Of a stretch of DNA of 64,000 bases, positions 1 to 64,000 are shown one piece after another (within the stretch, counting starts at the first letter, position 1; the number at the start of each line of letters is the position of its first letter). The notes under the pieces were generated by a model, which saw nothing but the letters and a program-made list of their open reading frames with translations, was not told where the DNA came from and searched no databases. The DNA is from Alteromonas sp. IB21 (GTDB lineage Bacteria; Pseudomonadota; Gammaproteobacteria; Enterobacterales; Alteromonadaceae): contig NZ_JAEFCD010000001.1 of the NCBI RefSeq assembly GCF_016405965.1, positions 258,530-322,529 of the forward strand, given 5' to 3'. A program made the translations under genes and the position numbers.

Positions 1-23
1 CTATCCAGCTGAGCTACACACGC
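1..23 (-). tRNA. 5' end of a tRNA cut by the window edge, probably tRNA-Arg
   Basis: Read on the minus strand, a seven-base acceptor strand (GCGTGTG) is followed by TA and the D-arm signature GCTCAGCTGGATAG, which is typical of a tRNA 5' half. The rest, including the anticodon, lies outside the window. tRNA-Arg is inferred from the D-arm sequence and from the gammaproteobacterial order csrA, tRNA-Ser, tRNA-Arg. It is probably co-transcribed with the tRNA-Ser gene about 40 bases upstream. The identity cannot be proved from what is visible. Confidence 0.65.
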
Positions 24-62
24 GCAAAAAATTGTTGTCGACCGTCACTACCAACGAATGAT

Positions 63-155
<93 letters not shown>

Positions 156-170
156 TTGACTGCGGGGTGC

Positions 171-198
171 ATTTTACGGATTCGTTGGCGTGAGTCAA
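171..198 (-). promoter_or_regulatory. Sigma-70 promoter of the tRNA-Ser/tRNA-Arg unit
   Basis: On the minus strand TTGACT (193-198) and TAAAAT (171-176) are separated by 16 bases. They are followed by a GC-rich discriminator, GCACCCCGC, ending about nine bases before the tRNA-Ser 5' end. Such GC-rich discriminators are typical of stringently controlled stable-RNA promoters. This is a motif match only, with no mapped start. Confidence 0.7.
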
Positions 199-442
199 AC
201 CTTTTTTATAAAGAAAGTGTTTGCTCGCTGTCATTTTAAACGATTCGAGCAAAAAACCAGTAATCTGTTCACAATACAAGCAATTAAATAAAATGCGCGT
301 CGTTTTTTCTTCGGCCCTTCCCAAGCTTTGATGCTACAGGTCTTTAATATAGAATAGATTTATAGCCAAGAATAAGCGCCTGATACCCTTATTTGTAGTT
401 TTTTACTCATGAAAAACTATCAACGCAATGATAGTTGAAAAC
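199..442. other. Intergenic stretch without a gene, between tRNA promoter and csrA terminator
   Basis: Together with the promoter and terminator beside it this makes a gap of over 300 bases between tRNA-Ser and csrA. It is AT-rich. I see no open frame with a credible ribosome site, no RNA gene signature and no clear repeat. A 60-codon frame overlapping the tRNA promoter was judged spurious. Confidence 0.6.
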
Positions 443-472
443 AAAAAAGGCCAGCGTAATAGCTGACCTTTT
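443..472 (-). terminator. Rho-independent terminator of csrA
   Basis: On the minus strand the stem GGTCAGC / GCTGGCC, with one G-T pair and a six-base loop, is followed by a run of six T. It lies about 20 bases beyond the csrA stop codon, so csrA transcription should end before the tRNA genes. Confidence 0.85.
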
Positions 473-493
473 CCGATGAAGCGTATAATGCAA

Positions 494-685
494 TTATTCG
501 GCTGAACCTGGCTGACCGCCCTTTTCTGCTTGAATGCGCATGTATATTTCTTCACGGTGCACAGAAACTTCCTTTGGTGCGTTAACACCGATACGTACCT
601 GATTCCCTTTTACGCCTAAAACAGTGACAGTTACATCATCACCAACCATAAGCGTTTCACCAACTCGACGAGTCAAAATAAGCAT
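494..685 (-). CDS. csrA: Carbon storage regulator CsrA
   Basis: A 63-residue RNA-binding dimeric regulator that binds GGA motifs in mRNA leaders and alters translation or stability of carbon-storage, biofilm and motility transcripts. The N-terminus [18 protein letters not shown], the core [19 protein letters not shown] and the VHREEIY segment are the conserved family blocks, including the RNA-contacting Arg near position 44. The length is typical (about 61-65). AGGAGCAAGAGA before the ATG gives a good ribosome site. The neighbours alaS upstream and tRNA-Ser downstream match the usual gammaproteobacterial order. It ends at its own terminator. Confidence 0.98.
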
Positions 686-818
686 TCTCTTGCTCCTGTT
701 CCTTAATACTGAACGTCATCCCTAAGATTTGCCAACCCATCAGCACGACCCGATGGAAGCGACAGTGATTCCATGTTTTCGCGTCACTTCAAAAACTCAC
801 CGTTATATACAGAAATAA

Positions 819-3416
819 TTATAGCTTATCTTGTAACCAAGCGTTAACCGAATCTAATGCTTGCCCCAAGTTTTCAGGGTTGTCACCGCCAGCTTGTGCC
901 ATGTCAGGACGACCACCGCCTTTGCCACCGACCTGAGATGCAACAAAGTTAACCAATTCACCGGCCTTCACTTTATTGATTAGGTTCTTTGTAACGCCCG
1001 CAATCAAATTCACCTTTGATTCATTCGCTACACCTAATACTACGATCCCCTCACCGATTCGGTTCTTAATGTCGTCCATCATCGAGCGTAGTGACTTTGC
1101 CTCAACGCCTTCCAAATTCGCTATAAGCACTTTCACGCCATTTATTTCTACTGCATTACTAAGCATATCAGCACCTTGCTGACTCGCCAGTTTTTGTTTC
1201 GCAGAATTGAGCGCTTTTTCTAGTTCTTTAGTCTGATTTTGTAGAGAAACTACGCGATCGACTACATTTTGGCTATCCGTCTTGAGTAAAGAAGACAAAG
1301 AAGACAAGGTTGCTTGCTGAGCTTGAACTACCTCGAGAGCTTGCTCACCAGTAACCGCTTCGATGCGTCGAACGCCTGACGCGATACCTGCTTCACTGGT
1401 AATTTTAAACAGACCAATATCACCAGTACGTGAAACGTGAGTCCCGCCACAAAGCTCTACAGAGAAGGGCCCCATTGTGACAACGCGAACTTTTTCGTCG
1501 TACTTTTCTCCAAACAGCGCCATTGCACCTGAAGCTTTGGCTTCTTCTAAGTCCATAAGTTCAGTGGCTAGCGTGTGGTTTGCTCGTATTTCTTGGTTAA
1601 CTCGTCGCTCAATCTCCACAAGCTGCTGTGCCGTTACCGCTTCAAAATGAGAGAAATCAAAACGCATTCGTGGTGCTTCAACCAATGAACCTTTCTGCGT
1701 TACGTGCTCACCTAGAATTTCACGCAATGCTGCATGAAGTAAGTGCGTGGCACTGTGGTTCTTTTTGATGGCCTCGCGGTTAGCGAGGTCTATAGCAGCT
1801 GTTGCCGTGTCGCCTTTAGTAACTTTTCCTTTCACCACGCCTTTATGTGCAAACGCATTGCCCATTTTCTGAGTGTCGGTTACAACAAACTCCCCGTTAG
1901 CTACGCGAAGTACGCCTTTATCGCCGGCTTGACCACCACTTTCTGCGTAGAACGGCGTGCTGTCTAATACCACTACACCTTCTTGACCATCTTCTAGCGT
2001 ATCAACAAATGCATTGTCGGCAATAAGCTCAACAACATTTGCCTGACCTTCTACATCGGTGTACCCAGTAAATGACGTCATGTGATCGATAGCGAGTTTG
2101 CTATTGTAGTCTGCGCCAAAGTTGCTTGCCTGCTGTGCGCGTGCACGCTGGGCCTGCATGGCAGCTTCAAAGCCTTCTTCATCAATTTTGAGGTCGTGCT
2201 CGCGCGCCACATCATTTGTTAAGTCAGTAGGGAAGCCGTAGGTGTCGTAAAGCTTAAACACCACATCACCTGGCACAGTATCGCCCTCTAAGGTCTCTAG
2301 CGTATCGTTTAGAATAGCCATTCCGCGGGCTAGCGTTTTGCTAAACTGCTCTTCTTCAACGCGCAGCACTTTTTCAATAACAGGCAGCTGGTCAACAAGT
2401 TCTGGATACGCATCCCCCATTTCTTTAGCCAGTGACGAAACCAGCTTATAGAAGAAAATATCGTCTGCGCCAAGCTGATAACCATGACGAACCGCACGAC
2501 GAATGATTCGGCGTAATACGTATCCGCGACCTTCATTAGATGGCATAACACCATCGCAAATTAAGAAGCTGCATGAACGAATATGGTCAGCGATAACACG
2601 AAGAGATTTGTTTTCAAGATCTTCAGTACCAACAATCGACGCTGCCGATTTGATTAGGTTTTGAAACAAATCAATCTCGTAGTTGCTGTGCACGTTCTGC
2701 AAAATAGCAGAAATACGCTCAAGGCCCATGCCCGTATCGATAGAAGGTTTGGGAAGCGGCTCCATGGTACCGTCAGTTTGCTTGTTGAACTGCATGAATA
2801 CCAAGTTCCAAATTTCAATAAAACGATCGCCGTCTTCTTCAGGTGTTCCCGGAGGGCCGCCCCAAATGTGCGCGCCGTGGTCATAAAAAATTTCAGAGCA
2901 AGGACCGCATGGGCCAGTATCGCCCATAGACCAAAAGTTATCTGATGTGCTGATGCGAATAATCTTTTCTTTTGGCACGCCAATATGGTTTTCCCATAGA
3001 TCGAAAGCTTCGTCATCTTCAGAGTAAACGGTAACTAGCAACTTCTCTTTTGGCAGGCCAATCTCTTTTGTTAAGAAATTCCATGCGAACTCAATCGCCT
3101 CTTTTTTGAAGTAATCGCCAAAGCTAAAGTTGCCTAACATTTCAAAAAATGTATGGTGACGAGCAGTGTAGCCTACGTTTTCAAGATCATTATGTTTACC
3201 ACCAGCACGAACACAGCGCTGAGACGATACAGCACGGGTATAACTGCGCTTTTCTGCGCCTAAGAAGCAGTCTTTAAACTGGTTCATGCCCGCGTTGGTA
3301 AAAAGAAGTGTGGGATCATCTGCCGGTACCAGTGACGAGCTTGCCACCGCTTGGTGACCATGGCTTTTAAAATAATCGATAAACTTGTTACGTAAGTCAG
3401 CAGTTGATAATGTCAT
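819..3416 (-). CDS. alaS: Alanyl-tRNA synthetase
   Basis: The enzyme charges tRNA-Ala in the cytoplasm and edits mischarged Ser/Gly-tRNA. At 865 residues it is normal for the family. The class II catalytic core occupies about residues 1-240, with motif 2 near R69-F91 and the GMGLERI block at 229-235. The editing domain carries the zinc motif H554-x3-H558 and C656/H660 in CGGTH. The C-terminal part is the oligomerisation domain, rich in GGG(R)PDMAQAGG. The start ATG at 3416 is preceded by AAGGAAGTTAGG. The 281-base gap to recX holds only a weak promoter-like pair (TTGTTG, 17 bases, TTTAAT). recX lies upstream on the same strand and csrA downstream. Confidence 0.98.
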
Positions 3417-3697
3417 TGAAAACCTAACTTCCTTTATTCTATTAACGACGAGTGCGATTTGCCTGTTTTACTGAGCGTTATAATCAGGGCGTTTGCCATT
3501 ACGCAATGTGCAATGCCGCATTACAATTCTCTGAATAAATTAAAATGCACACAAATTTGCGCAACAATACCACGGAAAGCGCGTTTTTGTTAAGTGGAAC
3601 AAGAACAAGATAGGAACAAAACTCACTTATTCTCGACATACAAAATAGACATTATTCTGTTAAATGGCGAAAGGCTGGTATCTGGAAAGGTTGAGCG

Positions 3698-4156
3698 CTA
3701 GTCGTGGTCGTTTGCGCTTACAGCGTAGTCTATATGCTCTTGATAAAAACCTCGGTATTGCAGGAATTGTTTTTGCTTTTGTCTTAACACAAATTCAGCT
3801 TCGTAAAACCCGCCAAACTTCTTTTCTTTGACCTTTTTCGCGCTTTCAAACCAATCAGCGTCAATCTCTTGCATTGCTTCATAAGCGGTACTTTCATCTA
3901 TGCAGTACTGCTGTAAATCTAGCTTGATAGCCCGTGGCCCTTTTCCTTTTAGATAGAGCGCGCGAGCCCGACTTTCAGCGAAGCGCACGTCACTCTGGAT
4001 ATCCGCACTTCTAAACTCTTCTAAAATCGGGATAAATGCATCGCTCTCTATGCCTTTTTGCTTAAGCTTCCGTACTATCTCACTAAAGCTATGCTCTCGT
4101 CGTGCTAGCATGCGAGTAATCGCTTCGGTAATGATCTTTCGGTCAAATTCTGACAT
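3698..4156 (-). CDS. recX: Regulatory protein RecX
   Basis: RecX binds RecA filaments and limits RecA recombinase and coprotease activity. The 152-residue protein has the family's tandem three-helix units: residues IITEAITRMLARREHSFSEI, the central 'DIQSDVRFAESRARALYLKGKGPRAIKLDL' type block, and a C-terminal FLQYRGF segment. The usual pattern is recA-recX-alaS-csrA. Here alaS and csrA follow recX, but the gene on its 5' side is a divergent acyltransferase and recA is not in the window. The upstream region has a CTGT half-site but no complete LexA box, so SOS control is not shown. Confidence 0.9.
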   Translation of the reverse strand: MSEFDRKIITEAITRMLARREHSFSEIVRKLKQKGIESDAFIPILEEFRSADIQSDVRFAESRARALYLKGKGPRAIKLDLQQYCIDESTAYEAMQEIDADWFESAKKVKEKKFGGFYEAEFVLRQKQKQFLQYRGFYQEHIDYAVSANDHD

Positions 4157-4273
4157 TTTTGTAAACTAACTATCCTGTATAAAACGTAGAAATCACGTTA
4201 TTTTAACGCTAAGTATTCGTTATTATCGACTATTGCAGCATCAACATATCAATTTCTACAAAATGTAAATTGC

Positions 4274-5539
4274 ATGACAGCACAAAACTATCGCATAAGA
4301 ATAATAAATTCAGTTGAAAAGCTTCCTAAAGCGCGCTGGCAGCAACTTGCGCGGGGTGCAGGCCCGTTTCTTTCCTATGAATTCTTACACGCGCTAGAAA
4401 ACAGCGAGTCTTGTACTAACGAGTCCGGCTGGCAGCCATGCCATATTGTTCTATCCGAAGGCCAACACGAAAACGTTGATGCCATCATACCTGGGTATTT
4501 GAAAACGCACAGCTACGGCGAATACGTATTTGATCATGCGTGGGCTAATGCTTATGTGCAACATGGTTTGGACTACTATCCTAAATGGATATCCGCCATA
4601 CCATTTACTCCGGTGACGGGCCCCCGCTTGTTAAGCGATGGTCAATTTAGCTTAACCCCTGCGCTTATAAACGAGTTCGAGCAAGCCCTCGCTGACCATG
4701 CCAAGAGAGAGTTCGATGAAAATCTGTCTTCATTTCACTGGCTTTTCCCAGACAATGCAACGTCTACACAACTAACACAGTCTTCTGAAATGCTGCCACA
4801 TTACCTCACGCGATACACAGTGCAATTTCAGTGGCATAACTATGGATATGATGATTTTGATGCATTTCTTAGCGCGCTTACGTCGCGTAAAAGAAAGGAT
4901 ATCAAGAAAAGTCGACGAAGGCTCAGCGAACAAGGGGTTCGCTTTACGCATCACACCGGCGATGAGATTACCCCTGAAACCCTTCAGTTTTTTACAAAGT
5001 GTTACAAAGCAACCTATTTAAAACGAAGCGGTCACGTGGGATATTTAAACGACGCCTTCTTTGAGCAGCTTGTCGAAAATATAAGCGATAAAATGCTTAT
5101 TGTTACTGCAATTGAAAATGATGTCGCTGTAGCCAGTGCCCTCTTCTTTTATGATGAAACGGGATTGTATGGCAGATATTGGGGAGCGCTGAAAGAGATA
5201 GACGGCCTTCACTTTGCCTGCTGCTATTTTGAAGGCATTGAAATTGCCATTACAAAAAAGCTACCGCTTTTTAATCCCGGTACCCAGGGTGAACACAAAA
5301 TACTAAGAGGCTTCGAGCCTATGTACTGCCGTTCGCATCACAAATTACGTCATGCGTCGTTTCACAGTGCTGTAGCAGACTTTTTACAGCGAGAAACACC
5401 GCATATAGCAAACTATTTTAATCAGGCACGGAATGCTTTACCGTTTAACAAGGAGTTTGTGCCTACTTTAAAAACAACGAGTGTCAATTTACCTAACGAC
5501 GACACCTACAATCAAAACGAGAAAAACGATGAAATATAA
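4274..5539 (+). CDS. FemAB-like / GNAT-fold acyltransferase (PF04339-type family)
   Basis: A 421-residue protein resembling the family once labelled peptidogalycan biosynthesis/recognition (DUF482). It has the GNAT-like fold used by FemABX enzymes to transfer acyl groups from aminoacyl-tRNA or CoA. Visible family blocks are the N-terminal WQQLARGAGPFLSYEFLHALE, the P-x-Y-x-KTHSYGEYVFD segment, a basic SRKRKDIKKSRRRL stretch, and a C-terminal FNPGTQGEHKILRGFEP motif. There is no signal peptide or membrane segment. The substrate is unknown. The last 11 bases overlap the next gene, an M13 lipoprotein peptidase, so the two are probably co-transcribed. The ribosome site before ATG 4274 is poor. 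Family assignment is by pattern recognition. Confidence 0.75.
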   Translation: MTAQNYRIRIINSVEKLPKARWQQLARGAGPFLSYEFLHALENSESCTNESGWQPCHIVLSEGQHENVDAIIPGYLKTHSYGEYVFDHAWANAYVQHGLDYYPKWISAIPFTPVTGPRLLSDGQFSLTPALINEFEQALADHAKREFDENLSSFHWLFPDNATSTQLTQSSEMLPHYLTRYTVQFQWHNYGYDDFDAFLSALTSRKRKDIKKSRRRLSEQGVRFTHHTGDEITPETLQFFTKCYKATYLKRSGHVGYLNDAFFEQLVENISDKMLIVTAIENDVAVASALFFYDETGLYGRYWGALKEIDGLHFACCYFEGIEIAITKKLPLFNPGTQGEHKILRGFEPMYCRSHHKLRHASFHSAVADFLQRETPHIANYFNQARNALPFNKEFVPTLKTTSVNLPNDDTYNQNEKNDEI

Positions 5540-7604
5540 ACTTTTAGCCGTAGCAATTGCTGCATCATTAGGCCTTGCAGGCTGTGGACAGCCTGAACAG
5601 GCGCAAGAACAAACTAGTAGCGTTGAAGCGCCTGAAATGAAAGGTGAAGCAGAGCTTGGTTCCTTTGGCGTCGATTTAACGGCACGCAATGAAGCAGTAA
5701 AACCTGGCGACGACTTCTTTATGTACGCAAGTGGTACATGGTACGACAATTATGAGTTACCAGCCGATAAAACGCGTTATGGTGCTTTTACCGGTCTTGC
5801 CGAGCGTAGTGAAGAGCAAGTTAAAAACATCATTGATGGGCTTATGGAAAAATCTTCGCTGAACGCAGAAGAAAAACTTGTTCACGACTTTTTCGTTGCT
5901 TATATGGATACTGATTCCATTAACGAAAAAGGGATCGAGCCAATTAAAGACGTACTTACGTCCATCGACAGCATCGAAAACAAAACAGACCTAACCAAAG
6001 CATTCGGTAACAGCTGGTTAGTAGGTTCAAACACGCCAATTGGTGGCGGTATGTGGTACAACCGCCTTGACCCGAACGAATACCAATTAAGTGTTGGTGT
6101 AGGTGGTTTAGGTCTTCCAGATCGCGACTACTACCTCAGCGATAGCGAACGTTTCGTTAAAATCCGTGAAGCCTATGTAGCGCACATCGAACAGATGCTT
6201 AATTTTGCAGGTGAAGAAAACGCAGCAGAAAAGGCAGCAAATATTCTGGCCCTTGAAACACAAATTGCAGAAATTCAGTGGCCGCGGGAAAAACGCCGTG
6301 ACCGCGATTTAACCCTAAATCAGATTGAGCGCAGCAAATTGTCTGACGAGTACCCGGGTTTTGATTGGGATACCTATTTTGCACAAACTGGTTATAAGGT
6401 GCCTGAACTAAATATTACACAGCCTGAGCCAGTAAAAGACGTTATTAAGATTATTAACGAAGCTGACTTAGCCGATTGGAAGTCGTACTTGAAGTATCAC
6501 ACGATTTCAAACAATGCGGACTTCCTCTCTGAGGACATCTACTTAGCTAACTTTGACTTCTTTGGTCGTACATTGAGCGGTCAGCAAGAACCTCGTCCTC
6601 GCTGGAAGCGTGCAGTTAGTCAAATGTCAGGTACTGAGTCACTCGGTTTTGCCATTGGTAAGATTTACGTAAATGAATACTTCCCAGAAAGTTCTAAAGA
6701 ACAAATGGCAGAATTGGTTGAGAACTTGCGTACAGCGCTGGGTGAGCGTATAGAAAACCTAGATTGGATGAGCGAAGAAACCAAGGTAAATGCAAAAGAA
6801 AAGCTAATGGCATTCAACCCTAAAATTGGTTACCCAGACGAATGGCAGTCTTTCGATGGCGTCACAATTAGTGATAAAGACCTTGTGAGCAATGTTCGTA
6901 ACTTACGCACATTCTTCCAAGACCAGTCGGTAGAACGCGAGCTAGAGAAGACCGACCGCAACCGCTGGGGCATGACGCCACAACGTGTTAATGCGTACTA
7001 CAATAGCTCGTTCAATGAAATTGTATTCCCAGCAGCTATCTTGCAACCGCCATTCTTTGACCCGAATGCCGACGCTGCTGTTAACTATGGTGCAATCGGC
7101 GCGGTAATTGGACACGAGATGGGCCATGGTTTTGACGACCAAGGTTCGAAATCTGATGCGAATGGCATTCAGCGCAACTGGTGGACAGACGCTGACCGTG
7201 CCGCATTTGAAGAAAAAGCAGATATGCTTGCCGAGCAATACAGTCAGTATGAGCCTATCGAAGGTAACTTCGTTAACGGTCGTAACAGCCTAGGTGAAAA
7301 TATTGGTGACGTTGGTGGTCTAGCAATGGCTTACCATGCCTACAAACTTAGCCTTAACGGCAAGGAGGCACCAGTAATTGATGGTCTAACCGGCGATCAA
7401 CGCTTCTTCCTAGCGTGGGCCCAAGTATGGAAAGAAAAACGCACTGAAGAAAGCATGCTCAACCAGCTACGCGCAGGTACACACGCGCCTGGTCGTTACC
7501 GTGCTCAGGCGCCAAGAAACCACGATGCGTGGTATGAAGCGTTTGACGTGAAACCAGGTGATGCGCTGTATCTTGCGCCAGAAGAGCGCGTAAGAATTTG
7601 GTAA
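5529..7604 (+). CDS. M13 family zinc metallopeptidase, lipoprotein (PepO/neprilysin-like)
   Basis: This is a 691-residue peptidase that likely degrades small peptides in the periplasm or at the outer membrane. I place the start at ATG 5529, not at an in-frame codon upstream, because it begins a clean lipoprotein signal: MKYKLLAVAIAASL followed by the lipobox LAGC. The N-terminal M13 domain starts near GDDFFMYASGTWYDN. The zinc motif is HEMGH within VIGHEMGHGFDDQG, and the third ligand Glu lies in GENIGDVGG; both are canonical. The C-terminus ends RVRIW, close to the neprilysin CxxW-type end but without the Cys. It overlaps the preceding FemAB-like gene by 11 bases and is followed by a strong bidirectional terminator. 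Confidence 0.93.
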   Translation: MKYKLLAVAIAASLGLAGCGQPEQAQEQTSSVEAPEMKGEAELGSFGVDLTARNEAVKPGDDFFMYASGTWYDNYELPADKTRYGAFTGLAERSEEQVKNIIDGLMEKSSLNAEEKLVHDFFVAYMDTDSINEKGIEPIKDVLTSIDSIENKTDLTKAFGNSWLVGSNTPIGGGMWYNRLDPNEYQLSVGVGGLGLPDRDYYLSDSERFVKIREAYVAHIEQMLNFAGEENAAEKAANILALETQIAEIQWPREKRRDRDLTLNQIERSKLSDEYPGFDWDTYFAQTGYKVPELNITQPEPVKDVIKIINEADLADWKSYLKYHTISNNADFLSEDIYLANFDFFGRTLSGQQEPRPRWKRAVSQMSGTESLGFAIGKIYVNEYFPESSKEQMAELVENLRTALGERIENLDWMSEETKVNAKEKLMAFNPKIGYPDEWQSFDGVTISDKDLVSNVRNLRTFFQDQSVERELEKTDRNRWGMTPQRVNAYYNSSFNEIVFPAAILQPPFFDPNADAAVNYGAIGAVIGHEMGHGFDDQGSKSDANGIQRNWWTDADRAAFEEKADMLAEQYSQYEPIEGNFVNGRNSLGENIGDVGGLAMAYHAYKLSLNGKEAPVIDGLTGDQRFFLAWAQVWKEKRTEESMLNQLRAGTHAPGRYRAQAPRNHDAWYEAFDVKPGDALYLAPEERVRIW

Positions 7605-7635
7605 TGGATTAACTTATCCATTTTGGGGACCGTAG

Positions 7636-7661
7636 CGCCGGATAGCGACACACATCCGGCG
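7636..7661. other. GC-rich inverted repeat downstream of the M13 peptidase
   Basis: CGCCGGAT (7636-7643) and ATCCGGCG (7654-7661) form an 8-bp perfect stem with a 10-base loop. No T-run follows, so it is not a standard intrinsic terminator. It may be a 3' mRNA stabiliser or a remnant of a small repeated element. Confidence 0.45.
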
Positions 7662-7721
7662 TTTACCCAGCGGCGTTTACTGGTCCGGACACAAATGCTC
7701 GGCAGGAAATGCTAAGCATGT

Positions 7722-7760
7722 AAAAAGGGCGGTACGAAAGATTTCGTACCGCCCTTTTTT
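7722..7760. terminator. Bidirectional terminator between the M13 peptidase and betI-like gene
   Basis: GGGCGGTACGAAA and TTTCGTACCGCCC form a perfect long stem with a two- to four-base loop. It is flanked by five A on the left and six T on the right, so it can act on both strands. It separates two convergent genes. Confidence 0.92.
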
Positions 7761-7817
7761 AAATTTATTATCAGCGTTGACTCGCCCTTTGAACGCCTTG
7801 CCTCAACGCATGCCGAT

Positions 7818-8393
7818 CTACTTCCCATATTGCGCTATAACGTCACGGACATATTGCTTACAGCGCGTTACAGCCTCTGAGAAATCGCCATTACCTACGC
7901 TTCCCATAGAATAACGTAGCCAGTAGCCGTCTATGAGTGCCGCGGTAGAAGCGGCTATATCCTTAACCTGCTCTGAGCGGATCAGTTCGCGATAGCTATA
8001 AGCAAGATTTCGCTCTAGACGCTTATGATTTATGCACTGCAAACGATGCAGTCCTTCATTGTGTAGTGACAGCGCCCAAAAGTTGAACCATGTATTAGTT
8101 GCTGAACTTGCGCCTTGCGTTTGCGAGAAGTTATTTTCTATGATGAAGTCAATGCGTTTAAGCGGGTCGTCGATACGTTTAGTAATTTTTAACGCGTCGA
8201 GCAGATGGCGCATAGTCGCTTCAATTAACCCTTGTTTATCACCAAAGTAGTGACTAATAATTCCTGATGAAAGCCCTGCTCTTTTGCTAATTAAGCTTAT
8301 GGTGGTGCCGTGATAACCGACTTCAGCCATTACTTCCAATGTTGCTTCAATTAACTGCTTCTTTCGAACTGGCTCCATTCCCACTTTGGGCAT
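7818..8393 (-). CDS. betI: TetR-family repressor of the BetI type
   Basis: A 191-residue one-component regulator. The N-terminal helix-turn-helix (about residues 10-55) is very BetI-like: MPKVGMEPVRKKQLIEATL, then GLSSGIISHYFGDKQGL. The C-terminal ligand domain keeps the WFNFWALSLHN and AALIDGYWLR blocks of BetI, which in E. coli senses choline and represses betIBA and betT. The usual partners betA, betB and betT are absent here. Its neighbour is a TonB-dependent receptor on the same strand, upstream, ending 73 bases away with a hairpin between them. GGAG lies seven bases before the ATG. Whether the ligand is choline is inferred from similarity only. Confidence 0.85.
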   Translation of the reverse strand: MPKVGMEPVRKKQLIEATLEVMAEVGYHGTTISLISKRAGLSSGIISHYFGDKQGLIEATMRHLLDALKITKRIDDPLKRIDFIIENNFSQTQGASSATNTWFNFWALSLHNEGLHRLQCINHKRLERNLAYSYRELIRSEQVKDIAASTAALIDGYWLRYSMGSVGNGDFSEAVTRCKQYVRDVIAQYGK

Positions 8394-8426
8394 GCTACAA
8401 CTCCAAACCTAAAATCAAATAAACAC

Positions 8427-8453
8427 TCTGCGGCAGTACTTAGCTGCCGCAGA
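8427..8453 (-). terminator. Strong hairpin between the TonB receptor gene and betI
   Basis: TCTGCGGCAG (8427-8436) and CTGCCGCAGA (8444-8453) form a perfect 10-bp stem with a seven-base loop. On the minus strand it follows the receptor stop codon and is trailed by GTGTTTATTTG, a poor T-run. It may terminate or attenuate read-through into betI. Confidence 0.5.
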
Positions 8454-8466
8454 TATGATATCACGA

Positions 8467-10899
8467 TTAAAAGGTTAAGCGTGCGTTCACTGCTACAGCG
8501 CGAGGCGCACCAATCCAAAAAGCACCAGGGGCAATAGTAGATGCGTAATCTTCATCAAACAAGTTGTTTACTGTAAGGCGAACTTCAAGTTCTTCTATAC
8601 CTGGGCCAATGTTTTCTATAAATCCACCTACATAGAAGTCACTCACTATGTAGTCGTCAACTTCTGCAGCATTATAGATATCAAGATAACGGCCATCCAC
8701 GTACTTAGTTGATAGGCCAGCAAAATAATTGTCACGGGCCCAGTCGAAGCTCACTACTGCCATGGTATCCGGCGTGCCGATAACCGTATTACCCTCAATC
8801 GCCACCAACGACATTTCAGGGTTATTGGGGTCAGCGATGGCGGCTTGAGCATCAGCTAGCGTATCGTACTGCGTACCCGAACTTCCTACCGTCGCCACAT
8901 ATTCAGACTCGCTTAGCGTAATCGAGGTAAACAAAGAAAGTTCTTCGGTGAGCGTTATATCTGCTGAAATCTCAACACCACTTGATTCAATACCACCTAC
9001 GTTTTTGTATCCACCGGCAGCCGCTTCAAGAAAGTCTATTCCCTCTGACGTTTCGTTACTGGTAAATTGAATACGGTCGTTAAACTCAATATTGTAGTAA
9101 GTCACGCTGGCATTGAAGCCCGGTGATGCGTAGCGGAAACCAACATCGATGTTATCGGCCGTCTCTGGTTTGATAAAACGAAGATCAGTGTCATTTCGCT
9201 CAAGTTGAGCATCTTTGATAGCCGCAAAGTTTTCGCCATAGCCAGCAAAGACTTCTAAGCCCTCAATAGGTAACGGTGCAACAATACCGGCTGAAAACAG
9301 CGTATCTGAATCAGTATTCACGGCTAAGTCATTGGCTGAGTCGAAGTTGTCAGTTTTCTCAATATCGACGTTAAACTTCTTAGCACCCGCGCGAATTCGG
9401 GCAAAGCCTAAATCAAGTTCATCTTCCACGTAGTACATTAAGGTATCAACTGGGAAAGTTCTGTCGTACTGCACCCAGTAAGGCACGTTGTCATAATCGA
9501 CACTAATGGAAGAGTTCGTAACTTTATGCCAGTCACGAGACTCATCACGATCATAGTCTTCCCACCAAACACCAAAGCGTAACGTATTGTCAAAATTGCC
9601 GACCTTAGTGTACCAAACGGCATCAGCGTTTAGGCCTATACGCTGTTTGGCATAATGTGTATGGCGGTATGACCCCACAGGAATTGCACCTTGTTCATGA
9701 CAACCCGGGTCATACTCTGGCCCAGCCCCTCCGTAAGGGAAAGTTAACGAGCTTTGACAACCTTCGATTGGGCTAAGCTGGTTGCCTTGTCTATCGACAA
9801 AGTAAATTTGTCCTAGCTCTTGACCACCGAATACCGTATTGCCTACAACAAGTTCTGAATGTCCTTGCGCGCCATCATCGGTAATATCAACAATGTATGG
9901 TGGAACCCATTCGCCGCGTCCTTCATTGTCGTGATAGTAAGCGTTTGTCATAAAATCTACTTGGCCAATTGTGAATTCAGCTTGTAGGTAGGCGAAAAGA
10001 TTTTCGCGTAATGTAGACCAGCCTCGACGATAAGCCTGATCCTGATAAGGTACGCCAGTCCACTCATCTGTTAACTGGTCCCAATCCGGGTTTTGCGCAT
10101 ACTGTGCTAACCCATAAATACGCTGGTAATTGTCTTCATGAGTATCGTCGTAAGAGAGATAACCGGTAAGAGACACATCGTTAATGGTAGAGATAAACTT
10201 CATTGCCAAATGGTCACGTGTATTCTCTGCCGCCTGCTGCATAAAGTCAGAGCTTTCTTGGCTTGAAAGGCTTATCCACGCATAGGTATCTTTAAAGATT
10301 TCGCCTGTTTCATAGCGGACATAATATTTTGATGCATCAAACTCACCCGCAGTCACACTCGCTACAAAACCTTGCTCCATAGACGGGTCAATGGTAGTAA
10401 AATTAAGCGTGCCGCCTAAGGCCTCATGTGAACGTGAGGCAATATCTGCGGTACCTTGGGATACTTCAACGCCTTTGACGTTTTCAGTATCAATATAGCG
10501 GTTTGCTTTCGCACCACCGCCGTAATTTGAATTACCATTGGCAATTCCATCTACCGTCATACCAATTTGTTGTTCATTGAGGTTTACCTGAAAACCACGA
10601 ATAACGATAGATGTAGACCAATCATCAGCACCAAAGGTGTCGCCTTCGTTAATCAGAACACCAGGTAGATTATCCACCGCGGCTAGCACGCTACTAAGAT
10701 TAGCTTGCTGCTTAAACATATCTTCGCTTGTTGCGTTATTTGCGTATGAAACGCTTCGTCCAACAACGGTAATTTCTTCTATGCGTTCTTCTTCTGCGCG
10801 TTCAGCTTCTTCTGCCATGGCAGAAGACGGTGCACTTAGGGCAGCCATTGATGAAAGTGCAGCAAGCACGGCTAAAGAGAGTTTATTGTGTGATTTCAT
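8467..10899 (-). CDS. TonB-dependent outer-membrane receptor
   Basis: An 810-residue gated outer-membrane channel powered by TonB-ExbBD. A signal peptide spans residues 1-29 (cleavage after AMA). A TonB-box-like EEITVVG stretch follows. The plug domain (about 45-170) has SVLAAVDNLPGVLIN, IVIRGFQVN and VKGVEVSQGTADI. The rest is a 22-strand-type barrel ending in the aromatic C-terminus NARLTF. A Cys pair in IEGCQSS and DPGCHEQ could form a disulphide in an extracellular loop. The substrate cannot be read from sequence. A BetI-like gene downstream and a BetI-like palindrome upstream (10972-10985) hint at a choline-related ligand or osmolyte. GGAAACAC before ATG serves as ribosome site. Confidence 0.93.
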   Translation of the reverse strand: MKSHNKLSLAVLAALSSMAALSAPSSAMAEEAERAEEERIEEITVVGRSVSYANNATSEDMFKQQANLSSVLAAVDNLPGVLINEGDTFGADDWSTSIVIRGFQVNLNEQQIGMTVDGIANGNSNYGGGAKANRYIDTENVKGVEVSQGTADIASRSHEALGGTLNFTTIDPSMEQGFVASVTAGEFDASKYYVRYETGEIFKDTYAWISLSSQESSDFMQQAAENTRDHLAMKFISTINDVSLTGYLSYDDTHEDNYQRIYGLAQYAQNPDWDQLTDEWTGVPYQDQAYRRGWSTLRENLFAYLQAEFTIGQVDFMTNAYYHDNEGRGEWVPPYIVDITDDGAQGHSELVVGNTVFGGQELGQIYFVDRQGNQLSPIEGCQSSLTFPYGGAGPEYDPGCHEQGAIPVGSYRHTHYAKQRIGLNADAVWYTKVGNFDNTLRFGVWWEDYDRDESRDWHKVTNSSISVDYDNVPYWVQYDRTFPVDTLMYYVEDELDLGFARIRAGAKKFNVDIEKTDNFDSANDLAVNTDSDTLFSAGIVAPLPIEGLEVFAGYGENFAAIKDAQLERNDTDLRFIKPETADNIDVGFRYASPGFNASVTYYNIEFNDRIQFTSNETSEGIDFLEAAAGGYKNVGGIESSGVEISADITLTEELSLFTSITLSESEYVATVGSSGTQYDTLADAQAAIADPNNPEMSLVAIEGNTVIGTPDTMAVVSFDWARDNYFAGLSTKYVDGRYLDIYNAAEVDDYIVSDFYVGGFIENIGPGIEELEVRLTVNNLFDEDYASTIAPGAFWIGAPRAVAVNARLTF

Positions 10900-10971
10900 G
10901 TGTTTCCCAAAGTAGTGTGTATTATTTGTGCACTACTTTAGGTAGGGATTGTTACAGTTGCGTTAAGTTTA

Positions 10972-10985
10972 ATTGAACAATCAAT
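10972..10985. promoter_or_regulatory. BetI-like palindrome upstream of the TonB receptor
   Basis: ATTGAACAATCAAT is an ATTGA...TCAAT inverted repeat about 73 bases before the receptor start codon. It matches 12 of 14 positions of the enterobacterial BetI operator core as I recall it (ATTGAACGTTCAAT). The betI-like gene lies just beyond the receptor. Binding is inferred, not shown. Confidence 0.5.
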
Positions 10986-11201
10986 TAATAAAATAAGAAT
11001 GAATTAGTCCGGCCGGAAAATAAGATTATGCTAAAACATACCTATAAAAATAAGCTAGCGTTGGAGTGTGATTATATCAGTTAACTTTCTTAGTCCGTTT
11101 CTAGTTTTCTAGCACCGGCATATGAGAGTGGACAATTATCTGTGCGGACTAATAGTATTAGAAGAAGTGTTTAAAAGTTGGAGTGGCCTCAATTTTGGCA
11201 T
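10986..11201. other. Intergenic DNA between the TonB receptor promoter and the sulP terminator
   Basis: The full gap between the receptor and sulP is about 360 bases. Apart from the palindrome at 10972-10985 and the terminator at 11202-11230 it is AT-rich with no open frame that has a ribosome site and no RNA signature I can recognise. It should hold the receptor promoter. Confidence 0.6.
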
Positions 11202-11230
11202 AAAAAAGCCCTCACGAAAGAGGGCTAAAA
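11202..11230 (-). terminator. Rho-independent terminator of the carbonic anhydrase-sulP operon
   Basis: On the minus strand AGCCCTC and GAGGGCT form a stem with a TTTCGT loop followed by TTTTTTA. It lies about 30 bases after the sulP stop codon. Confidence 0.9.
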
Positions 11231-11261
11231 AGGGAAAAACGTGTACTTCTCTTGTCTTACT

Positions 11262-12899
11262 TTACGACTGCGATGCGGCTTGAAAACTGGTGTTTTTGCT
11301 TTCAGTCCCGGCTACTTGCTTTTTTGCGTAAAGCAGAGCGTCGTGTAAAGTTTCGAAATTAGGGATACCGGGATGCGCTTCGTTAACGCCTTCAAGTACC
11401 TTGTTCACTGCTGCATTTGCACCGCAAATTACCAGCTGGCGTCCTGCTGCGAGGGCGTCAGACGTTACTGTGTCTACGGCCATTGCAGCGGATACGTCCA
11501 TAAGCGGCACTCGAGAGAAGTCTAGAATGGTTACCTTAGAACCTGCCTTAACGCGCTCTCTCACATGGTGACCTAAATCTGCGGCGGCACCGAAGCTTAG
11601 TGGACCGCCAAAGCTAAAGATTGAAACCTTGTCTTTGAGTGACTCCAGCAGTTCATTCTCTTTAGGGTCGTTAAGCGACTCAGGAATTTTCTTAAGCTCT
11701 TCAATTTGTAGCTGAGCAATTTGCTTAACGTAGGCAAGAGCAGCAAATACCACGCCTACACCAACCGCGGTGATAAGGTCTACAAACACCGTTAGCGCAA
11801 GAACCATGATCATTAAGCCGAAGTCCCAACGCGGTCCTTTGTGTGCGCGTTTCAGGTAGCTCCAATCAATAATATCAAGACCAACTTTAACCAGAATACC
11901 TGCAAGAACAGCGTGAGGTATTTGCGCCGCTAGCGGGCTAAGGCCGAGCACTATTGCAAGCAGCACTAGCGCGTGAACCATACCGGAAACATTGTATTTA
12001 CCGCCGCTGCGGATGTTTACAACCGTACGCATAGTTGCACCTGCACCTGCGATACCGCCGATAAGGCCTGCGAAGGTATTACCAATACCCTGACCGATGA
12101 GCTCTTTGTTACTGTCGTGACGAGTCCGCGTCATGTTGTCAGCGACAAGTGAGGTTAGCAGGCTATCAATTGCACCGAGCACCGCAAGGATAAAGGCTGC
12201 TTCTAAAATAAGTAGCGCTTTACTTTGTTCAAAAACCGGAAGATGCAGGCTTGGTAAACCAGTAGGGATATCGCCTAGCACGGGTACTGAAAGTGCCAGG
12301 CTTACTAGCGTACCAATAATTAGCGCGGCAAGTGCGCCAGGTACAAACTTACCTAATTGTGGAGGCCACTTATAGGCAATAACGAGAGTACCAAGTCCAA
12401 GTGCCAAGGTAGCAAAGTTGATATCTGCAAGCGCAGTCGGTAGATACGACAGCGCACCAATTGTACCGCCAGGAGGCTCGTGGCCTAACAAGCGACCAAT
12501 TTGCAAAATAATAATAATTGCCCCAATGCCCGACATAAAGCCTGATATTACCGGATAAGGCACCAACCTAATGTACTGGCCGACCCCTAAAAAACCAAAA
12601 ATAATTTGGAATATACCGGCTAAAATGACGGCCGTGAATATAAGGCTAGCGTCGCCAGAAAGGCTTGCAAACAAACCAGCAAGAACAACCACCATAGGCC
12701 CGGTAGGGCCTGAAATTTGAGCTGGTGTACCGCCGAAAAGCGCCGCAAAGAAACCGACAGCGATAGCACCGTAAAGACCCGCCATTGGGCCTAAACCTGA
12801 CGCTACACCTAAGGCAAGCGCCAGTGGTAAAGCAACAATACCGGCAGTCAAACCGCCGGTAAAATCACCTCGTAAATTAGAAAAATTAATTTTTACCAT
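11262..12899 (-). CDS. SulP-family anion transporter with STAS domain, probable bicarbonate carrier
   Basis: A 545-residue inner-membrane carrier. The N-terminal 400 residues are hydrophobic (10-14 helices) and contain the SulP signatures GGLTAGIVALPLALALGVA and GGTPAQISGPTGPMVVV. The C-terminal STAS domain (about 430-530) has VSIFSFGGPLSFGAA and ILDFSRVPLMDVSAA. SulP proteins carry sulfate, bicarbonate or dicarboxylates. Eleven bases upstream lies a beta-carbonic anhydrase, a pairing that favours bicarbonate uptake or CO2/HCO3- balance. The two form one operon ending in the terminator at 11202-11230. Substrate specificity is inferred from context. An OxyR-like regulator is divergent from the operon. 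Confidence 0.9.
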   Translation of the reverse strand: MVKINFSNLRGDFTGGLTAGIVALPLALALGVASGLGPMAGLYGAIAVGFFAALFGGTPAQISGPTGPMVVVLAGLFASLSGDASLIFTAVILAGIFQIIFGFLGVGQYIRLVPYPVISGFMSGIGAIIIILQIGRLLGHEPPGGTIGALSYLPTALADINFATLALGLGTLVIAYKWPPQLGKFVPGALAALIIGTLVSLALSVPVLGDIPTGLPSLHLPVFEQSKALLILEAAFILAVLGAIDSLLTSLVADNMTRTRHDSNKELIGQGIGNTFAGLIGGIAGAGATMRTVVNIRSGGKYNVSGMVHALVLLAIVLGLSPLAAQIPHAVLAGILVKVGLDIIDWSYLKRAHKGPRWDFGLMIMVLALTVFVDLITAVGVGVVFAALAYVKQIAQLQIEELKKIPESLNDPKENELLESLKDKVSIFSFGGPLSFGAAADLGHHVRERVKAGSKVTILDFSRVPLMDVSAAMAVDTVTSDALAAGRQLVICGANAAVNKVLEGVNEAHPGIPNFETLHDALLYAKKQVAGTESKNTSFQAASQS

Positions 12900-12910
12900 A
12901 CTAAAGAGCC

Positions 12911-13564
12911 TTATTCCGCGCGCGCTAGTTGCGCTTCTGCTGTAGACTCGTCCATTACATCAAACTCACCAGATTCAGTGTTGTAGTAGAGCACTTCACC
13001 TGAGCCAATGTTATAAACCCAGCCGTGCAGCTTAACCTGACCTGTGGCAATTTTGGCAGCAACAGCAGGGTGTGTACGAAGGTGCTGAATTTGCTGAACC
13101 ACATTCTCTTTAGTCACGGCTTCAAGGTCGTCAATAGAAAGCTCTGAGTGCCCACAGCGCTCTTTGACTACTTCAGTCGCCACACGGCAATGGCCTAGCC
13201 ATTCTTTAACATGAGGCAGAGAATCGAGGCCTGCAGGATTAATTGCACCTTTCATTGCACCGCAATCAGTGTGACCGCAAACGACAATATGAGAAACGCC
13301 CAACGCCGCAACGGCAAATTCGATAGAGGCAGTCATGCCGCCCGTCTGATTACTGTGAGGAGGCACGATATTGCCCGCATTACGACAGATAAAGAGTTCA
13401 CCTGGGTCAGTCTGGGTAACAAGGTTAGGGTCAATGCGAGAATCTGAGCACGTAATAAAAAGAACTTCAGGATTTTGGCCGTTTGCAAGTTTTTGAAACT
13501 TTGCTTTTTTGTTCGGATAAACTTCCTTCTGGAATTTAGCAACACCTGAGATAACGTGATCCAT
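12911..13564 (-). CDS. can: Beta-class carbonic anhydrase
   Basis: This 217-residue zinc enzyme interconverts CO2 and bicarbonate. Zinc ligands are C39, H98 and C101 (CSDSRIDP and CGHTDCGAM), with the Asp41-Arg43 dyad in place. The length is typical of the Can type. The start at 13564 follows a GGGAGCTATAT ribosome site. It is the first gene of a two-gene operon with a SulP carrier. Its 158-base promoter region is shared with the divergent OxyR-like regulator gene and holds an ATAG-N7-CTAT palindrome. It probably supplies or consumes bicarbonate next to the carrier. Confidence 0.96.
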   Translation of the reverse strand: MDHVISGVAKFQKEVYPNKKAKFQKLANGQNPEVLFITCSDSRIDPNLVTQTDPGELFICRNAGNIVPPHSNQTGGMTASIEFAVAALGVSHIVVCGHTDCGAMKGAINPAGLDSLPHVKEWLGHCRVATEVVKERCGHSELSIDDLEAVTKENVVQQIQHLRTHPAVAAKIATGQVKLHGWVYNIGSGEVLYYNTESGEFDVMDESTAEAQLARAE

Positions 13565-13654
13565 ATATAGCTCCCAATTTTTTAATAATTGTAATGATTA
13601 TGTAATTACGTCAGTTTCACTTGATAGATTAATAGTTTAATATACCAACTCGCG

Positions 13655-13669
13655 ATAGCTAATTACTAT
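13655..13669. promoter_or_regulatory. OxyR-type LysR operator in the can / LysR divergent promoter
   Basis: ATAGCTAATTACTAT fits ATAG-N7-CTAT, the half-operator of OxyR, and extends to a perfect GATAG...CTATC repeat (13654-13670). Further ATAG half-sites lie at 13624 and 13632. It is centred about 60 bases before the regulator start and 98 before can. The adjacent OxyR-like protein is the obvious candidate ligand. Confidence 0.6.
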
Positions 13670-13722
13670 CACCACATGTTAAGTGGTACCTATAAGCTTA
13701 CTAAAAGAAGATACTTCCCACC

Positions 13723-14691
13723 ATGCAATTTAACGGAAAGACACCGTCAATAAATCAAATCCGCTACTTTGTGGCAGTGGCTAAATACCTAAGTTTCAGG
13801 CAGGCCGCCGGGATACTCGGAATAAGTCAGCCTACTTTGACTAGTCAGATCAGTGCGCTAGAAAGCCTGTTAGGCTTAACATTATTTGAGCGCTCACGCA
13901 CGGGGACACTTTTATCGCCCCAAGGTAAAGCGCTGCTCGATGCCGCAGAGGAAGTCTTACAATCGTCTCAGCGTTTCAGTGAAATCGCCCGAGATCTCTC
14001 TGAGGGAGAAGTCGTGACATATCGTTTAGGCATCCCTCCCACTCTCGGGCCCTACTTACTCCCCTTCGTACTTCCTGATTTACATAAGAGAAAGCCAGGT
14101 CTACGTTTTTATGTGCGAGAAGGCGCCCCTAACGCGCTTCAACATGGTTTATTACGTGGTGAGTATGATCTCATTCTCTCTCCACTTTCGGGTGAAAACT
14201 CACAGTTAATTACCCAGCCACTTTTTAATGAGCCCTTGAAGTTTGTTACGCCTTCTGATCACAAGTTGGCGGGAAAAGCCTTTGTGAAGCCAGAAGATAT
14301 AGCCGGGGAAAAAGTACTGACGCTTGAGGATAGGCATCATTTTCATCATCAAGTGCAGCGCATATGCGATGAAATTGGCGCAGACTTACAACGCGACTAT
14401 GAGGGCACCAGTCTGGATACGCTGCGTCAGATGGTGGTGATGGGCATGGGAGTGGCATTCCTGCCTGGACTCTATATCCACTCTGAGTTGCACAAACCCG
14501 AAGCACTGCATGTATGTGAGATTGCGAATATGCCAATTGAACGTCAGCATTCTCTGGCGTGGAGAAACACGGCGCCAGGTAGAAAAACCTTCAGAGAAAT
14601 TTCAATTCTTATCAAGGAAATAATAGAAACGCGTCTCTCTGATGCGGTAGCTATCGTCAGTACGGCGTCAGGTTCTGTTCAAAAACCCTAA
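13723..14691 (+). CDS. LysR-family regulator, OxyR-like but lacking the peroxidatic cysteine
   Basis: A 322-residue DNA-binding regulator. The N-terminal winged helix-turn-helix (about 8-70) contains FRQAAGILGISQPTLTSQIS. The effector domain is OxyR-like: LGPYLLPFVLPDL near 108-120 and GTSLDTLRQMVVMGMGVAFLPG near 228-249. In E. coli OxyR the redox pair is C199 and C208. Aligned by eye, the C199 position is H206 (LEDRHH) and only the second Cys remains as C215. Disulphide-based peroxide sensing is therefore unlikely. It is divergent from the carbonic anhydrase-SulP operon and probably controls it in response to an unknown signal. metR follows 16 bases downstream. Confidence 0.85.
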   Translation: MQFNGKTPSINQIRYFVAVAKYLSFRQAAGILGISQPTLTSQISALESLLGLTLFERSRTGTLLSPQGKALLDAAEEVLQSSQRFSEIARDLSEGEVVTYRLGIPPTLGPYLLPFVLPDLHKRKPGLRFYVREGAPNALQHGLLRGEYDLILSPLSGENSQLITQPLFNEPLKFVTPSDHKLAGKAFVKPEDIAGEKVLTLEDRHHFHHQVQRICDEIGADLQRDYEGTSLDTLRQMVVMGMGVAFLPGLYIHSELHKPEALHVCEIANMPIERQHSLAWRNTAPGRKTFREISILIKEIIETRLSDAVAIVSTASGSVQKP

Positions 14692-14707
14692 ACCACATGT
14701 GAGCGTT

Positions 14708-15598
14708 ATGATTGATAGGCAACATTTGCGAATAGTACGAGCGATTGATGCAGAAGGTTCGATGACTGAGGCGGCGAAGTCGCTTTTTCTCACGCAGTCT
14801 GCATTAAGTCATGCAATGAAAAAGCTGGAAGCGCACTTCGATGTTCCTCTGTGGAAAAAAGAGGGAAGAAGACTTACGCTAACCCAAGCAGGGCAAAGCG
14901 TATTGGGCTTGGCCCATCGCGTGTTACCCCAGTTTGAGCACACCGAAGCCCAACTGCGGAGATTTGCCGACGGGAAACAGGGTATATTGCGCATTGGCAT
15001 GGAGTGCTACCCTTGCTTTGAGTGGCTATTAAAAGTCGTCGCTCCTTTTTTAAAGGCTTTCCCTGATGTGGACGTCGATGTTCGCAGAGCGTTCTCTTTC
15101 GGTGGACTTCAAGCATTACACGGTTACGATATAGATATTCTGCTTACCCCAGATCCACTCTCACTTGAAACGATCACTTACACCCCTGTGTTTGAATATG
15201 AACAAGTATTAGTAATGGATAAGCACCACCCTTTGATAGAGAGACCCTTTATAACACCGAAAGATTTAAGCAACGAAACCCTAATAACCTACCCTGTAGA
15301 GCTAAGTCGACTTGACGTGTTTACTCATTTTCTTACGCCTGCCAACTGTACAGTGAAGCAGCATAAAACCATTGAAACCACTGAGATCATCTTACAAATG
15401 GTAGCTGCCGGGCGCGGTGTTACTGCGCTACCTAAATGGTTGATTGATGAATCAAAAGAAAGCGAACTTCTGGCTTGTCGCTCGCTTGGCGAGCAAGGTG
15501 TATATAAAACGCTGTATTTAGGCCATAGAAAAGCCCAAGATGTTTTAGGTTTTGTCGATGATTTCATTGCCCTATCGCAAACCCACAAACCCATATAA
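14708..15598 (+). CDS. metR: LysR-family regulator MetR, activator of methionine synthesis
   Basis: A 296-residue regulator closely resembling MetR, which uses homocysteine as coactivator at metE, metH and metA. Family blocks include the HTH segment LTQSALSHAMKKLEAHF, GMECYPCFEWL (E. coli has IECHSCIQWL) and TYPVELSRLDVFTHFLTPA. I chose ATG 14708 because MIDRQHLRIV aligns with the E. coli N-terminus; an in-frame GTG at 14699 is an alternative. It is convergent to the metA-metH operon, which fits its role. No TGAA-N5-TTCA MetR site was recognised upstream of metA. Confidence 0.88.
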   Translation: MIDRQHLRIVRAIDAEGSMTEAAKSLFLTQSALSHAMKKLEAHFDVPLWKKEGRRLTLTQAGQSVLGLAHRVLPQFEHTEAQLRRFADGKQGILRIGMECYPCFEWLLKVVAPFLKAFPDVDVDVRRAFSFGGLQALHGYDIDILLTPDPLSLETITYTPVFEYEQVLVMDKHHPLIERPFITPKDLSNETLITYPVELSRLDVFTHFLTPANCTVKQHKTIETTEIILQMVAAGRGVTALPKWLIDESKESELLACRSLGEQGVYKTLYLGHRKAQDVLGFVDDFIALSQTHKPI

Positions 15599-15647
15599 AT
15601 AGTTTGCTCATCGACTAGACGGTAGAGTAAGAATAAAGAAGGCCTCT

Positions 15648-15680
15648 TTGCTTTTGATTTGCTTTTGATTTGCTTTTGAT
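15648..15680. repeat. Three perfect tandem copies of an 11-bp unit
   Basis: TTGCTTTTGAT occurs three times head to tail in the gap between the convergent genes metR and ppnP. The 11-bp unit is close to one helical turn. No coding sense is apparent. Confidence 0.9.
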
Positions 15681-15756
15681 CATTAACAACTAAGTCACGA
15701 TAGCGAAATCAATTTTTGAAAAAGCCTTCAAAACTCTTGTTATTTAATAATAAGGC

Positions 15757-16041
15757 CTAGCTGTAAAAGCAAAGATAAGCAGTAGGCGTTGATACTTTTA
15801 CATCGAAAGATTCATCAGCGGGTACATTGAAGCTGGTGCCAGCAGCAAACGCCTGCCACTCATCGCTACCCGGTAGCTTAACAACTAACTCACCTTCTAC
15901 GACTTTCATTAGCTCTTTTTGAGACGTAGAAAAGGTATACTCTCCTGGTGCCATCACCCCTGACGTGCACGGGCCGTTTGCAGACTCAAATCCAATCGAG
16001 CTTACTTTGTTATCGAAATAATGGTTTACTTTAAAGCTCAT
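15757..16041 (-). CDS. ppnP: Pyrimidine/purine nucleoside phosphorylase PpnP
   Basis: A 94-residue single-domain cupin that phosphorolyses a broad range of nucleosides to base plus ribose-1-phosphate. The start is ATG 16041, where [19 protein letters not shown] begins as in the family and GGAGTAACT gives a good ribosome site; an in-frame extension upstream lacks one. Conserved blocks are [24 protein letters not shown] and [16 protein letters not shown]. It is the last gene of the methionine operon, 77 bases after the methyltransferase gene, although its function has no evident link to methionine. Confidence 0.9.
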
Positions 16042-16118
16042 AGTTACTCCTTTGATTTGGAGGCGGTTAATGGTTACTGACGTAGTTTTCGCAACCTGTA
16101 ACAACCCCTTTTAGTTAC

Positions 16119-16736
16119 TTAGCGTTTGTGCCAAATAAGCATGTGGTTATTGGCGGGCATATTGATAACATCTTTTAAGCTTAATTCACCTGCCCAAGCG
16201 GTAAGCTCATTGATATCACGGTAACCGCCACAGCCTCTTTCTAAAAGCGAGGTATGGAATGCTTGATTACTTTCAGATGTGAATTCACCACCATGAGTAA
16301 AAGGGCCATACTGGCAGAAAACGCCCCCTTCGGGTAAGTGCGCTGCCACTGACTCCATTAGCAATTTTGCCTCTTCTTTTTGCATGATATGGGCTGTATT
16401 GGCTGTGAACACGCCATCTACGTCAAGATTAGGGAAGCTGTCTTGCCCAACCGTGAAGGAAATCGGTGACCTAACATTGTCAATGTTCACATCACTTAAC
16501 CACGCAGAGATACCGTCATGATATTGAGGTTGATCGCTTGTATGCCAAATTAGATGTGGCAAGTGCTCGGCCAAAAACACCGCGTGTTGGCCCGTACCAC
16601 TACCAATCTCCAGTACCTGCTTGCAGTTTGCAAATGCCCGCTCAAGCACGCTTAAAATAGCGCGCTTGTTATTCTCACAGGCCTGACTGAATGGCTTTTC
16701 GTATTGCATATTGTCTATCTGCCTTTTAGATACCAT
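16119..16736 (-). CDS. DUF938-family SAM-dependent methyltransferase
   Basis: A 205-residue class I methyltransferase-like protein (relatives include METTL26). The N-terminus PFSQACENNKRAILSVLERAF and the SAM-binding motif VLEIGSGTGQHAVFLAEHLP are typical, followed by GVFTANTAHIM and FCQYGPFTHGGEFTSESNQAFH. The substrate is unknown for the family. The ATG at 16736 overlaps the stop codon of metH part 2 as TAATG, a coupling arrangement. An internal ATG at 16709 is the alternative start. Its place in the metA-metH operon suggests a role tied to SAM or homocysteine, but that is inference. Confidence 0.85.
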   Translation of the reverse strand: MVSKRQIDNMQYEKPFSQACENNKRAILSVLERAFANCKQVLEIGSGTGQHAVFLAEHLPHLIWHTSDQPQYHDGISAWLSDVNIDNVRSPISFTVGQDSFPNLDVDGVFTANTAHIMQKEEAKLLMESVAAHLPEGGVFCQYGPFTHGGEFTSESNQAFHTSLLERGCGGYRDINELTAWAGELSLKDVINMPANNHMLIWHKR

Positions 16737-19360
16737 TAGTCACTTAGGTTAGGGCCCAACCATTTCTCGGCTTCTTCCAACGTCCAGCCCTTACGCTTAG
16801 CGTAATCTTCTACTTGGTCAGCCTGAATTTTAGCTACGGCGAAATATTTAGCCTCAGGGTGTGCAAAATACCACCCCGATACCGATGCGCCCGGCCACAT
16901 AGCGTAGCTCTCGGTCAGCTTCATCCCAGTGTGCTGCTCTGCAGATAACAAATCCCAAATCAGCTGCTTTTCGGTATGCTCAGGGCAAGCCGCATAGCCT
17001 GGCGCCGGTCGAATACCCTGATACTTTTCGCGAATAAGCTCTTCATTACTTAATGATTCATCAGCAGCATAGCCCCAGTAATGCTTGCGCACTTGTTCAT
17101 GGAGATATTCGGCAAAGGCTTCTGCGAGTCTGTCGGCCACAGCTTTAACCATAATGCCGTTGTAGTCGTCGCCGGCTTTGATGAAGCTATCTGCCAGCTC
17201 ATCTTCGCCAATACCGCCTGTTACCGCGAATGCGCCTATGTAATCCTCGATACCGCTAAATTTATCGGCGACAAAATCAGCCAAACAATAGTTAGCAAAT
17301 TTGTCTTTTAATGTTTGTTGGCGAAGGTGATGGGCTATACCTTGAACTTCACTTCTCGACTCATCGCTGTAAATTTCAATATCGTCATTAACGCGGTTAG
17401 CAGGAAATAAACCGATAACGCCTTTCGCCATAAGGGTGTTGTCAGCAATAATCTTATCTAACATGGCGTTAGCGTCATTGTATAGCGACTTAGCCTCATC
17501 CCCCACCACTTCATCTTCAAGGATCCGTGGGTATTTCCCAGCCAAAGACCAGGTTAGAAAGAAAGGGGTCCAGTCGATATACTTGCGAAGCGTAGCTAAA
17601 TCAGCAGTGACCGGAGTAACCCCTAAGTTCGCGGGCTTAACTGGTAAGGTAGTAAAGTCAGGCTTAAAGGCGTTTTCTCTGGCCTGTGCTAGCGTCACTG
17701 GCTTACTACGAGGCTTTTTACGTGCATGTTGTTCGCGCACGGTATCGTACTCTTTAGCAAGTTCTTGCGCGTAGATATCACGAGACGCTTTGTTAAGTAA
17801 GCGCTGACATACGCCAACAGCCCTGCTTGCATTAGGCACATACGCAACAGGTGAATGGTAGTTCTGTTCAATTTTTACCGCTGTGTGCGCTTTCGATGTG
17901 GTAGCACCGCCAATAAGTAATGGAATTTCGAAACCTTGACGCTCCATTTCTTTAGCAACGTGAACCATCTCGTCAAGAGAAGGTGTGATAAGCCCAGATA
18001 AACCAATCATGTCTACGTTTTCATCTTTGGCCGTTTGCAAAATTGTTGCCGCTGGCACCATGACGCCCAAGTCAATCACTTCGAAGTTGTTACACTGAAG
18101 TACCACCCCCACAATGTTCTTACCAATATCGTGAACGTCGCCTTTTACCGTGGCTAAAAGAATTTTACCGTTACTCTTCGAATCGTCAGACTTTTCTTCT
18201 TCAATAAACGGCTGTAAGTGTGCCACCGCCTTTTTCATTACGCGGGCCGACTTCACCACCTGAGGGAGAAACATTTTTCCTTCACCGAACAAATCACCCA
18301 CCACGTTCATGCCGTCCATTAACGGCCCTTCAATAACGTGTAGCGGGCGTTCGGCCTGCTGACGAGCTTCTTCTGTGTCTTCGATGATGTAGTCGGTGAT
18401 GCCCTTCACAAGGGCATGTTCTAAGCGCTTATTCACGTCTTGTTCGCGCCAGCTTAAATCTTCTTTTGCTGCCGCTTTACCGTCACCTTGATAGTTAGGA
18501 GCAATGTCTAACAAACGCTCGGTAGCATCGCTTCTGCGATTCAGGATAACGTCTTCAACGGCTTCGCGAAGTTCAGCTGGAATTTCGTCATACACCTCTA
18601 GCTGACCAGCATTTACGATAGCCATGTCCATACCCGCACGAATGGCGTGATACAAAAATACTGAGTGCATCGCCTCTCGGACGGGGTTGTTTCCCCTGAA
18701 CGAGAAAGAGATATTAGAGAGCCCGCCAGAAATATGGGAGTGCGGGCAGGTCTTACGTATTTCCCGGGTTGCTTCGATAAAGTCAACTGCGTAGTTATCG
18801 TGCTCTTCGATGCCCGTCGCTACAGCAAAAATGTTGGGGTCGAAAATAATATCTTCTGGTGGAAAGCCTATTTCTTCTGTTAGCAGTTTGTAGCTGCGCT
18901 GACATATTTCTACTTTGCGAGCTTGTGTGTCCGCCTGCCCTTTCTCATCAAACGCCATAACCACGGTTGCGGCGCCGTAGCGTTTGATCAACTTTGCTTG
19001 ATTTAAGAAAAGCGCTTCACCTTCTTTTAAGCTAATTGAATTAACAATCGCTTTACCCTGTACGCACTTAAGACCGGCTTCTATTACTTCCCATTTAGAC
19101 GAATCAATCATAATGGGCACGCGACTGATATCCGGCTCTGAGGCAATAAGATTCATGAAGGTAATCATGGCTTGCTTGGAATCAAGCATGGCCTCATCCA
19201 TGTTGATATCGATGATTTGCGCGCCGTTTTCTACTTGTTGTCTTGCGACATCAAGCGCGGCTTCATAATCACCATCAAGGATAAGACGTTTGAAGCGAGC
19301 CGAACCCGTTACATTGGTTCGCTCACCTATATTAATAAATGTGGAAAATTCTGCGCTCAT
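16736..19360 (-). CDS. metH: Methionine synthase, pterin- and cobalamin-binding/activation part (MetH part 2)
   Basis: An 874-residue protein equal to E. coli MetH without its homocysteine domain. The methyltetrahydrofolate-binding barrel (about 5-270) opens with [18 protein letters not shown]. The cobalamin domain carries DVHDIG (408-413) with the lower axial His410, preceded by the [22 protein letters not shown] cap. The C-terminal SAM-binding activation domain has [16 protein letters not shown] and [13 protein letters not shown]. It should methylate homocysteine only together with the separate N-terminal part encoded immediately upstream. The start follows GGAGGGCATT. This start is in the same frame as part 1, separated by one amber codon and three sense codons. 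Confidence 0.95.
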
Positions 19361-19369
19361 AATGCCCTC

Positions 19370-20437
19370 CTAGTGTACAAACGGCTCTAGGCCTGACAAA
19401 CGCATTTTAGGTTCAAACTGAGGCACTTTTCGCGGTGCAATGCCTTCAACAGCATTGGCAATATCGCGAATATGTTCAGGCGTGCTACCGCAGCAGCCCC
19501 CCACAATATTGACAAGTCCCGATTGGGCCCACTCTTTGATATGTTCCGCCATTTCTGGACCTTCCATATCGTATTCTCCAAATTCATTGGGCAAACCCGC
19601 ATTGGGGTGGGCAGAAATAAGGCACTCGCTAATCGCGGCGACTTCATCGACATATTGTCGCAAAAGGTCTGGACCTAAAGCGCAGTTTAAACCGAAAGAG
19701 AAAGGGCTGATGTGCCGCATTGAGTAATAAAACGCCTCAGCGGTTTGCCCTGAAAGCGTGCGCCCTGAGGCATCGGTAATTGTACCCGATACCATAACAG
19801 GCAGAGACCTACCCAGTTTTTCGAATACAGACTCCACGGCAAACGCCGCCGCCTTAGCATTTAGCGTGTCGAAAATAGTCTCTAGCATGATCAAATCTAC
19901 ACCACCTTCGATAAGTGCTTCGGTCGACTCGCTATAGGCTTCAACTAACTCGTCAAAGGTCACGTTTCGTTTACCGGGATCGTTCACATCTGGCGATATT
20001 GACGCAGTGCGGTTTGTTGGCCCTAGCACTCCCGCTACAAATCGCGGTTTATTCGGCGTTTTTGCCGTGAACTCGTCGGCTGCTTTACGCGCTAACTTTG
20101 CCGCGGCCAGATTAATATCACGAGAATGCGCCTGCATGTCGTAATCAGCCATAGCAATGGTAGTAGCGTTAAACGTGTTGGTTTCGATAATGTCTGCGCC
20201 GGCGTCAAAGTAATCGCAGTGAATCTGGTAGATAATATCAGGCTGGGTAATCACCAGCATATCGTTATTACCTTTTACGTCGCAGTGCCAATCTGCGAAC
20301 TGAGTTCCGCGATAATCGGCTTCTTCTAATTTGTGGCGCTGAATCATGGTACCCATTGCACCATCAAGTATAAGGATACGTTGTTTGGCGGCTTCTGTAA
20401 GCGTTGCCTGCGCGCTTGAATTTGTTCTTTGGCTCAC
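19370..20437 (-). CDS. metH: Methionine synthase, homocysteine-binding part (MetH part 1)
   Basis: A 355-residue homocysteine S-methyltransferase-type barrel matching the first domain of MetH. Zinc ligands are C252 (GLNCALGPD) and C315/C316 ([11 protein letters not shown]). The N-terminal [15 protein letters not shown] block is canonical. It ends [14 protein letters not shown], where E. coli MetH continues RLSGLEP into the pterin domain. The stop codon TAG overlaps the ribosome site of part 2. It starts three bases after the metA stop codon. The pair totals about 1,230 codons, the size of intact MetH. It probably works as a two-subunit enzyme. Read-through of the amber codon is possible but unshown. 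Confidence 0.93.
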
Positions 20438-20440
20438 GTG

Positions 20441-21379
20441 CTACCTCTTTGGCTGTGACTTTTCAGCAAGCTGACTTAAATCGTAAGGAGTGGTCTGATA
20501 GACATAGTAATTCAGCCAGTTTGTAAACAACAGGCTACCGTGTGAGCGCCACTGTACAATAGGAGACTTGGCTGGATCATCTCCTTCAAAATAATTTTTT
20601 GGAATTGCAGGGGTTTGCCCTGCTGATAGATCTCTAAAGTATTCGTCTTTTAGTGTATCAGGATCATACTCTGGATGACCGGTTACGAATACCATTCGCT
20701 TATCATCAGAAGCGACAATATACGCACCAACATCATCTGACTCTGCCACTACGTTTAGACCGTCTACACTGTTGTACTGCGACGTATGAATATGCCCATA
20801 GCGAGAATGAGGGGCGTAGAATGTTGAATCAAAGCCTCTTAATAACTCGTTATTAGGATCATTAACGTTATGCTTAAACACGCCAGAAAATTTCTCATCC
20901 CGTATTTCTCGGGTAACGCCATAAAAGTGATACATCGCAGCGTGAGCAGCCCAACAAAGGTATAGTGTTGAGTTAACATGACGTTGTGCCCACTCCAATA
21001 TTGTGGTCATGGTGTCCCAATACTTCACTTCTTCATAATCAATGAGCGCAAGGGGCGCTCCGGTAACAATAAGACCATCGTATTTTTTGTTCGCTACGTC
21101 AGAGAAGTCGTGATAAAACGCGTCCATGTGCGACTGCGGTGTGTTTTTTGGTGCTTGATTGTCTATACGAATAAGATCCACATTGATTTGAAGCGGTGTG
21201 TTTGAGAGCAAACGAAGTAGCTGTACTTCTGTTTCAATCTTATTCGGCATTAAATTGAGGATACCCACCTCAAGTGGGCGAATATCCTGATTAGCCGCCC
21301 GGTCCATGTCCATGGTAAAAATGTTTTCACCTAATAGTACATTCTGTGCGGGTAACTGCTCAGGAATACGAATTGGCAT
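20441..21379 (-). CDS. metA: Homoserine O-acyltransferase MetA (probable succinyltransferase)
   Basis: The first committed step of methionine synthesis: it activates homoserine with an acyl group from CoA. The 312-residue protein keeps the nucleophile C142 (YLCWAAHAAMY) and H235/E237 (GHPEYD), numbered as in E. coli. Residue 111, which helps select succinyl-CoA (Gly) versus acetyl-CoA (Glu), is Ala here (GAPLALIDYEE). A small residue favours succinyl, by inference. It heads the metA-metH1-metH2-methyltransferase-ppnP operon and has three tandem met boxes about 66-89 bases upstream, so MetJ with SAM should repress it. Confidence 0.95.
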   Translation of the reverse strand: MPIRIPEQLPAQNVLLGENIFTMDMDRAANQDIRPLEVGILNLMPNKIETEVQLLRLLSNTPLQINVDLIRIDNQAPKNTPQSHMDAFYHDFSDVANKKYDGLIVTGAPLALIDYEEVKYWDTMTTILEWAQRHVNSTLYLCWAAHAAMYHFYGVTREIRDEKFSGVFKHNVNDPNNELLRGFDSTFYAPHSRYGHIHTSQYNSVDGLNVVAESDDVGAYIVASDDKRMVFVTGHPEYDPDTLKDEYFRDLSAGQTPAIPKNYFEGDDPAKSPIVQWRSHGSLLFTNWLNYYVYQTTPYDLSQLAEKSQPKR

Positions 21380-21444
21380 AGGGGGCTCCAGTGATAAATT
21401 ACAATACCCGTATTGTGTCTATAACTGGGAATATGTCAACATCT

Positions 21445-21468
21445 TTACGTCTAGACGTCTAAACGTTC
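21445..21468. promoter_or_regulatory. MetJ operator: three tandem met boxes upstream of metA
   Basis: Three adjacent 8-mers read TTACGTCT, AGACGTCT and AAACGTTC. The middle one is the exact met-box consensus AGACGTCT and its neighbours match 6 and 5 of 8. Tandem 8-bp boxes are the binding pattern of MetJ dimers. They lie about 66-89 bases before the metA start. metJ itself is not in the window. Confidence 0.85.
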
Positions 21469-21493
21469 TATGCGAGGGTATCTATCGTTATTA

Positions 21494-21928
21494 TTAATTA
21501 CTTTGTTTATGCACCATGACCAACATTTCCGCTTCTGCTCTTGGTATGTCACAGGCTTCAATAATTTCGTCAATGCTCGCCCCCTGTTTTACAAGCTCTG
21601 CCGCCCGCTGGTAAAGGCGCAAGGAAGGGTCTTGTAATTTAAGCTCGCGAAGCTCATTTTCTATACTCACCTGCTTTTCATCTAATTCTTTAAGATGTCG
21701 AGTGATGACTAACGTTCTTGCCTGCGCTTCAGCTTGCTGATTATTAGCGTTGTTTGCCAACGCTTCTACTCGGGCGAGCGCTTCAATATGTTCAGCTTGG
21801 CTAGTTTCTATAGAAGTACGAAGCTTACGAATGTGCGAGTACAACAAACCCACCGTCACGGCAAGTACAACCATTAACACAATTAAGACTAGTTCTAACA
21901 AGGTAGGTGCAGCAAGCTGCCAATCCAT
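21494..21928 (-). CDS. DUF2802 protein at the end of the chemotaxis operon
   Basis: A 144-residue protein of unknown function. One N-terminal membrane helix (about 9-31, LLELVLIVLMVVLAVTVGLL) is followed by a coiled-coil-like region (about 33-100) and a C-terminal DUF2802-type segment, LYQRAAELVKQGASIDEIIEACDIPRAEAEML, that looks like a small helix-turn-helix. It sits directly after cheW, as in Vibrio and Shewanella polar-flagellar clusters. It is probably co-transcribed with cheW. A role at the pole or with the chemoreceptor array is suggested only by position. Confidence 0.85.
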   Translation of the reverse strand: MDWQLAAPTLLELVLIVLMVVLAVTVGLLYSHIRKLRTSIETSQAEHIEALARVEALANNANNQQAEAQARTLVITRHLKELDEKQVSIENELRELKLQDPSLRLYQRAAELVKQGASIDEIIEACDIPRAEAEMLVMVHKQSN

Positions 21929-21985
21929 GGACGTAACCCTTGGGGAAATGCAGGCAGTATTAAATAATACTGCCCAGTCATTTAT

Positions 21986-22477
21986 TTAGATATTGCTAAG
22001 CTCATCCCACTCTTCATCGCTTAGCAATTTATTAAGGTCAACAAGAATAAGCAACTCGCCATCGCGGTTACTAACGCCCTGAATAAACTTGGCGCTTTCC
22101 TCTGTGCCCACGTTAGGTGCACTGTCAATCTCTGAAGACTTCAAGTAAACCACCTCGGCCACGCTATCAACCAAAATTCCAACGACTTGCTCGTCAGACT
22201 CAATAATTACAATACGTGTGTTGTCTGTTATCTCTGTTGGCGGCAAACCAAATCGTGCACGGGTATCAATCACAGTTACCACGTTACCACGCAGGTTGAT
22301 AATACCTAGTACATAATCAGGCGCACCGGGAACCGGGGCTATTTCGGTATAACGCAATACCTCTTGGACTTGCATTACGTTGATACCGTATGTTTCATCA
22401 CCTAGGCGATACGTAACCCATTGAAGGACTTCGTCATTGCTGTCGGTGGCATTACTACTTGTTCTTTCGTCGGTCAT
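21986..22477 (-). CDS. cheW: Chemotaxis coupling protein CheW
   Basis: A 163-residue adaptor that links methyl-accepting chemoreceptors to CheA at the membrane. The whole protein is one CheW domain: VLQWVTYRLGDETYGINVMQVQEVLR, then LGIINLRGNVVTVIDTRARFGL and VVGILVDSVAEVVYL. I start it at ATG 22477 (MTDERTSS), preceded by GGGAGCCAGG; the in-frame TTG five codons upstream overlaps that ribosome site. It follows parP by a short gap and precedes the DUF2802 gene. Confidence 0.96.
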   Translation of the reverse strand: MTDERTSSNATDSNDEVLQWVTYRLGDETYGINVMQVQEVLRYTEIAPVPGAPDYVLGIINLRGNVVTVIDTRARFGLPPTEITDNTRIVIIESDEQVVGILVDSVAEVVYLKSSEIDSAPNVGTEESAKFIQGVSNRDGELLILVDLNKLLSDEEWDELSNI

Positions 22478-22494
22478 GAACCTGGCTCCCAATA

Positions 22495-23292
22495 CTATGG
22501 CGTCTGGTCGTTACTGCTTAAGCCTTTGTTAAGCATAGATATTAATTCTTCAACGTCAATTAACGCGCACATTTTTTCTTTAACCATCCCCGCTAACCAG
22601 GGACGCTTACCTGTGGACTCGCGCCATTTAACATCATCTGTAGTCAAATTGACCGTATTAACAAGCTTTTCACTTGCCAACCCCCACAAACTTTCTCCTA
22701 ACATTATAAGATATCGGTAGTTGAGCGATTGTGCGAGGTTTTCATCATATTTTTCTGGCATTACCCACTTTGCTGAATCAACTACATTAAGTTTAGACTC
22801 TCTGTGTAGCATTACACCCATAAACCAATCAGGTTTTCCGAAAAGTGGCCCTATTTTTTCTATTTGGTGAATTCCACCCAGGGTAGTCAACGGAACCGCT
22901 AGCGTTAAACCCGCCACTTCAAAGAATAGCGCTTGAAAACGAAAACCGAGAGTATCCTTTAGTGGTACTTTTGATTTAACGGCTGCATCTAAGGCTCTTT
23001 CTTCCAAAGTCTCAGTATGAGTTACCGTCTCTCGATTTTTATCTTCAACATTCTCAAGCGTCGACGTCTCTAAAATCGACGTGACTTTTTCCGCGATAGC
23101 TTCTTCGGCATGTTGCGCTATATCCTGCTTTTCAACACTTATCAGCGTTGATTCGGTGATTTGTTGAGACGCTTGCTCAAGCAACTTAGCCGTGCGCGCA
23201 GTAACATCTTCCGGTGTTTCTGGCTCTTTGAGAAGGCTATCTAAGTAGGCCTCCATCACTTCTTCACGGGCAAAGGGTGATTGCTTGCTCAT
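22495..23292 (-). CDS. parP: ParP: CheW-like protein tethering chemotaxis arrays to the pole
   Basis: This is a 265-residue protein with an acidic, low-complexity N-terminal half (1-115) and a CheW-like C-terminal domain (about 120-255): FRFQALFFEVAGLTLAVPLTTLGGIH, then LMLGESLWGLASEKLVNTV-type segments. In Vibrio, ParP binds the ParC ATPase and the CheA linker and inserts into chemoreceptor arrays at the pole. The gene order cheA-cheB-parC-parP-cheW is the same as in Vibrio, which supports the call over an ordinary second CheW. The CheA here has an unusual triplicated linker motif that may be its partner. Confidence 0.85.
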   Translation of the reverse strand: MSKQSPFAREEVMEAYLDSLLKEPETPEDVTARTAKLLEQASQQITESTLISVEKQDIAQHAEEAIAEKVTSILETSTLENVEDKNRETVTHTETLEERALDAAVKSKVPLKDTLGFRFQALFFEVAGLTLAVPLTTLGGIHQIEKIGPLFGKPDWFMGVMLHRESKLNVVDSAKWVMPEKYDENLAQSLNYRYLIMLGESLWGLASEKLVNTVNLTTDDVKWRESTGKRPWLAGMVKEKMCALIDVEELISMLNKGLSSNDQTP

Positions 23293-23298
23293 TTTTTA

Positions 23299-24063
23299 TT
23301 ACTTCTCCAACACGGTTAACAGCTTCGCATAAGCGGACACACCACGGGTTTTAGGATAGGCAGATGAAATAGGCAATTGCACTAAACTGGCGTCTCTGAA
23401 GTGAGTATCTACGGGTATTACACCTTCCCACACGCGCTCACCATAGTCGCTTAATAACTTTTTGCGAGATGCTAATGCAGCGTTCGTACGCTTATCAAAC
23501 ATAGTTGGAATGATCACTGTATCAAAGGTTTTATTTAATGAACGCCCCATGATCTCCATGGTGCGGATCATTCTATCTAGGCCCTTAAGTGCTAAATATT
23601 CCGTTTGCGTGGGCACTATTACTTTATTGCACGCTGCCAGCGCATTAACCATGAGTACCCCAAGAACGGGCGGGCAATCTATAATTGCCACATCAAATTC
23701 ATCAGCGATTTTGGCAAGGGCTTTTTTTAACACTAGCCCCATTCCCTGTTCGCTGCCCATCGTTCTATCAAGGGTGGCTAACGCCATTGTGGCAGGCAGC
23801 ACATACAGGTTGTCTAACTTCGTTGGACTTAGACAATCCATAACCTTATCGGCAGTAAGTGAATTAGACTGAATAAAAATATCGTAAACTGAATGACTAG
23901 TCGCTTCAGCGTCAATACCGAAATAATAACTTAGAGAGGCATGAGGGTCGGTATCGATCATAAGCACACGTTTACCCTGCTCTGCAAGCAAACCACCAAG
24001 GCTCACTGTCGTGGTCGTTTTTCCCACTCCGCCTTTTTGATTTGCTACAGTCCACACTTTCAT
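23299..24063 (-). CDS. parC: ParC: ParA/MinD-family ATPase that positions chemotaxis arrays
   Basis: A 254-residue ParA-type ATPase. The deviant Walker A motif KGGVGKTTTTVSLGGLLAEQG starts at about residue 10, followed by RVLMIDTDPHASLSYYFG and Walker B-like VAIIDCPPVLGVL. It is a Soj/ParA relative, but its site between cheB and parP identifies it as ParC, which recruits chemoreceptor arrays to the cell pole. Six bases separate it from parP. No parB gene or parS site is near, arguing against a chromosome-partition role. Confidence 0.88.
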   Translation of the reverse strand: MKVWTVANQKGGVGKTTTTVSLGGLLAEQGKRVLMIDTDPHASLSYYFGIDAEATSHSVYDIFIQSNSLTADKVMDCLSPTKLDNLYVLPATMALATLDRTMGSEQGMGLVLKKALAKIADEFDVAIIDCPPVLGVLMVNALAACNKVIVPTQTEYLALKGLDRMIRTMEIMGRSLNKTFDTVIIPTMFDKRTNAALASRKKLLSDYGERVWEGVIPVDTHFRDASLVQLPISSAYPKTRGVSAYAKLLTVLEK

Positions 24064-24090
24064 GATTTTTTTCCGTTGGTGTCTAAAACG

Positions 24091-25221
24091 CTAGCGCATC
24101 TCGGTTAGAACGCAACTACCTATATCGTCAATGTTAATATTTTTGCTCGATATATTAGCAACAGCCACTGCCTGCGGCATGCCATACACAACACAAGAGT
24201 CTTGATCCTGCGCCCAAATGGTCGCCCCCTTGTCTTTCAACAAACGACACCCTTCCCGACCGTCAGCCCCCATACCTGTCAAGATAATGCCCAAAACGTC
24301 GCCACCAAACGTTTTCGCCAGCGAGCCGAACGTGAGGTCGACGCTAGGTTTATAATTTACCTTTTCGTTCGCACCGGCATCGGTTATCACGATGCTTTTA
24401 TTCAGGCCGATGTTTTCTATCAGCATCTGCTTGCCACCTGGCGCAAGATAAGCATGACCAGGTTTTAATATGTCGCCATGCTCAGCTTCTTTTACGCTTA
24501 TGTTACAGTTAGAATTCAACCGTTGCGCGAACGCTGTAGTAAACGTACCTGGCATGTGTTGAACAAGCAAAATAGGGTAAGCAAAATCTGCCGGTAAAGG
24601 CGCAAGCACTTTTTGAAGTGCAACTGGCCCGCCAGTCGAAGCGCCAATGGCTAAACACTTGTAGCGTTTACCCGATGCTCTGACCGACGATACGGTTGGT
24701 TGCTTTGCTGCATCTTTATGCCCGGACAATAATCCAGAGGTTTTAAAGAAAGCCTGCTTAGGTGCATTATCCGGAAGCTGTCTCGTTTCTGTTGCTCTAA
24801 ATAACGGACGTCTAAGACCAACGCCTCGCCGCGCTATCAACCTAACTTTAGTGCATAATAAATGAGAAGCTTCTTTTCTATCTTGCGCAATGTCTTCGAA
24901 TTTCTTAGGCAAGAAATCGAGCGCACCTGCTTCAAGAGCATCAAGCGTAGCTTGAGCGCCATGGTAGGTTAAGGACGAGAACATGAGAATGGGCGTAGGC
25001 TTTTTATCCATAATAGCCTTCACAGCAGAAATACCATCCATTACCGGCATCTCGACATCCATTGTTATTACGTCCGGCTTAAGCGCTTCTGCTTTTTCCA
25101 GTGCATCGCGCCCATTTCGCGCTTCCCCAACAACTTCAAGCTCTCTATCGCTGTCGAGTATTTCTCTTACCCGACGACGATAAAATGTCGAGTCGTCCAC
25201 CACAAGGACTTTAAAGACCAT
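24091..25221 (-). CDS. cheB: Chemotaxis response regulator / protein-glutamate methylesterase CheB
   Basis: A 376-residue enzyme that removes methyl groups from chemoreceptors and deamidates Gln. The receiver domain (1-120) has the phospho-acceptor D55 (ITMDVEMPVMDG). A linker follows, rich in Lys, Ser and Gln. The catalytic domain has S195 (AIGASTGGP), H222 (VQHMPGTFTTAF) and D320 (TGMGADGREG). All catalytic residues are present. It is placed between cheA and parC with short gaps. No cheR lies in the window. Confidence 0.97.
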   Translation of the reverse strand: MVFKVLVVDDSTFYRRRVREILDSDRELEVVGEARNGRDALEKAEALKPDVITMDVEMPVMDGISAVKAIMDKKPTPILMFSSLTYHGAQATLDALEAGALDFLPKKFEDIAQDRKEASHLLCTKVRLIARRGVGLRRPLFRATETRQLPDNAPKQAFFKTSGLLSGHKDAAKQPTVSSVRASGKRYKCLAIGASTGGPVALQKVLAPLPADFAYPILLVQHMPGTFTTAFAQRLNSNCNISVKEAEHGDILKPGHAYLAPGGKQMLIENIGLNKSIVITDAGANEKVNYKPSVDLTFGSLAKTFGGDVLGIILTGMGADGREGCRLLKDKGATIWAQDQDSCVVYGMPQAVAVANISSKNINIDDIGSCVLTEMR

Positions 25222-25249
25222 GGATTACTATTCCTATTAATTCATCGCC

Positions 25250-27484
25250 TTACTTAATGGGTTTACGCGCATACCGTTTTAGAAGGCTCGGAACATCTAA
25301 AATAAGTGCAATTCCACCGTCTGAAGTAATGGTTGCTCCCGCCATGCCAGGTGTACCCTGTAACAAAGCGTCAAGCGGTTTTATTACCACCTCTTCTTGA
25401 CCTATTAGCGCGTCTACTACGAATCCGACTTGCTGTGTACCTATTTGTACAACAACCACGTGACCTTTGTCTCTTTCAATATTTTTAGGGCCACGAATCA
25501 ACCATTCGCCGAGGAAGAACAACGGAATTGCTTTCGAACGAACTATCATTGTTAGTTGGCCATCGACCGTGTTGGTCTTCTTGATGTCCATGTTTATTAT
25601 TTCGTTCACCGCACCTAATGGTAACGCAAAGGTTTGTTTTCCTACAACAATCATTAGTGTAGGAAGAATGGCTAATGTCAAAGGTACTTTGATATCAAGC
25701 CGCGTGCCTTTACCTAGCTGCGAATCGATATTTACCGTACCGTTAAGCTGATTAATTTTTGTCTTAACCACATCCATGCCCACACCGCGACCAGAAATAT
25801 CACTGATTTCTGTCTTAGTAGAGAAACCTGGAGCAAAAATTAGGTTAAATGCTTCAACATCAGACATTCGTGCCGCTGCGTCCGCATCTAACACGCCACG
25901 ACTTATCGCTATCTCCTTAAGCTTCTCGGGGTCCATGCCCTTACCGTCGTCTTCAATCGTAAGAAGAATGTGGTCACCTTCTTGAGACGCTGCCAGTTGA
26001 ACAGTTCCCATTCTTGGCTTGCCAGCTGCGGCGCGATCATCCGGCATTTCAATGCCGTGGTCTACCGAGTTTCTCACCAAATGCACCAGCGGATCGGCCA
26101 GCGCTTCAACCAAGTTTTTATCTAAATCAGTTTCTTCACCTACAAGCTCAAGCGTTATTTCTTTCTTTAAGCTTCTTGCAAGGTCTCGCACAACGCGAGG
26201 GAAGCGGCCAAATACCTTTTTGATTGGCTGCATGCGCGTTTTCATCACCGCACCCTGCAAGTCGCCAGTGACGACGTCTAGGTTAGCGATCGCTTTCGAC
26301 ATGCTTTCATCGTTGCTATTAATACCTAGGCTTAGCAAGCGGTTTCGAACCAGAACAAGCTCCCCTACCATATTCATGATCTGGTCAAGGCGTTTGGTAT
26401 CAACCCGCACCGTTGTTTCAGCTTGAGGCCCAGAAGCAGCCGCCTTCTTATCATCCTTTTTAGGCGGAGCACTGGCCGCTTTTGTTGACGCGCTTGGGGC
26501 AGAGGGTGCTGGTGTACTTGGCGCAGGATTTGGTTTTGGTGCTGACTGTTTCGCTTTTTGAACAGCTTCCGTCGCTGCTTTGTCGACAGGCGGCTCTACC
26601 GGCTTAGGCGCTTCACCTAACTTAGTAGGGCCTTGACCTGACCCGTGTAACTGATCAAGAAGTGCTTCAAATTCGTCGTCAGTAATTTCTTCATCACTGC
26701 TTGCGCTTGTCGGTGCTGATGCAACCTGCGCTTTTGGCTCAGCAGCTGGCGCTTCGCTGGCGCTGAATTGGCCTTTGCCATGTAAATCGTCTAACAGCGC
26801 TTCAAATTCTTCATCGGTAATATCGTCGCTATCGCTTGCTGACGTCGCTGGCTTTGATGCTGACGTCGGAGGCGTTGCAGCCGTTGCTGATGGCGACCGG
26901 CCCGGTGCTGAAGAACCGTGCAGTTCATCGAGAAGCGCTTCAAATTCATCTTCGGTGATTTCGTCAATTCCACCACCACTGTCGCTACTGCTAGGCGCTT
27001 GTGCTGTAGGTTCTTCTATTACTAGCTCTAACTCATCTGCAACGGTTTCTTGTACAGGGGCGCTTGAAGAGTCAAATATGTTTTCGTCTGGCGTTTCAGG
27101 GCGACTCAGTTTATGAAGTGTATCAACTAACTGCGCGTCTGCAGGTTGCAGGGGCTCCTGAGCCTTTACTCGTTCGAACATTTCTACAACCACATCGGTG
27201 GCCTGCAGAATGATATCCATAAGTTCAGGGGTTAAGGTTCTTTGCCCGTTTCGCATCACATCGAATACGTTCTCTGCACCGTGACAAATTTCAACGAGTT
27301 CTGTGAGAGAAAGGAAACCTGCGCCTCCTTTTACTGTATGGTACCCTCGGAAAATTGCGTTTAGTAAATCCGCATCTTCCGGGTTGTTTTCAAGATCAAC
27401 GAGCTGTTCTTGTAATTGTTCAAGAATCTCTCCAGCTTCAACCAGAAAGTCCTGTAATATATCCTCGTCAACATCAAACGACAT
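25250..27484 (-). CDS. cheA: Chemotaxis histidine kinase CheA
   Basis: A 744-residue kinase of the chemoreceptor array. The HPt domain (1-130) carries phospho-acceptor H49 (FRGYHTVKGGAGFLS). The linker (130-355) is long, Pro/Ala/Ser-rich and holds three copies of an acidic motif ITxxEFEALLDxLHG (174-190, 220-236, 265-281). Dimerisation follows from about 358, then the ATPase domain (LVHLVRNSVDHGIE, DISGRGVGMDVVK) and a CheW-like P5 domain. A standard CheY-binding P2 domain is not evident. In Vibrio the linker region binds ParP, and parC and parP lie downstream here. It is transcribed with cheY and cheZ upstream. Confidence 0.97.
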   Translation of the reverse strand: MSFDVDEDILQDFLVEAGEILEQLQEQLVDLENNPEDADLLNAIFRGYHTVKGGAGFLSLTELVEICHGAENVFDVMRNGQRTLTPELMDIILQATDVVVEMFERVKAQEPLQPADAQLVDTLHKLSRPETPDENIFDSSSAPVQETVADELELVIEEPTAQAPSSSDSGGGIDEITEDEFEALLDELHGSSAPGRSPSATAATPPTSASKPATSASDSDDITDEEFEALLDDLHGKGQFSASEAPAAEPKAQVASAPTSASSDEEITDDEFEALLDQLHGSGQGPTKLGEAPKPVEPPVDKAATEAVQKAKQSAPKPNPAPSTPAPSAPSASTKAASAPPKKDDKKAAASGPQAETTVRVDTKRLDQIMNMVGELVLVRNRLLSLGINSNDESMSKAIANLDVVTGDLQGAVMKTRMQPIKKVFGRFPRVVRDLARSLKKEITLELVGEETDLDKNLVEALADPLVHLVRNSVDHGIEMPDDRAAAGKPRMGTVQLAASQEGDHILLTIEDDGKGMDPEKLKEIAISRGVLDADAAARMSDVEAFNLIFAPGFSTKTEISDISGRGVGMDVVKTKINQLNGTVNIDSQLGKGTRLDIKVPLTLAILPTLMIVVGKQTFALPLGAVNEIINMDIKKTNTVDGQLTMIVRSKAIPLFFLGEWLIRGPKNIERDKGHVVVVQIGTQQVGFVVDALIGQEEVVIKPLDALLQGTPGMAGATITSDGGIALILDVPSLLKRYARKPIK
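26642..26965 (-). repeat. Three diverged copies of an acidic 17-residue motif in the CheA linker
   Basis: The coding copies lie at about 26915-26965, 26777-26827 and 26642-26692. Each encodes a version of (E/D)ITxxEFEALLDxLHG, spaced 44-46 residues apart by Ser/Ala/Pro-rich spacers. The pattern indicates duplication of a short binding motif, probably a docking site for ParP or CheY. Confidence 0.85.
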
Positions 27485-27496
27485 GCGCCCGCTCCC

Positions 27497-28252
27497 CTAA
27501 AAACCTAAGCTAGACAAAAGATCATCTACGTCATCTTGGCCTGAAACGACATCATCTCGTTTTTCGGCGTCAATAATTGGGCCTTCTGCCTCTACACCAT
27601 CTATCTTATCGGCCTTAACACGAGATGGTTTAGTATGTTCTTCTCCATCGCGCTCGCCAAACATGGTAAGCATGTTGACTAAGCTGTCTTCCACCTCTTT
27701 TACAAGGTCAATGACGCGACGGATAACCTGCCCCGTTAAGTCCTGATATCCTTGCGCCATCAGTACTTCGGTAAGCAGTTTTGTAAGTTTAGCTGACTGG
27801 AGCGAACCGTCTTCTAATAATTCGTCTAAGTCGGCACATAATGCTTTGAATTCACCCAACTCAATTTGGCGATTCATTAACTTCTTCCATTCTGGCATTA
27901 CTTTATCAATACGCATTGAAAGCATTTCTGCTATTGGCATGCTCGCTTCAACGGCATCCATAGTAGTATTAGCTGCTTTCTCAGTTTCTTCAATAACGTA
28001 AGTCAGGCGGGACTGAGCATCCGGAATATCGTCGGTTGCTAAGTTTTTAATGCGATCGTCAATTTGAAAGTTGTTTAACGCGTCATGAAGTTGACGCGTC
28101 AGTTTTCCCACTTCAGCAAACAGCTCAACGTTTTCTTTCATTGATGCTGCTTCAAGTAGGGCATTGGCTGAAGCGTTATCACCTTCTTCAAGATAAGTAA
28201 CGAGTTGCTTGGCTTCTTCCAACGAAATTGGAACGTTTACATTCGTTGTCAT
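27497..28252 (-). CDS. cheZ: CheY-P phosphatase CheZ
   Basis: A 251-residue protein that speeds dephosphorylation of CheY. The long four-helix core includes the catalytic block MAQGYQDLTGQVIRRV; D171 and Q175 match E. coli D143 and Q147. The C-terminal tail DDVDDLLSSLGF is the CheY-binding peptide, after a flexible linker. It is somewhat longer than E. coli CheZ (214) because of the linker. It lies between cheY and cheA in the same operon. Confidence 0.96.
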   Translation of the reverse strand: MTTNVNVPISLEEAKQLVTYLEEGDNASANALLEAASMKENVELFAEVGKLTRQLHDALNNFQIDDRIKNLATDDIPDAQSRLTYVIEETEKAANTTMDAVEASMPIAEMLSMRIDKVMPEWKKLMNRQIELGEFKALCADLDELLEDGSLQSAKLTKLLTEVLMAQGYQDLTGQVIRRVIDLVKEVEDSLVNMLTMFGERDGEEHTKPSRVKADKIDGVEAEGPIIDAEKRDDVVSGQDDVDDLLSSLGF

Positions 28253-28286
28253 CCAGTAAACCTCATTTATCTGGTGAGCGTCTGGA

Positions 28287-28670
28287 TCAACCTAAACGTT
28301 CGAAAATTTTGTCTAATTTTTCTTTAAGTGTTGCAGCTGTGAACGGTTTAACTACGTACCCGTTCACACCGGCCTGTGCTGCGGCAACGATTTGTTCTTT
28401 TTTGGCTTCAGCAGTTACCATTAGAACAGGCAAATGTTTGAGCTTGTCGTCTGCTCGAATTGCGCGAAGCAAGTCGATACCTTGCATGCCGGGCATGTTC
28501 CAGTCAGTAACAACGAAATCAAAATCACCTTGTTGCAACATAGGCAGTGCTGTGCTTCCGTCATCCGCTTCTTGGATGTTGGCAAAACCTAAGTCTTTAA
28601 GAAGGTTTTTGATGATACGTCTCATGGTAGAAAAATCATCAACCACAAGAATTTTCATACTTTTGTCCAA
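28287..28670 (-). CDS. cheY: Chemotaxis response regulator CheY
   Basis: A 127-residue single-domain receiver that, when phosphorylated by CheA, binds FliM and FliN to change flagellar rotation. It has the acidic pair in [11 protein letters not shown], phospho-acceptor D56 ([12 protein letters not shown]), T/S in VTAEAK and Lys in [23 protein letters not shown] chose TTG 28670 ([10 protein letters not shown]), because GGAGG lies five bases before it; the ATG at 28658 four codons later is the alternative. It follows fliA by 24-36 bases. Confidence 0.95.
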
Positions 28671-28706
28671 AATAGCCTCCAATGAGGGGTTAATTGTTAT
28701 TAATTT

Positions 28707-29438
28707 CTATTCTTCGTCAGCCTGCCACGACTTCATTCGTGATTTGAGTTTTAACATGGCCTGACTGTGAATTTGACTGACTCTTGACTCACTTACGTCA
28801 AGAACCTCACCAATTTCTCGTAAATTCAATTCTTCATCATAGTATAAAGAAAGCACAATCGCTTCCCGTTCAGGTAGCGTTGTAATTGCTTGAGCAAGTG
28901 CTTTTTGAAAAGCGCCCTGCATCAAGTCTTCCAGCGGCGCATCACTGCCTCTGCTTTGCTCAGTAGTGATTACGTCCTCCGACACGCCCAAGTCTTCTAT
29001 ACCAACGAGCTTTCCGGCATTCACTTCATTGAGCATTTGATGATAATCCTGCAAGCTTACATTAAGCTTTTCAGCAATATCAGCATCTCTTGCATCTCTT
29101 CCGGTCTCACCTTCTACTTGAGATATGGCTTCCGAAATTGCGCGTCCGTTACGGTGGACTGAACGAGGGGTCCAGTCTCCTTTGCGTATTTCATCGAGCA
29201 TTGCACCGCGAATACGAATCCCCGCAAAGGTTTCAAAACTCGCCCCCTTAGAGCCGTCGAAGTTCCGTGCAGCTTCTAACAGGCCAATCATGCCTGATTG
29301 GATAAGGTCATCAACAAGAACACTTGCAGGCAATCTTGCCATCAAGTGATGCGCTATACGCTTAACCAATGGCGCATGTCTTTCGACTAACTGCGACTTA
29401 TCGGTTTGTTGTTGATAAGCGGCTGCCTTGCTATTCAA
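28707..29438 (-). CDS. fliA: Flagellar sigma factor FliA (sigma-28)
   Basis: A 243-residue sigma-70-type factor that transcribes late flagellar genes. Regions are clear: LVERHAPLVKRIAHHLMARLP and DDLIQSGMIGLLEAA (region 2), RIRGAMLDEIRKGDW (2.3-2.4), and YYDEELNLREIGEVLDVSESRVSQIHSQA (4.2 HTH). Its ATG overlaps the stop of flhG by four bases (ATGA). Its position after flhF-flhG and before cheY matches Vibrio-type clusters. Confidence 0.97.
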   Translation of the reverse strand: MNSKAAAYQQQTDKSQLVERHAPLVKRIAHHLMARLPASVLVDDLIQSGMIGLLEAARNFDGSKGASFETFAGIRIRGAMLDEIRKGDWTPRSVHRNGRAISEAISQVEGETGRDARDADIAEKLNVSLQDYHQMLNEVNAGKLVGIEDLGVSEDVITTEQSRGSDAPLEDLMQGAFQKALAQAITTLPEREAIVLSLYYDEELNLREIGEVLDVSESRVSQIHSQAMLKLKSRMKSWQADEE

Positions 29439-30301
29439 CGCTGATTTCCTACTGCTTTTTCTGCAACAAGTTGTTCAATAAAAAATTCTAAGTGTCCGCC
29501 TGGTTGAGCGGGAATGGGCCATGACATTGCTCTACTTGCCAGCTGTGTTATCGCCACTGCGGCTGGAGAGCCTGGAAAGGCATCCACGATAGCCGTTTGT
29601 TTTCTTACGGCTTTGCGAATATTTTCGTCAAATGGAACCGTTGCCACTAATTCTAGTGCAACATCCAAAAAACGCCCTGTGACTTTACTTAATTTACTAA
29701 ATAATTCTTGGCCTTCACGCACATCGCGAACCATATTAGCCACCACCTTGAAGCGAAAAACACCGTGCTCACGATTCAATATCTTTATTAAGGCGTAGGC
29801 ATCCGTTAGGGATGTAGGCTCATCGCACACCACCACCACGATGTCTTGAGAAGCTTTTGAGAAGCTCAACACCATGTCTGAAATTCCCGCTGCCGTGTCG
29901 ACAATTAACACATCTATAGGCGTTCTTAACTCGCTAAAAGCGCGAATCAAACCTGCGTGTTGAGTTGGCGATAACTCTGCCATCGACTGCGTGCCAGAGG
30001 TAGCTGGAGCGATTTTTATACCGTGCGGCCCAGTTACAAGAACATCGTCAAGGGTACATTCACCTGAAAGCACATGAGATAAGTTTTTCTCTACGCGAAG
30101 TCCTAGCATAACATCAACGTTTGCCAGACCGAGGTCCGCGTCAAGTACCATGACTCGCTTACCCTGCTTCGCCATAGCGATAGCGGTATTGAGAGTAATA
30201 TTTGTTTTACCTACGCCACCTTTGCCTCCGGTGACGGCGATAACCTTGATTAACCGTGATTGCTTCATTTTTCTTAAGCTACTCGCTTGATCGTCAATCA
30301 T
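29435..30301 (-). CDS. flhG: Flagellar number regulator FlhG (FleN), MinD-like ATPase
   Basis: A 288-residue MinD/ParA-type ATPase that limits flagellar number, acting against FlhF and restraining FlrA/FleQ. The N-terminus carries an activator-helix-like SSLRKMKQSR (with the DQAxxLR-type signature as DQASSLR), then KGGVGKTNITLNTAIAMA and MVLDADLGLANVDVMLGL. Walker B is VLIVDTAAGIS. The start overlaps no upstream gene; the gap to flhF is six bases, and its stop overlaps fliA. Confidence 0.95.
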   Translation of the reverse strand: MIDDQASSLRKMKQSRLIKVIAVTGGKGGVGKTNITLNTAIAMAKQGKRVMVLDADLGLANVDVMLGLRVEKNLSHVLSGECTLDDVLVTGPHGIKIAPATSGTQSMAELSPTQHAGLIRAFSELRTPIDVLIVDTAAGISDMVLSFSKASQDIVVVVCDEPTSLTDAYALIKILNREHGVFRFKVVANMVRDVREGQELFSKLSKVTGRFLDVALELVATVPFDENIRKAVRKQTAIVDAFPGSPAAVAITQLASRAMSWPIPAQPGGHLEFFIEQLVAEKAVGNQR

Positions 30302-30306
30302 ACTGC

Positions 30307-31737
30307 TTATGCTGTTTTAATTGCGTTGTTAACACTAGTATGATTCAAACCGTACTTTTTATAAAGCTTTGCAGCAGCGGAAACTAAAGATTTCGCTTCT
30401 GCAATCTTAATGTCTTCAGGCACTTTCTGACCATCGGTGACATAACTAACCGGTAGTTGGTACTCAACCGCAGCGCTCAATACCTCTCCCAAAGAGTAGC
30501 ATTCATCTAACTTCGTGAAAATACAGCCACTTAATTCAATATCATCATACGCTTGGATAATTCTTTGAAGCGCCGGATATTGAGTATTGGCTTGCGCAAC
30601 CAAATATTTTTTCACTTTAGGCATTTGACCATTGTCAAATTGCTTAATCTGTTTAATTAATCGACTGTCTCGCTGACTAAACCCTGCCGTATCGATTAAT
30701 ACTAGTCGCTTATGGCGAAGTTGGAATAATAAATCAGCTAACTCTTCACTAGTCTGCGCCTTTCTCACTGTACAGCCAATGATTTTTCCGTATGTCGCTA
30801 GCTGCTCATAGGCAGCAATTCTATACGTATCTATGGTGATCATAGCGACGGACTCTGCACCATACTTCTGCGCATAACGGGCAGCTAATTTGGCAACCGT
30901 TGTTGTTTTACCGGTTCCAGTAGGACCAACCAATGCAACCGCGCCCTGTGAGCTAAGTATATCGTTCCCCGTCACATTTATGCGATTAGCCAATAGGTTA
31001 AGAAGATATACCCACGCGTCACGCTCATTATAGTGTGCGGGTGTGTAATTAATTAACTGGTTAGCAAGTGCACTGCTCAGCCCCATGTCAACTAAACGCG
31101 TGGTCAGGTATTGATGAACCGGTTTTTGACGCTTGTTTTTGGCTTCCATAAGGTCAGCAACTTGGTATTGCAGGACGTCGCGTAGTGACGCAAGTTCTTC
31201 TTTTATCTGCGCAAGTTCTGCCGATTGTGTCAACGGCGCTTCGCCAATGCTTGACGCTTGATGATCAGGAAAGGGTAAGTCGTGAGTACGGTGACTAGCG
31301 GTGTGTTGGCTCTCCACATCATCGATAAATGCATCTGAAAAATCCAAATGTGACGCTATCTCGTTGGCGTGCTTAGCATTAGCTGACATAGGTTGAGGAC
31401 GTCGCTGGGTGTGGTTTTCAGCAGCGCTAGATGAAGGCCCTTGATTGGCTGTCGCAGCTGCAGCCCCATGCTGCTTTTCTAATAACGCTTTTAAGCTGTC
31501 AGGGCCGTCATCGCCAATAATTTCACTTAAGCTAGGCATGGCTTTTTGACCTGGCGCTTTTGACGCTGATTTCGACGCTGTGAGTTTCGCTTCCGGCTCT
31601 TTATCGTAAGCTGCAACAAGCTCGATACCATCAGCCACTTTGCGGTTTGACATGATAACTGCATCACTGCCCAACTCTGCTTTAACTTGGCTTAACGCCT
31701 CACGCATATCTTTGCCGAAGAAACGTCTTATTTTCAT
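30307..31737 (-). CDS. flhF: Flagellar biosynthesis GTPase FlhF
   Basis: This is a 476-residue SRP-type GTPase that sets the polar site of flagellum assembly. The N-terminal basic domain begins MKIRRFFGKDMREALSQ and is followed by a variable, low-complexity stretch (about 80-180). The NG domain has GPTGTGKTTTVAKLAARYA, TIDTYRIAAYEQL, LIDTAGFSQRD and TKLDE. The ATG at 31737 has GGAGAGG nine bases before it; a longer in-frame start lacks this. It sits between flhA and flhG. Confidence 0.96.
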   Translation of the reverse strand: MKIRRFFGKDMREALSQVKAELGSDAVIMSNRKVADGIELVAAYDKEPEAKLTASKSASKAPGQKAMPSLSEIIGDDGPDSLKALLEKQHGAAAATANQGPSSSAAENHTQRRPQPMSANAKHANEIASHLDFSDAFIDDVESQHTASHRTHDLPFPDHQASSIGEAPLTQSAELAQIKEELASLRDVLQYQVADLMEAKNKRQKPVHQYLTTRLVDMGLSSALANQLINYTPAHYNERDAWVYLLNLLANRINVTGNDILSSQGAVALVGPTGTGKTTTVAKLAARYAQKYGAESVAMITIDTYRIAAYEQLATYGKIIGCTVRKAQTSEELADLLFQLRHKRLVLIDTAGFSQRDSRLIKQIKQFDNGQMPKVKKYLVAQANTQYPALQRIIQAYDDIELSGCIFTKLDECYSLGEVLSAAVEYQLPVSYVTDGQKVPEDIKIAEAKSLVSAAAKLYKKYGLNHTSVNNAIKTA

Positions 31738-31766
31738 TGCAACCTCTCCAATCACCCAGCGTCAGA

Positions 31767-33866
31767 TTATTGACCGACCGAACTGACTATTTTTATTTGT
31801 TTGTCATCAGGAACTTCTTGATACGACAGCACATGAAGCCCAACAACCGAATATTTTAAGAAGCGAGAGAGCACCGGTCTCAGCATACCAGATGTTAGAA
31901 GCACAGCAGGCTCACCTTCTAACTCTTGTTGCTGACTGGCTTGTTGCAATGATTTTTGCAACTTATCTGCCAGACCTGGTTCAATACCAGCGCCATCTTC
32001 GCCACCTGCTTGAAGTGACTGGTGCAACATCTGTTCCAACTCTGGCGCCAAGGTTATGACAGGTATTTCTTTCGCCCCTTGAGTGATCTCTTGGACAATA
32101 AGTCGTTTCAGCGCAATACGCACCGCAGATACCAATACATCAGGGTCTTGGCTACGCGTACCATACTCACTCAGCGTTTGAACAATAGTTCGCATATCGC
32201 GAATAGGTACTCCCTCAAATAACAAAGTTTGGAGCACTTTCACCACTGTACTTAGCGGCAGGATATCCGGCACTAAACCTTCAACTAATTTAGGATGATG
32301 TTTGGCCAGCATATCGAGAAGCTGCTGTGCTTCCTCGTGACCAAGTAATTGATAAGCATTATTGGTCAGTAGCTGACTTAAATGGGTCGCTACCACGGTA
32401 GCGGCATCTACAACCGTATAACCTAATGTTTGCGCATGCTCTCGTTTATTCGGTTTGATCCATACTGCGTCTAGACCGAATGCAGGGTCCTTCGTTGCTC
32501 GCCCTTCTAATTTACCAAATACCTGCCCTGGGTTAATGGCAAGCTCTTCGTCGTGACTAATAACCGAATCACCAATAGTGACGCCTAACATGGCAATGGT
32601 GTATGTATTGGGCTCTAAATCTAAGTTATCGCGAATATGGACAGGAGGAATAAGAAAACCAAGCTCTTGAGACAGCTTTTTACGTACACCCTTAATACGC
32701 GTCAATAACTCACCACCTTGCGATTTATCAACAAGTGGAATAAGACGATAACCTACCTCTAATCCAATGGTATCGACTTGTTGCACATCGTCCCAGCCCA
32801 GTTCTTTGACTTCGGGGGTAAGCGTTTCGTTCTTTGCTACATTATCCGGTACTGAAGGTGCAGCAGCCTTTTTCCGAGCTTGAACGGTTTGAAAATAAGC
32901 AAAGCCCGCAATTAGGAAAGAAAAACCAAGAAACGCAATGTGAGGCATTCCTGGGATGATCCCCATGACAAATAGCACGCCTGAAGCTATATATAACGCC
33001 TGATTATTCCCTAACTGACCGCGTATTTCTTTACCCATCTCCTGAGACTCATTTTCGCGAGTAACGATAATTGCGGTGGCCACAGAAAGGAGTAATGATG
33101 GGATTTGAGCAACGAGCCCGTCACCAATGGTTAAAATAGTGTAGATTTCTATGGCATCTCCAAAAGAAAGGCCGTGTTGGATCATGCCTATAAAGAGCCC
33201 GCCAACAATGTTGATAAGCATTATAAAAAGCCCGGCAACCGCGTCGCCTTTCACAAACTTTGACGCACCGTCCATCGACCCGTAGAAATCCGCCTCTGCA
33301 GTAATTTCTTCACGGCGCTGGCGAGCCTGGTCTTGGTCTATATATCCTGCATTTAGGTCCGCATCGATAGCCATCTGCTTACCCGGCATAGCATCTAAGG
33401 TAAAGCGCGCACTTACTTCTGAAATGCGCCCTGCTCCCGCAGTGACTACTTTGAAGTTGATGATAAGTAAAATAGCGAAGACAACAATACCGACAGCGTA
33501 GTTGCCGCCGATAACCACAGCACCAAAGGCTTCAATTACCTTACCCGCAGCATCTCCACCTTCATGACCATAAAGCAATACAACCCGAGTTGATGCAACG
33601 TTCAAAGCAAGGCGAAGTACTGTTGCAATCAGCAAAACAAGAGGAAAAATCCCAAAATCTACAGGTTTTTTTGTGAGTACCGCTACCAGTATGATGACCA
33701 GAGACAGCGCAATATTAAAACTAAAAAGCACGTCTAATAAAAACGGCGGCATGGGTAAAATAACCATTCCCATGATTGCCAAAAGGACGATGGGCGCGCC
33801 TAGACCACTGGTAAAATTTTGCAGCTGATTTTTATCGAATCGCTGAAGATAACCGGATAACTGCAT
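31767..33866 (-). CDS. flhA: Flagellar export gate protein FlhA
   Basis: A 699-residue membrane protein of the flagellar type III export gate. The N-terminal half has about eight membrane helices with the conserved cytoplasmic FHIPEP-type loop (FTLDAMPGKQMAIDADLNAG). The C-terminal cytoplasmic domain (about 350-690) forms the nonameric ring binding chaperones. Two sigma-54-like elements precede it in the 163-base gap to flhB; the better one is at 33953-33967. It starts the flhA-flhF-flhG-fliA transcription unit. Confidence 0.97.
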   Translation of the reverse strand: MQLSGYLQRFDKNQLQNFTSGLGAPIVLLAIMGMVILPMPPFLLDVLFSFNIALSLVIILVAVLTKKPVDFGIFPLVLLIATVLRLALNVASTRVVLLYGHEGGDAAGKVIEAFGAVVIGGNYAVGIVVFAILLIINFKVVTAGAGRISEVSARFTLDAMPGKQMAIDADLNAGYIDQDQARQRREEITAEADFYGSMDGASKFVKGDAVAGLFIMLINIVGGLFIGMIQHGLSFGDAIEIYTILTIGDGLVAQIPSLLLSVATAIIVTRENESQEMGKEIRGQLGNNQALYIASGVLFVMGIIPGMPHIAFLGFSFLIAGFAYFQTVQARKKAAAPSVPDNVAKNETLTPEVKELGWDDVQQVDTIGLEVGYRLIPLVDKSQGGELLTRIKGVRKKLSQELGFLIPPVHIRDNLDLEPNTYTIAMLGVTIGDSVISHDEELAINPGQVFGKLEGRATKDPAFGLDAVWIKPNKREHAQTLGYTVVDAATVVATHLSQLLTNNAYQLLGHEEAQQLLDMLAKHHPKLVEGLVPDILPLSTVVKVLQTLLFEGVPIRDMRTIVQTLSEYGTRSQDPDVLVSAVRIALKRLIVQEITQGAKEIPVITLAPELEQMLHQSLQAGGEDGAGIEPGLADKLQKSLQQASQQQELEGEPAVLLTSGMLRPVLSRFLKYSVVGLHVLSYQEVPDDKQIKIVSSVGQ

Positions 33867-33952
33867 GGTTTGGTGTCTCTCTATCAGAAAATTGACGCTT
33901 TATGTAAATCTGAAAGGGAGTTTTCAACTAACGTGCCAGCTTTGTTAGTAAG

Positions 33953-33967
33953 GCAGTAAAGGTGCCA
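33953..33967 (-). promoter_or_regulatory. Candidate sigma-54 promoter of flhA
   Basis: The minus strand reads TGGCACCTTTACTGC, with GG and GC separated by the required 10 bases. It fits TGGCAC-N5-TTGC with one mismatch. The predicted start lies about 75 bases before the flhA ATG. A second element at 33924-33938 (TGGCACGTTAGTTGA) has a better -24 but lacks the -12 GC. Confidence 0.65.
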
Positions 33968-34029
33968 CTCAACGGCTAAAAATAGCGCTGTCGCTATTAT
34001 GGGTGAAGTAGTTCGGACAATAACGGTGA

Positions 34030-35154
34030 CTATCGACGATATTCAGGCGGAATGGGTAAATCTCGCTTGAGCGGTTTGGGCCGTTTGCCTTTTCCTGCAC
34101 TGTGCGCCCTCAATTGATACACATGAGCTAGTACCTGCGCTACCGCCATAAATAAGGCGTTGGGAATTTCATCATCCACTTCTGTTGAATAGAATATCGC
34201 GCGGGCTAACATAGGCGAAGGAATTAACGGTACATTGTTAGCGGTTGCGATTTTTCTAATATGCATCGCTAGTTCATCCGCACCTTTAGCCACAACCACA
34301 GGCGCTCTTAAACCCTTTTCATCATATTTTATGGCGACAGAGAAATGGGTGGGGTTAGTAACAACCACGTCAGCGTGCGGCACTTCCTGCATCATTCGCT
34401 TAGTTGCCGCTTGATATTGTAATCGACGAATACGCCCCTTCACCATAGGGTCACCTTCTGCGTTCTTTCTTTCGTCTTTGACCTCTTGTTTAGTCATCTT
34501 CATTTCTTTGTTGTGCTTATACATCTGATAAGGCACATCAATAAGCGCAATGGGGATCATGCCGCAAACTAAGATAAGAAATGCCCATTTGAGCATGTCA
34601 AGAGCATGAAAGATGTTGCCAGGATAGAGTTCCATATCTAGGTGCAGTGCTTCATCTTCGAAGAACAATAGCGCGCCAATGGCCATGCCGATGATAACCA
34701 CAACCTTGGCAATAGATTTCAATAGTTCTACCAAGCCATTGGTGCCAAACATGCGCTTAAACCCTTGAATAGGGCTCATTTTTGAACCTTTAGGCGCTGC
34801 GCCCTCCCACGTGAAATTATAGCCACCCAGGGCAATAGAGCCGTAAATGCCTGCAATCATCGCAACAACCATGTAAAGCAATACCGCAGGGCCTACCGCA
34901 GAAAACGCCTCACCCCAAGCGCCAAACATATGAGTGACATCATAGGTTTCGTCGCGAGAAAGAATAAACATGCGCTGGGTAAGCTTAAAAACAGATTCGG
35001 CAATCCAGCCTCCAACGAATAGAAACATGACGGCGCTGGCTATCAGCACCAGCGTGGTGGATAACTCACGGGAACGAGCCAGTTGCCCTTTTTTTCGGGC
35101 ATCTTCGAGTTTTTTCCCCGTGGGGTCTTCTGTTTTTTCGCTTGAATCTGCCAT
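34030..35154 (-). CDS. flhB: Flagellar export apparatus protein FlhB
   Basis: A 374-residue protein of the export gate that switches substrate class from rod/hook to filament. Four membrane helices (about 32-215) follow a basic N-terminus starting MADSSEKTEDPTGKKL. The autocleavage site NPTH is at 267-270 (VVVTNPTHFSVAIKYD). The C-terminal tail is basic and proline-rich. It is the last gene of the fliL-flhB run and lies six bases after fliR. Confidence 0.97.
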   Translation of the reverse strand: MADSSEKTEDPTGKKLEDARKKGQLARSRELSTTLVLIASAVMFLFVGGWIAESVFKLTQRMFILSRDETYDVTHMFGAWGEAFSAVGPAVLLYMVVAMIAGIYGSIALGGYNFTWEGAAPKGSKMSPIQGFKRMFGTNGLVELLKSIAKVVVIIGMAIGALLFFEDEALHLDMELYPGNIFHALDMLKWAFLILVCGMIPIALIDVPYQMYKHNKEMKMTKQEVKDERKNAEGDPMVKGRIRRLQYQAATKRMMQEVPHADVVVTNPTHFSVAIKYDEKGLRAPVVVAKGADELAMHIRKIATANNVPLIPSPMLARAIFYSTEVDDEIPNALFMAVAQVLAHVYQLRAHSAGKGKRPKPLKRDLPIPPEYRR

Positions 35155-35160
35155 TTTTAC

Positions 35161-35940
35161 CTACGGACAAATATTCAATAGTTCACACATAAACTGTTCG
35201 GCTCTAAACCATTGAGTTTCAAAGTGTGCAGTAAAGTTGTCTAGCGTTATCCAGATAATTAGCAGTCCCATTACCTGAGCAATGGAAAAACCAATGCTGA
35301 AAATGTTTAGCTGCGGTGCAGCTTTTGTCATTACACCAAAGGCCAAATTTACAATTAGCAGTGACACGATAGGCGCTAATGAGAGTGTAACAGCCGATAT
35401 AAACATCCAGCCTCCCCAGTGCGCGATATCGCGGAACTGTTCACCTGTCCACCACGCCTCGCCGATAGGGAATGCCTGAAAGCTCATTACGATCATTTGG
35501 ATCATAGACAGGTGGCCGTCTAGCGTCCAAAACAAGAGCGTAGCAAGTATCAGATAAAATTGCCCCACCGCAGGTACGTTAATACCGTTGACTGGGTCGA
35601 CAATGGACGCAAAGCCCAATCCCGTCTGCATGGCAATGATCTGCCCTGCCAGCACGAAGGTGTTGAGCACCATCATAGATATAAAACCGATAGCGATGCC
35701 TATCAACAATTGCTGAATAACAATTAAAAAAGTGCCCACATCAACCAGGTTTTCTATCGGTGACGGGGGAACCACAGGCATGATAATCAGTGTGAGCATA
35801 ATGCCTAACAAGGCTCTCACTTGGGGCGGAATAGACTTAGCACTCAATCCAATCATAGCCACGAATAACCCGCTAATGCGCATAAAGGGCAGCAGCATGT
35901 CAGCCAAAAATTGATTGATGGTGGCGAGTTCGACTTCCAC
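35161..35940 (-). CDS. fliR: Flagellar export protein FliR
   Basis: A 259-residue integral membrane component of the export gate with about six hydrophobic helices. FliR blocks include MRISGLFVAMIGLSAKSIPPQVR and the GLGFASIVDPVNGINVPAVGQFY segment. It is six bases upstream of flhB and 12 bases after fliQ, all in one operon. Confidence 0.96.
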   Translation of the reverse strand: MEVELATINQFLADMLLPFMRISGLFVAMIGLSAKSIPPQVRALLGIMLTLIIMPVVPPSPIENLVDVGTFLIVIQQLLIGIAIGFISMMVLNTFVLAGQIIAMQTGLGFASIVDPVNGINVPAVGQFYLILATLLFWTLDGHLSMIQMIVMSFQAFPIGEAWWTGEQFRDIAHWGGWMFISAVTLSLAPIVSLLIVNLAFGVMTKAAPQLNIFSIGFSIAQVMGLLIIWITLDNFTAHFETQWFRAEQFMCELLNICP

Positions 35941-35952
35941 TGTATTGACCTT

Positions 35953-36222
35953 CTATCCCACAACTTGCGGTATCATATCGGCCATTCTAAAAGTAAAGTC
36001 CATAAGCTGCTGTACCAGCCAATTGCCTCCCCAACTAAGCGCTAAAAGTGTAACAAGCAAACGAGGTAAGAAGCTCATGGTTTGTTCATTGATACTGGTT
36101 GCAGCCTGAAACACTGCTACCACTAGGCCAACAATCAAGCTTGGAACAATAACGGCGCATACCAAAACGATAACCATAAACATGGCTTCTCGCAGTATTT
36201 CTACAAAGACTTCTGGTGACAT
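35953..36222 (-). CDS. fliQ: Flagellar export protein FliQ
   Basis: An 89-residue protein with two membrane helices; four copies join FliP5-FliR1 in the export gate. The sequence MSPEVFVEILREAMFMVIVL and the LIVGLVVAVFQAATSINEQT segment are typical. It sits eight bases after fliP. Confidence 0.97.
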   Translation of the reverse strand: MSPEVFVEILREAMFMVIVLVCAVIVPSLIVGLVVAVFQAATSINEQTMSFLPRLLVTLLALSWGGNWLVQQLMDFTFRMADMIPQVVG

Positions 36223-36230
36223 AAGCCCTC

Positions 36231-36986
36231 CTAGACGCCCATACCGAAACTGGTTGCCAACGTACCGAAAATAAGATTCCAGCCGTCCACAAGCACGAAG
36301 AGCATGAGTTTAAATGGCAGGGAAACAATCATTGGCGACAGCATCATCATACCCATCGCCATCAGGATAGAAGCCACAACCAAGTCGATGATGAGAAACG
36401 GAATAAACAACATAAAACCAATCTGAAAGGCGGTTTTAAGTTCGCTGGTCACAAACGCTGGAATAAGGATAGTGAGCGGTACTTCGTCGGTGTCGGCATA
36501 CTTCCCTTCATCGCCTGCAATGCGCACAAAGGTCTCTAAATCTTTCACTCGTGTTTGCGAGAGCATGAAAGCACGCATAGGCCCTTTAGCTTGCTCGAGT
36601 GCGTCTAAACTAGTGAGCTGTTCGCTGAGGTAAGGCTGTAGCGCCCGTTCATTAACCTCTTCAAATACTGGCGCCATGATAAACATGGAAAGAAACAAAC
36701 TCACGCCGATTAAAATTTGGTTTGACGGCGACTGTTGTAATCCAATCGCTTGGCGCAATATCGATAAAACGACGATGATACGCGTGAATGATGTCATCAT
36801 CATTATGAACGCTGGAATTAAACTTAACGCTGTCATGATAAACAGCGCTTGGAGTGTCATTGAATAATCTTGCGTACCGTCTTGATTGGTTGTGACGGTA
36901 ACCGCTGAAATACCTTGTTGCGCGAACACCGGCTCTGCAAACATAAGCAGTGGTAGCGCAAAGACAAGCCAAGTAAGCTTACGCAT
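36231..36986 (-). CDS. fliP: Flagellar export protein FliP
   Basis: A 251-residue export gate subunit. I start it at ATG 36986, which opens a cleavable signal peptide ([19 protein letters not shown], cleavage after VFA) and has GGGGCGAAAG before it; an upstream in-frame Met adds eight basic residues. Conserved blocks: [37 protein letters not shown] and the final helices with [20 protein letters not shown]. It overlaps fliO by eight bases. Confidence 0.96.
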
Positions 36987-37431
36987 CTTTCGCCCCTTCC
37001 TTCGCATCATTCTTTTCTATATTAGGGTTAAGTTTTCCCGCCATCGCCTCAACTAACTTTTGTTTGAAAGCATCTGCGCCGTTTTGCTTTTCGCCACTTG
37101 TTCTGCCCAAGCCTTTAACAGATATGTCTAGGTTTTTATCAAGCTTGCTCAAGTGGGAAATGTTATGGCTGGTTATGCCGATAAGGTGCTGCTCATCACC
37201 CACCTGTATCACCATTATTTTTTCTTTTGTACCTACAACCATACTAGCTGCCACTTTCATTTGATTGCTACCCATGGCAGTGACATTAAACCGACGCATA
37301 ACATAAGCCAGCGCGAAAATGACACCAACAACAACTAACAAAGAAAGAAAAATTGACAGTACTGATGTGGGGTTGGTAATGGATTGTGTCGACTGCGCGA
37401 AAGCTAGCTGACTAAATAGAAGGGGCAGCAT
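36979..37431 (-). CDS. fliO: Flagellar biosynthesis protein FliO
   Basis: A 150-residue protein that helps assemble the FliP ring. It has an N-terminal signal-like stretch ([13 protein letters not shown]), one membrane helix (about 24-46, [22 protein letters not shown]) and a cytoplasmic domain with [28 protein letters not shown] chose ATG 37431 for its signal and the AAGGGG site; an in-frame extension of 23 residues upstream overlaps the fliN end and looks artificial. Confidence 0.9.
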
Positions 37432-37459
37432 TGCGCAACCCCTTATTTTATAAGAAGTT

Positions 37460-37867
37460 TTATCTAAGCTTCTTGATTCTCTCAATTTGACTAATAACAT
37501 CCGTTAATCGAATACCGAATTTGTCGTTGACCACTACTACTTCACCATGAGCAATCAACGTGCCATTAACTAATACATCTAGTGGCTCACCGGCAACACG
37601 ATCCAGCTCCACCACAGAACCCTGGTTCAACTGTAGCAGATTTCGGATACTTATTTGACTACGACCGACTTCCATCGAAATAGTCACAGGAATATCGAGA
37701 ATGGTATCTAACTTTTTCTTTTCTTCTTGCGTGATTGGCGCGTCGTCAGTTAGCTCGTCAAGCTCGGCCACCTGCACATCTTCATTATCGCCAGCTTCTT
37801 GTTCCGCTTCAGATTCGGCTTGCTCGGCCATCGCCGCAGCCCAATCGTCCATACCGTCTTCACTCAT
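37460..37867 (-). CDS. fliN: Flagellar switch protein FliN
   Basis: A 135-residue C-ring protein. The acidic N-terminus (about 1-55) precedes a single SpoA domain: ILDIPVTISMEVGRSQISIR, then GSVVELDRVAGEPLDVLVNG and GEVVVVNDKFGIRLTDV. It controls rotation switching and docks FliH-FliI. It is 17 bases after fliM. Confidence 0.97.
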   Translation of the reverse strand: MSEDGMDDWAAAMAEQAESEAEQEAGDNEDVQVAELDELTDDAPITQEEKKKLDTILDIPVTISMEVGRSQISIRNLLQLNQGSVVELDRVAGEPLDVLVNGTLIAHGEVVVVNDKFGIRLTDVISQIERIKKLR

Positions 37868-37884
37868 GGGAACTCCCCTTTACC

Positions 37885-38943
37885 TTACAGGTCTTCTTCG
37901 AGTACTTGCAGTTCTGCGTCATTATCAATAATGCGCCCACCGCGGGTTAATAACTGTAGCTCAGACTTCACTGAAGTCGGTCTTGCAATCTTTTCTACGA
38001 TTTTCAGCGCTAAATTATCTCTGCTTCGACCTAACTTAGCTCTGAATGTGGGTAGATCTTCAATTAATACTGTGATGGTTTCTGGCATTTCCACAGGGAT
38101 AATATCCCCAGGTTTAAACTCCATCACGTCGCGAAGGGGCACATCAACATCCAGCATATGGGTAGTGAGCGCCACCTTAACATCCATAATTTCGTCGCGA
38201 AGGGCTTTACTCCATCGCAAGTCCGTATCTTCCTTGTCGCTTTGAACACCCGCATCAAGCAGTTCGCGAATGGGCTCTAACATTGAGTATGGCAACGATA
38301 CATGGAAGTCTCCACCACCGCCGTCTAACTCAATGTGGAATGAGCTGATCACTACCACCTCAGTTGGACTCACAATGTTTGCCATCGCAGGGTTCACTTC
38401 TGAGTCTAGGTACTCAAACGACACGTCCATAACCGGCGCCCATGCCTCTTTATAATCTTCGAAGATTATTTTCAGCAGCATCTGAATAATTCGACGCTCT
38501 GTAGGCGTAAACTCTCGACCTTCAATTTTTGCATGGTATCGACCATCGCCGCCAAAGAAGTTGTCCACCAAAATGAAAACCAAACGGGCTTCCATAGTGA
38601 TAAGCCCTGTGCCTTTGAGAGGGCGGAAACGCACCATATTCAAGCTGGTCGGAACAAATAACGTATGAATGTATTCGCCGAACTTAATCATTTGAATACC
38701 GTTAATCGATACTTCGGCGGAACGACGCATCATATTAAACAGGCTTACCCGCATGTGGCGCGCAAAGCGTTCATTCACAATTTCAAGCGTAGGCATGCGC
38801 CCACGCACAATTCTGTCTTGTGAGGAGAAGTCGTACTCGAGCGTAGACGCATCAGAGTCGCTATCGCCGACCTCATCCTCATCTACATCATCTACCCCGT
38901 GTAACAGGGCATCGATTTCATCTTGAGATAATAAATCACTCAC
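37885..38943 (-). CDS. fliM: Flagellar switch protein FliM
   Basis: A 352-residue C-ring protein. The N-terminal CheY-P binding peptide LLSQDEIDALLHGV is intact, followed by an acidic linker. The middle CheC-like domain (about 50-230) includes GMQM-equivalent and GGDGR segments (FFGGDGRYHAKIEGREFTPTE). A C-terminal SpoA domain starts near VDVPLRDVMEFKPGDIIP. It lies between fliL and fliN. Confidence 0.97.
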   Translation of the reverse strand: MSDLLSQDEIDALLHGVDDVDEDEVGDSDSDASTLEYDFSSQDRIVRGRMPTLEIVNERFARHMRVSLFNMMRRSAEVSINGIQMIKFGEYIHTLFVPTSLNMVRFRPLKGTGLITMEARLVFILVDNFFGGDGRYHAKIEGREFTPTERRIIQMLLKIIFEDYKEAWAPVMDVSFEYLDSEVNPAMANIVSPTEVVVISSFHIELDGGGGDFHVSLPYSMLEPIRELLDAGVQSDKEDTDLRWSKALRDEIMDVKVALTTHMLDVDVPLRDVMEFKPGDIIPVEMPETITVLIEDLPTFRAKLGRSRDNLALKIVEKIARPTSVKSELQLLTRGGRIIDNDAELQVLEEDL

Positions 38944-38970
38944 CGTCTTCTACCTTACAAAGTCATTGCA

Positions 38971-39507
38971 TTACTGCATGACAAAACCAGTAAACAATAC
39001 GCGTTCGACAACATCGTTACCCGTAATGTCTTTCATTGCTTTTTGCACTTCACTTACTGCCTGCTCGCGAAGCTCAATTTTCCCTGCTTCTGTTACCAGG
39101 TCATCCGCATTCGAAGTGCTAAAAGCCTGCAACAACGTACCCTCTATGAGAGGAATGTGCGTTTTTGCCAGTTCCTCATTGTCAGAACCGCGCACTAAAA
39201 GCTGTACTTTTATTTGAACCAATCTGTCTCTGCCAGAACCGGGTACGTTAAAAACGAAAGGTCGCGGCATGGCCACGTACAATGCGGTTCCCATTTCGGC
39301 ATTTCCTGCTGCTGGCGCACTCGCTGCTTGTGCGGCAGCAGCATCAGCTTCGGCTAATTGCTCTGCGGCTGGCTCATCACCACCTGCAAACAATAAGAAA
39401 TAGGCAGCAGCCCCACCTCCAACAAGAACGACGGCTATGATGATAATCAGCATCATCTTGCCTTTCTTTTTACCGCCTTCTTCTACTTGTAACTCTTCAT
39501 CAGCCAT
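38971..39507 (-). CDS. fliL: Flagellar basal-body protein FliL
   Basis: This 178-residue protein with one membrane helix (about 17-36, MMLIIIIAVVLVGGGAAAYFL) and a periplasmic stomatin-like domain is associated with the stator. The start is ATG 39507 (MADEELQVEEGGKKKGK). It is separated from fliK by 287 bases including the fliK terminator, so it needs its own promoter. A weak sigma-70-like pair, TTGACT, 17 bases, TATTGC, lies at 39610-39638. No sigma-54 element was found there. fliM follows after 27 bases. Confidence 0.94.
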   Translation of the reverse strand: MADEELQVEEGGKKKGKMMLIIIIAVVLVGGGAAAYFLLFAGGDEPAAEQLAEADAAAAQAASAPAAGNAEMGTALYVAMPRPFVFNVPGSGRDRLVQIKVQLLVRGSDNEELAKTHIPLIEGTLLQAFSTSNADDLVTEAGKIELREQAVSEVQKAMKDITGNDVVERVLFTGFVMQ

Positions 39508-39772
39508 GTGCAACTCATCAGTAATTCTAGGAAAAAACGTATTATCAAGGTTCCGCCAAAAATGGCAATGCCATTATGAGTGAATGCCTTCGTCTATCAA
39601 ACTCTGCCCGCAATACTTGGCGTACAACATTGAGTCAACGGCCCTTTTATCTTTAAACAAGAATGCTTGGCAACGAAATCCTTTTATCTCGATAGATTCA
39701 AATAAATGCATCCACCGGCGGTACGGTCAAACATAGCAGCACTGGTATATTCCCACCATTCAACCTATTGCT

Positions 39773-39802
39773 AAAAATGCCTAGGTTTAGCTACTTAGGC
39801 AT
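39773..39802 (-). terminator. Terminator overlapping the end of fliK
   Basis: On the minus strand ATGCCTA and TAGGCAT form a stem with a 12-base loop followed by TTTTT. The first arm overlaps the fliK stop codon. It separates fliK from fliL, which in many relatives are in one operon. Confidence 0.65.
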
Positions 39803-42152
39803 AAAAATCGATACCGCCTTTTGCTGCCCGAGTAACTGACTGCTCAATCACGCGTCCATTCTCGATCTCATCTAACTCGTCATTACCGTTACGATTTCCG
39901 TCGCTACGTCTATCATTCCGGTTATCTGCAAGTTGCTGGCCATTTTCGTTACCAGACGAATTATCTTTTCTCACCTGGGCGTCACCCAACTCTATGCCCT
40001 GCTCAGAGAGCATATCCCGGAGCTTAGGCATCGCCTCAGCTAATGCCTCCTTTGCCTGCTGTGACTGAACGATAAAACTGACGCTCGCCGCGTCACCCGA
40101 CACATTTACACGAACCTGCATACTGCCAAGCTCAGGTGGGTCTAAACGGATTTCAGCCATGGTATTTCTGGCGTTAACCATCCAGCGGATTTTTTCATTA
40201 AGCTGCTGCTGACCTTCAGGCTTATGAATATTGACGGCTTTATCAAAACCCTCAAACTGCTGCTGAGATTTTGACGCTTCAGCTCTAAGCTGGTTGTTCT
40301 CATGCATAACAGTGTCAGTTTGCCCAAGCATGCTGGCAAAAGCCTGTTGAGCGCTTGCTTGGGTTTGGTTCATTAGATTAAGAAATTGAGTGGCTTGGCT
40401 ATCCACTCGAGCCGTCATTGAAGCGATTACATCGTTACTTACTGCAGCCTCTTTCGCTGCATCGGCTATGATAGCTGACAAATCAATGCCAGGCTCTCTG
40501 CCTTGCTGCACTTGCTGCTGAAATTCGTTAATGCCAGCGATAATGTTTGCCTTCACACTCTGTTGTTGTGAACCACTTGGCATGCCCGCCACTACGCGTT
40601 CAGCAAATGCTTCCGTTGCTTTCTGGGCGCTTTGTGGCGATAGTTCACTGATAGCGGTTAGCAGGTCTTTTGGCATTGCCTCAAAAAGTTCGCCATTGGC
40701 TAATTGCCCTTGAGCACCAATCCCGTTAGCGTTGAGACCCACGTCAGATGACCTTGCATTATTGGCGTTCGTCGCGTTAGCACTAACTCCTTCAGTTTTT
40801 ACTGACACCGTTGCCGCTGTCAATTCAGCGAGCAGAGCTTCCGCTTGTGAAGAGGCCTCCTCTGAAGACATTTCCTGCATTTCTTTAAGTTCATCAGAAA
40901 GCAGGCTTAACACGAGGGATTCGTCGGCCAACGCTTTGCCGTCAGCGATCATACTGCTAGCGTTTTCCGACTGTCCATTAGGTCCATTAGGTCCATTAGG
41001 TCCATTAGGTCCATTAGGTCCATTAGGTCCATTAGCGACTTTAGCCTCTTCACTACGGTTTTGTTCAACAACTTCAGTGCTTTCGTTTTGCATTAGCTTT
41101 GCAATAAGCGATGAAAGTTCGTTTTCACTCTCAGCAGTCGCTTCTGATTTAGCATTAATTTCTGAGAGAACGTTCGCAAGCTCAGCGTTAGCTTCAGTAT
41201 CTCCCCCTCTATGTTTACTTTCAGCATCAGCATCAAGCAAAAGCGACGTTAAAGCGCTAAGCGTTTGTTTTGCTTCAGTCGTAAGAGATTCAATAGAGAT
41301 TTCACCATCACTGCTGCCGTTGTTAAGCTGAGATAGTAAATGTGCCATTATTGAAGGGGCATCGCTGATATTAACATCATCAGGAAGTTTCCAAAGTTTG
41401 CCGCTTTCTTTCACAGAAAGGACATTCACTGCCTCATCAACTGCTGCAGAGATTTCATTGTTGGATTTAGTATTCGATGCATTTTCGGATTGCTCGCTAT
41501 TGCCAAAACGGTTGGCTACTGTCTCTACATAGGCAACCCAGTCTGGCTCTCCTTCTTCTTTGTTAGGTTTCCCATCTGGTGTGCCAGGAGTAGTGATAAC
41601 ACCCGCTTCGGCGTCTTTTTTACCACCTTCCCCAACAATAAACTGCGCATCGATTACGCTTATTTGCTCTACGCTACCTTGAGTGCCATCAACTGCTAGA
41701 TATCCATTTTCTTCATCATCGGTGGTGCGCTGCGCTTTTGCTGACTCTGTGTCTACTGCAATCTCACTTGAACCTACTGGAGCGTTTACTTGTTTTGTCA
41801 CTGCCTCTGAGTCGGCAGGTATGTCCGTAACATTCTTTTCAACGGGAAGGTCGGTGTGACCTGCATCACGATCTTTACCATTTTTCATCATTTCAATAGA
41901 TGCTTGAGAGGCCGCGGAGGTGCCGCCTGAACGGCTTGCCACCCGAGATTGGGAGCCCATGGACTCTTTCTCATTTAGAACAAAGTCTGGTTTGCTCGAT
42001 TTTGCATCTTGATAGAGTCGATTGAACGCCTCGTTATTACTGCTATTGGCGTCTTGTTGCATACCAATCTCAGTTCTCACCGCCTTTGCGGTGTCAGAAG
42101 CAGCAAAAGGCAATGCGGCAATGTCTGTTTTTTGTGCGGCAACTTGTTGCAT
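39795..42152 (-). CDS. fliK: Flagellar hook-length control protein FliK
   Basis: A 785-residue secreted molecular ruler, much longer than the 405-residue Salmonella protein. Most of it is acidic, Asn/Ser/Ala-rich and low in complexity. The conserved C-terminal domain (about 660-760) has NEKIRWMVNARNTMAEIRLDPPELGSMQVRV, the FliK signature near the core that contacts FlhB. Residues about 373-393 are GPN repeats from a 9-bp tandem repeat. TAGGACATT precedes the ATG. A sigma-54 promoter lies about 300 bases upstream and a terminator overlaps its end, so it may be a single-gene unit. Confidence 0.93.
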   Translation of the reverse strand: MQQVAAQKTDIAALPFAASDTAKAVRTEIGMQQDANSSNNEAFNRLYQDAKSSKPDFVLNEKESMGSQSRVASRSGGTSAASQASIEMMKNGKDRDAGHTDLPVEKNVTDIPADSEAVTKQVNAPVGSSEIAVDTESAKAQRTTDDEENGYLAVDGTQGSVEQISVIDAQFIVGEGGKKDAEAGVITTPGTPDGKPNKEEGEPDWVAYVETVANRFGNSEQSENASNTKSNNEISAAVDEAVNVLSVKESGKLWKLPDDVNISDAPSIMAHLLSQLNNGSSDGEISIESLTTEAKQTLSALTSLLLDADAESKHRGGDTEANAELANVLSEINAKSEATAESENELSSLIAKLMQNESTEVVEQNRSEEAKVANGPNGPNGPNGPNGPNGPNGQSENASSMIADGKALADESLVLSLLSDELKEMQEMSSEEASSQAEALLAELTAATVSVKTEGVSANATNANNARSSDVGLNANGIGAQGQLANGELFEAMPKDLLTAISELSPQSAQKATEAFAERVVAGMPSGSQQQSVKANIIAGINEFQQQVQQGREPGIDLSAIIADAAKEAAVSNDVIASMTARVDSQATQFLNLMNQTQASAQQAFASMLGQTDTVMHENNQLRAEASKSQQQFEGFDKAVNIHKPEGQQQLNEKIRWMVNARNTMAEIRLDPPELGSMQVRVNVSGDAASVSFIVQSQQAKEALAEAMPKLRDMLSEQGIELGDAQVRKDNSSGNENGQQLADNRNDRRSDGNRNGNDELDEIENGRVIEQSVTRAAKGGIDFYA
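40974..41036. repeat. Seven tandem copies of a 9-bp unit inside fliK
   Basis: TCCATTAGG is repeated six times perfectly, with a seventh copy ending in C. On the coding strand it gives Gly-Pro-Asn repeats. Because the unit is 9 bp, copy-number change would alter linker length without a frameshift. Confidence 0.97.
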
Positions 42153-42459
42153 AATGTCCTACCGTCCTACACTTAATTCGACTTCATCAAAGAAGGCATT
42201 AATTTCATGTGATTTCATCGTATCAATTGTTATAGTCTCTACAACAAACCAGAATCACAAAACTCCCAACACTCATCTATTTTACAAACACTTAATTTGC
42301 TAATAGCGACACATCAACCCTTCCATAGCGCATTATTTATCATAATAATTTCTAGGCACATTGTTCGTTCGCGGTACATGTCACATTTTTCTACTACAAA
42401 AAAATCAGAGGCCTAAGACGCTTCGTATATGAGCTCGTTGGATCATTCTTAAAGGGTTC
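42153..42459. other. Long leader region between fliK and its promoter
   Basis: The gap between fliJ and fliK is about 350 bases. The only recognisable element is the sigma-54 promoter at 42460-42475. The remaining AT-rich DNA has no credible open frame and would form a roughly 290-base untranslated leader of fliK. Confidence 0.55.
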
Positions 42460-42475
42460 TGCAAGGGGCGAGCCA
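42460..42475 (-). promoter_or_regulatory. Sigma-54 promoter upstream of fliK
   Basis: The minus strand reads TGGCTCGCCCCTTGCA, matching TGGCACG-N4-TTGCW with one mismatch and correct GG-N10-GC spacing. It lies just after the fliJ stop codon, oriented toward fliK. Confidence 0.8.
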
Positions 42476-42500
42476 AACTTACTTAAAGGGAGACTATTTT

Positions 42501-42947
42501 TTAGAAAGGAGACCGTTTGGCACGAAAAAAGCGCTGAGCGGCAAACTCATCCATCATGGCCTGTTCGGCTTTGGCTTCTTTTTTCTGTTCAGCAATTTTT
42601 TTCTTATCTAATAATAGCGTGACAGCTTTAACCTTTTGCTGCTGCTTTAACCACATTTGCTTACGCTGGTCTGCGGCCATTTGCGCACGAGCAATCACTT
42701 GCATTTGCTGCTCACACGCTTTATCCAATTTCCCAACAAAAGATAAATGCTGCTGATAATACGTGGCGGTAACACCTGCCTGACCGGTTTGTTGAATACC
42801 TTTGACATAGTCGATGCGGTATTGCTCAAGACTGGTTAACTTTTGCTTTTGCAGATTAACGTTTTGCTGAGCCTGTTTAAAATAACGGGCTTCTCTCTGT
42901 TCTTTCTCTCGTTCAAATTCAGCTAAACGCTCTAATTGTTTAGACAT
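42501..42947 (-). CDS. fliJ: Flagellar export chaperone FliJ
   Basis: A 148-residue, almost wholly helical coiled-coil protein that couples the FliI ATPase to FlhA. The start is ATG 42947 (MSKQLERLAEFEREKEQ); the upstream in-frame TTG adds four residues. It is rich in Gln and Lys, with repeated QAQQNVNLQKQKLTSLEQ-type heptads, as in FliJ. It lies 72 bases after fliI and ends the fliE-fliJ operon. Confidence 0.92.
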   Translation of the reverse strand: MSKQLERLAEFEREKEQREARYFKQAQQNVNLQKQKLTSLEQYRIDYVKGIQQTGQAGVTATYYQQHLSFVGKLDKACEQQMQVIARAQMAADQRKQMWLKQQQKVKAVTLLLDKKKIAEQKKEAKAEQAMMDEFAAQRFFRAKRSPF

Positions 42948-43019
42948 TGTAGAGCCCATCAGTTAGGGATTCTGAGCACATGCGCATCGCTCGTCGAGCG
43001 TGTCTTACTGTAATGCTCA

Positions 43020-44354
43020 TCACCCTTGCCCCAATCCTTTAGCAAGAGCAGCCATGCCTTCTAAGCTTTCGTCGTAAGGTATTACTTGCTTCATTCCTTG
43101 CTGCAATAACGCATTAATTGCAGGTTCTGCACGAATAGCTAAATCAATACGCGGGTCTGAGCCTTTAGCGTACGCGCCTATCGCTATGAGATCCTGATTT
43201 TGCTTGTAGTTGGAATAAACTTGTCGAATTCGACGAGCCATTAGCTGATGCTCTTCACTGACCACCATCGGCATAACACGACTGATAGACGCTTCAATAT
43301 CGATAGCAGGATAGTGTCCACTATCGGCAAGCGTGCGAGACAAGACCACATGGCCATCTAAGATTGCCCTTGCTGCATCGGCAATGGGATCTTGCAAATC
43401 ATCACCTTCGGTCAAAACAGTGTAGAAAGCCGTTATCGAACCCTGTCGCTCGCTGCCATTGCCCGCCCTTTCAACTAAAGCAGGAAGTCGAGCAAACACT
43501 GAAGGCGGGTATCCTTTGGTCGCTGGTGGCTCACCGACCGCGAGTGCAATCTCACGCTGGGCCATGGCATAGCGCGTAAGCGAGTCGATAAGTAGCAGTA
43601 CGTTCATGCCCTTATCACGGAAATACTCAGCAATCGTCACCGCGGTTTCGCAACCTTTTAATCGCATTAACGGCGACGTGTCGGCGGGTGCAGCGACCAC
43701 CACCGCACGCTTGCGCTCTTCTTCGGTAAGTATTTCGTGAATAAATTCTTTTACTTCTCGACCACGTTCACCAACAAGACCAACGACCACCACATCGGCT
43801 TCACAGCCTCGGGTCATCATGCCTAACAGCACACTTTTACCCACGCCACTGCCAGCGAAAAGCCCCATGCGCTGACCAACACCAACCGTATTCAATGCAT
43901 TTATTGCGCGCACACCAACGTCCATAGGGGTATTAATTGGGCGACGAATGAGAGGGTTCATTGGAGGACGTGTGGTTGGCGCTCTGGCCTCAGCATCAAT
44001 TTCGCCAAGCCCGTCGAGAGGCTGGCCATTACCGTCTACGACTCGCCCTAATAAGCCCATTCCTACTGGCAAGCCGCTTTGGCGATTTAACGGCATGACG
44101 CGACTTCCAGGCACAATGCCCCGGACAGCTTCAGTCGGCATAAGATAGGTAATATCATCACCAAAGCCAACGACTTCAGCCTCTATCTCACCCTCAATGG
44201 TTTGAACCAAACACTGACTTCCCACTGGCAACTGACAGCCAACGGCCTCAAGCGTCAAGCCAATACCTCTTACGAGCTTACCGGCAGCAACTACAGGCGG
44301 TGAGGTAACCTGCTTGGTTAACGATTCAAAATGATTGTGCCAAGGGCTAGTCAT
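43020..44354 (-). CDS. fliI: Flagellum-specific ATPase FliI
   Basis: This 444-residue ATPase resembles the F1 beta subunit and energises or orders flagellar protein export. Walker A is [17 protein letters not shown], Walker B is [19 protein letters not shown], and the [18 protein letters not shown] block follows. The N-terminal beta domain (about 20-90) contains the usual VGFGDDI segment. It overlaps fliH by eight bases. Confidence 0.97.
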
Positions 44355-45129
44355 CGGACAGCCCTTGGTTTAATAAAAATTTATCTATGACATCGCGGCA
44401 GCGACGTTCGATTGACACATCAACGGCATTTTGAGTGGTAGTGATGTCACATCCACCGCGCTCCATAGCTGGCGCTTCAACAAGGCTCCAGCCTTTATTA
44501 GCCACTTCTTCATCGCCAAAATGGGACTTAACCAGCTCAATGTCTTCAGGGTTCATGTGAATCTGATAGCTGGCTTGATTGATAGGCAAGGCTTTGATTC
44601 CCTCACTCAACGCTTGAAGAATGACTTGTTGATTGGTACTGACTTCTGTCTTTATTACAGCTTTAGCAAGGGTAACCGCTAGTTTAACGAGCTGGTCCCG
44701 TGTGGTGTCGTTAGCCTGAGAAAGCGGTTCATGCAATTTTTCAGCGAGCATTTGCCACACTTCTGCCTGCGTAGCCATTTGCTGACGCCCCTCGTCTAAT
44801 CCCTGCTCTAGCCCCTCTGCATATCCTTGCTCTTTTCCTTCTGATAAACCAGCTTCAAGCCCTTCGCTCTTGCCTTCTTTAAAGCCATTTTCTTTGCCTT
44901 GCTGATATCCTTCATCATAAGCAGCTTGTCTGATAGCTTCGATTTCTTCAGCAGTAGGAGGTTTTATTTCCTCCTCGATTTCTGGAGGCTCGTATTTCCA
45001 ATCTGAACGTTTGTTAAGTGCGTTAGTGGGCTCGTTTTCCCTTGTTGAAGCAGGATCTTCAACAAAGGGTAAATCCCATTTTTTGGCCTCGTTAATCTCA
45101 TTTTCGCTGAAACTTTTGTTACCGGTCAT
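44347..45129 (-). CDS. fliH: Flagellar assembly protein FliH
   Basis: A 260-residue regulator and stalk of FliI. An acidic N-terminus precedes eleven consecutive Gly-x-x-x units (about residues 75-118, [17 protein letters not shown]...), which form the GxxxG helix typical of FliH. The C-terminal domain (about 150-255) resembles the F1 delta subunit. It lies between fliG and fliI, overlapping fliI by eight bases. Confidence 0.95.
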
Positions 45130-45182
45130 ATGTTTACCTAGACGAGATGGCTCAGGGTGTTAGAAGCTATTCCAGTAGTTAA

Positions 45183-46223
45183 CTACAGGAACTCTTCACC
45201 ACCGCCGCCACCAAGCATAATTTCACCTGAGTCAGAAAGTCGACGGGCAACAGAGAGAATTTCTTTTTGTGCCGTTTCAACTTCACTAATGCGCACTGGG
45301 CCAAGCGCTTCCAAATCATCAGCAAGCATTTCAGCGGCGCGTTTAGACATGTTCCGCATAATTTTATCTTTAAGCTCTTCGTCGGCGCCTTTAATTGCCT
45401 TAAGCAGCGCGTCTTGCTGAACTTCTCGCAGAATGGCTTGAATACCTTTGTCGTCGACATCGACCAAGTTGTCGAATACGAACATAAGGTCTTGAATTTG
45501 CTGACTCATCTCTTCGTCTTGCTCGCGGATAGCATCCATGAGCTGACCTTCTATCGCCGTATCGAGATAGTTCATGATGTTCGCCGCTGACTTCAAGCCG
45601 CCCATTTTGGCTGCTTGCGTTCCGGCTTGACCTGCAAACTGCTTCTCCATGATCTCGTTGAGCTCTTGTAGCGCCGCTGGCTGAACTTCTTCGAGGTTAG
45701 CAATACGCATCAAGAGGTCCAATCTAACTTTTTCTGGGAACTGCGCCAAAATTTCCGCGCTCTGCTCCGGCTCTAAGTACGACAATACGATAGTTTGAAT
45801 CTGCGGGTGCTCGTTGCGAATTATGCTGGCCACCTGCTTAGAGTCCATCCACTTAAGTGAATCTAGACCTTTAGCGCCGCTACCCATGAGGATTTGGTCG
45901 ATTAGATTCGCTGCTTTATCTTCACCTAAAGCTGCAGTAAGCGCTCGCTTCACAAAGTCTTGGCTCTGGAAGCCTATCGTGCTGTAATTCTGAATTTCTT
46001 CAATAAAGTGTTTGTGAACTGACGTAATTTTGGTTTGTGTCATGTCGTCCACTTTGGCCATTTCAGCACCCAGTTTTTGAACCTGTTTAGGCTCTAAGTG
46101 CTTTAAAATTTGTGCCGCGTCTTCTTCAGATAGGCTCAGCAGTAAGATAGCCGCTTTTTCGACACCTTCTAATTTACTGACGTCATACGACGGCTCTGAA
46201 ACATTGGCAAGTTCTTCAGCCAT
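45183..46223 (-). CDS. fliG: Flagellar motor switch protein FliG
   Basis: A 346-residue rotor protein. The N-terminal FliF-binding domain has VEKAAILLLSLSEEDAAQILKHL. The middle domain has MDSKQVASIIRNEHPQIQTIVLSYLEPEQ with the EHPQ motif. The C-terminal torque domain contains LLKAIKGADEELKDKIMRNMSKRAAEMLADDLE with its conserved charged residues. It ends GGGGEEFL. It starts 12 bases after the fliF stop codon. Confidence 0.98.
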   Translation of the reverse strand: MAEELANVSEPSYDVSKLEGVEKAAILLLSLSEEDAAQILKHLEPKQVQKLGAEMAKVDDMTQTKITSVHKHFIEEIQNYSTIGFQSQDFVKRALTAALGEDKAANLIDQILMGSGAKGLDSLKWMDSKQVASIIRNEHPQIQTIVLSYLEPEQSAEILAQFPEKVRLDLLMRIANLEEVQPAALQELNEIMEKQFAGQAGTQAAKMGGLKSAANIMNYLDTAIEGQLMDAIREQDEEMSQQIQDLMFVFDNLVDVDDKGIQAILREVQQDALLKAIKGADEELKDKIMRNMSKRAAEMLADDLEALGPVRISEVETAQKEILSVARRLSDSGEIMLGGGGGEEFL

Positions 46224-46235
46224 AATCTTATCTCA

Positions 46236-47930
46236 CTACTCGTCTTGCATTAACCAGCCCTTCACTACTTGGGCTGATAATTCAGGTTCATTAGCCACTA
46301 GGGCGCGCACTGCTTTAAGTACATCTTCATCTTTATGGAGGTCTGGTAACATTAACGAGCCGTCAGGCGCGAAGCCAACCTGCCCCTCATCGAAGTCTGA
46401 CGTTAGCATGCTAATAGTGTCATCGCCTAAATCAAGACCTTCATCAGCATCAAACTCATCGGCCTCGTTAGACTCGTCAGGATTGATTAGACGACGCAGC
46501 ATTGGGCGTATTACAAAGATGATAAGCACTATTATAACCAAGCCACCAACAACTAGCTTAAGAATGGGTAGAAATCCTGGCTGCTCCCAAAGAGGTAAAT
46601 CCTCAATTTCCCCTGCGTCCATGCGAGTAAACGGAACACTGACCACTTCTAGCGAATCACCGCGGGTGACGTCGAATCCAATACCACCTTGCAACAGCCT
46701 GCGAATGTTCAGAAGCTCTTCCTGTTTACGCGGCGTTGGTGTCATAGCGCCGTCTTCACCAGCGACTTGAGTATAGTCGACGGCTACAGACACACTAAGT
46801 CTTCTAATAACGCCCGTTTGCTTTTTCGTATGGCTAATGGTGGTATCAAGCTCGTAATTACGGGTTGACTCTTTTGCGGTACGACCCGGCATGGTTTGCT
46901 GATTACCACCGCCAGCGTTCTCGGGAATATTAGAATCGAGAGGAGGTTGGTTTGATAGCGCGCCTGGTATGCCGCCAACGCCGCCACCTACGCTATTCTC
47001 TTCCATTATCATTTCGCTTCGAACAGCGGGAAGGTCTGGATTATAGCTACGCTGTGTTTGTTCAATGGCGGTAAAGTCCATTGCAACATCGGCTTGAGCG
47101 GTATAATTACCAATACCAAGAACAGGGATTAATATTGCATCAATTTTTTCTAAGTATTCTTGCTCGCGCTGGCGCTCAATTTCATACTCTTTTCGAGCAC
47201 GTGAGCTTAATGAGTCTTGTGAACCAGAGTTAAGCAAACGGCCATTACTGTCTGTGACCGTTACTTTCGATGGCTCCATGTTTTGCACGGCAGACGCCAC
47301 GATATCAACAACAGCGTCCACTTCTTCACCCGCAATAACGGCACCGCGCTTTGCCGTTAAAACAACCGTGGCCGACGCTTTCTTTTCTCTGCGCGCAAAT
47401 ACATTTTCTTTTGGCATCGCCAAGAGAACACGTGCTTTTTGAATACTGGCGATATCTTCGATAGTAGCGGCAATTTGTTGTTCTCGCGCGTGCTTCAGAC
47501 GCTCCATTTCAACGCGTTGACTGACTCCAAATCCCATGTCCTGCATGATGATATCGGTACCAGCATCAGATGTTTTTGTTAACCCTTGGCGGGTCATACC
47601 CAAACGAATATTTTGAAATTCATCGCTTTTTACGTAAACAATGTTTCCTTCAAGCTTGTATTCGATTTGGTTTGCGTCCATGTAATCCAGAGTTTCGATA
47701 AGCTCCTGGGTTTCCATTTTCGCAAGGGGGCGATAATCTGGCTCTTGAGACCAAATAAGAATAAAAATAGCAATGGCCACACAGATAACGAGTACAACGA
47801 CCAATGCCATTTGACGCATCATGTCAGCACTGCCTAACGTATCCATAAAGCCAGATTTATTTTCCGGCTCGTTGTCTACCGTTTGATTTTGATCAGGAAC
47901 CGTTAGGTTTGTACCTGTTGCTTCAGCCAT
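46236..47930 (-). CDS. fliF: Flagellar MS-ring protein FliF
   Basis: A 564-residue inner-membrane ring protein. Two membrane helices lie near 35-54 (MALVVVLVICVAIAIFIL) and near 450-470 (LVVGGLVIIVLIIFVI). The periplasmic ring-building motifs between them include MGFGVSQRVEMERLKHAREQQIAATIEDI and ARVLLAMPKENVFAR. The C-terminal cytoplasmic tail is acidic and ends in the FliG-binding region. It follows fliE by 12 bases. Confidence 0.98.
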   Translation of the reverse strand: MAEATGTNLTVPDQNQTVDNEPENKSGFMDTLGSADMMRQMALVVVLVICVAIAIFILIWSQEPDYRPLAKMETQELIETLDYMDANQIEYKLEGNIVYVKSDEFQNIRLGMTRQGLTKTSDAGTDIIMQDMGFGVSQRVEMERLKHAREQQIAATIEDIASIQKARVLLAMPKENVFARREKKASATVVLTAKRGAVIAGEEVDAVVDIVASAVQNMEPSKVTVTDSNGRLLNSGSQDSLSSRARKEYEIERQREQEYLEKIDAILIPVLGIGNYTAQADVAMDFTAIEQTQRSYNPDLPAVRSEMIMEENSVGGGVGGIPGALSNQPPLDSNIPENAGGGNQQTMPGRTAKESTRNYELDTTISHTKKQTGVIRRLSVSVAVDYTQVAGEDGAMTPTPRKQEELLNIRRLLQGGIGFDVTRGDSLEVVSVPFTRMDAGEIEDLPLWEQPGFLPILKLVVGGLVIIVLIIFVIRPMLRRLINPDESNEADEFDADEGLDLGDDTISMLTSDFDEGQVGFAPDGSLMLPDLHKDEDVLKAVRALVANEPELSAQVVKGWLMQDE

Positions 47931-47942
47931 AACCTACTCCAC

Positions 47943-48281
47943 CTATACCGGCATGTTCATTATTGTTTTATAGGCTTCAAGTACTTTATTACGTACTTGA
48001 ACGGTCGCTTCAAAGGCAATGCCTGACTTTTCTTTCGTTAGCATTACCTGCGCTAAGCTAAGGCTAGGGTCCCCCATTTCAAAGCGTTGTTGTACGTCTT
48101 TGGACTCTAGCTGCATACTGTTCACGCCATCTACCGCATTTTTAAGCATGGTCGAGAAATCACTTGCAGAGCTATTGATCTCAGTAAGCGACTGCTGCTG
48201 TTGAGGCTCATTAACTTGAAGACGAGTTTGCCCAATCATGTTTTGCATTTCTTGATACAAACTATTGGCTTTAACGTCCAT
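47943..48281 (-). CDS. fliE: Flagellar hook-basal body protein FliE
   Basis: A 112-residue rod-adapter protein between the MS ring and rod. The C-terminal block LAQVMLTKEKSGIAFEATVQVRNKVLEAYKTIMNMPV is the family signature. It is the first gene of fliEFGHIJ and has a strong sigma-54 promoter about 57 bases upstream of its start. Confidence 0.96.
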   Translation of the reverse strand: MDVKANSLYQEMQNMIGQTRLQVNEPQQQQSLTEINSSASDFSTMLKNAVDGVNSMQLESKDVQQRFEMGDPSLSLAQVMLTKEKSGIAFEATVQVRNKVLEAYKTIMNMPV

Positions 48282-48349
48282 ACCTACTCCTAGTGTTTCT
48301 TTGAAAACCGCCTAAACGATGGCGAAATACATTATATAAAAGCGATTTT

Positions 48350-48364
48350 GCAAGGGCCTTGCCA
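48350..48364 (-). promoter_or_regulatory. Sigma-54 promoter of the fliE operon
   Basis: The minus strand reads TGGCAAGGCCCTTGC, followed by A. It fits TGGCACG-N4-TTGCW with one mismatch and exact GG-N10-GC spacing. The element is itself nearly palindromic (TTGCAAGGGCCTTGCCAA on the plus strand). It points at fliE. Confidence 0.85.
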
Positions 48365-48450
48365 ACTTTTAAAACCCATTAAAATCATAAAGATAGACAA
48401 CGACAATGGAGGGAAGCCAAATTAATGACGTTATTTCAAGGCGCGGGAAC

Positions 48451-48487
48451 AAAAAACCGCCGCCTTCTATACAACAGAGGCGACGGT
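48451..48487 (-). terminator. Terminator after flrC
   Basis: On the minus strand CCGTCGCC and GGCGGCGG pair with one G-T step, leave a 14-base loop and are followed by TTTTTTG. It lies about 36 bases after the flrC stop codon and before the fliE promoter. Confidence 0.8.
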
Positions 48488-48522
48488 ACAATATTTAATC
48501 GAGGGTTATTAAGATATTCAAA

Positions 48523-49860
48523 CTAAGCGGGTACTTCAATACCGTCTTCGCGCATGCGAGCAAGCTTATAACGGAGGGTTCGGGGGCTGATGCCTAACTT
48601 TTCAGCCACGTCTTTTCGCTTACCATTACACGATACAAGTGTATCGAGAATAATTTGATGTTCTTGATAACGAAGTTCCGAACCCAGCCTGTTGTCTTCG
48701 GCGTGTTCTTGAACAGCTTCAATGGGTGTGGATACATCCTCATCAATCATAAGGTCTGCGGCATCTATTTCCTTATCTTCACACAGGATCAGCGCGCGCT
48801 GAACAACGTTTTCAAGTTCCCGCACATTTCCCGGCCATGCATAGTGAGATAGTTTATTACGTGCTGAAGCACTTAAACGTATTGTGCCTAAGCCCTGTAA
48901 GCTGGCGTGACGCTGGACTAGGTGTTCAGCAAGGGGAACAATGTCACCCGGACGCTCACACAATGGTCGCCATTCAATCGGAAATACATTCAAGCGGTAG
49001 TATAAGTCCTCTCTGAACTCTCCCGCATCCACCGCCTTTCTTAAGTCTCTGTTGCTCGTGGCAATGACACGCACATTGAGTTTTACGGTTTTGCGGCCAC
49101 CTAGTCGCTCAACTTCACGCTCTTGTAATACACGAAGGAGTTTAGCTTGCAGCGCCAAATCCATTTCGGTAATTTCATCAAGCAACAGCGTACCGTCTTG
49201 GGCTTGCTCAAACTTACCGGGGCACGCTTGAATAGCTCCGGTAAACGCGCCTTTTTCATAGCCAAACAGTGTAGCCTCAAGCATGTTTTCAGGAATTGCT
49301 GCACAGTTAATGGCAACAAAAGGCGCATCATTTCGCGGCGACTGATCATGAATATAGCGAGATAACACTTCTTTTCCAGAACCACTAGGCCCCATTACCA
49401 TCACAGTAGCGTCTGACTTTGCCACCTTACGGGAAAGCTCTAACAGCTTGAGACTTGAAGGGTCAGCTACAATCGGCGTGCGCGATATTATTTTTTGCGC
49501 AGGTGCATATCGCCCTACCAAATTAAGAAGCACTTCTGGCGCAAAGGGCTTAGATAAGTAATCGGTCGCACCGTCTCTCATAGCCTGAACAGCATCGTCG
49601 ATAGTGGCGTATGCAGTCATTAGCAACACAGGCATGTTAGGATATTTCGCTTTAATGTTTTTCAAAAGCGTAAGTCCGCTCATATCGCCCATTTGAATAT
49701 CGCTCACCACCAAATCGACAGCGTGTGATGACAGCAGTAAAAGCGCCTGCTCTGCACAGTCAGCCTCTACCACGTTATAATTGCCAAGCAACAGCGTATC
49801 CAGGAGTGCCTCGCGTAAACCTGCGTCATCTTCAACAATTAAAATAGTAGTTTTAGACAT
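48523..49860 (-). CDS. flrC: Sigma-54 response regulator FlrC
   Basis: This 445-residue activator drives class III flagellar genes. The receiver domain has phospho-acceptor D54 (VVSDIQMGDMSG). The AAA+ domain has Walker A GPSGSGKE (157-164), the sigma-54-contacting GAFTGA loop at 204-209 and [23 protein letters not shown]. The C-terminal Fis-type HTH has KRKDVAEKLGISPRTLRYKLARM. It pairs with the FlrB kinase gene 16 bases upstream. Confidence 0.96.
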   Translation of the reverse strand: MSKTTILIVEDDAGLREALLDTLLLGNYNVVEADCAEQALLLLSSHAVDLVVSDIQMGDMSGLTLLKNIKAKYPNMPVLLMTAYATIDDAVQAMRDGATDYLSKPFAPEVLLNLVGRYAPAQKIISRTPIVADPSSLKLLELSRKVAKSDATVMVMGPSGSGKEVLSRYIHDQSPRNDAPFVAINCAAIPENMLEATLFGYEKGAFTGAIQACPGKFEQAQDGTLLLDEITEMDLALQAKLLRVLQEREVERLGGRKTVKLNVRVIATSNRDLRKAVDAGEFREDLYYRLNVFPIEWRPLCERPGDIVPLAEHLVQRHASLQGLGTIRLSASARNKLSHYAWPGNVRELENVVQRALILCEDKEIDAADLMIDEDVSTPIEAVQEHAEDNRLGSELRYQEHQIILDTLVSCNGKRKDVAEKLGISPRTLRYKLARMREDGIEVPA

Positions 49861-49876
49861 GATTTTCTCCTATGAC

Positions 49877-51019
49877 TTACGCAACGTGAGTCAACGAATT
49901 TGACGATTGGGAATGGACTTTACAAGGTAGAGAAATACTAAAGCAGGCACCGCCCTGAGGCATGTCTAAAACACTAAGTGTACCGTTATGTGCATTCACC
50001 ACCGATTTTACGACCGCCAAGCCCAAACCCGTACCGTGTGTTTTGGTTGTAAAAAACGGCTCAAATATTTTGTGTTTTAGCGAGTCAGGGACGCCAGGTC
50101 CCTTATCAACAATAGCGATATTTAAGCGTTCATTATTCATCGTTGCATTGACAACGATTCGCTCGCCTTTGCCAGTGACCTGACTGGCATTATGAATAAG
50201 ATTTAACACCGCGCCTTGAAGTGCAGTGAGATTTCCCGTTAACGTCGTTTCTTGATCAAATCCAGAAAAGACGAGGGATTGCTGTGCTTGCGTTATCATT
50301 GATTGAGCGCTTCCTTCAACTGACGCTAAAAGGTCGCTCAAACTAATATTAGTGACCACCTGCTCTTCCCCCGATTTTGCGAAAAGCAGCATGTCGTTAA
50401 CCTGACTCTCTAACTCTTTAAGTCGATCGCTCAGTTTATTTGCGAATTGTGTTTGCGCCTCTTCCCCTAAGCCTTTACGAGTAAGATTTGAAGCGTAAAG
50501 CATGGCAGCAGAAAGTGGAGTGCGTATTTGATGCGCCAGCGACGCAACCATTTTTCCAAGAGAAGATAAGCGCTGCATATGACTGACTCTCGCTTGTAGC
50601 TGTCGCGTTTCCGTCAAATCAGTAATTACGATAAGCTGCCCTGGTTCATTTTCAAGCGGCGTGATGGATAGCTTTACACGACGTCCATCGACCAATGAAA
50701 CTTCATGGCCATCATCGGCTCTCGGTTTGAAAGAACGTGTAATAATACGACGCCACACTTCCTCTTCTAGCGGCTCACCCAAAAGGGCCTTCGCCTGTTC
50801 GTTCGCCTGTCGAACCACGCCTTTGCCATCGAGAACAATTACGCCAGCCGGCATTACTTGAAGTAAATGCTCTAACCTGCTCGCTTGCAAACGCAATGAA
50901 TCAATATCATCATAACTTGAGCTACAACCCTCGGCACGTGGCATCGCCGCCTCGACACTATCTAGTGCATAAGCTGACGTTGTGTAATCAGTAGAATGTG
51001 TGGTGCTGTCAAAAGCCAT
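49877..51019 (-). CDS. flrB: PAS-containing histidine kinase FlrB
   Basis: A 380-residue soluble kinase that phosphorylates FlrC. A PAS domain lies at about 45-140 (LLQVMPAGVIVLDGKGVVRQANEQA). The phospho-acceptor is H163 (SLGKMVASLAHQIRTPLSAAML). The ATPase domain has NLIHNASQV, VDKGPGVPD, FFTTKTHGTGLGLAVVK. No membrane segment is present. I start it at ATG 51019 since GAGGG precedes it by five bases; a longer frame to 51082 runs into the sigma-54 promoter. Confidence 0.94.
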   Translation of the reverse strand: MAFDSTTHSTDYTTSAYALDSVEAAMPRAEGCSSSYDDIDSLRLQASRLEHLLQVMPAGVIVLDGKGVVRQANEQAKALLGEPLEEEVWRRIITRSFKPRADDGHEVSLVDGRRVKLSITPLENEPGQLIVITDLTETRQLQARVSHMQRLSSLGKMVASLAHQIRTPLSAAMLYASNLTRKGLGEEAQTQFANKLSDRLKELESQVNDMLLFAKSGEEQVVTNISLSDLLASVEGSAQSMITQAQQSLVFSGFDQETTLTGNLTALQGAVLNLIHNASQVTGKGERIVVNATMNNERLNIAIVDKGPGVPDSLKHKIFEPFFTTKTHGTGLGLAVVKSVVNAHNGTLSVLDMPQGGACFSISLPCKVHSQSSNSLTHVA

Positions 51020-51066
51020 ATAACCCTCGTCAAATTGCAGACGTTGTTCACTATGGCTTAGAGAAA

Positions 51067-51081
51067 GCAGGAGGCGTGCCA
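51067..51081 (-). promoter_or_regulatory. Sigma-54 promoter of flrBC
   Basis: The minus strand reads TGGCACGCCTCCTGC, followed by T. It matches TGGCACG-N4-TTGCW with one mismatch and exact GG-N10-GC spacing. The predicted start is about 35 bases before the flrB ATG. FlrA, encoded just upstream, is the expected activator. Confidence 0.85.
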
Positions 51082-51153
51082 ACTGCGAATTGATATATAT
51101 TTCAGGTATATACGAGGATTTTTAGGGGAAAGCGTAACGTCAATTACCTGACA

Positions 51154-52617
51154 TTACGCATCTTCGGTGCGTTGAATATCGTACTTCCGCATTTTTTCAA
51201 CAAGGGTTGTTCGCCGCATTCCAAGTTTGTCGGCAGCTCGCGCTACTACCCACTCTTGGTTGTCTAGGGCTTGCCGTATAAGGTTCACTTCAAGCTCAGA
51301 AAGATACTCTTTGAGATTAACACCTTCTTCAGGTAATTCAGAAGAAACCAGGCTATTAAAACTTTGATTAATTGACTGGTTGATATCCTCTTCAGGCTCT
51401 TGTGCAGCCGCTTCAGCAAACAACTCGTTAAATGCCTCACGCTCAAGAATCTCTTCGGGGTAATCAGGTTCGTAAGCTTGTACATCACCATACTGATATT
51501 TTTCAGGCAAATCAGCGATGTCTACAATTTGTCCGGGGTAAAGAATCGTTAGTCGCTCTACTAAATTCGATAGCTCTCTAACGTTACCTGCCCAGTCATG
51601 CTCCATAAGAGACGCAATGGCTTGCTCAGTAAAACGCACGGACTCAACGCCATCGCCCTGAATACGACTGTTCAACTCTTGTAGCAATAGGGGAATATCG
51701 TCTTTTCGTTGCCTTAAGGCTGGGCTATCAATTGGGAAAACATTGAGGCGATAGTACAAGTCCTCGCGAAACTTATCTTCACTGATCATGGTTTCCAAAT
51801 TGCGGTGGGTCGCCGCGATTATGCGAACGTTGCACTGCAGAGGCTTGTTTCCCCCTACCCGCTCGTACGTGCGCTCTTGAAGAACACGCAGCAATTTCAC
51901 CTGCATTTGAAGCGGCATATCGCCAATTTCGTCAAGAAATAGCGTACCACCTTCCGCTAATTCGAAGCGCCCTTTTCGCGCGCTGATCGCGCCTGTGAAG
52001 GCCCCTTTCTCATGACCAAACAATTCACTTTCTAACAATTCACCAGGAATGGCACCACAGTTAACAGGTATGAAAGGACCGTCTTTACGCTCTGATAAAA
52101 AGTGTACGTTACGGGCAACGACTTCCTTACCCGTACCAGATTCACCTAGGATCAATACTGTGGCATCAGTAGGGGCAACTTGCTCTACTAAGCGGCGAAC
52201 AATTTGAATTTGCTCGCTTTTGCCGATAAGGCTTCTAAACAATCGCGTTTTTGTACCCGCGGTGCGAGACAAGCTGGGTTTACGTCTAGAATATTCTTGG
52301 CAGCGATGAATAGCCTGAGTTAAAACGGGGTACGTTAATGGGGTTGCTATAACGCTAACTAAATTATGAGCCGCTGTCGCTTGACTGTTATTTTCGACCA
52401 GTGCAACAAAAGGTATGTGTGGAAACTTCTCAACCAAGTTGCTCACGATGGTTGAAGAGACATGTTCAATAAGAACAGCGTCAGCACCGCTATCTAGCAA
52501 ATAGCGTTCACATTCACTAAAGCCTCGTGATTGACACGACTCTCCCATGAAGGTAACGATAGTTTCTAAGTTTTGAATAAGTTCCTGGTTGTCACTAACC
52601 AGCAAAATGTTCTTCAT
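51154..52617 (-). CDS. flrA: Master flagellar regulator FlrA (FleQ-type sigma-54 activator)
   Basis: This 487-residue activator sits at the top of the flagellar cascade. The N-terminal FleQ-type receiver-like domain (1-110) lacks the usual phospho-acceptor Asp context. The AAA+ domain has GESGTGKE (158-165) and GAFTGA (205-210). The C-terminal HTH is [24 protein letters not shown]. The start is ATG 52617 ([10 protein letters not shown]) with GGGGA before it; the in-frame TTG one codon upstream is too close to that site. A spacer region near 380-430 is acidic. Confidence 0.95.
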
Positions 52618-52720
52618 CAATTCCCCGAGGACGCTTTGTTATTATTTACAGTTTAGCGCATTTCTAAATTGTAACGACAAAAGATCGGAGCGCAACCGCT
52701 GATTTGGGAAATGTATCAAT

Positions 52721-52744
52721 AAAAAAAGCAGGTTACCCTGCTTC
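52721..52744 (-). terminator. Terminator of the flagellin gene
   Basis: On the minus strand AAGCAGG and CCTGCTT form a stem with a GTAA loop followed by TTTTT. It lies about 37 bases after the flagellin stop codon and upstream of flrA. Confidence 0.88.
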
Positions 52745-52780
52745 TTTCGATTAATAATGGTGAATTTCGTTAAAAACTAC

Positions 52781-53575
52781 CTAACTTAGTAAAGACAAAA
52801 CTTGTCCTTCTTGCTGATTAGCCTGCGCTTGAACGGTAAGAGCAGCTTGCCCTAAAACATCGTTAGATGCGCGCTCTGATGCCGCTTGAGCAAAATCTAA
52901 GTCTTGGATTCGGCTTCTTGCCTCGGCAGTGTTGATGCTCGACTGAGTAAGAGAACGCGCCGCACTCTCGAAACGGTTTTGGGTAGCACCTAAATCGCCA
53001 CGCGCGCCGCCCAATGTTTCGATCGCTACATCAGTTGCACCTAGTGCATCCTCAATACTTGTTCCTGCCGTTATGTCGATCGCGAGTACATCACTTAACT
53101 CTGCAGCAATATCTCGCGTATTCACGCTTATTGATTGTCCAGCACTTGACCCTGATTGAAAGTCAAGTGAACCGTTTTCAGATAATAACGGTTTGCCAGC
53201 GAAGTTGGTCTGCTCAATGGTTTGCGAAATGTTTTCTTGCAGCTGCGTTATTTCAGATTGAATAGCACGACGATCGCCGCTGCTTAAAACCCCACTCCCC
53301 GACTGTAAGGTAAGCTCACGAATACGGTTAACGTCGTCATTTATGCTTCCAAGGCCGCCTTCTGCGACTTGCGCTACTGAAATTCCGTCGTAAACGTTAT
53401 TAATAGCCTGGCGGTTACCTTCTACTTCTGAAGTTAACCGGTCGATGATTTGCTGGGCTGAAGCATCATCTAGCGCGTTATTAACTTTCTTGCCGCTGGC
53501 AAGCTTCTCCATCAAAGACTCTTGTCGCTCTTGCACTTGACTGAGAATAGAAGACGTTGAGCTATTAACTTGCAT
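52781..53575 (-). CDS. Short divergent flagellin
   Basis: A 264-residue flagellin-like protein. The N-terminal D0/D1 helices include ASGKKVNNALDDASAQQIIDRL and YDGISVAQVAEGGLGSINDDVNRIRELTL. The C-terminal D1/D0 part has GARGDLGATQNRFESAARSL, EARSRIQDLDFAQAASE and ends QANQQEGQVLSLLS. The first residues (MQVNSSTSSILSQVQERQ) differ from the common MAxxVNTN start. There is almost no variable central D2/D3 domain. No sigma-28 element precedes it. It could be a minor or cap-proximal flagellin. TTAGGAAAG serves as ribosome site. A pseudaminic acid locus diverges from it. Confidence 0.85.
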   Translation of the reverse strand: MQVNSSTSSILSQVQERQESLMEKLASGKKVNNALDDASAQQIIDRLTSEVEGNRQAINNVYDGISVAQVAEGGLGSINDDVNRIRELTLQSGSGVLSSGDRRAIQSEITQLQENISQTIEQTNFAGKPLLSENGSLDFQSGSSAGQSISVNTRDIAAELSDVLAIDITAGTSIEDALGATDVAIETLGGARGDLGATQNRFESAARSLTQSSINTAEARSRIQDLDFAQAASERASNDVLGQAALTVQAQANQQEGQVLSLLS

Positions 53576-53693
53576 GATACTTTCCTAAGTTTTATAACCC
53601 CTATAGTTTAGCAGAACACTGAATAAAATATAGTCAACCATTTGTATAATGATTAATACCTCTGACGTATAAATTATACGCTCATGTAACTGT

Positions 53694-53724
53694 TTGACTT
53701 GCCGATAAGTTTAGCGTGTACAAT
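53694..53724 (+). promoter_or_regulatory. Weak promoter candidate for the glycan locus
   Basis: TTGACT (53694-53699) and TACAAT (53719-53724) are good hexamers but lie 19 bases apart. Between them GCCGATAA (53701-53708) is a perfect sigma-28 -10 element, though no matching TAAAG -35 lies upstream of it. Either may drive the cytidylyltransferase gene. Confidence 0.3.
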
Positions 53725-53749
53725 TCATTTATTTTCAGAGAATAATATT

Positions 53750-54205
53750 ATGACAACTGTGGTGACCTACGGCACCTTCGACTTATTCCATATAGGGCAT
53801 GTACGACTTTTAAAGCGATTACATAGCCTGGGTGATAGGCTTTTAGTTGGATTATCCTCTGACGAATTCAATACAGTGAAAGGTAAAAACGTTGTCATAC
53901 CATATGAAGACAGAAAGGAAATTTTGCTTTCCTGCCGTTATGTCGATGACGTATTTGAGGAGAGTTGTTGGGAACAGAAACGCGAAGATTTAAAAAGAGA
54001 AAACGCTGATATCTTTGCAATGGGTGATGACTGGATTGGAAAGTTCGATGATCTGCAAGATATAGTTAAAGTTGTGTATCTACCACGCACACAAGATGTT
54101 TCTACTACTGAACTTAAAACCGTTATCAGTGAAATTCAAAATGAAAAAATTCGCGAAGTGCAGAGTTTAACTGAGCATTTAAATGCGTTGATACAGCGGC
54201 TTTGA
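53750..54205 (+). CDS. TagD-like cytidylyltransferase (glycerol-3-phosphate cytidylyltransferase type)
   Basis: This 151-residue enzyme transfers CMP from CTP to a phosphorylated alcohol; the type enzyme makes CDP-glycerol. The start is ATG 53750, since TVVTYGTFDLFHIGHVRLL is the family N-terminus with the HxGH motif (HIGH). The second motif, RTxGISTT, appears as RTQDVSTT, and YEDRKEILLSCRYVDDV and MGDDWIGKFD are conserved. The substrate may be glycerol-3-phosphate or a related compound. It opens the plus-strand glycan locus, 46 bases before pseF. A LicD transferase that could use its CDP product is encoded four genes downstream. Confidence 0.9.
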   Translation: MTTVVTYGTFDLFHIGHVRLLKRLHSLGDRLLVGLSSDEFNTVKGKNVVIPYEDRKEILLSCRYVDDVFEESCWEQKREDLKRENADIFAMGDDWIGKFDDLQDIVKVVYLPRTQDVSTTELKTVISEIQNEKIREVQSLTEHLNALIQRL

Positions 54206-54251
54206 GTTCGTTATCAGATTCGAGCTAGCCTTTTTTGAACGGAACAAGTAA

Positions 54252-54956
54252 ATGAACGTAGCTATAATCCCCGCAAGGGGCGGAAGCAAACGCATTCCTA
54301 AAAAAAATATAAAACCGTTTTGCGGTAAACCTATGGTTGCCCATGCAATAGAAAACGTGTTGGCAAGCCCTTATGTAGACAAGGTAGTGGTTTCAACAGA
54401 TGATGAATCTATTGCAAACGTAGCAAGAGATTATGGTGCAGAGGTGCCATTCATGAGACCTGCAGAATTGGCAGATGATTACACAGGCACTAGTCCCGTG
54501 GTTCGCCATGCACTTAGCACCCTGTTAGAAAAAGGCTGGGAAATCGATTATTGCGCCTGTGTTTATGCAACATCACCTCTTCTAACCACGTCGTTAATTA
54601 ATTCTTGCTATGAAATGCTAATGAACGCTGACAATACAGACTACGTCTTTACAGCGGCAAGATTCTCATTTCCAATTCAACGGGCGATATTACAAACCGA
54701 AAATGGAGGCGTAAAACCTTTTGACGAGTTTGGCATTACTCAGCGCTCACAGGATTTACCACCAGCCTTCCATGATGCAGGACAGTTGTATTGGGGCCAT
54801 CACAAAACCTGGCTTGATACTAGCAAACGTATTTTCGGTGGCAACTCTAAAATGGTAGTAATGCCAGACCACTTAGTGCAAGACATTGATACACCTGAAG
54901 ATTGGGTTAGAGCTGAACTGCTTTACAAGCTTTTACAGAGCGAAAGCGTAAAGTGA
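54252..54956 (+). CDS. pseF: Pseudaminic acid cytidylyltransferase
   Basis: A 234-residue enzyme that activates pseudaminic acid with CTP to CMP-Pse, the donor for glycosyltransfer. The N-terminal motif IIPARGGSKRIPKKNIKPF is the CMP-sialate synthetase signature, followed by VVVSTDDESIANVA and YATSPLL. The C-terminal region QDIDTPEDWVRAELL is typical. It is followed by pseG with a four-base GTGA overlap. Confidence 0.95.
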   Translation: MNVAIIPARGGSKRIPKKNIKPFCGKPMVAHAIENVLASPYVDKVVVSTDDESIANVARDYGAEVPFMRPAELADDYTGTSPVVRHALSTLLEKGWEIDYCACVYATSPLLTTSLINSCYEMLMNADNTDYVFTAARFSFPIQRAILQTENGGVKPFDEFGITQRSQDLPPAFHDAGQLYWGHHKTWLDTSKRIFGGNSKMVVMPDHLVQDIDTPEDWVRAELLYKLLQSESVK

Positions 54957-56035
54957 GGATTGTTTTTAGGGTCGATGGCACGGCACAAATAGGGCTGGGC
55001 CACGTTATGCGCTGCTTAACCTTGGCCACACAATTACTTCCCATACATAACGTAACATTTCTGTCTTGCGCGCTGCCTTCAACTCTACAACAACAGATAC
55101 AGCGCGCTGGAATTACAACATTGGCCACGCCATCTCTTCATAAAGGCGAACGGGACGGTAATGCTTCGGCGGTGTTAAATGAAGCAGAACAAGCCTCTCA
55201 TGCAGCTCACTGTATAGCGCTTCTTGATGATATGAACGATGACACTATCGACTTACTGATAGTTGATCACTATCAGTTATCAGCTTCGTTTAATAAAGTA
55301 ATGCGTAGTCGCTGCAAACATATCGTTGTCATTGACGATTTAGCAAACCGTCAACACGACTGTGACGTGATTTTAGACCAAAACCTCTTTGAGGACTTTG
55401 AATTCCGATACGATCAGCTTGTCCCTCCTCATTGCCAAAAACTCTTAGGACCTGAGTTCGCTATTTTGAGAAATGAGTTTTACCGCTCACCACCAATGCC
55501 TAGAAATGACAATCATATTCTGGTCTGCTTTGGCGGCAGCGACCCTGGGAATTTAACAGAGCGCGTTGTTGATGTTTTGATTGAATTAAAGTCTTTAACT
55601 TTTTCAGCCGATATTGTTGTCGGAGCGGCTTATTCCGGCGTTAGTACGCTTAAAGCAAAAGTTGAACGCCTACCTAACGCGAAGCTTCACGTCGCTTGCG
55701 GTCACATATCCGAGCTTATGAAAGCCGCCAATACAGTGATTGGCGCTGGAGGTTCGATGCACTGGGAGCGCGCGGCATCGGGGGTAGCGGGCATAATTAT
55801 CACATTGGCTGATAATCAAGTTGAAACGACGCGGTGCTTGCACGAACGGCATTGCTGTTTGTGGCTAGGAGCATGTGACGAGGTCACAAACGAAGATATT
55901 AGCAAGGCCGTTGAATTTGCGATAAATTCGCCGCAAGAAATGCGTAAACTAGCAAACAACGCGGTATCTTTGGTGAGCGCAAACAAAAATCCATCTTTTG
56001 TAATGGATACTATATTGAACATTGTTACGAGGTAG
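54953..56035 (+). CDS. pseG: UDP-2,4-diacetamido-2,4,6-trideoxy-altropyranose hydrolase
   Basis: A 360-residue GT-B-fold hydrolase that removes UDP in the fourth step to pseudaminic acid. The GLGHVMRCLTLA motif carries the catalytic His, and VCFGGSDPGNLTERVVDVL and GAGGSMHWERAASGVAGIII are family blocks. The start is GTG 54953 inside the pseF stop. It is too short to include a PseH-type acetyltransferase fusion. pseI starts two bases after it. Confidence 0.92.
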   Translation: MRIVFRVDGTAQIGLGHVMRCLTLATQLLPIHNVTFLSCALPSTLQQQIQRAGITTLATPSLHKGERDGNASAVLNEAEQASHAAHCIALLDDMNDDTIDLLIVDHYQLSASFNKVMRSRCKHIVVIDDLANRQHDCDVILDQNLFEDFEFRYDQLVPPHCQKLLGPEFAILRNEFYRSPPMPRNDNHILVCFGGSDPGNLTERVVDVLIELKSLTFSADIVVGAAYSGVSTLKAKVERLPNAKLHVACGHISELMKAANTVIGAGGSMHWERAASGVAGIIITLADNQVETTRCLHERHCCLWLGACDEVTNEDISKAVEFAINSPQEMRKLANNAVSLVSANKNPSFVMDTILNIVTR

Positions 56036-56037
56036 TC

Positions 56038-57087
56038 ATGAAACCAATCACAATCGGTGATATTCAAATTGGTCCGGGTCTCGCTCCCTTTATCATCGCA
56101 GAAATGTCTGGAAATCATGGACAATCACTAGAAAAAGCCTACCTACTTATTGATGCAGCTGCAGAAGCTGGGGCACACGCCATAAAATTGCAAACCTACA
56201 CGCCAGACACGATTACTTTGGATTGTCACGAAGGCGAGTTTTTTATTGAAGACCCGAATAGTCTATGGAAAGGAAACTCTTTGTATAACCTTTACAAAGA
56301 GGCGATGACGCCTTGGGAATGGCACGAAGAGCTATTCGACTATGCCAGAGAGAAAGGCCTATTGGCATTTAGCACGCCCTTCGATTTAACCGCTGTCGAC
56401 TTCCTAGAAACATTGAATCCACCTTGTTACAAAGTAGCGTCTTTTGAAAATACTGACCACGCTATCCTAGCGGCTGTAGCAAAAACAGGGAAACCCGTTA
56501 TCGTCTCTACAGGCATGGCTAGCCAAGCAGAAATCGCAGAGTCTGTTGAAGTACTCCGTTCCAATGGGTGTGATGACATCATATTGCTTAAGTGCACCAG
56601 TAATTACCCAGCAAACCCTGTAGACGCCAACTTAAAGACAATTCCTCATTTGAGCGAACTTTTCGACTGTCACGTTGGACTTTCCGATCATACTCCGGGG
56701 GTGGGAGTAGCGGTCGCTGCGGTGGCTCTTGGCGCTACGGTAATTGAAAAGCATTTTGTTTTAGACAGAAGCGGCGGAGAGGTTGACGCGGAATTCTCTC
56801 TTGAACCTCATGAAATAAAGCTGCTTGTTGAGGAAACGGCGCGAGCAGCGGTAGCAATTGGCAAGGTGAGTTATGGCGCCACCGAGCGAGAAAAGGCCTC
56901 GTTGGTGCACCGACGCTCTTTATACATTGCCAAGGATATGAAAGCAGGCGACACATTAAATGCGGAGAATTTACGCTCTGTTCGCCCAGGGCTTGGACTG
57001 CCTCCAAAATACCTTCCCCTTTTGCTTGGAAAGCAAATAAAGAGCGACGCGCCAAAAGGTACCCCCATGAGTTGGGAGCTACTTTGA
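56038..57087 (+). CDS. pseI: Pseudaminic acid synthase
   Basis: A 349-residue NeuB-family enzyme condensing the 6-deoxy-diacetamido-altrose with phosphoenolpyruvate. The barrel domain has [42 protein letters not shown] and [20 protein letters not shown] with [13 protein letters not shown]-terminal SAF (antifreeze-like) domain covers about 290-349. It lies between pseG and the LicD gene with gaps of one to two bases. Confidence 0.96.
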
Positions 57088-57088
57088 G

Positions 57089-57997
57089 ATGAGAGCCATT
57101 CTGTTCGGTGCTAGTAAGGCCGGAGAAAACTACGTTTCCAATCACCCAGATATAGAAGTCGTGGCATTTACGGATAACGATAGTGCGAAGCACGGAACTC
57201 GTTTTATGGGTTATCCCATCATTGCACCAACAGATATTAATACTCACAATGTCGACAACATAATTATCACTAGTCAGTGGGTTGATCAAATCTATTCCCA
57301 GCTTACCGAGGAAATGGGTATTGATAAGTCGAACATCATTGTGCCGAGTAAGCAGTCGGTAAAAGCTGCCCTGCCCTTTGAAGACAGTGAAACGCTAGCT
57401 TTTGCCCAGTCCATAATGCGTACGCTAAATCAGCACTTCGTTTCCCACAACATTTCAGCGTGTCTAGATTCTGGGACTTTGTTGGGTGCCGTAAGAAATA
57501 AAGGGCTTATTCCTTGGGATGACGATATAGACTTAGCTGTCGATAAAGAGAATTACGAAAGGTTGCAGGCATCGCTACCTGAGCTTTATAAATTATTAAA
57601 CACAAACTATGACGTAAAATGGAATATCGTCATTATCACGGTCAACAACATAGACTGTTGCATCAACCTAGAGTTTAGTAATTTATCACACACCCAATTA
57701 GTTCCTTTTGATATAAGTATACAGCGCAGAGAGTCGATAAATGGTTTATCTGAACTCTTGTCCTCGGGCGGGCTGTTTTTTGCTCCTGCTAAACATTTTG
57801 ATAGCTATGAACCAATCGCGTTTTTAGGTGAAACTTTTCTTGCTCCATTCGATGCAGAAGGCTTTCTCACATTTATGTATGGACATTGGCAAACGCCCAA
57901 AAAGACGACGCAAATTACGGAATACGAAAATAGAAGAGCATCCATGTCAGGACCTAGAACAAGTATAAGCGTGCAAAAACGCACGTTTTCTCAATGA
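57089..57997 (+). CDS. LicD-family transferase with N-terminal Rossmann-like domain
   Basis: A 302-residue protein. Residues 1-95 form a small Rossmann-like domain ([13 protein letters not shown], then VVAFTDND, a GYPII loop and IIITSQW). The LicD domain follows: [12 protein letters not shown] (125-136) and WDDDIDLAV (143-151) hold the metal-binding acidic residues. LicD proteins transfer phosphocholine or similar groups from CDP-activated donors to glycans. The TagD-like gene in the same locus could make such a donor. The acceptor is unknown. It starts one base after pseI. Confidence 0.85.
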
Positions 57998-58024
57998 GCG
58001 TTTGAGCAATGGTGTCAAATTAAC

Positions 58025-58975
58025 GTGAACGTATTACTTTCAAGCGCTAGCAATAAAGTTCCACTATTAAAAGCGCTTCAATGCGCAGTTAAGCGTATCG
58101 ATAATAAAGGCATAGTCACGGCGGGAGATTTAAGTAGCCAAGTACTCACACGACACTTTTGCGATGTATTTTGGCAAATGCCACCCACAACACAAGAAAA
58201 CGCAGATGAGATTATTGCCCAGCTCAAGCATCGAAGAATTACTCATATTCTCCCAAGTAGAGACGGCGAACTGCTTTTTTGGGCAAGGCTAAAAAAGGAC
58301 TTAAAAAGCGCTAACATTCAAGTACTTGTTTCTGATGAAACTGCAATTGAGCTTTGTTTAGATAAATTAAGATTCGGCCAATGCAGTATTCCTTTTATCA
58401 TCCCTTCATTTGAAAGCATCGAAGAGGTGAAAACGGTTATTCAGGACGCACAGCCATCGCATTACGTGGTCAAAGAACGTTTTGGTGCGGGTAGTAAAGC
58501 GGTTGGTCTTAATCTAAACGAAAACGACGCCGTGCAGCACGCCAAAGGTCTATCCTCCCCTATTTTTCAATTATACAAAGCAGGTCAAGAAATTAGCGTA
58601 GACGCTTGGCTAACAAAAGATCATTTGGTTAAAGCGGCCGTGTGCCGTGTGCGAGACTTAGTTGTTAATGGTGAATCCCAAATTACTTATACTTTACCGA
58701 ATTGCCCTTTTACAGCACAGGTGACACAGACACTTTCCAACCTAGCCCTCTCTGGCCCCGTTGTATTACAGGGCATCATAATTGATAGAGCGCTTCACAT
58801 CATTGAATGTAATTCACGATTTGGAGGCGCTTCAACTTTAGGTATCAAGGCAGGTGTTGATAGTCTTTATTGGAGCTTGTGCGAGAGTATAGGTGAAGAT
58901 ATCGACTCGTTGCCCGTGGACCTCGCATCCCATAAAATTACGCAGATCAGAGCTGCTACCGACTATTACCTATGA
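58025..58975 (+). CDS. ATP-grasp domain protein of unknown substrate
   Basis: A 316-residue ligase-like protein. The N-terminal pre-grasp part begins MNVLLSSASNKVPLLKAL. The ATP-grasp core has HYVVKERFGAGSKAVGLNL (nucleotide-binding Lys), ISVDAWLTKDHLVKA and the metal-binding HIIECNSRFGGAS near the C-terminus. Relatives join a carboxylate to an amine or thiol, as in carbamoyl phosphate synthase. The start is GTG 58025 with a weak ribosome site. The stop overlaps the HAD gene by four bases (ATGA), so the two are coupled. Confidence 0.8.
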   Translation: MNVLLSSASNKVPLLKALQCAVKRIDNKGIVTAGDLSSQVLTRHFCDVFWQMPPTTQENADEIIAQLKHRRITHILPSRDGELLFWARLKKDLKSANIQVLVSDETAIELCLDKLRFGQCSIPFIIPSFESIEEVKTVIQDAQPSHYVVKERFGAGSKAVGLNLNENDAVQHAKGLSSPIFQLYKAGQEISVDAWLTKDHLVKAAVCRVRDLVVNGESQITYTLPNCPFTAQVTQTLSNLALSGPVVLQGIIIDRALHIIECNSRFGGASTLGIKAGVDSLYWSLCESIGEDIDSLPVDLASHKITQIRAATDYYL

Positions 58976-59628
58976 TTTATATCTTCGACCTAGATGATAC
59001 CCTTTATGATGAGCGCCAATATGTAGAGTCTGGTCTTGCAGCCGTTGCCTCATTTGTGGAAAAAAACTGGAATGTTGATAAGCGACGTGGCTTTCAAGAA
59101 TTAGTTACTCTACTTGATCGAAATGGTCGTGGTCGAATTTTCAATGATTATCTAGCTCACCATGGTATAGCAGTCAATAAGAGAAATGTACGTGCCTGTG
59201 TTTCAGCATATCGCTTACACCAGCCCACTTTGACTTTGCCCGACAATCACCTAACGTTGCTAGAAAGTTTGCCCAAGCCACTTTACCTCGTAACCGACGG
59301 AAATAAAGTGGTACAAAGTAAGAAAGTGGAAGCACTCAACATAGCGCACTACTTTAAGCGCGTATTTGTCACTCACCGCTTTGGAGTGAAACATGCTAAA
59401 CCTTCTACTTACTGTTTTGAAAAAATCAGACAAGCAGAACAGTGTCAGTGGCACGAAATGGTTTACATTGGTGACAATCCAGCGAAAGACTTCGTTAATT
59501 TAAATAAACTTGGAATGCCGACTGTTCGGGTGCTAACTGGTGTTCACAAAAAAGCACCTGCCAAACCAGGATTCGATGCACAGTTCACCATACAAAACCT
59601 AGATGAACTCCCTGCCCTCGGGCTTTGA
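58972..59628 (+). CDS. HAD-family phosphatase
   Basis: A 218-residue haloacid dehalogenase-type hydrolase. Motif I is FDLDDTLYD, with D6 as likely nucleophile and D8 as acid/base. Motif II is LVTDGNK, motif III a Lys in KPSTYCFEKI and motif IV YIGDNPAKDF. It has a small helical cap after motif I. It probably removes phosphate from a sugar or small alcohol phosphate made in this locus. It is translationally coupled to the ATP-grasp gene and is the last gene before a 209-base gap. Confidence 0.85.
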   Translation: MIYIFDLDDTLYDERQYVESGLAAVASFVEKNWNVDKRRGFQELVTLLDRNGRGRIFNDYLAHHGIAVNKRNVRACVSAYRLHQPTLTLPDNHLTLLESLPKPLYLVTDGNKVVQSKKVEALNIAHYFKRVFVTHRFGVKHAKPSTYCFEKIRQAEQCQWHEMVYIGDNPAKDFVNLNKLGMPTVRVLTGVHKKAPAKPGFDAQFTIQNLDELPALGL

Positions 59629-59741
59629 AACGTGTTAGGCGGCATCTCAACATATTTAGTAAAAAAATCAGTGCTTAACCTACCTGCCAATAAACAACAC
59701 GTTCTACCTAAATACTAAGAAAACTACACCTTTAGGACTAA

Positions 59742-60835
<1,094 letters not shown>

Positions 60836-60836
<1 letters not shown>

Positions 60837-61996
60837 TGATTCCTTATGGGCGACAGCATCTTGATGAAGAAGATGTAAAAGCCGTTGTCGAAACCTTGAC
60901 ATCAAGCTGGTTAACACAAGGGCCTGCAGTTCCTAAATTTGAAGCCGCTCTTGCTGATTACTGTGGCGCCGAATTTGGCGTTGCCGTGAATAGCGCAACT
61001 TCGGCTCTTCATATTGCCTGTTTAGCGTTAGGTGTTGGCAAGGATGACCTTGTTTGGACGTCACCTAATTCATTCGTAGCATCTTCTAATTGCGCATTGT
61101 ATTGCGGTGCTTCGGTTGATTTTGTCGATATTGACCTGCAAACAGGCAATATGTGTATGAAAGCGTTAAAGCAGAAGCTTGAGCATGCCCAAAACATCAA
61201 TACACTGCCTAAGGTGGTTATTCCGGTTCACTTTGCTGGACAACCATGCGATATGGAGAGCCTCCACGTATTGGCAAAGCAGTTTGGCTTTTATGTTATC
61301 GAAGATGCATCACACGCCATTGGTGCTAAATATAAAGGCGCATTCATAGGCAGCGGGCAGTATGCTGATATTTGCGTTTTTAGCTTTCACCCAGTGAAGA
61401 TAATTACCACTATGGAAGGCGGTATGGCCCTCACAAATAATAGTGAATGGGCAGAGAAAATGCGCATGCTGCGCAGCCATGGCATAACAAACAATCCAGA
61501 AATGATGACAGAAGAAAGTCATGGACCTTGGTACTACCAACAAATTTCGTTAGGCTTTAATTATCGTATGACGGATGTAGAGGCCGCGTTAGGACTAAGC
61601 CAGCTGGATAAACTTGAAGTATTTCTGGATAAAAGAAACGCACTAGCAGCACACTACGATAGATTATTTAGCGAATGTGAAACCATAACACCGTTGAAGC
61701 AAAACGCTGATGGCTATTCCAGCTATCACCTTTATGTGGTTCGCATAGATTCGTTTACTGATAAACAGCATGCCGACCTTGTGACAAATTTACGTGAACA
61801 AGGTATTTTTGCGCACGTGCATTATATTCCTATTCATATGCAGCCCTATTACAAGAACTTAGGCTTTAAACTTGGCGACTTTCCAAATGCGGAGACTTAC
61901 TATCAGCAAGCGGTGACATTACCGCTTTTTCCGGAGTTAACATTTGAACAGGCTGAATTTGTTGTGAACATACTTGCTGAAGAGATAAAGCGCTAA
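60836..61996 (+). CDS. pseC: UDP-4-amino-4,6-dideoxy-N-acetyl-altrosamine aminotransferase
   Basis: A 386-residue PLP enzyme of the DegT/AryC1 type that follows PseB. The start is GTG 60836 overlapping the pseB TAG. PLP Lys is K188 (FSFHPVKIITTMEGG). Other blocks: AVNSATSALHIACLALGVG, VIEDASHAIGAKYKG, GFNYRMTDVEAALG. It is the last plus-strand gene and is convergent with a methyltransferase gene. No pseH acetyltransferase gene follows it in the window. Confidence 0.95.
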
Positions 61997-62064
61997 TTTA
62001 AAATCCGGTGTTCAGTCTTGTTTCATGTCAGACTGTGTGGGCCGTATTGATTGCAGCAAACATA

Positions 62065-63009
62065 CTAGCATTTCCTTATTACCGAAATACAATCTAACGC
62101 TTTTATCCCCCAATCCATAATCTGCTGCTCTTCAACAATAAAGCCACTTTTTCTACAAATATGACGCATGTCTTCTGCGTTGAACTCGCTACGACAATGA
62201 GGATTTTTTCTCCAATTTTTGTCTGCTTTGAAATCTTCATGTTCTCTAGCGTTTGAATGGTGTAGCACAGCGTAACCACCGATAGACAGGATGCGGGAAA
62301 ACTCACTTAATATATAATCAACGCTCTTGTAATCGAAATGCACCATCGCATCCCAGCTGTAAATAAAACTCACGCTGCCACTGTCTGCCGGGATTTTTTC
62401 AGGCTTACTTATGCGGCATTCCACATTTTCTTTCTCGTCAAACCTTGAGGCACAATGGCTGATTGCTTCTTGACTTGTGTCTACACAAATAAGTGACTCA
62501 CAGTTACCGCTTAACAAGTCAGCAATTCGGCCTTTACCGCAAGCAAAATCCATTACTTGGGATAAATTGAAATGATATTTTTGCATCAAGGGCTCAAGAT
62601 AGGTCTGAAACTGTACCTCATTATGCTCTTCTGCATCTTTATAATACTCGTTCCAATCAAAAGTATGGGGCTCATATTGCCCCTCTTCCATTACATGGTT
62701 AGCATTAAGTTTAACAACTCTGTTTGCGTTGACGCCCAGTTTTTTTAAGTGAAGCTCTATCTCATCGGCAAATTTTAAAGACGCTACAATAATTGGGTAC
62801 GCTGGCAGACGAATCAGTTCGTGTTCTGGAACGAATGAAATTGCTCCCACTTGCTTTGCTGACGTTATTTTTTTGTCAGTAACGTAAATGGTGCTAACGA
62901 ACCTCGTAACTTCTAATTGCTTTAAAAACGACTGACCAATATCACCAGCACCGTAAATTATCACGCCCTCGCTTTTTGGAACATTACCGAATGGAAAAAG
63001 ATAAAACAT
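62065..63009 (-). CDS. SAM-dependent methyltransferase with N-terminal Rossmann-like domain
   Basis: This 314-residue protein has residues 14-95 forming a small Rossmann-like domain (VIIYGAGDIGQSFLKQL, then a D-type acidic turn and PIIVASLKFADEI). A class I methyltransferase domain follows (about 145-305) with motif I VMDFACGKGRIADLL, CVDTSQEAI and FIYSWDAMVHFDY. The substrate is probably a glycan or sugar precursor given the neighbours, but this is inferred. It lies eight bases after the GT8 gene on the same strand. Confidence 0.8.
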   Translation of the reverse strand: MFYLFPFGNVPKSEGVIIYGAGDIGQSFLKQLEVTRFVSTIYVTDKKITSAKQVGAISFVPEHELIRLPAYPIIVASLKFADEIELHLKKLGVNANRVVKLNANHVMEEGQYEPHTFDWNEYYKDAEEHNEVQFQTYLEPLMQKYHFNLSQVMDFACGKGRIADLLSGNCESLICVDTSQEAISHCASRFDEKENVECRISKPEKIPADSGSVSFIYSWDAMVHFDYKSVDYILSEFSRILSIGGYAVLHHSNAREHEDFKADKNWRKNPHCRSEFNAEDMRHICRKSGFIVEEQQIMDWGIKALDCISVIRKC

Positions 63010-63017
63010 ATAAATCC

Positions 63018-64000
63018 CTATATAACAGTTAACGCTTTATGGCGTAGTGAGTTCGTAATGTCTTGCTTGTGAGGAAGCGTAGCAACCACTATCGCTTCGA
63101 CCTGATCAGTCATCAACTTTTCTGGAGAAACAATGGAAAAGGAAAAGCACTTTCCGGTTAAGTGAGTATCAACAACTTGTTTGATAATAATGTGAGGGAG
63201 CTTTTGTTCTAGCGCTTTAATAATTCTTCTTCCTCGCGCTCCAGCTCCCCAAATGGCAATTTGAGCACTGGTAGTAAACGTTTCTTTCAGTTTTTCGAGA
63301 ATGGCATTGTCTTCACTATCAAGAAACAATGACAGAGTCTTGTTCTCAAAAGGTACATTTTCAAAAAATCTTCTATATTGCTCTGTGTAGGGGTGTGCTG
63401 AAGAAAGATGCCACGGTTTTTCTTGACCAGTAAAATGCACCACAATGGGCGATGTAACGTCTGAATGCATCAATGTATAAGTCTGCGTGTTAAACTTTGC
63501 GTCTAAATACTGTGCCTGTTCATCAAGCACCTTATTTAAGACATCTTGGTCATTGTATTCCCATTGCTTTCTTGAACTATGTACACGGCTCAGATGTTGA
63601 AACGTATCGTTTTCTCGCCACCTAGCTAGATCAATAAGCATTACGCCAGCATTGAAATAAGTTTTTGAGGAAAGCGCTATCTTTTCAGGCCTGTTTTGAG
63701 ACATTAAAGAATGATCCTCAACAACACCAACCGTTTTGCCGTCAAGCGACTCATCCCAAAGAGATTTTATGTCACCTGTAACGAGAATATCAGCATCGAG
63801 ATATATGACCCTGTCCAGCTTTGGCAATATTTCAGCAAGTGCATAACGAATGAAAGTAATACCATTTAAGCGCCCTTGGTAACGTTCACTAAGTTTACCC
63901 TGCGTTATGCTTGCCTCGTAAGCAATAAAATTAATCGTCACCTTCTCAGTTTCTAGCATTCTTAGACGTTGTTTGACCTGTGAGGATAAATTGCCAACAA
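63018..64000 (-). CDS. GT8-family glycosyltransferase with C-terminal Rossmann-like domain (5' end outside the window)
   Basis: The reading frame stays open to the window edge, so the Met at 63959 is internal and the true start is outside. Visible GT8 features: FIRYALAEILPKLDRVIYLDADILVTGDI with the DxD metal motif, FNAGVMLIDLARWRE, and HFTGQEKPWH. Residues from about 235 of the visible part form an extra Rossmann-like domain (IAIWGAGARGRRIIKAL). GT8 enzymes commonly add glucose or galactose to lipopolysaccharide or other glycans. It probably shares an operon with the methyltransferase downstream. Confidence 0.82.
   Translation of the reverse strand, partial: VGNLSSQVKQRLRMLETEKVTINFIAYEASITQGKLSERYQGRLNGITFIRYALAEILPKLDRVIYLDADILVTGDIKSLWDESLDGKTVGVVEDHSLMSQNRPEKIALSSKTYFNAGVMLIDLARWRENDTFQHLSRVHSSRKQWEYNDQDVLNKVLDEQAQYLDAKFNTQTYTLMHSDVTSPIVVHFTGQEKPWHLSSAHPYTEQYRRFFENVPFENKTLSLFLDSEDNAILEKLKETFTTSAQIAIWGAGARGRRIIKALEQKLPHIIIKQVVDTHLTGKCFSFSIVSPEKLMTDQVEAIVVATLPHKQDITNSLRHKALTVI

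Follow-up and report, generated by a model that had tools for sequence, protein, structure and literature searches.

A LicD, ATP-grasp and HAD gene trio as a candidate replacement for PseH in the flagellar pseudaminic acid locus of Alteromonas sp. IB21

Introduction

In Campylobacter and Helicobacter, the enzymes PseB, PseC, PseH, PseG, PseI and PseF form a pathway that ends in CMP-Pse5Ac7Ac. Within it, PseH is described as the GNAT enzyme acetylating the C4 amine (PMC4363471). Other acyl groups have precedents on this sugar: glyceroyl amides are reported as Pse5Am7Gra in T. forsythia and as a di-O-methylglyceroyl group at N5 in C. jejuni (PMC6388019, PMC3068675). The C. jejuni form is described as depending on Cj1295, an aminopeptidase-like protein (PMC3068675). 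For the N-glyceroyl group of T. forsythia, the literature searched for the responsible gene offers only an annotated pseH, present there despite the glyceroyl at position 7, and unassigned genes (PMC6120980).

Several flagellin glycosylation systems share parts with the locus reported here, and are likened to it through the descriptions given in the papers cited. The sfmABCDE set of Shewanella oneidensis likewise serves a flagellar Pse-type sugar, includes an ATP-grasp gene (SfmE, 412 aa) and goes without a clear PseH orthologue; it differs in that S. oneidensis is described as having no clear PseG, PseI and PseF orthologues either, and in that its set holds a methyltransferase and other enzymes (PMC3765264). 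In Clostridioides difficile type B, an ATP-grasp gene (CDR20291_0245) also lies in the flagellin locus, and its mutant loses the terminal sulfonated peptidylamido sugar (PMC5207246), so that it may be taken as a precedent for an ATP-grasp enzyme in flagellin sugar assembly. However, that protein is reported as Pfam 13535, and as far as the source describes it, pse genes and a LicD or HAD partner are missing beside it (PMC5207246). The CD0241-CD0242 / PA1088-PA1090 system of C. difficile type A and P. aeruginosa b-type flagellins resembles what is predicted for our locus in that a flagellin sugar bears a phosphodiester-linked group, whose donor is thought to be CDP-activated, and in its HAD-like gene (PMC4441256, PMC11833859). 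In contrast, the group transferred there is N-methyl- or N,N-dimethylthreonine on GlcNAc or deoxyhexose, and the set as described contains neither pse genes nor an ATP-grasp gene (PMC4441256, PMC11833859).

Results

The locus lies in a stretch of 64,000 nucleotides of Alteromonas sp. IB21 (contig NZ_JAEFCD010000001.1, positions 258,530 to 322,529), called hereafter the window. Beside a flagellin-like gene, the order is tagD, pseF, pseG, pseI, licD, ATP-grasp, HAD, pseB and pseC (Table 1). As in the Campylobacter and Helicobacter pathway, PseB, PseC, PseG, PseI and PseF are all present, five of five scoring above the curated NCBIfam equivalog cut-offs. Unlike in that pathway, LicD, ATP-grasp and HAD genes follow pseI, a tagD gene precedes pseF, and no PseH above cut-off was found genome-wide: the profile gave only three partial matches, of 23.6-35.2 bits against a cut-off of 93.1. 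Synthesis of plain Pse5Ac7Ac through an overlooked PseH was therefore rejected as the main reading. GNAT proteins of non-PseH families are encoded in the genome. In 36 other genomes of the genus, the PseH search did pick up PseH-like genes next to PseI (among the matches listed).

Table 1. Features of the pseudaminic acid locus, in window coordinates
Feature	Position	Strand	Evidence
Flagellin-like gene, island edge	52781..53575	-	Open reading frame, named from its own sequence without a family scan
tagD-like glycerol-3-phosphate cytidylyltransferase, predicted CDP-glycerol maker	53750..54205	+	TIGR01518, 1coz
pseF, CMP-pseudaminic acid synthetase	54252..54956	+	TIGR03584 297.4 bits, cut-off 205.7
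pseG, UDP-sugar hydrolase	54953..56035	+	TIGR03590 257.8 bits, cut-off 153.55
pseI, pseudaminic acid synthase	56038..57087	+	TIGR03586 485.4 bits, cut-off 340.25
LicD-family protein	57089..57997	+	Pfam LicD 68.8 bits, cut-off 22.6; match confined to 119-175
ATP-grasp enzyme, predicted carboxylate-amine ligase	58025..58975	+	ATPgrasp_Ter (Pfam) 34.9 bits, cut-off 29.1
HAD-IA family hydrolase, predicted phosphatase	58972..59628	+	HAD_2 51.6 bits, cut-off 23.8
pseB, UDP-GlcNAc 4,6-dehydratase (inverting)	59838..60836	+	TIGR03589 549.8 bits, cut-off 407.75
pseC, aminotransferase giving the 4-amino sugar	60836..61996	+	TIGR03588 552.9 bits, cut-off 423.5

The initial annotation had placed TagD-like, LicD, ATP-grasp and HAD genes around pseF, pseG and pseI, and profile scores confirmed all four families. 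The ATGA by which it had coupled the last two can be read at 58972-58975, where the ATP-grasp stop overlaps the HAD start; the absence of pseH had escaped it. From pseF through HAD, the genes look like one operon by their close packing. The flagellin-like gene keeps its place next to the pse genes in relatives, and the island as a whole has flagellin genes at its bounds and a Maf-type gene inside. Of the 59 genus genomes, 58 match the Maf profile, and it is these 58 that also match PseI.

The ATP-grasp protein scores below the PRK12767.1-4 equivalog (carbamoyl phosphate synthase-like, 125.7 bits against a curated cut-off of 390). Its metal/ATP residues are conserved (K150, E189, D193, E261 and N263), and its predicted fold has as relatives 2pn1, biotin carboxylases, GAR synthetase and PylC, with RizA also among the matches. 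It is predicted to be a carboxylate-amine ligase acting on a sugar amine. The HAD protein is likewise below the curated equivalog and subfamily cut-offs (among others TIGR02253, 91.4 versus 169.75 bits, and YjjG_YfnB, 50.3 versus 159.9 bits). DLDDT, T108, K143 and GDN are invariant in the 11 genus copies, and we take them to supply the catalytic Asp, Thr, Lys and Asp. With both the domain and these residues, the protein belongs by its sequence to the HAD-IA phosphatases, and a phosphatase activity is predicted.

The LicD protein consists of an N-terminal Rossmann-like domain (residues about 1-93) and a LicD/FKRP-like transferase domain (about 88-278). It resembles the LicD / FKRP CDP-alcohol phosphotransferases in its Pfam LicD match, in its conserved DDDID, presumably the Asp-rich catalytic motif of the LicD family, and in a predicted fold similar to FKRP (among the matches listed), for which the entries include CDP-ribitol complexes; it differs from them by its extra N-terminal domain. 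The window TagD stays below the curated TIGR01518 cut-off (149 versus 165.4 bits) and matches the B. subtilis TagD structure 1coz over its full length (residues 2-126, E=3.8e-42).

The ATP-grasp gene is present in 11 of 59 genomes of the genus. In all 11, pseI is followed by LicD, ATP-grasp and HAD in that order, and no partial trio was found at the other PseI loci (58 PseI loci mapped), so that the arrangement is more than chance. Trio and PseH-like genes exclude each other: among 56 PseI loci, 11 have only the trio, 39 only a PseH-like gene, none both and six neither (Fisher test, p=8.3e-8, unadjusted and with related genomes taken as independent). This count leaves out G016 and G031, with PseI at 150 and 152 bits, and G008, with no PseI match. 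The GNAT, PseG, PseH and methyltransferase labels come from profiles that we built from the loci themselves; among the matches listed, only nine of the 39 PseH-like genes exceed the curated cut-off, and those of G004, G020 and G035 are recognised by our own profile only (TIGR03585, 28.7-36 bits). The best PseH-profile matches listed for the trio genomes are partial, at 31-37 bits, and G015 has one of 57 bits on another contig.

On a gyrB tree, from which we left out G007 for its interrupted gyrB frame and G057 for its fragmentary gyrB, we counted seven changes between the trio and PseH-like states, at least six of them forced by supported branches. The labels were clustered on the tree, and an independent-pairs test fell short of significance (median p 0.125). 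With no pseH in the genome, and with trio and PseH-like genes never together in the genus, the trio looks like the replacement of a core step, not only an extra decoration. The four genes belong to the pse locus, as the initial annotation had it, and may plausibly add an amide-linked group, a phosphoglycerol-like group or both. A bigger block, including pseF, pseG and pseI, is exchanged too, so the exclusion may reflect a different sugar. An order-level search of 295 genomes detected the ATP-grasp at E<=1e-40 in four, of which three belong to the genus, so that its distribution within the order is patchy.

Relatives of the ATP-grasp were collected from many phyla with two ATP-grasp peptide patterns, and 79 named loci were compared, from the 80 best of the 122 relatives that were confirmed; the sample covers relatives close enough to match the two patterns. 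In a further ATP-grasp search, the 7996 best candidates were scored, and 120 of 1284 proteins are listed. Among the 79 loci (best 80 of 122), HAD is adjacent to the ATP-grasp or within three genes of it at 76, and a PseI-type synthase is present at 76. Independence of the ATP-grasp/HAD pair from pse genes, named beforehand as the refuting result, was thus not found. Thirty loci of this sample have PseG and no GNAT, as in the window, and no PseH-family match was found in them. A second architecture, GNAT with ATP-grasp and HAD but without PseG, accounts for 43 of the 79 (best 80 of 122), which speaks against a one-for-one exchange of PseH for the ATP-grasp at every locus. Overall, a GNAT is found in 44 of the 79 and PseG is absent from 48 (best 80 of 122). 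PseG above cut-off was found genome-wide in none of 20 GNAT-type genomes (of the 43 such loci), versus five of five PseG-type genomes given. That HAD stands in for PseG was set aside, because HAD also occurs alongside PseG. Where a phospho-alcohol gene is present, methyltransferases lie near the ATP-grasp at two of 16 loci, versus 48 of 63 where there is none (best 80 of 122 relatives); the two kinds of genes tend to be mutually exclusive.

A local tagD lies next to flagellin in six of the 11 trio loci, and two genus loci (G009, G023) combine tagD with PseH and no trio. A TagD-like match above 130 bits, a threshold picked once scores were known, exists somewhere in the genome in 11 of 11 trio genomes versus 24 of 48 others (26 of 48 at 120 bits). 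In G021 and G049, the scores suggest a single tagD copy. Outside the genus, TagD above cut-off was found in five of five LicD genomes and in none of 17 LicD-less genomes, which we chose from 67 LicD-less loci, leaving out Cytobacillus L167 and L176, where TagD adjoins the ATP-grasp without this LicD. In the two Cytobacillus loci, tagD sits between HAD and ATP-grasp; one of them has a PF04464 glycerophosphotransferase, the other a PF01066 CDP-alcohol phosphotransferase upstream. The four families therefore appear to behave as two pairs, ATP-grasp and HAD with pse genes, LicD with TagD. Of the four-gene set that the initial annotation had tied to pse genes, the link holds for the first pair, whereas a single inseparable unit was rejected, tagD being locally separable. 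Phospho-alcohol transfer by LicD from a CDP donor is a prediction drawn from the TagD association.

Discussion

We tentatively propose that the LicD, ATP-grasp and HAD trio replaces PseH, with N-acylation by ATP-grasp and HAD and a glycerol phosphate cap added by LicD and TagD. PseB and PseC would give UDP-4-amino-4,6-dideoxy-L-AltNAc. The ATP-grasp enzyme would then activate a carboxylic acid as acyl phosphate and form the amide on the PseC-made 4-amino group (the future N-7), taking the place of PseH, which would use acetyl-CoA. Phosphoglycerate may be guessed as this acid; it would yield an N-glyceroyl group once the HAD enzyme, as is likely, takes the phosphate off the acyl group. LicD would probably cap this group with glycerol phosphate from the CDP-glycerol predicted to be made by TagD. 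PseG, PseI and PseF would complete the CMP-sugar, and the Maf-type transferase, farther along the same island, would place it on flagellin. A glyceroyl amide on Pse has the precedents cited above; as far as the T. forsythia source describes it, the annotated pseH beside an N-7 glyceroyl would count against exchange of PseH for the trio (PMC6120980).

Alternatively, the ATP-grasp might add an amino acid of the alanine or glutamate type, giving an aminoacyl nonulosonic acid, while LicD acts elsewhere. Such sugars are described, as Leg5GluNMe7Ac (PMC13317340) and Leg5Ac7AcAla (PMC7371886), the fold matches include the amide-forming amino-acid ligases PylC and RizA, and a GNAT beside or fused to the ATP-grasp (among the matches listed) would fit an N-acetylated aminoacyl group. 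We nevertheless regard this as unlikely: the HAD phosphatase would be left without a role, no GNAT occurs in the window's kind of locus (79 loci, best 80 of 122 relatives), and hydroxyl groups would be the better fit for the two methyltransferases that recur in alternation with phospho-alcohol genes.

It is similarly improbable that the C7 amine is left free or receives an acetyl group from an unrelated enzyme, with the trio modifying the sugar at a different position. S. oneidensis flagellin, with its mono-N-acetyl 274-Da Pse and 236-264 Da unit, would fit such a scheme, as would its sfmE (ATP-grasp) mutant, described as retaining motility while its flagellin shows a reduced mass shift (PMC3765264). 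The non-PseH GNAT families of the IB21 genome also agree with it, and GNAT-type loci retain both activities. However, none of the 11 trio loci has a PseH-like gene, the exchange recurs on the gyrB tree, and the PseH-profile matches of the trio genomes are those given above, partial or, in G015, on another contig.

That LicD moves another CMP- or CDP-activated group (phosphonate, ribitol phosphate, phospho-amino acid or phosphoramidate), with TagD serving another surface polymer, seems quite improbable. Phospho-threonine groups are described on C. difficile type A and P. aeruginosa b-type flagellins (PMC4441256, PMC11833859). A LicD relative, 31-36% identical, occurs in four genus genomes (G018, G028, G039, G054) near a fused cytidylyltransferase-PEP-mutase gene (by Pfam in two of the four, with like ORFs in the other two), and a predicted phosphoramidate gene set lies beyond the window end. 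Yet LicD goes with TagD outside the genus (five of five versus none of 17 chosen genomes), and the phosphoramidate set (gene families c30-c33) is near only three of the 11 trio loci (G000, G012, G030). Finally, surface polysaccharides are the setting in which LicD proteins are most familiar, and relatives are named lipopolysaccharide cholinephosphotransferase by some sources (among the matches listed), but decoration of lipopolysaccharide or capsule by four genes placed in a flagellar island by chance is very hard to reconcile with their operon-like packing with pseF, pseG and pseI, with the exclusion of PseH-like genes by the trio, and with an island bounded by flagellin genes and holding a Maf-type gene.

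In its widest form, the replacement of PseH by the trio would point to an acetyl-CoA-independent branch of Pse synthesis in many phyla, in which ATP-grasp and HAD use a phosphorylated acid to build the N-acyl group. Alteromonas and its relatives would add the TagD/LicD cap, giving a flagellum with phosphoglycerylated nonulosonic acid, and PseH and the module would have been exchanged repeatedly at one island position. This generalisation is doubtful.

Bacterial sialic-acid-like sugars are already known in glyceroyl, alanyl and glutamyl forms, and the open-licence literature searched names no ligase for them. The ATP-grasp/HAD pair is a concrete candidate for this ligase: it is widespread, its catalytic residues are conserved, and it excludes PseH-like genes in one genus. 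If the proposal is true, a pse locus alone would be no proof of a Pse5Ac7Ac product, and some flagella would carry phosphodiesters, with an altered charge and an altered recognition by phages, hosts and antibodies.

Gene order and absence of PseH in the window locus

The initial annotation had placed TagD-type, LicD, ATP-grasp and HAD genes within a pseudaminic acid (pse) locus. This was right, as judged by the gene map and by an ATGA overlap between the ATP-grasp and HAD genes, which was confirmed in the sequence. From pseF through HAD, neighbouring genes overlap by 4 bases or sit no more than 27 bases apart in the ORF map, so that this segment reads as one operon. The proposal of an unrecognised decoration was partly right and could be sharpened: on its gene content, this is a PseH-less pse locus holding a coupled, exchangeable module, the chemistry of which is predicted.

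PseH is a GNAT enzyme performing acetyl-CoA-dependent acetylation of the UDP-sugar C4 amine (available text of PMC4363471). Over the whole window genome, the PseH profile gave only three partial matches, of 23.6–35.2 bits for a cut-off of 93.1. Among the matches listed in the same search across the genus, 9 of 59 genomes were above cut-off, and the 36 located matches (47–132 bits) each lay within the PseI locus of their genome. For the 11 genomes carrying LicD, ATP-grasp and HAD genes directly after pseI (hereafter the trio), the top matches listed were partial, at 31–37 bits, with the exception of G015 (57 bits, partial, on another contig).

Because a Maf-type gene and further flagellin-like genes lie on the contig beyond the window, the locus looks like part of a flagellin glycosylation island. 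The nearest named relatives of the window ATP-grasp, among the best 80 of 122, are from A. abrolhosensis (95% identity) and Alteromonas gracilis (93%).

Positions of features in the window locus, the contig stretch past the window end (L184) and other fetched loci
Feature	Position	Strand	Remarks
tagD, pseF, pseG, pseI, licD, ATP-grasp, HAD, pseB, pseC (in this order)		+	adjoining flagellin-like gene
Methyltransferase with N-terminal extension	window 62065-63009		
Family-8 glycosyltransferase	window 63018-63959		
Adenylyl-sulfate-kinase-like, PEP-synthase-like, gamma-glutamyl-CDP-amidate-hydrolase-like and nucleotidyltransferase genes	L184:4176-8423 = G000:C11:324175-328422		consecutive; ~1.6 kb beyond window end
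Glucose-1-phosphate cytidylyltransferase and CDP-glucose 4,6-dehydratase	L184:12003-13843		466 and 455 bits, both above cut-off; same island
Fused cytidylyltransferase-PEP-mutase gene	L061:507-1808; L071:1689-2990		Pfam; similar ORFs in L097, L082
ATP-grasp with in-frame array of short repeated peptide HQSLDT	L062:11416-12474 (G019)		in loop preceding ATP-binding part

Judged by eye, the methyltransferase and the family-8 glycosyltransferase seem to share the LicD protein's kind of Rossmann-like domain. The four-gene set inside the flagellar island is similar to that for phosphoramidate (MeOPN) in Campylobacter. Its PEP-synthase-like gene scored 909 bits with NF004508, above cut-off, and its hydrolase-like protein 98.9 bits against a cut-off of 250; its gene families recur in the window genome, G012 and G030. 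The cytidylyltransferase-dehydratase pair points to a putative CDP-deoxysugar.

Exclusion between the trio and PseH in the genus

The 20 kb around PseI were mapped in 58 of the 59 genus genomes, G008 being omitted as it had no PseI match. In all 11 ATP-grasp genomes, PseI was followed by LicD, ATP-grasp and HAD in constant order, and a partial trio was absent from every other mapped locus. Counts were made on 56 loci, G016 and G031 being dropped for low PseI scores: 11 had only the trio, 39 only a PseH-like gene (most under the curated cut-off, three recognised solely by our self-built profile), none had both and six had neither. Among these six, G022, G029 and G038 each have a member of one gene family, the G038 copy of which is PglD-like, G013 and G041 carry a gene that we take to be WbqC-like, and G024 has no gene of either kind.

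When placed on a 57-genome gyrB tree, the trio and PseH labels each required seven changes, with at least six of them forced by supported branches, and both were more clustered than shuffled labels. Seven independent pairs gave none in the same direction and 4–5 in opposite directions; with so few pairs, the sign test was not significant (median p 0.125). Since the rest of the block differs as well, the exchanged unit is a cassette, not a single gene.

In PseH-type loci of the genus (for example L088, L093, L095 and L069), the PseH-like gene is often followed by ACP-like, short-chain dehydrogenase, AMP-ligase and LuxE-like genes, suggesting that a further acyl-group cassette can occupy this position. 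One trio locus (L087, from G044) has PseG and PseI both broken into two open frames, and may be decaying or contain sequence errors.

The ATP-grasp/HAD pair across phyla

In 79 named ATP-grasp loci, HAD was at most three genes away in 76, and a PseI-type synthase was present in 76. Thirty had PseG without GNAT, as in the window, 43 GNAT without PseG (for example L112, L114, L153 and L158), one had both and five neither. The GNAT of the second architecture is not PseH by the curated model (21.6–25 bits in four of five tested, no match in the fifth). PseG above cut-off was found nowhere in the 20 GNAT-type genomes tested, and in all five PseG-type genomes given. The ATP-grasp protein of GNAT-without-PseG loci is often ~630–670 residues long, and that of L114 has a confirmed epimerase domain; in others, such as L127, it is fused to the GNAT. 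This second architecture counts against the ATP-grasp replacing PseH everywhere.

Phospho-alcohol and other putative capping genes

Outside the genus, a glycerol-3-phosphate cytidylyltransferase above the curated cut-off is present in all five genomes that carry this LicD and in none of 17 LicD-less genomes of our choosing (top score 69.8 bits). Within the genus, a TagD-like match above 130 bits was present in 11/11 trio genomes versus 24/48 others, and the gene lies inside the pse locus in six of the 11. In two Cytobacillus loci, tagD sits between HAD and ATP-grasp; upstream are a CDP-glycerol glycerophosphotransferase domain (L176) and a CDP-alcohol phosphotransferase (L167).

Methyltransferases of two recurrent families lay near the ATP-grasp in only 2 of the 16 loci that have a phospho-alcohol gene, versus 48 of the 63 that lack one. 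Methyltransferases and phospho-alcohol genes are therefore read as two ways to cap a hydroxyl brought by the ATP-grasp/HAD pair. The fused cytidylyltransferase-PEP-mutase gene has a TPP-enzyme-like neighbour, with a distant LicD relative nearby in the same genomes; this neighbourhood likely specifies a phosphonate decoration.

Known systems and proposed mechanism

In the open-licence literature, nonulosonic combined with ATP-grasp led to PMC3765264 only, and pseudaminic with ATP-grasp to PMC3765264, PMC5207246 and PMC6321876 only; the available portions of these three do not describe the trio. According to these excerpts, type B flagellin of C. difficile carries a peptidylamido sugar that depends on an ATP-grasp gene (PMC5207246), and in S. 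oneidensis the ATP-grasp SfmE influences flagellin mass, Pse being mono-acetylated there without clear PseH, PseG, PseI and PseF orthologues (PMC3765264).

As the window locus has no PseH and an ATP-grasp gene follows pseI, the economical reading is that the ATP-grasp enzyme would form a different amide at PseC's 4-amine, where PseH would acetylate. This amine is free in the PseC product and is normally acetylated by PseH ahead of PseG and PseI. The tight coupling of a phosphatase to the ATP-grasp suggests that the acid joined would be phosphorylated. Our guess is phosphoglycerate, because N-glyceroyl Pse exists: it is known at position 7 in T. forsythia and position 5 in C. jejuni (excerpts of PMC6388019, PMC3068675), although T. 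forsythia has, in the source text available, an annotated pseH. LicD may move glycerol phosphate from CDP-glycerol onto a hydroxyl of the acyl group or of the sugar. The destination would be flagellin, which fits with the Maf profile being found in 58 of 59 genus genomes, the identical set to those matching PseI.
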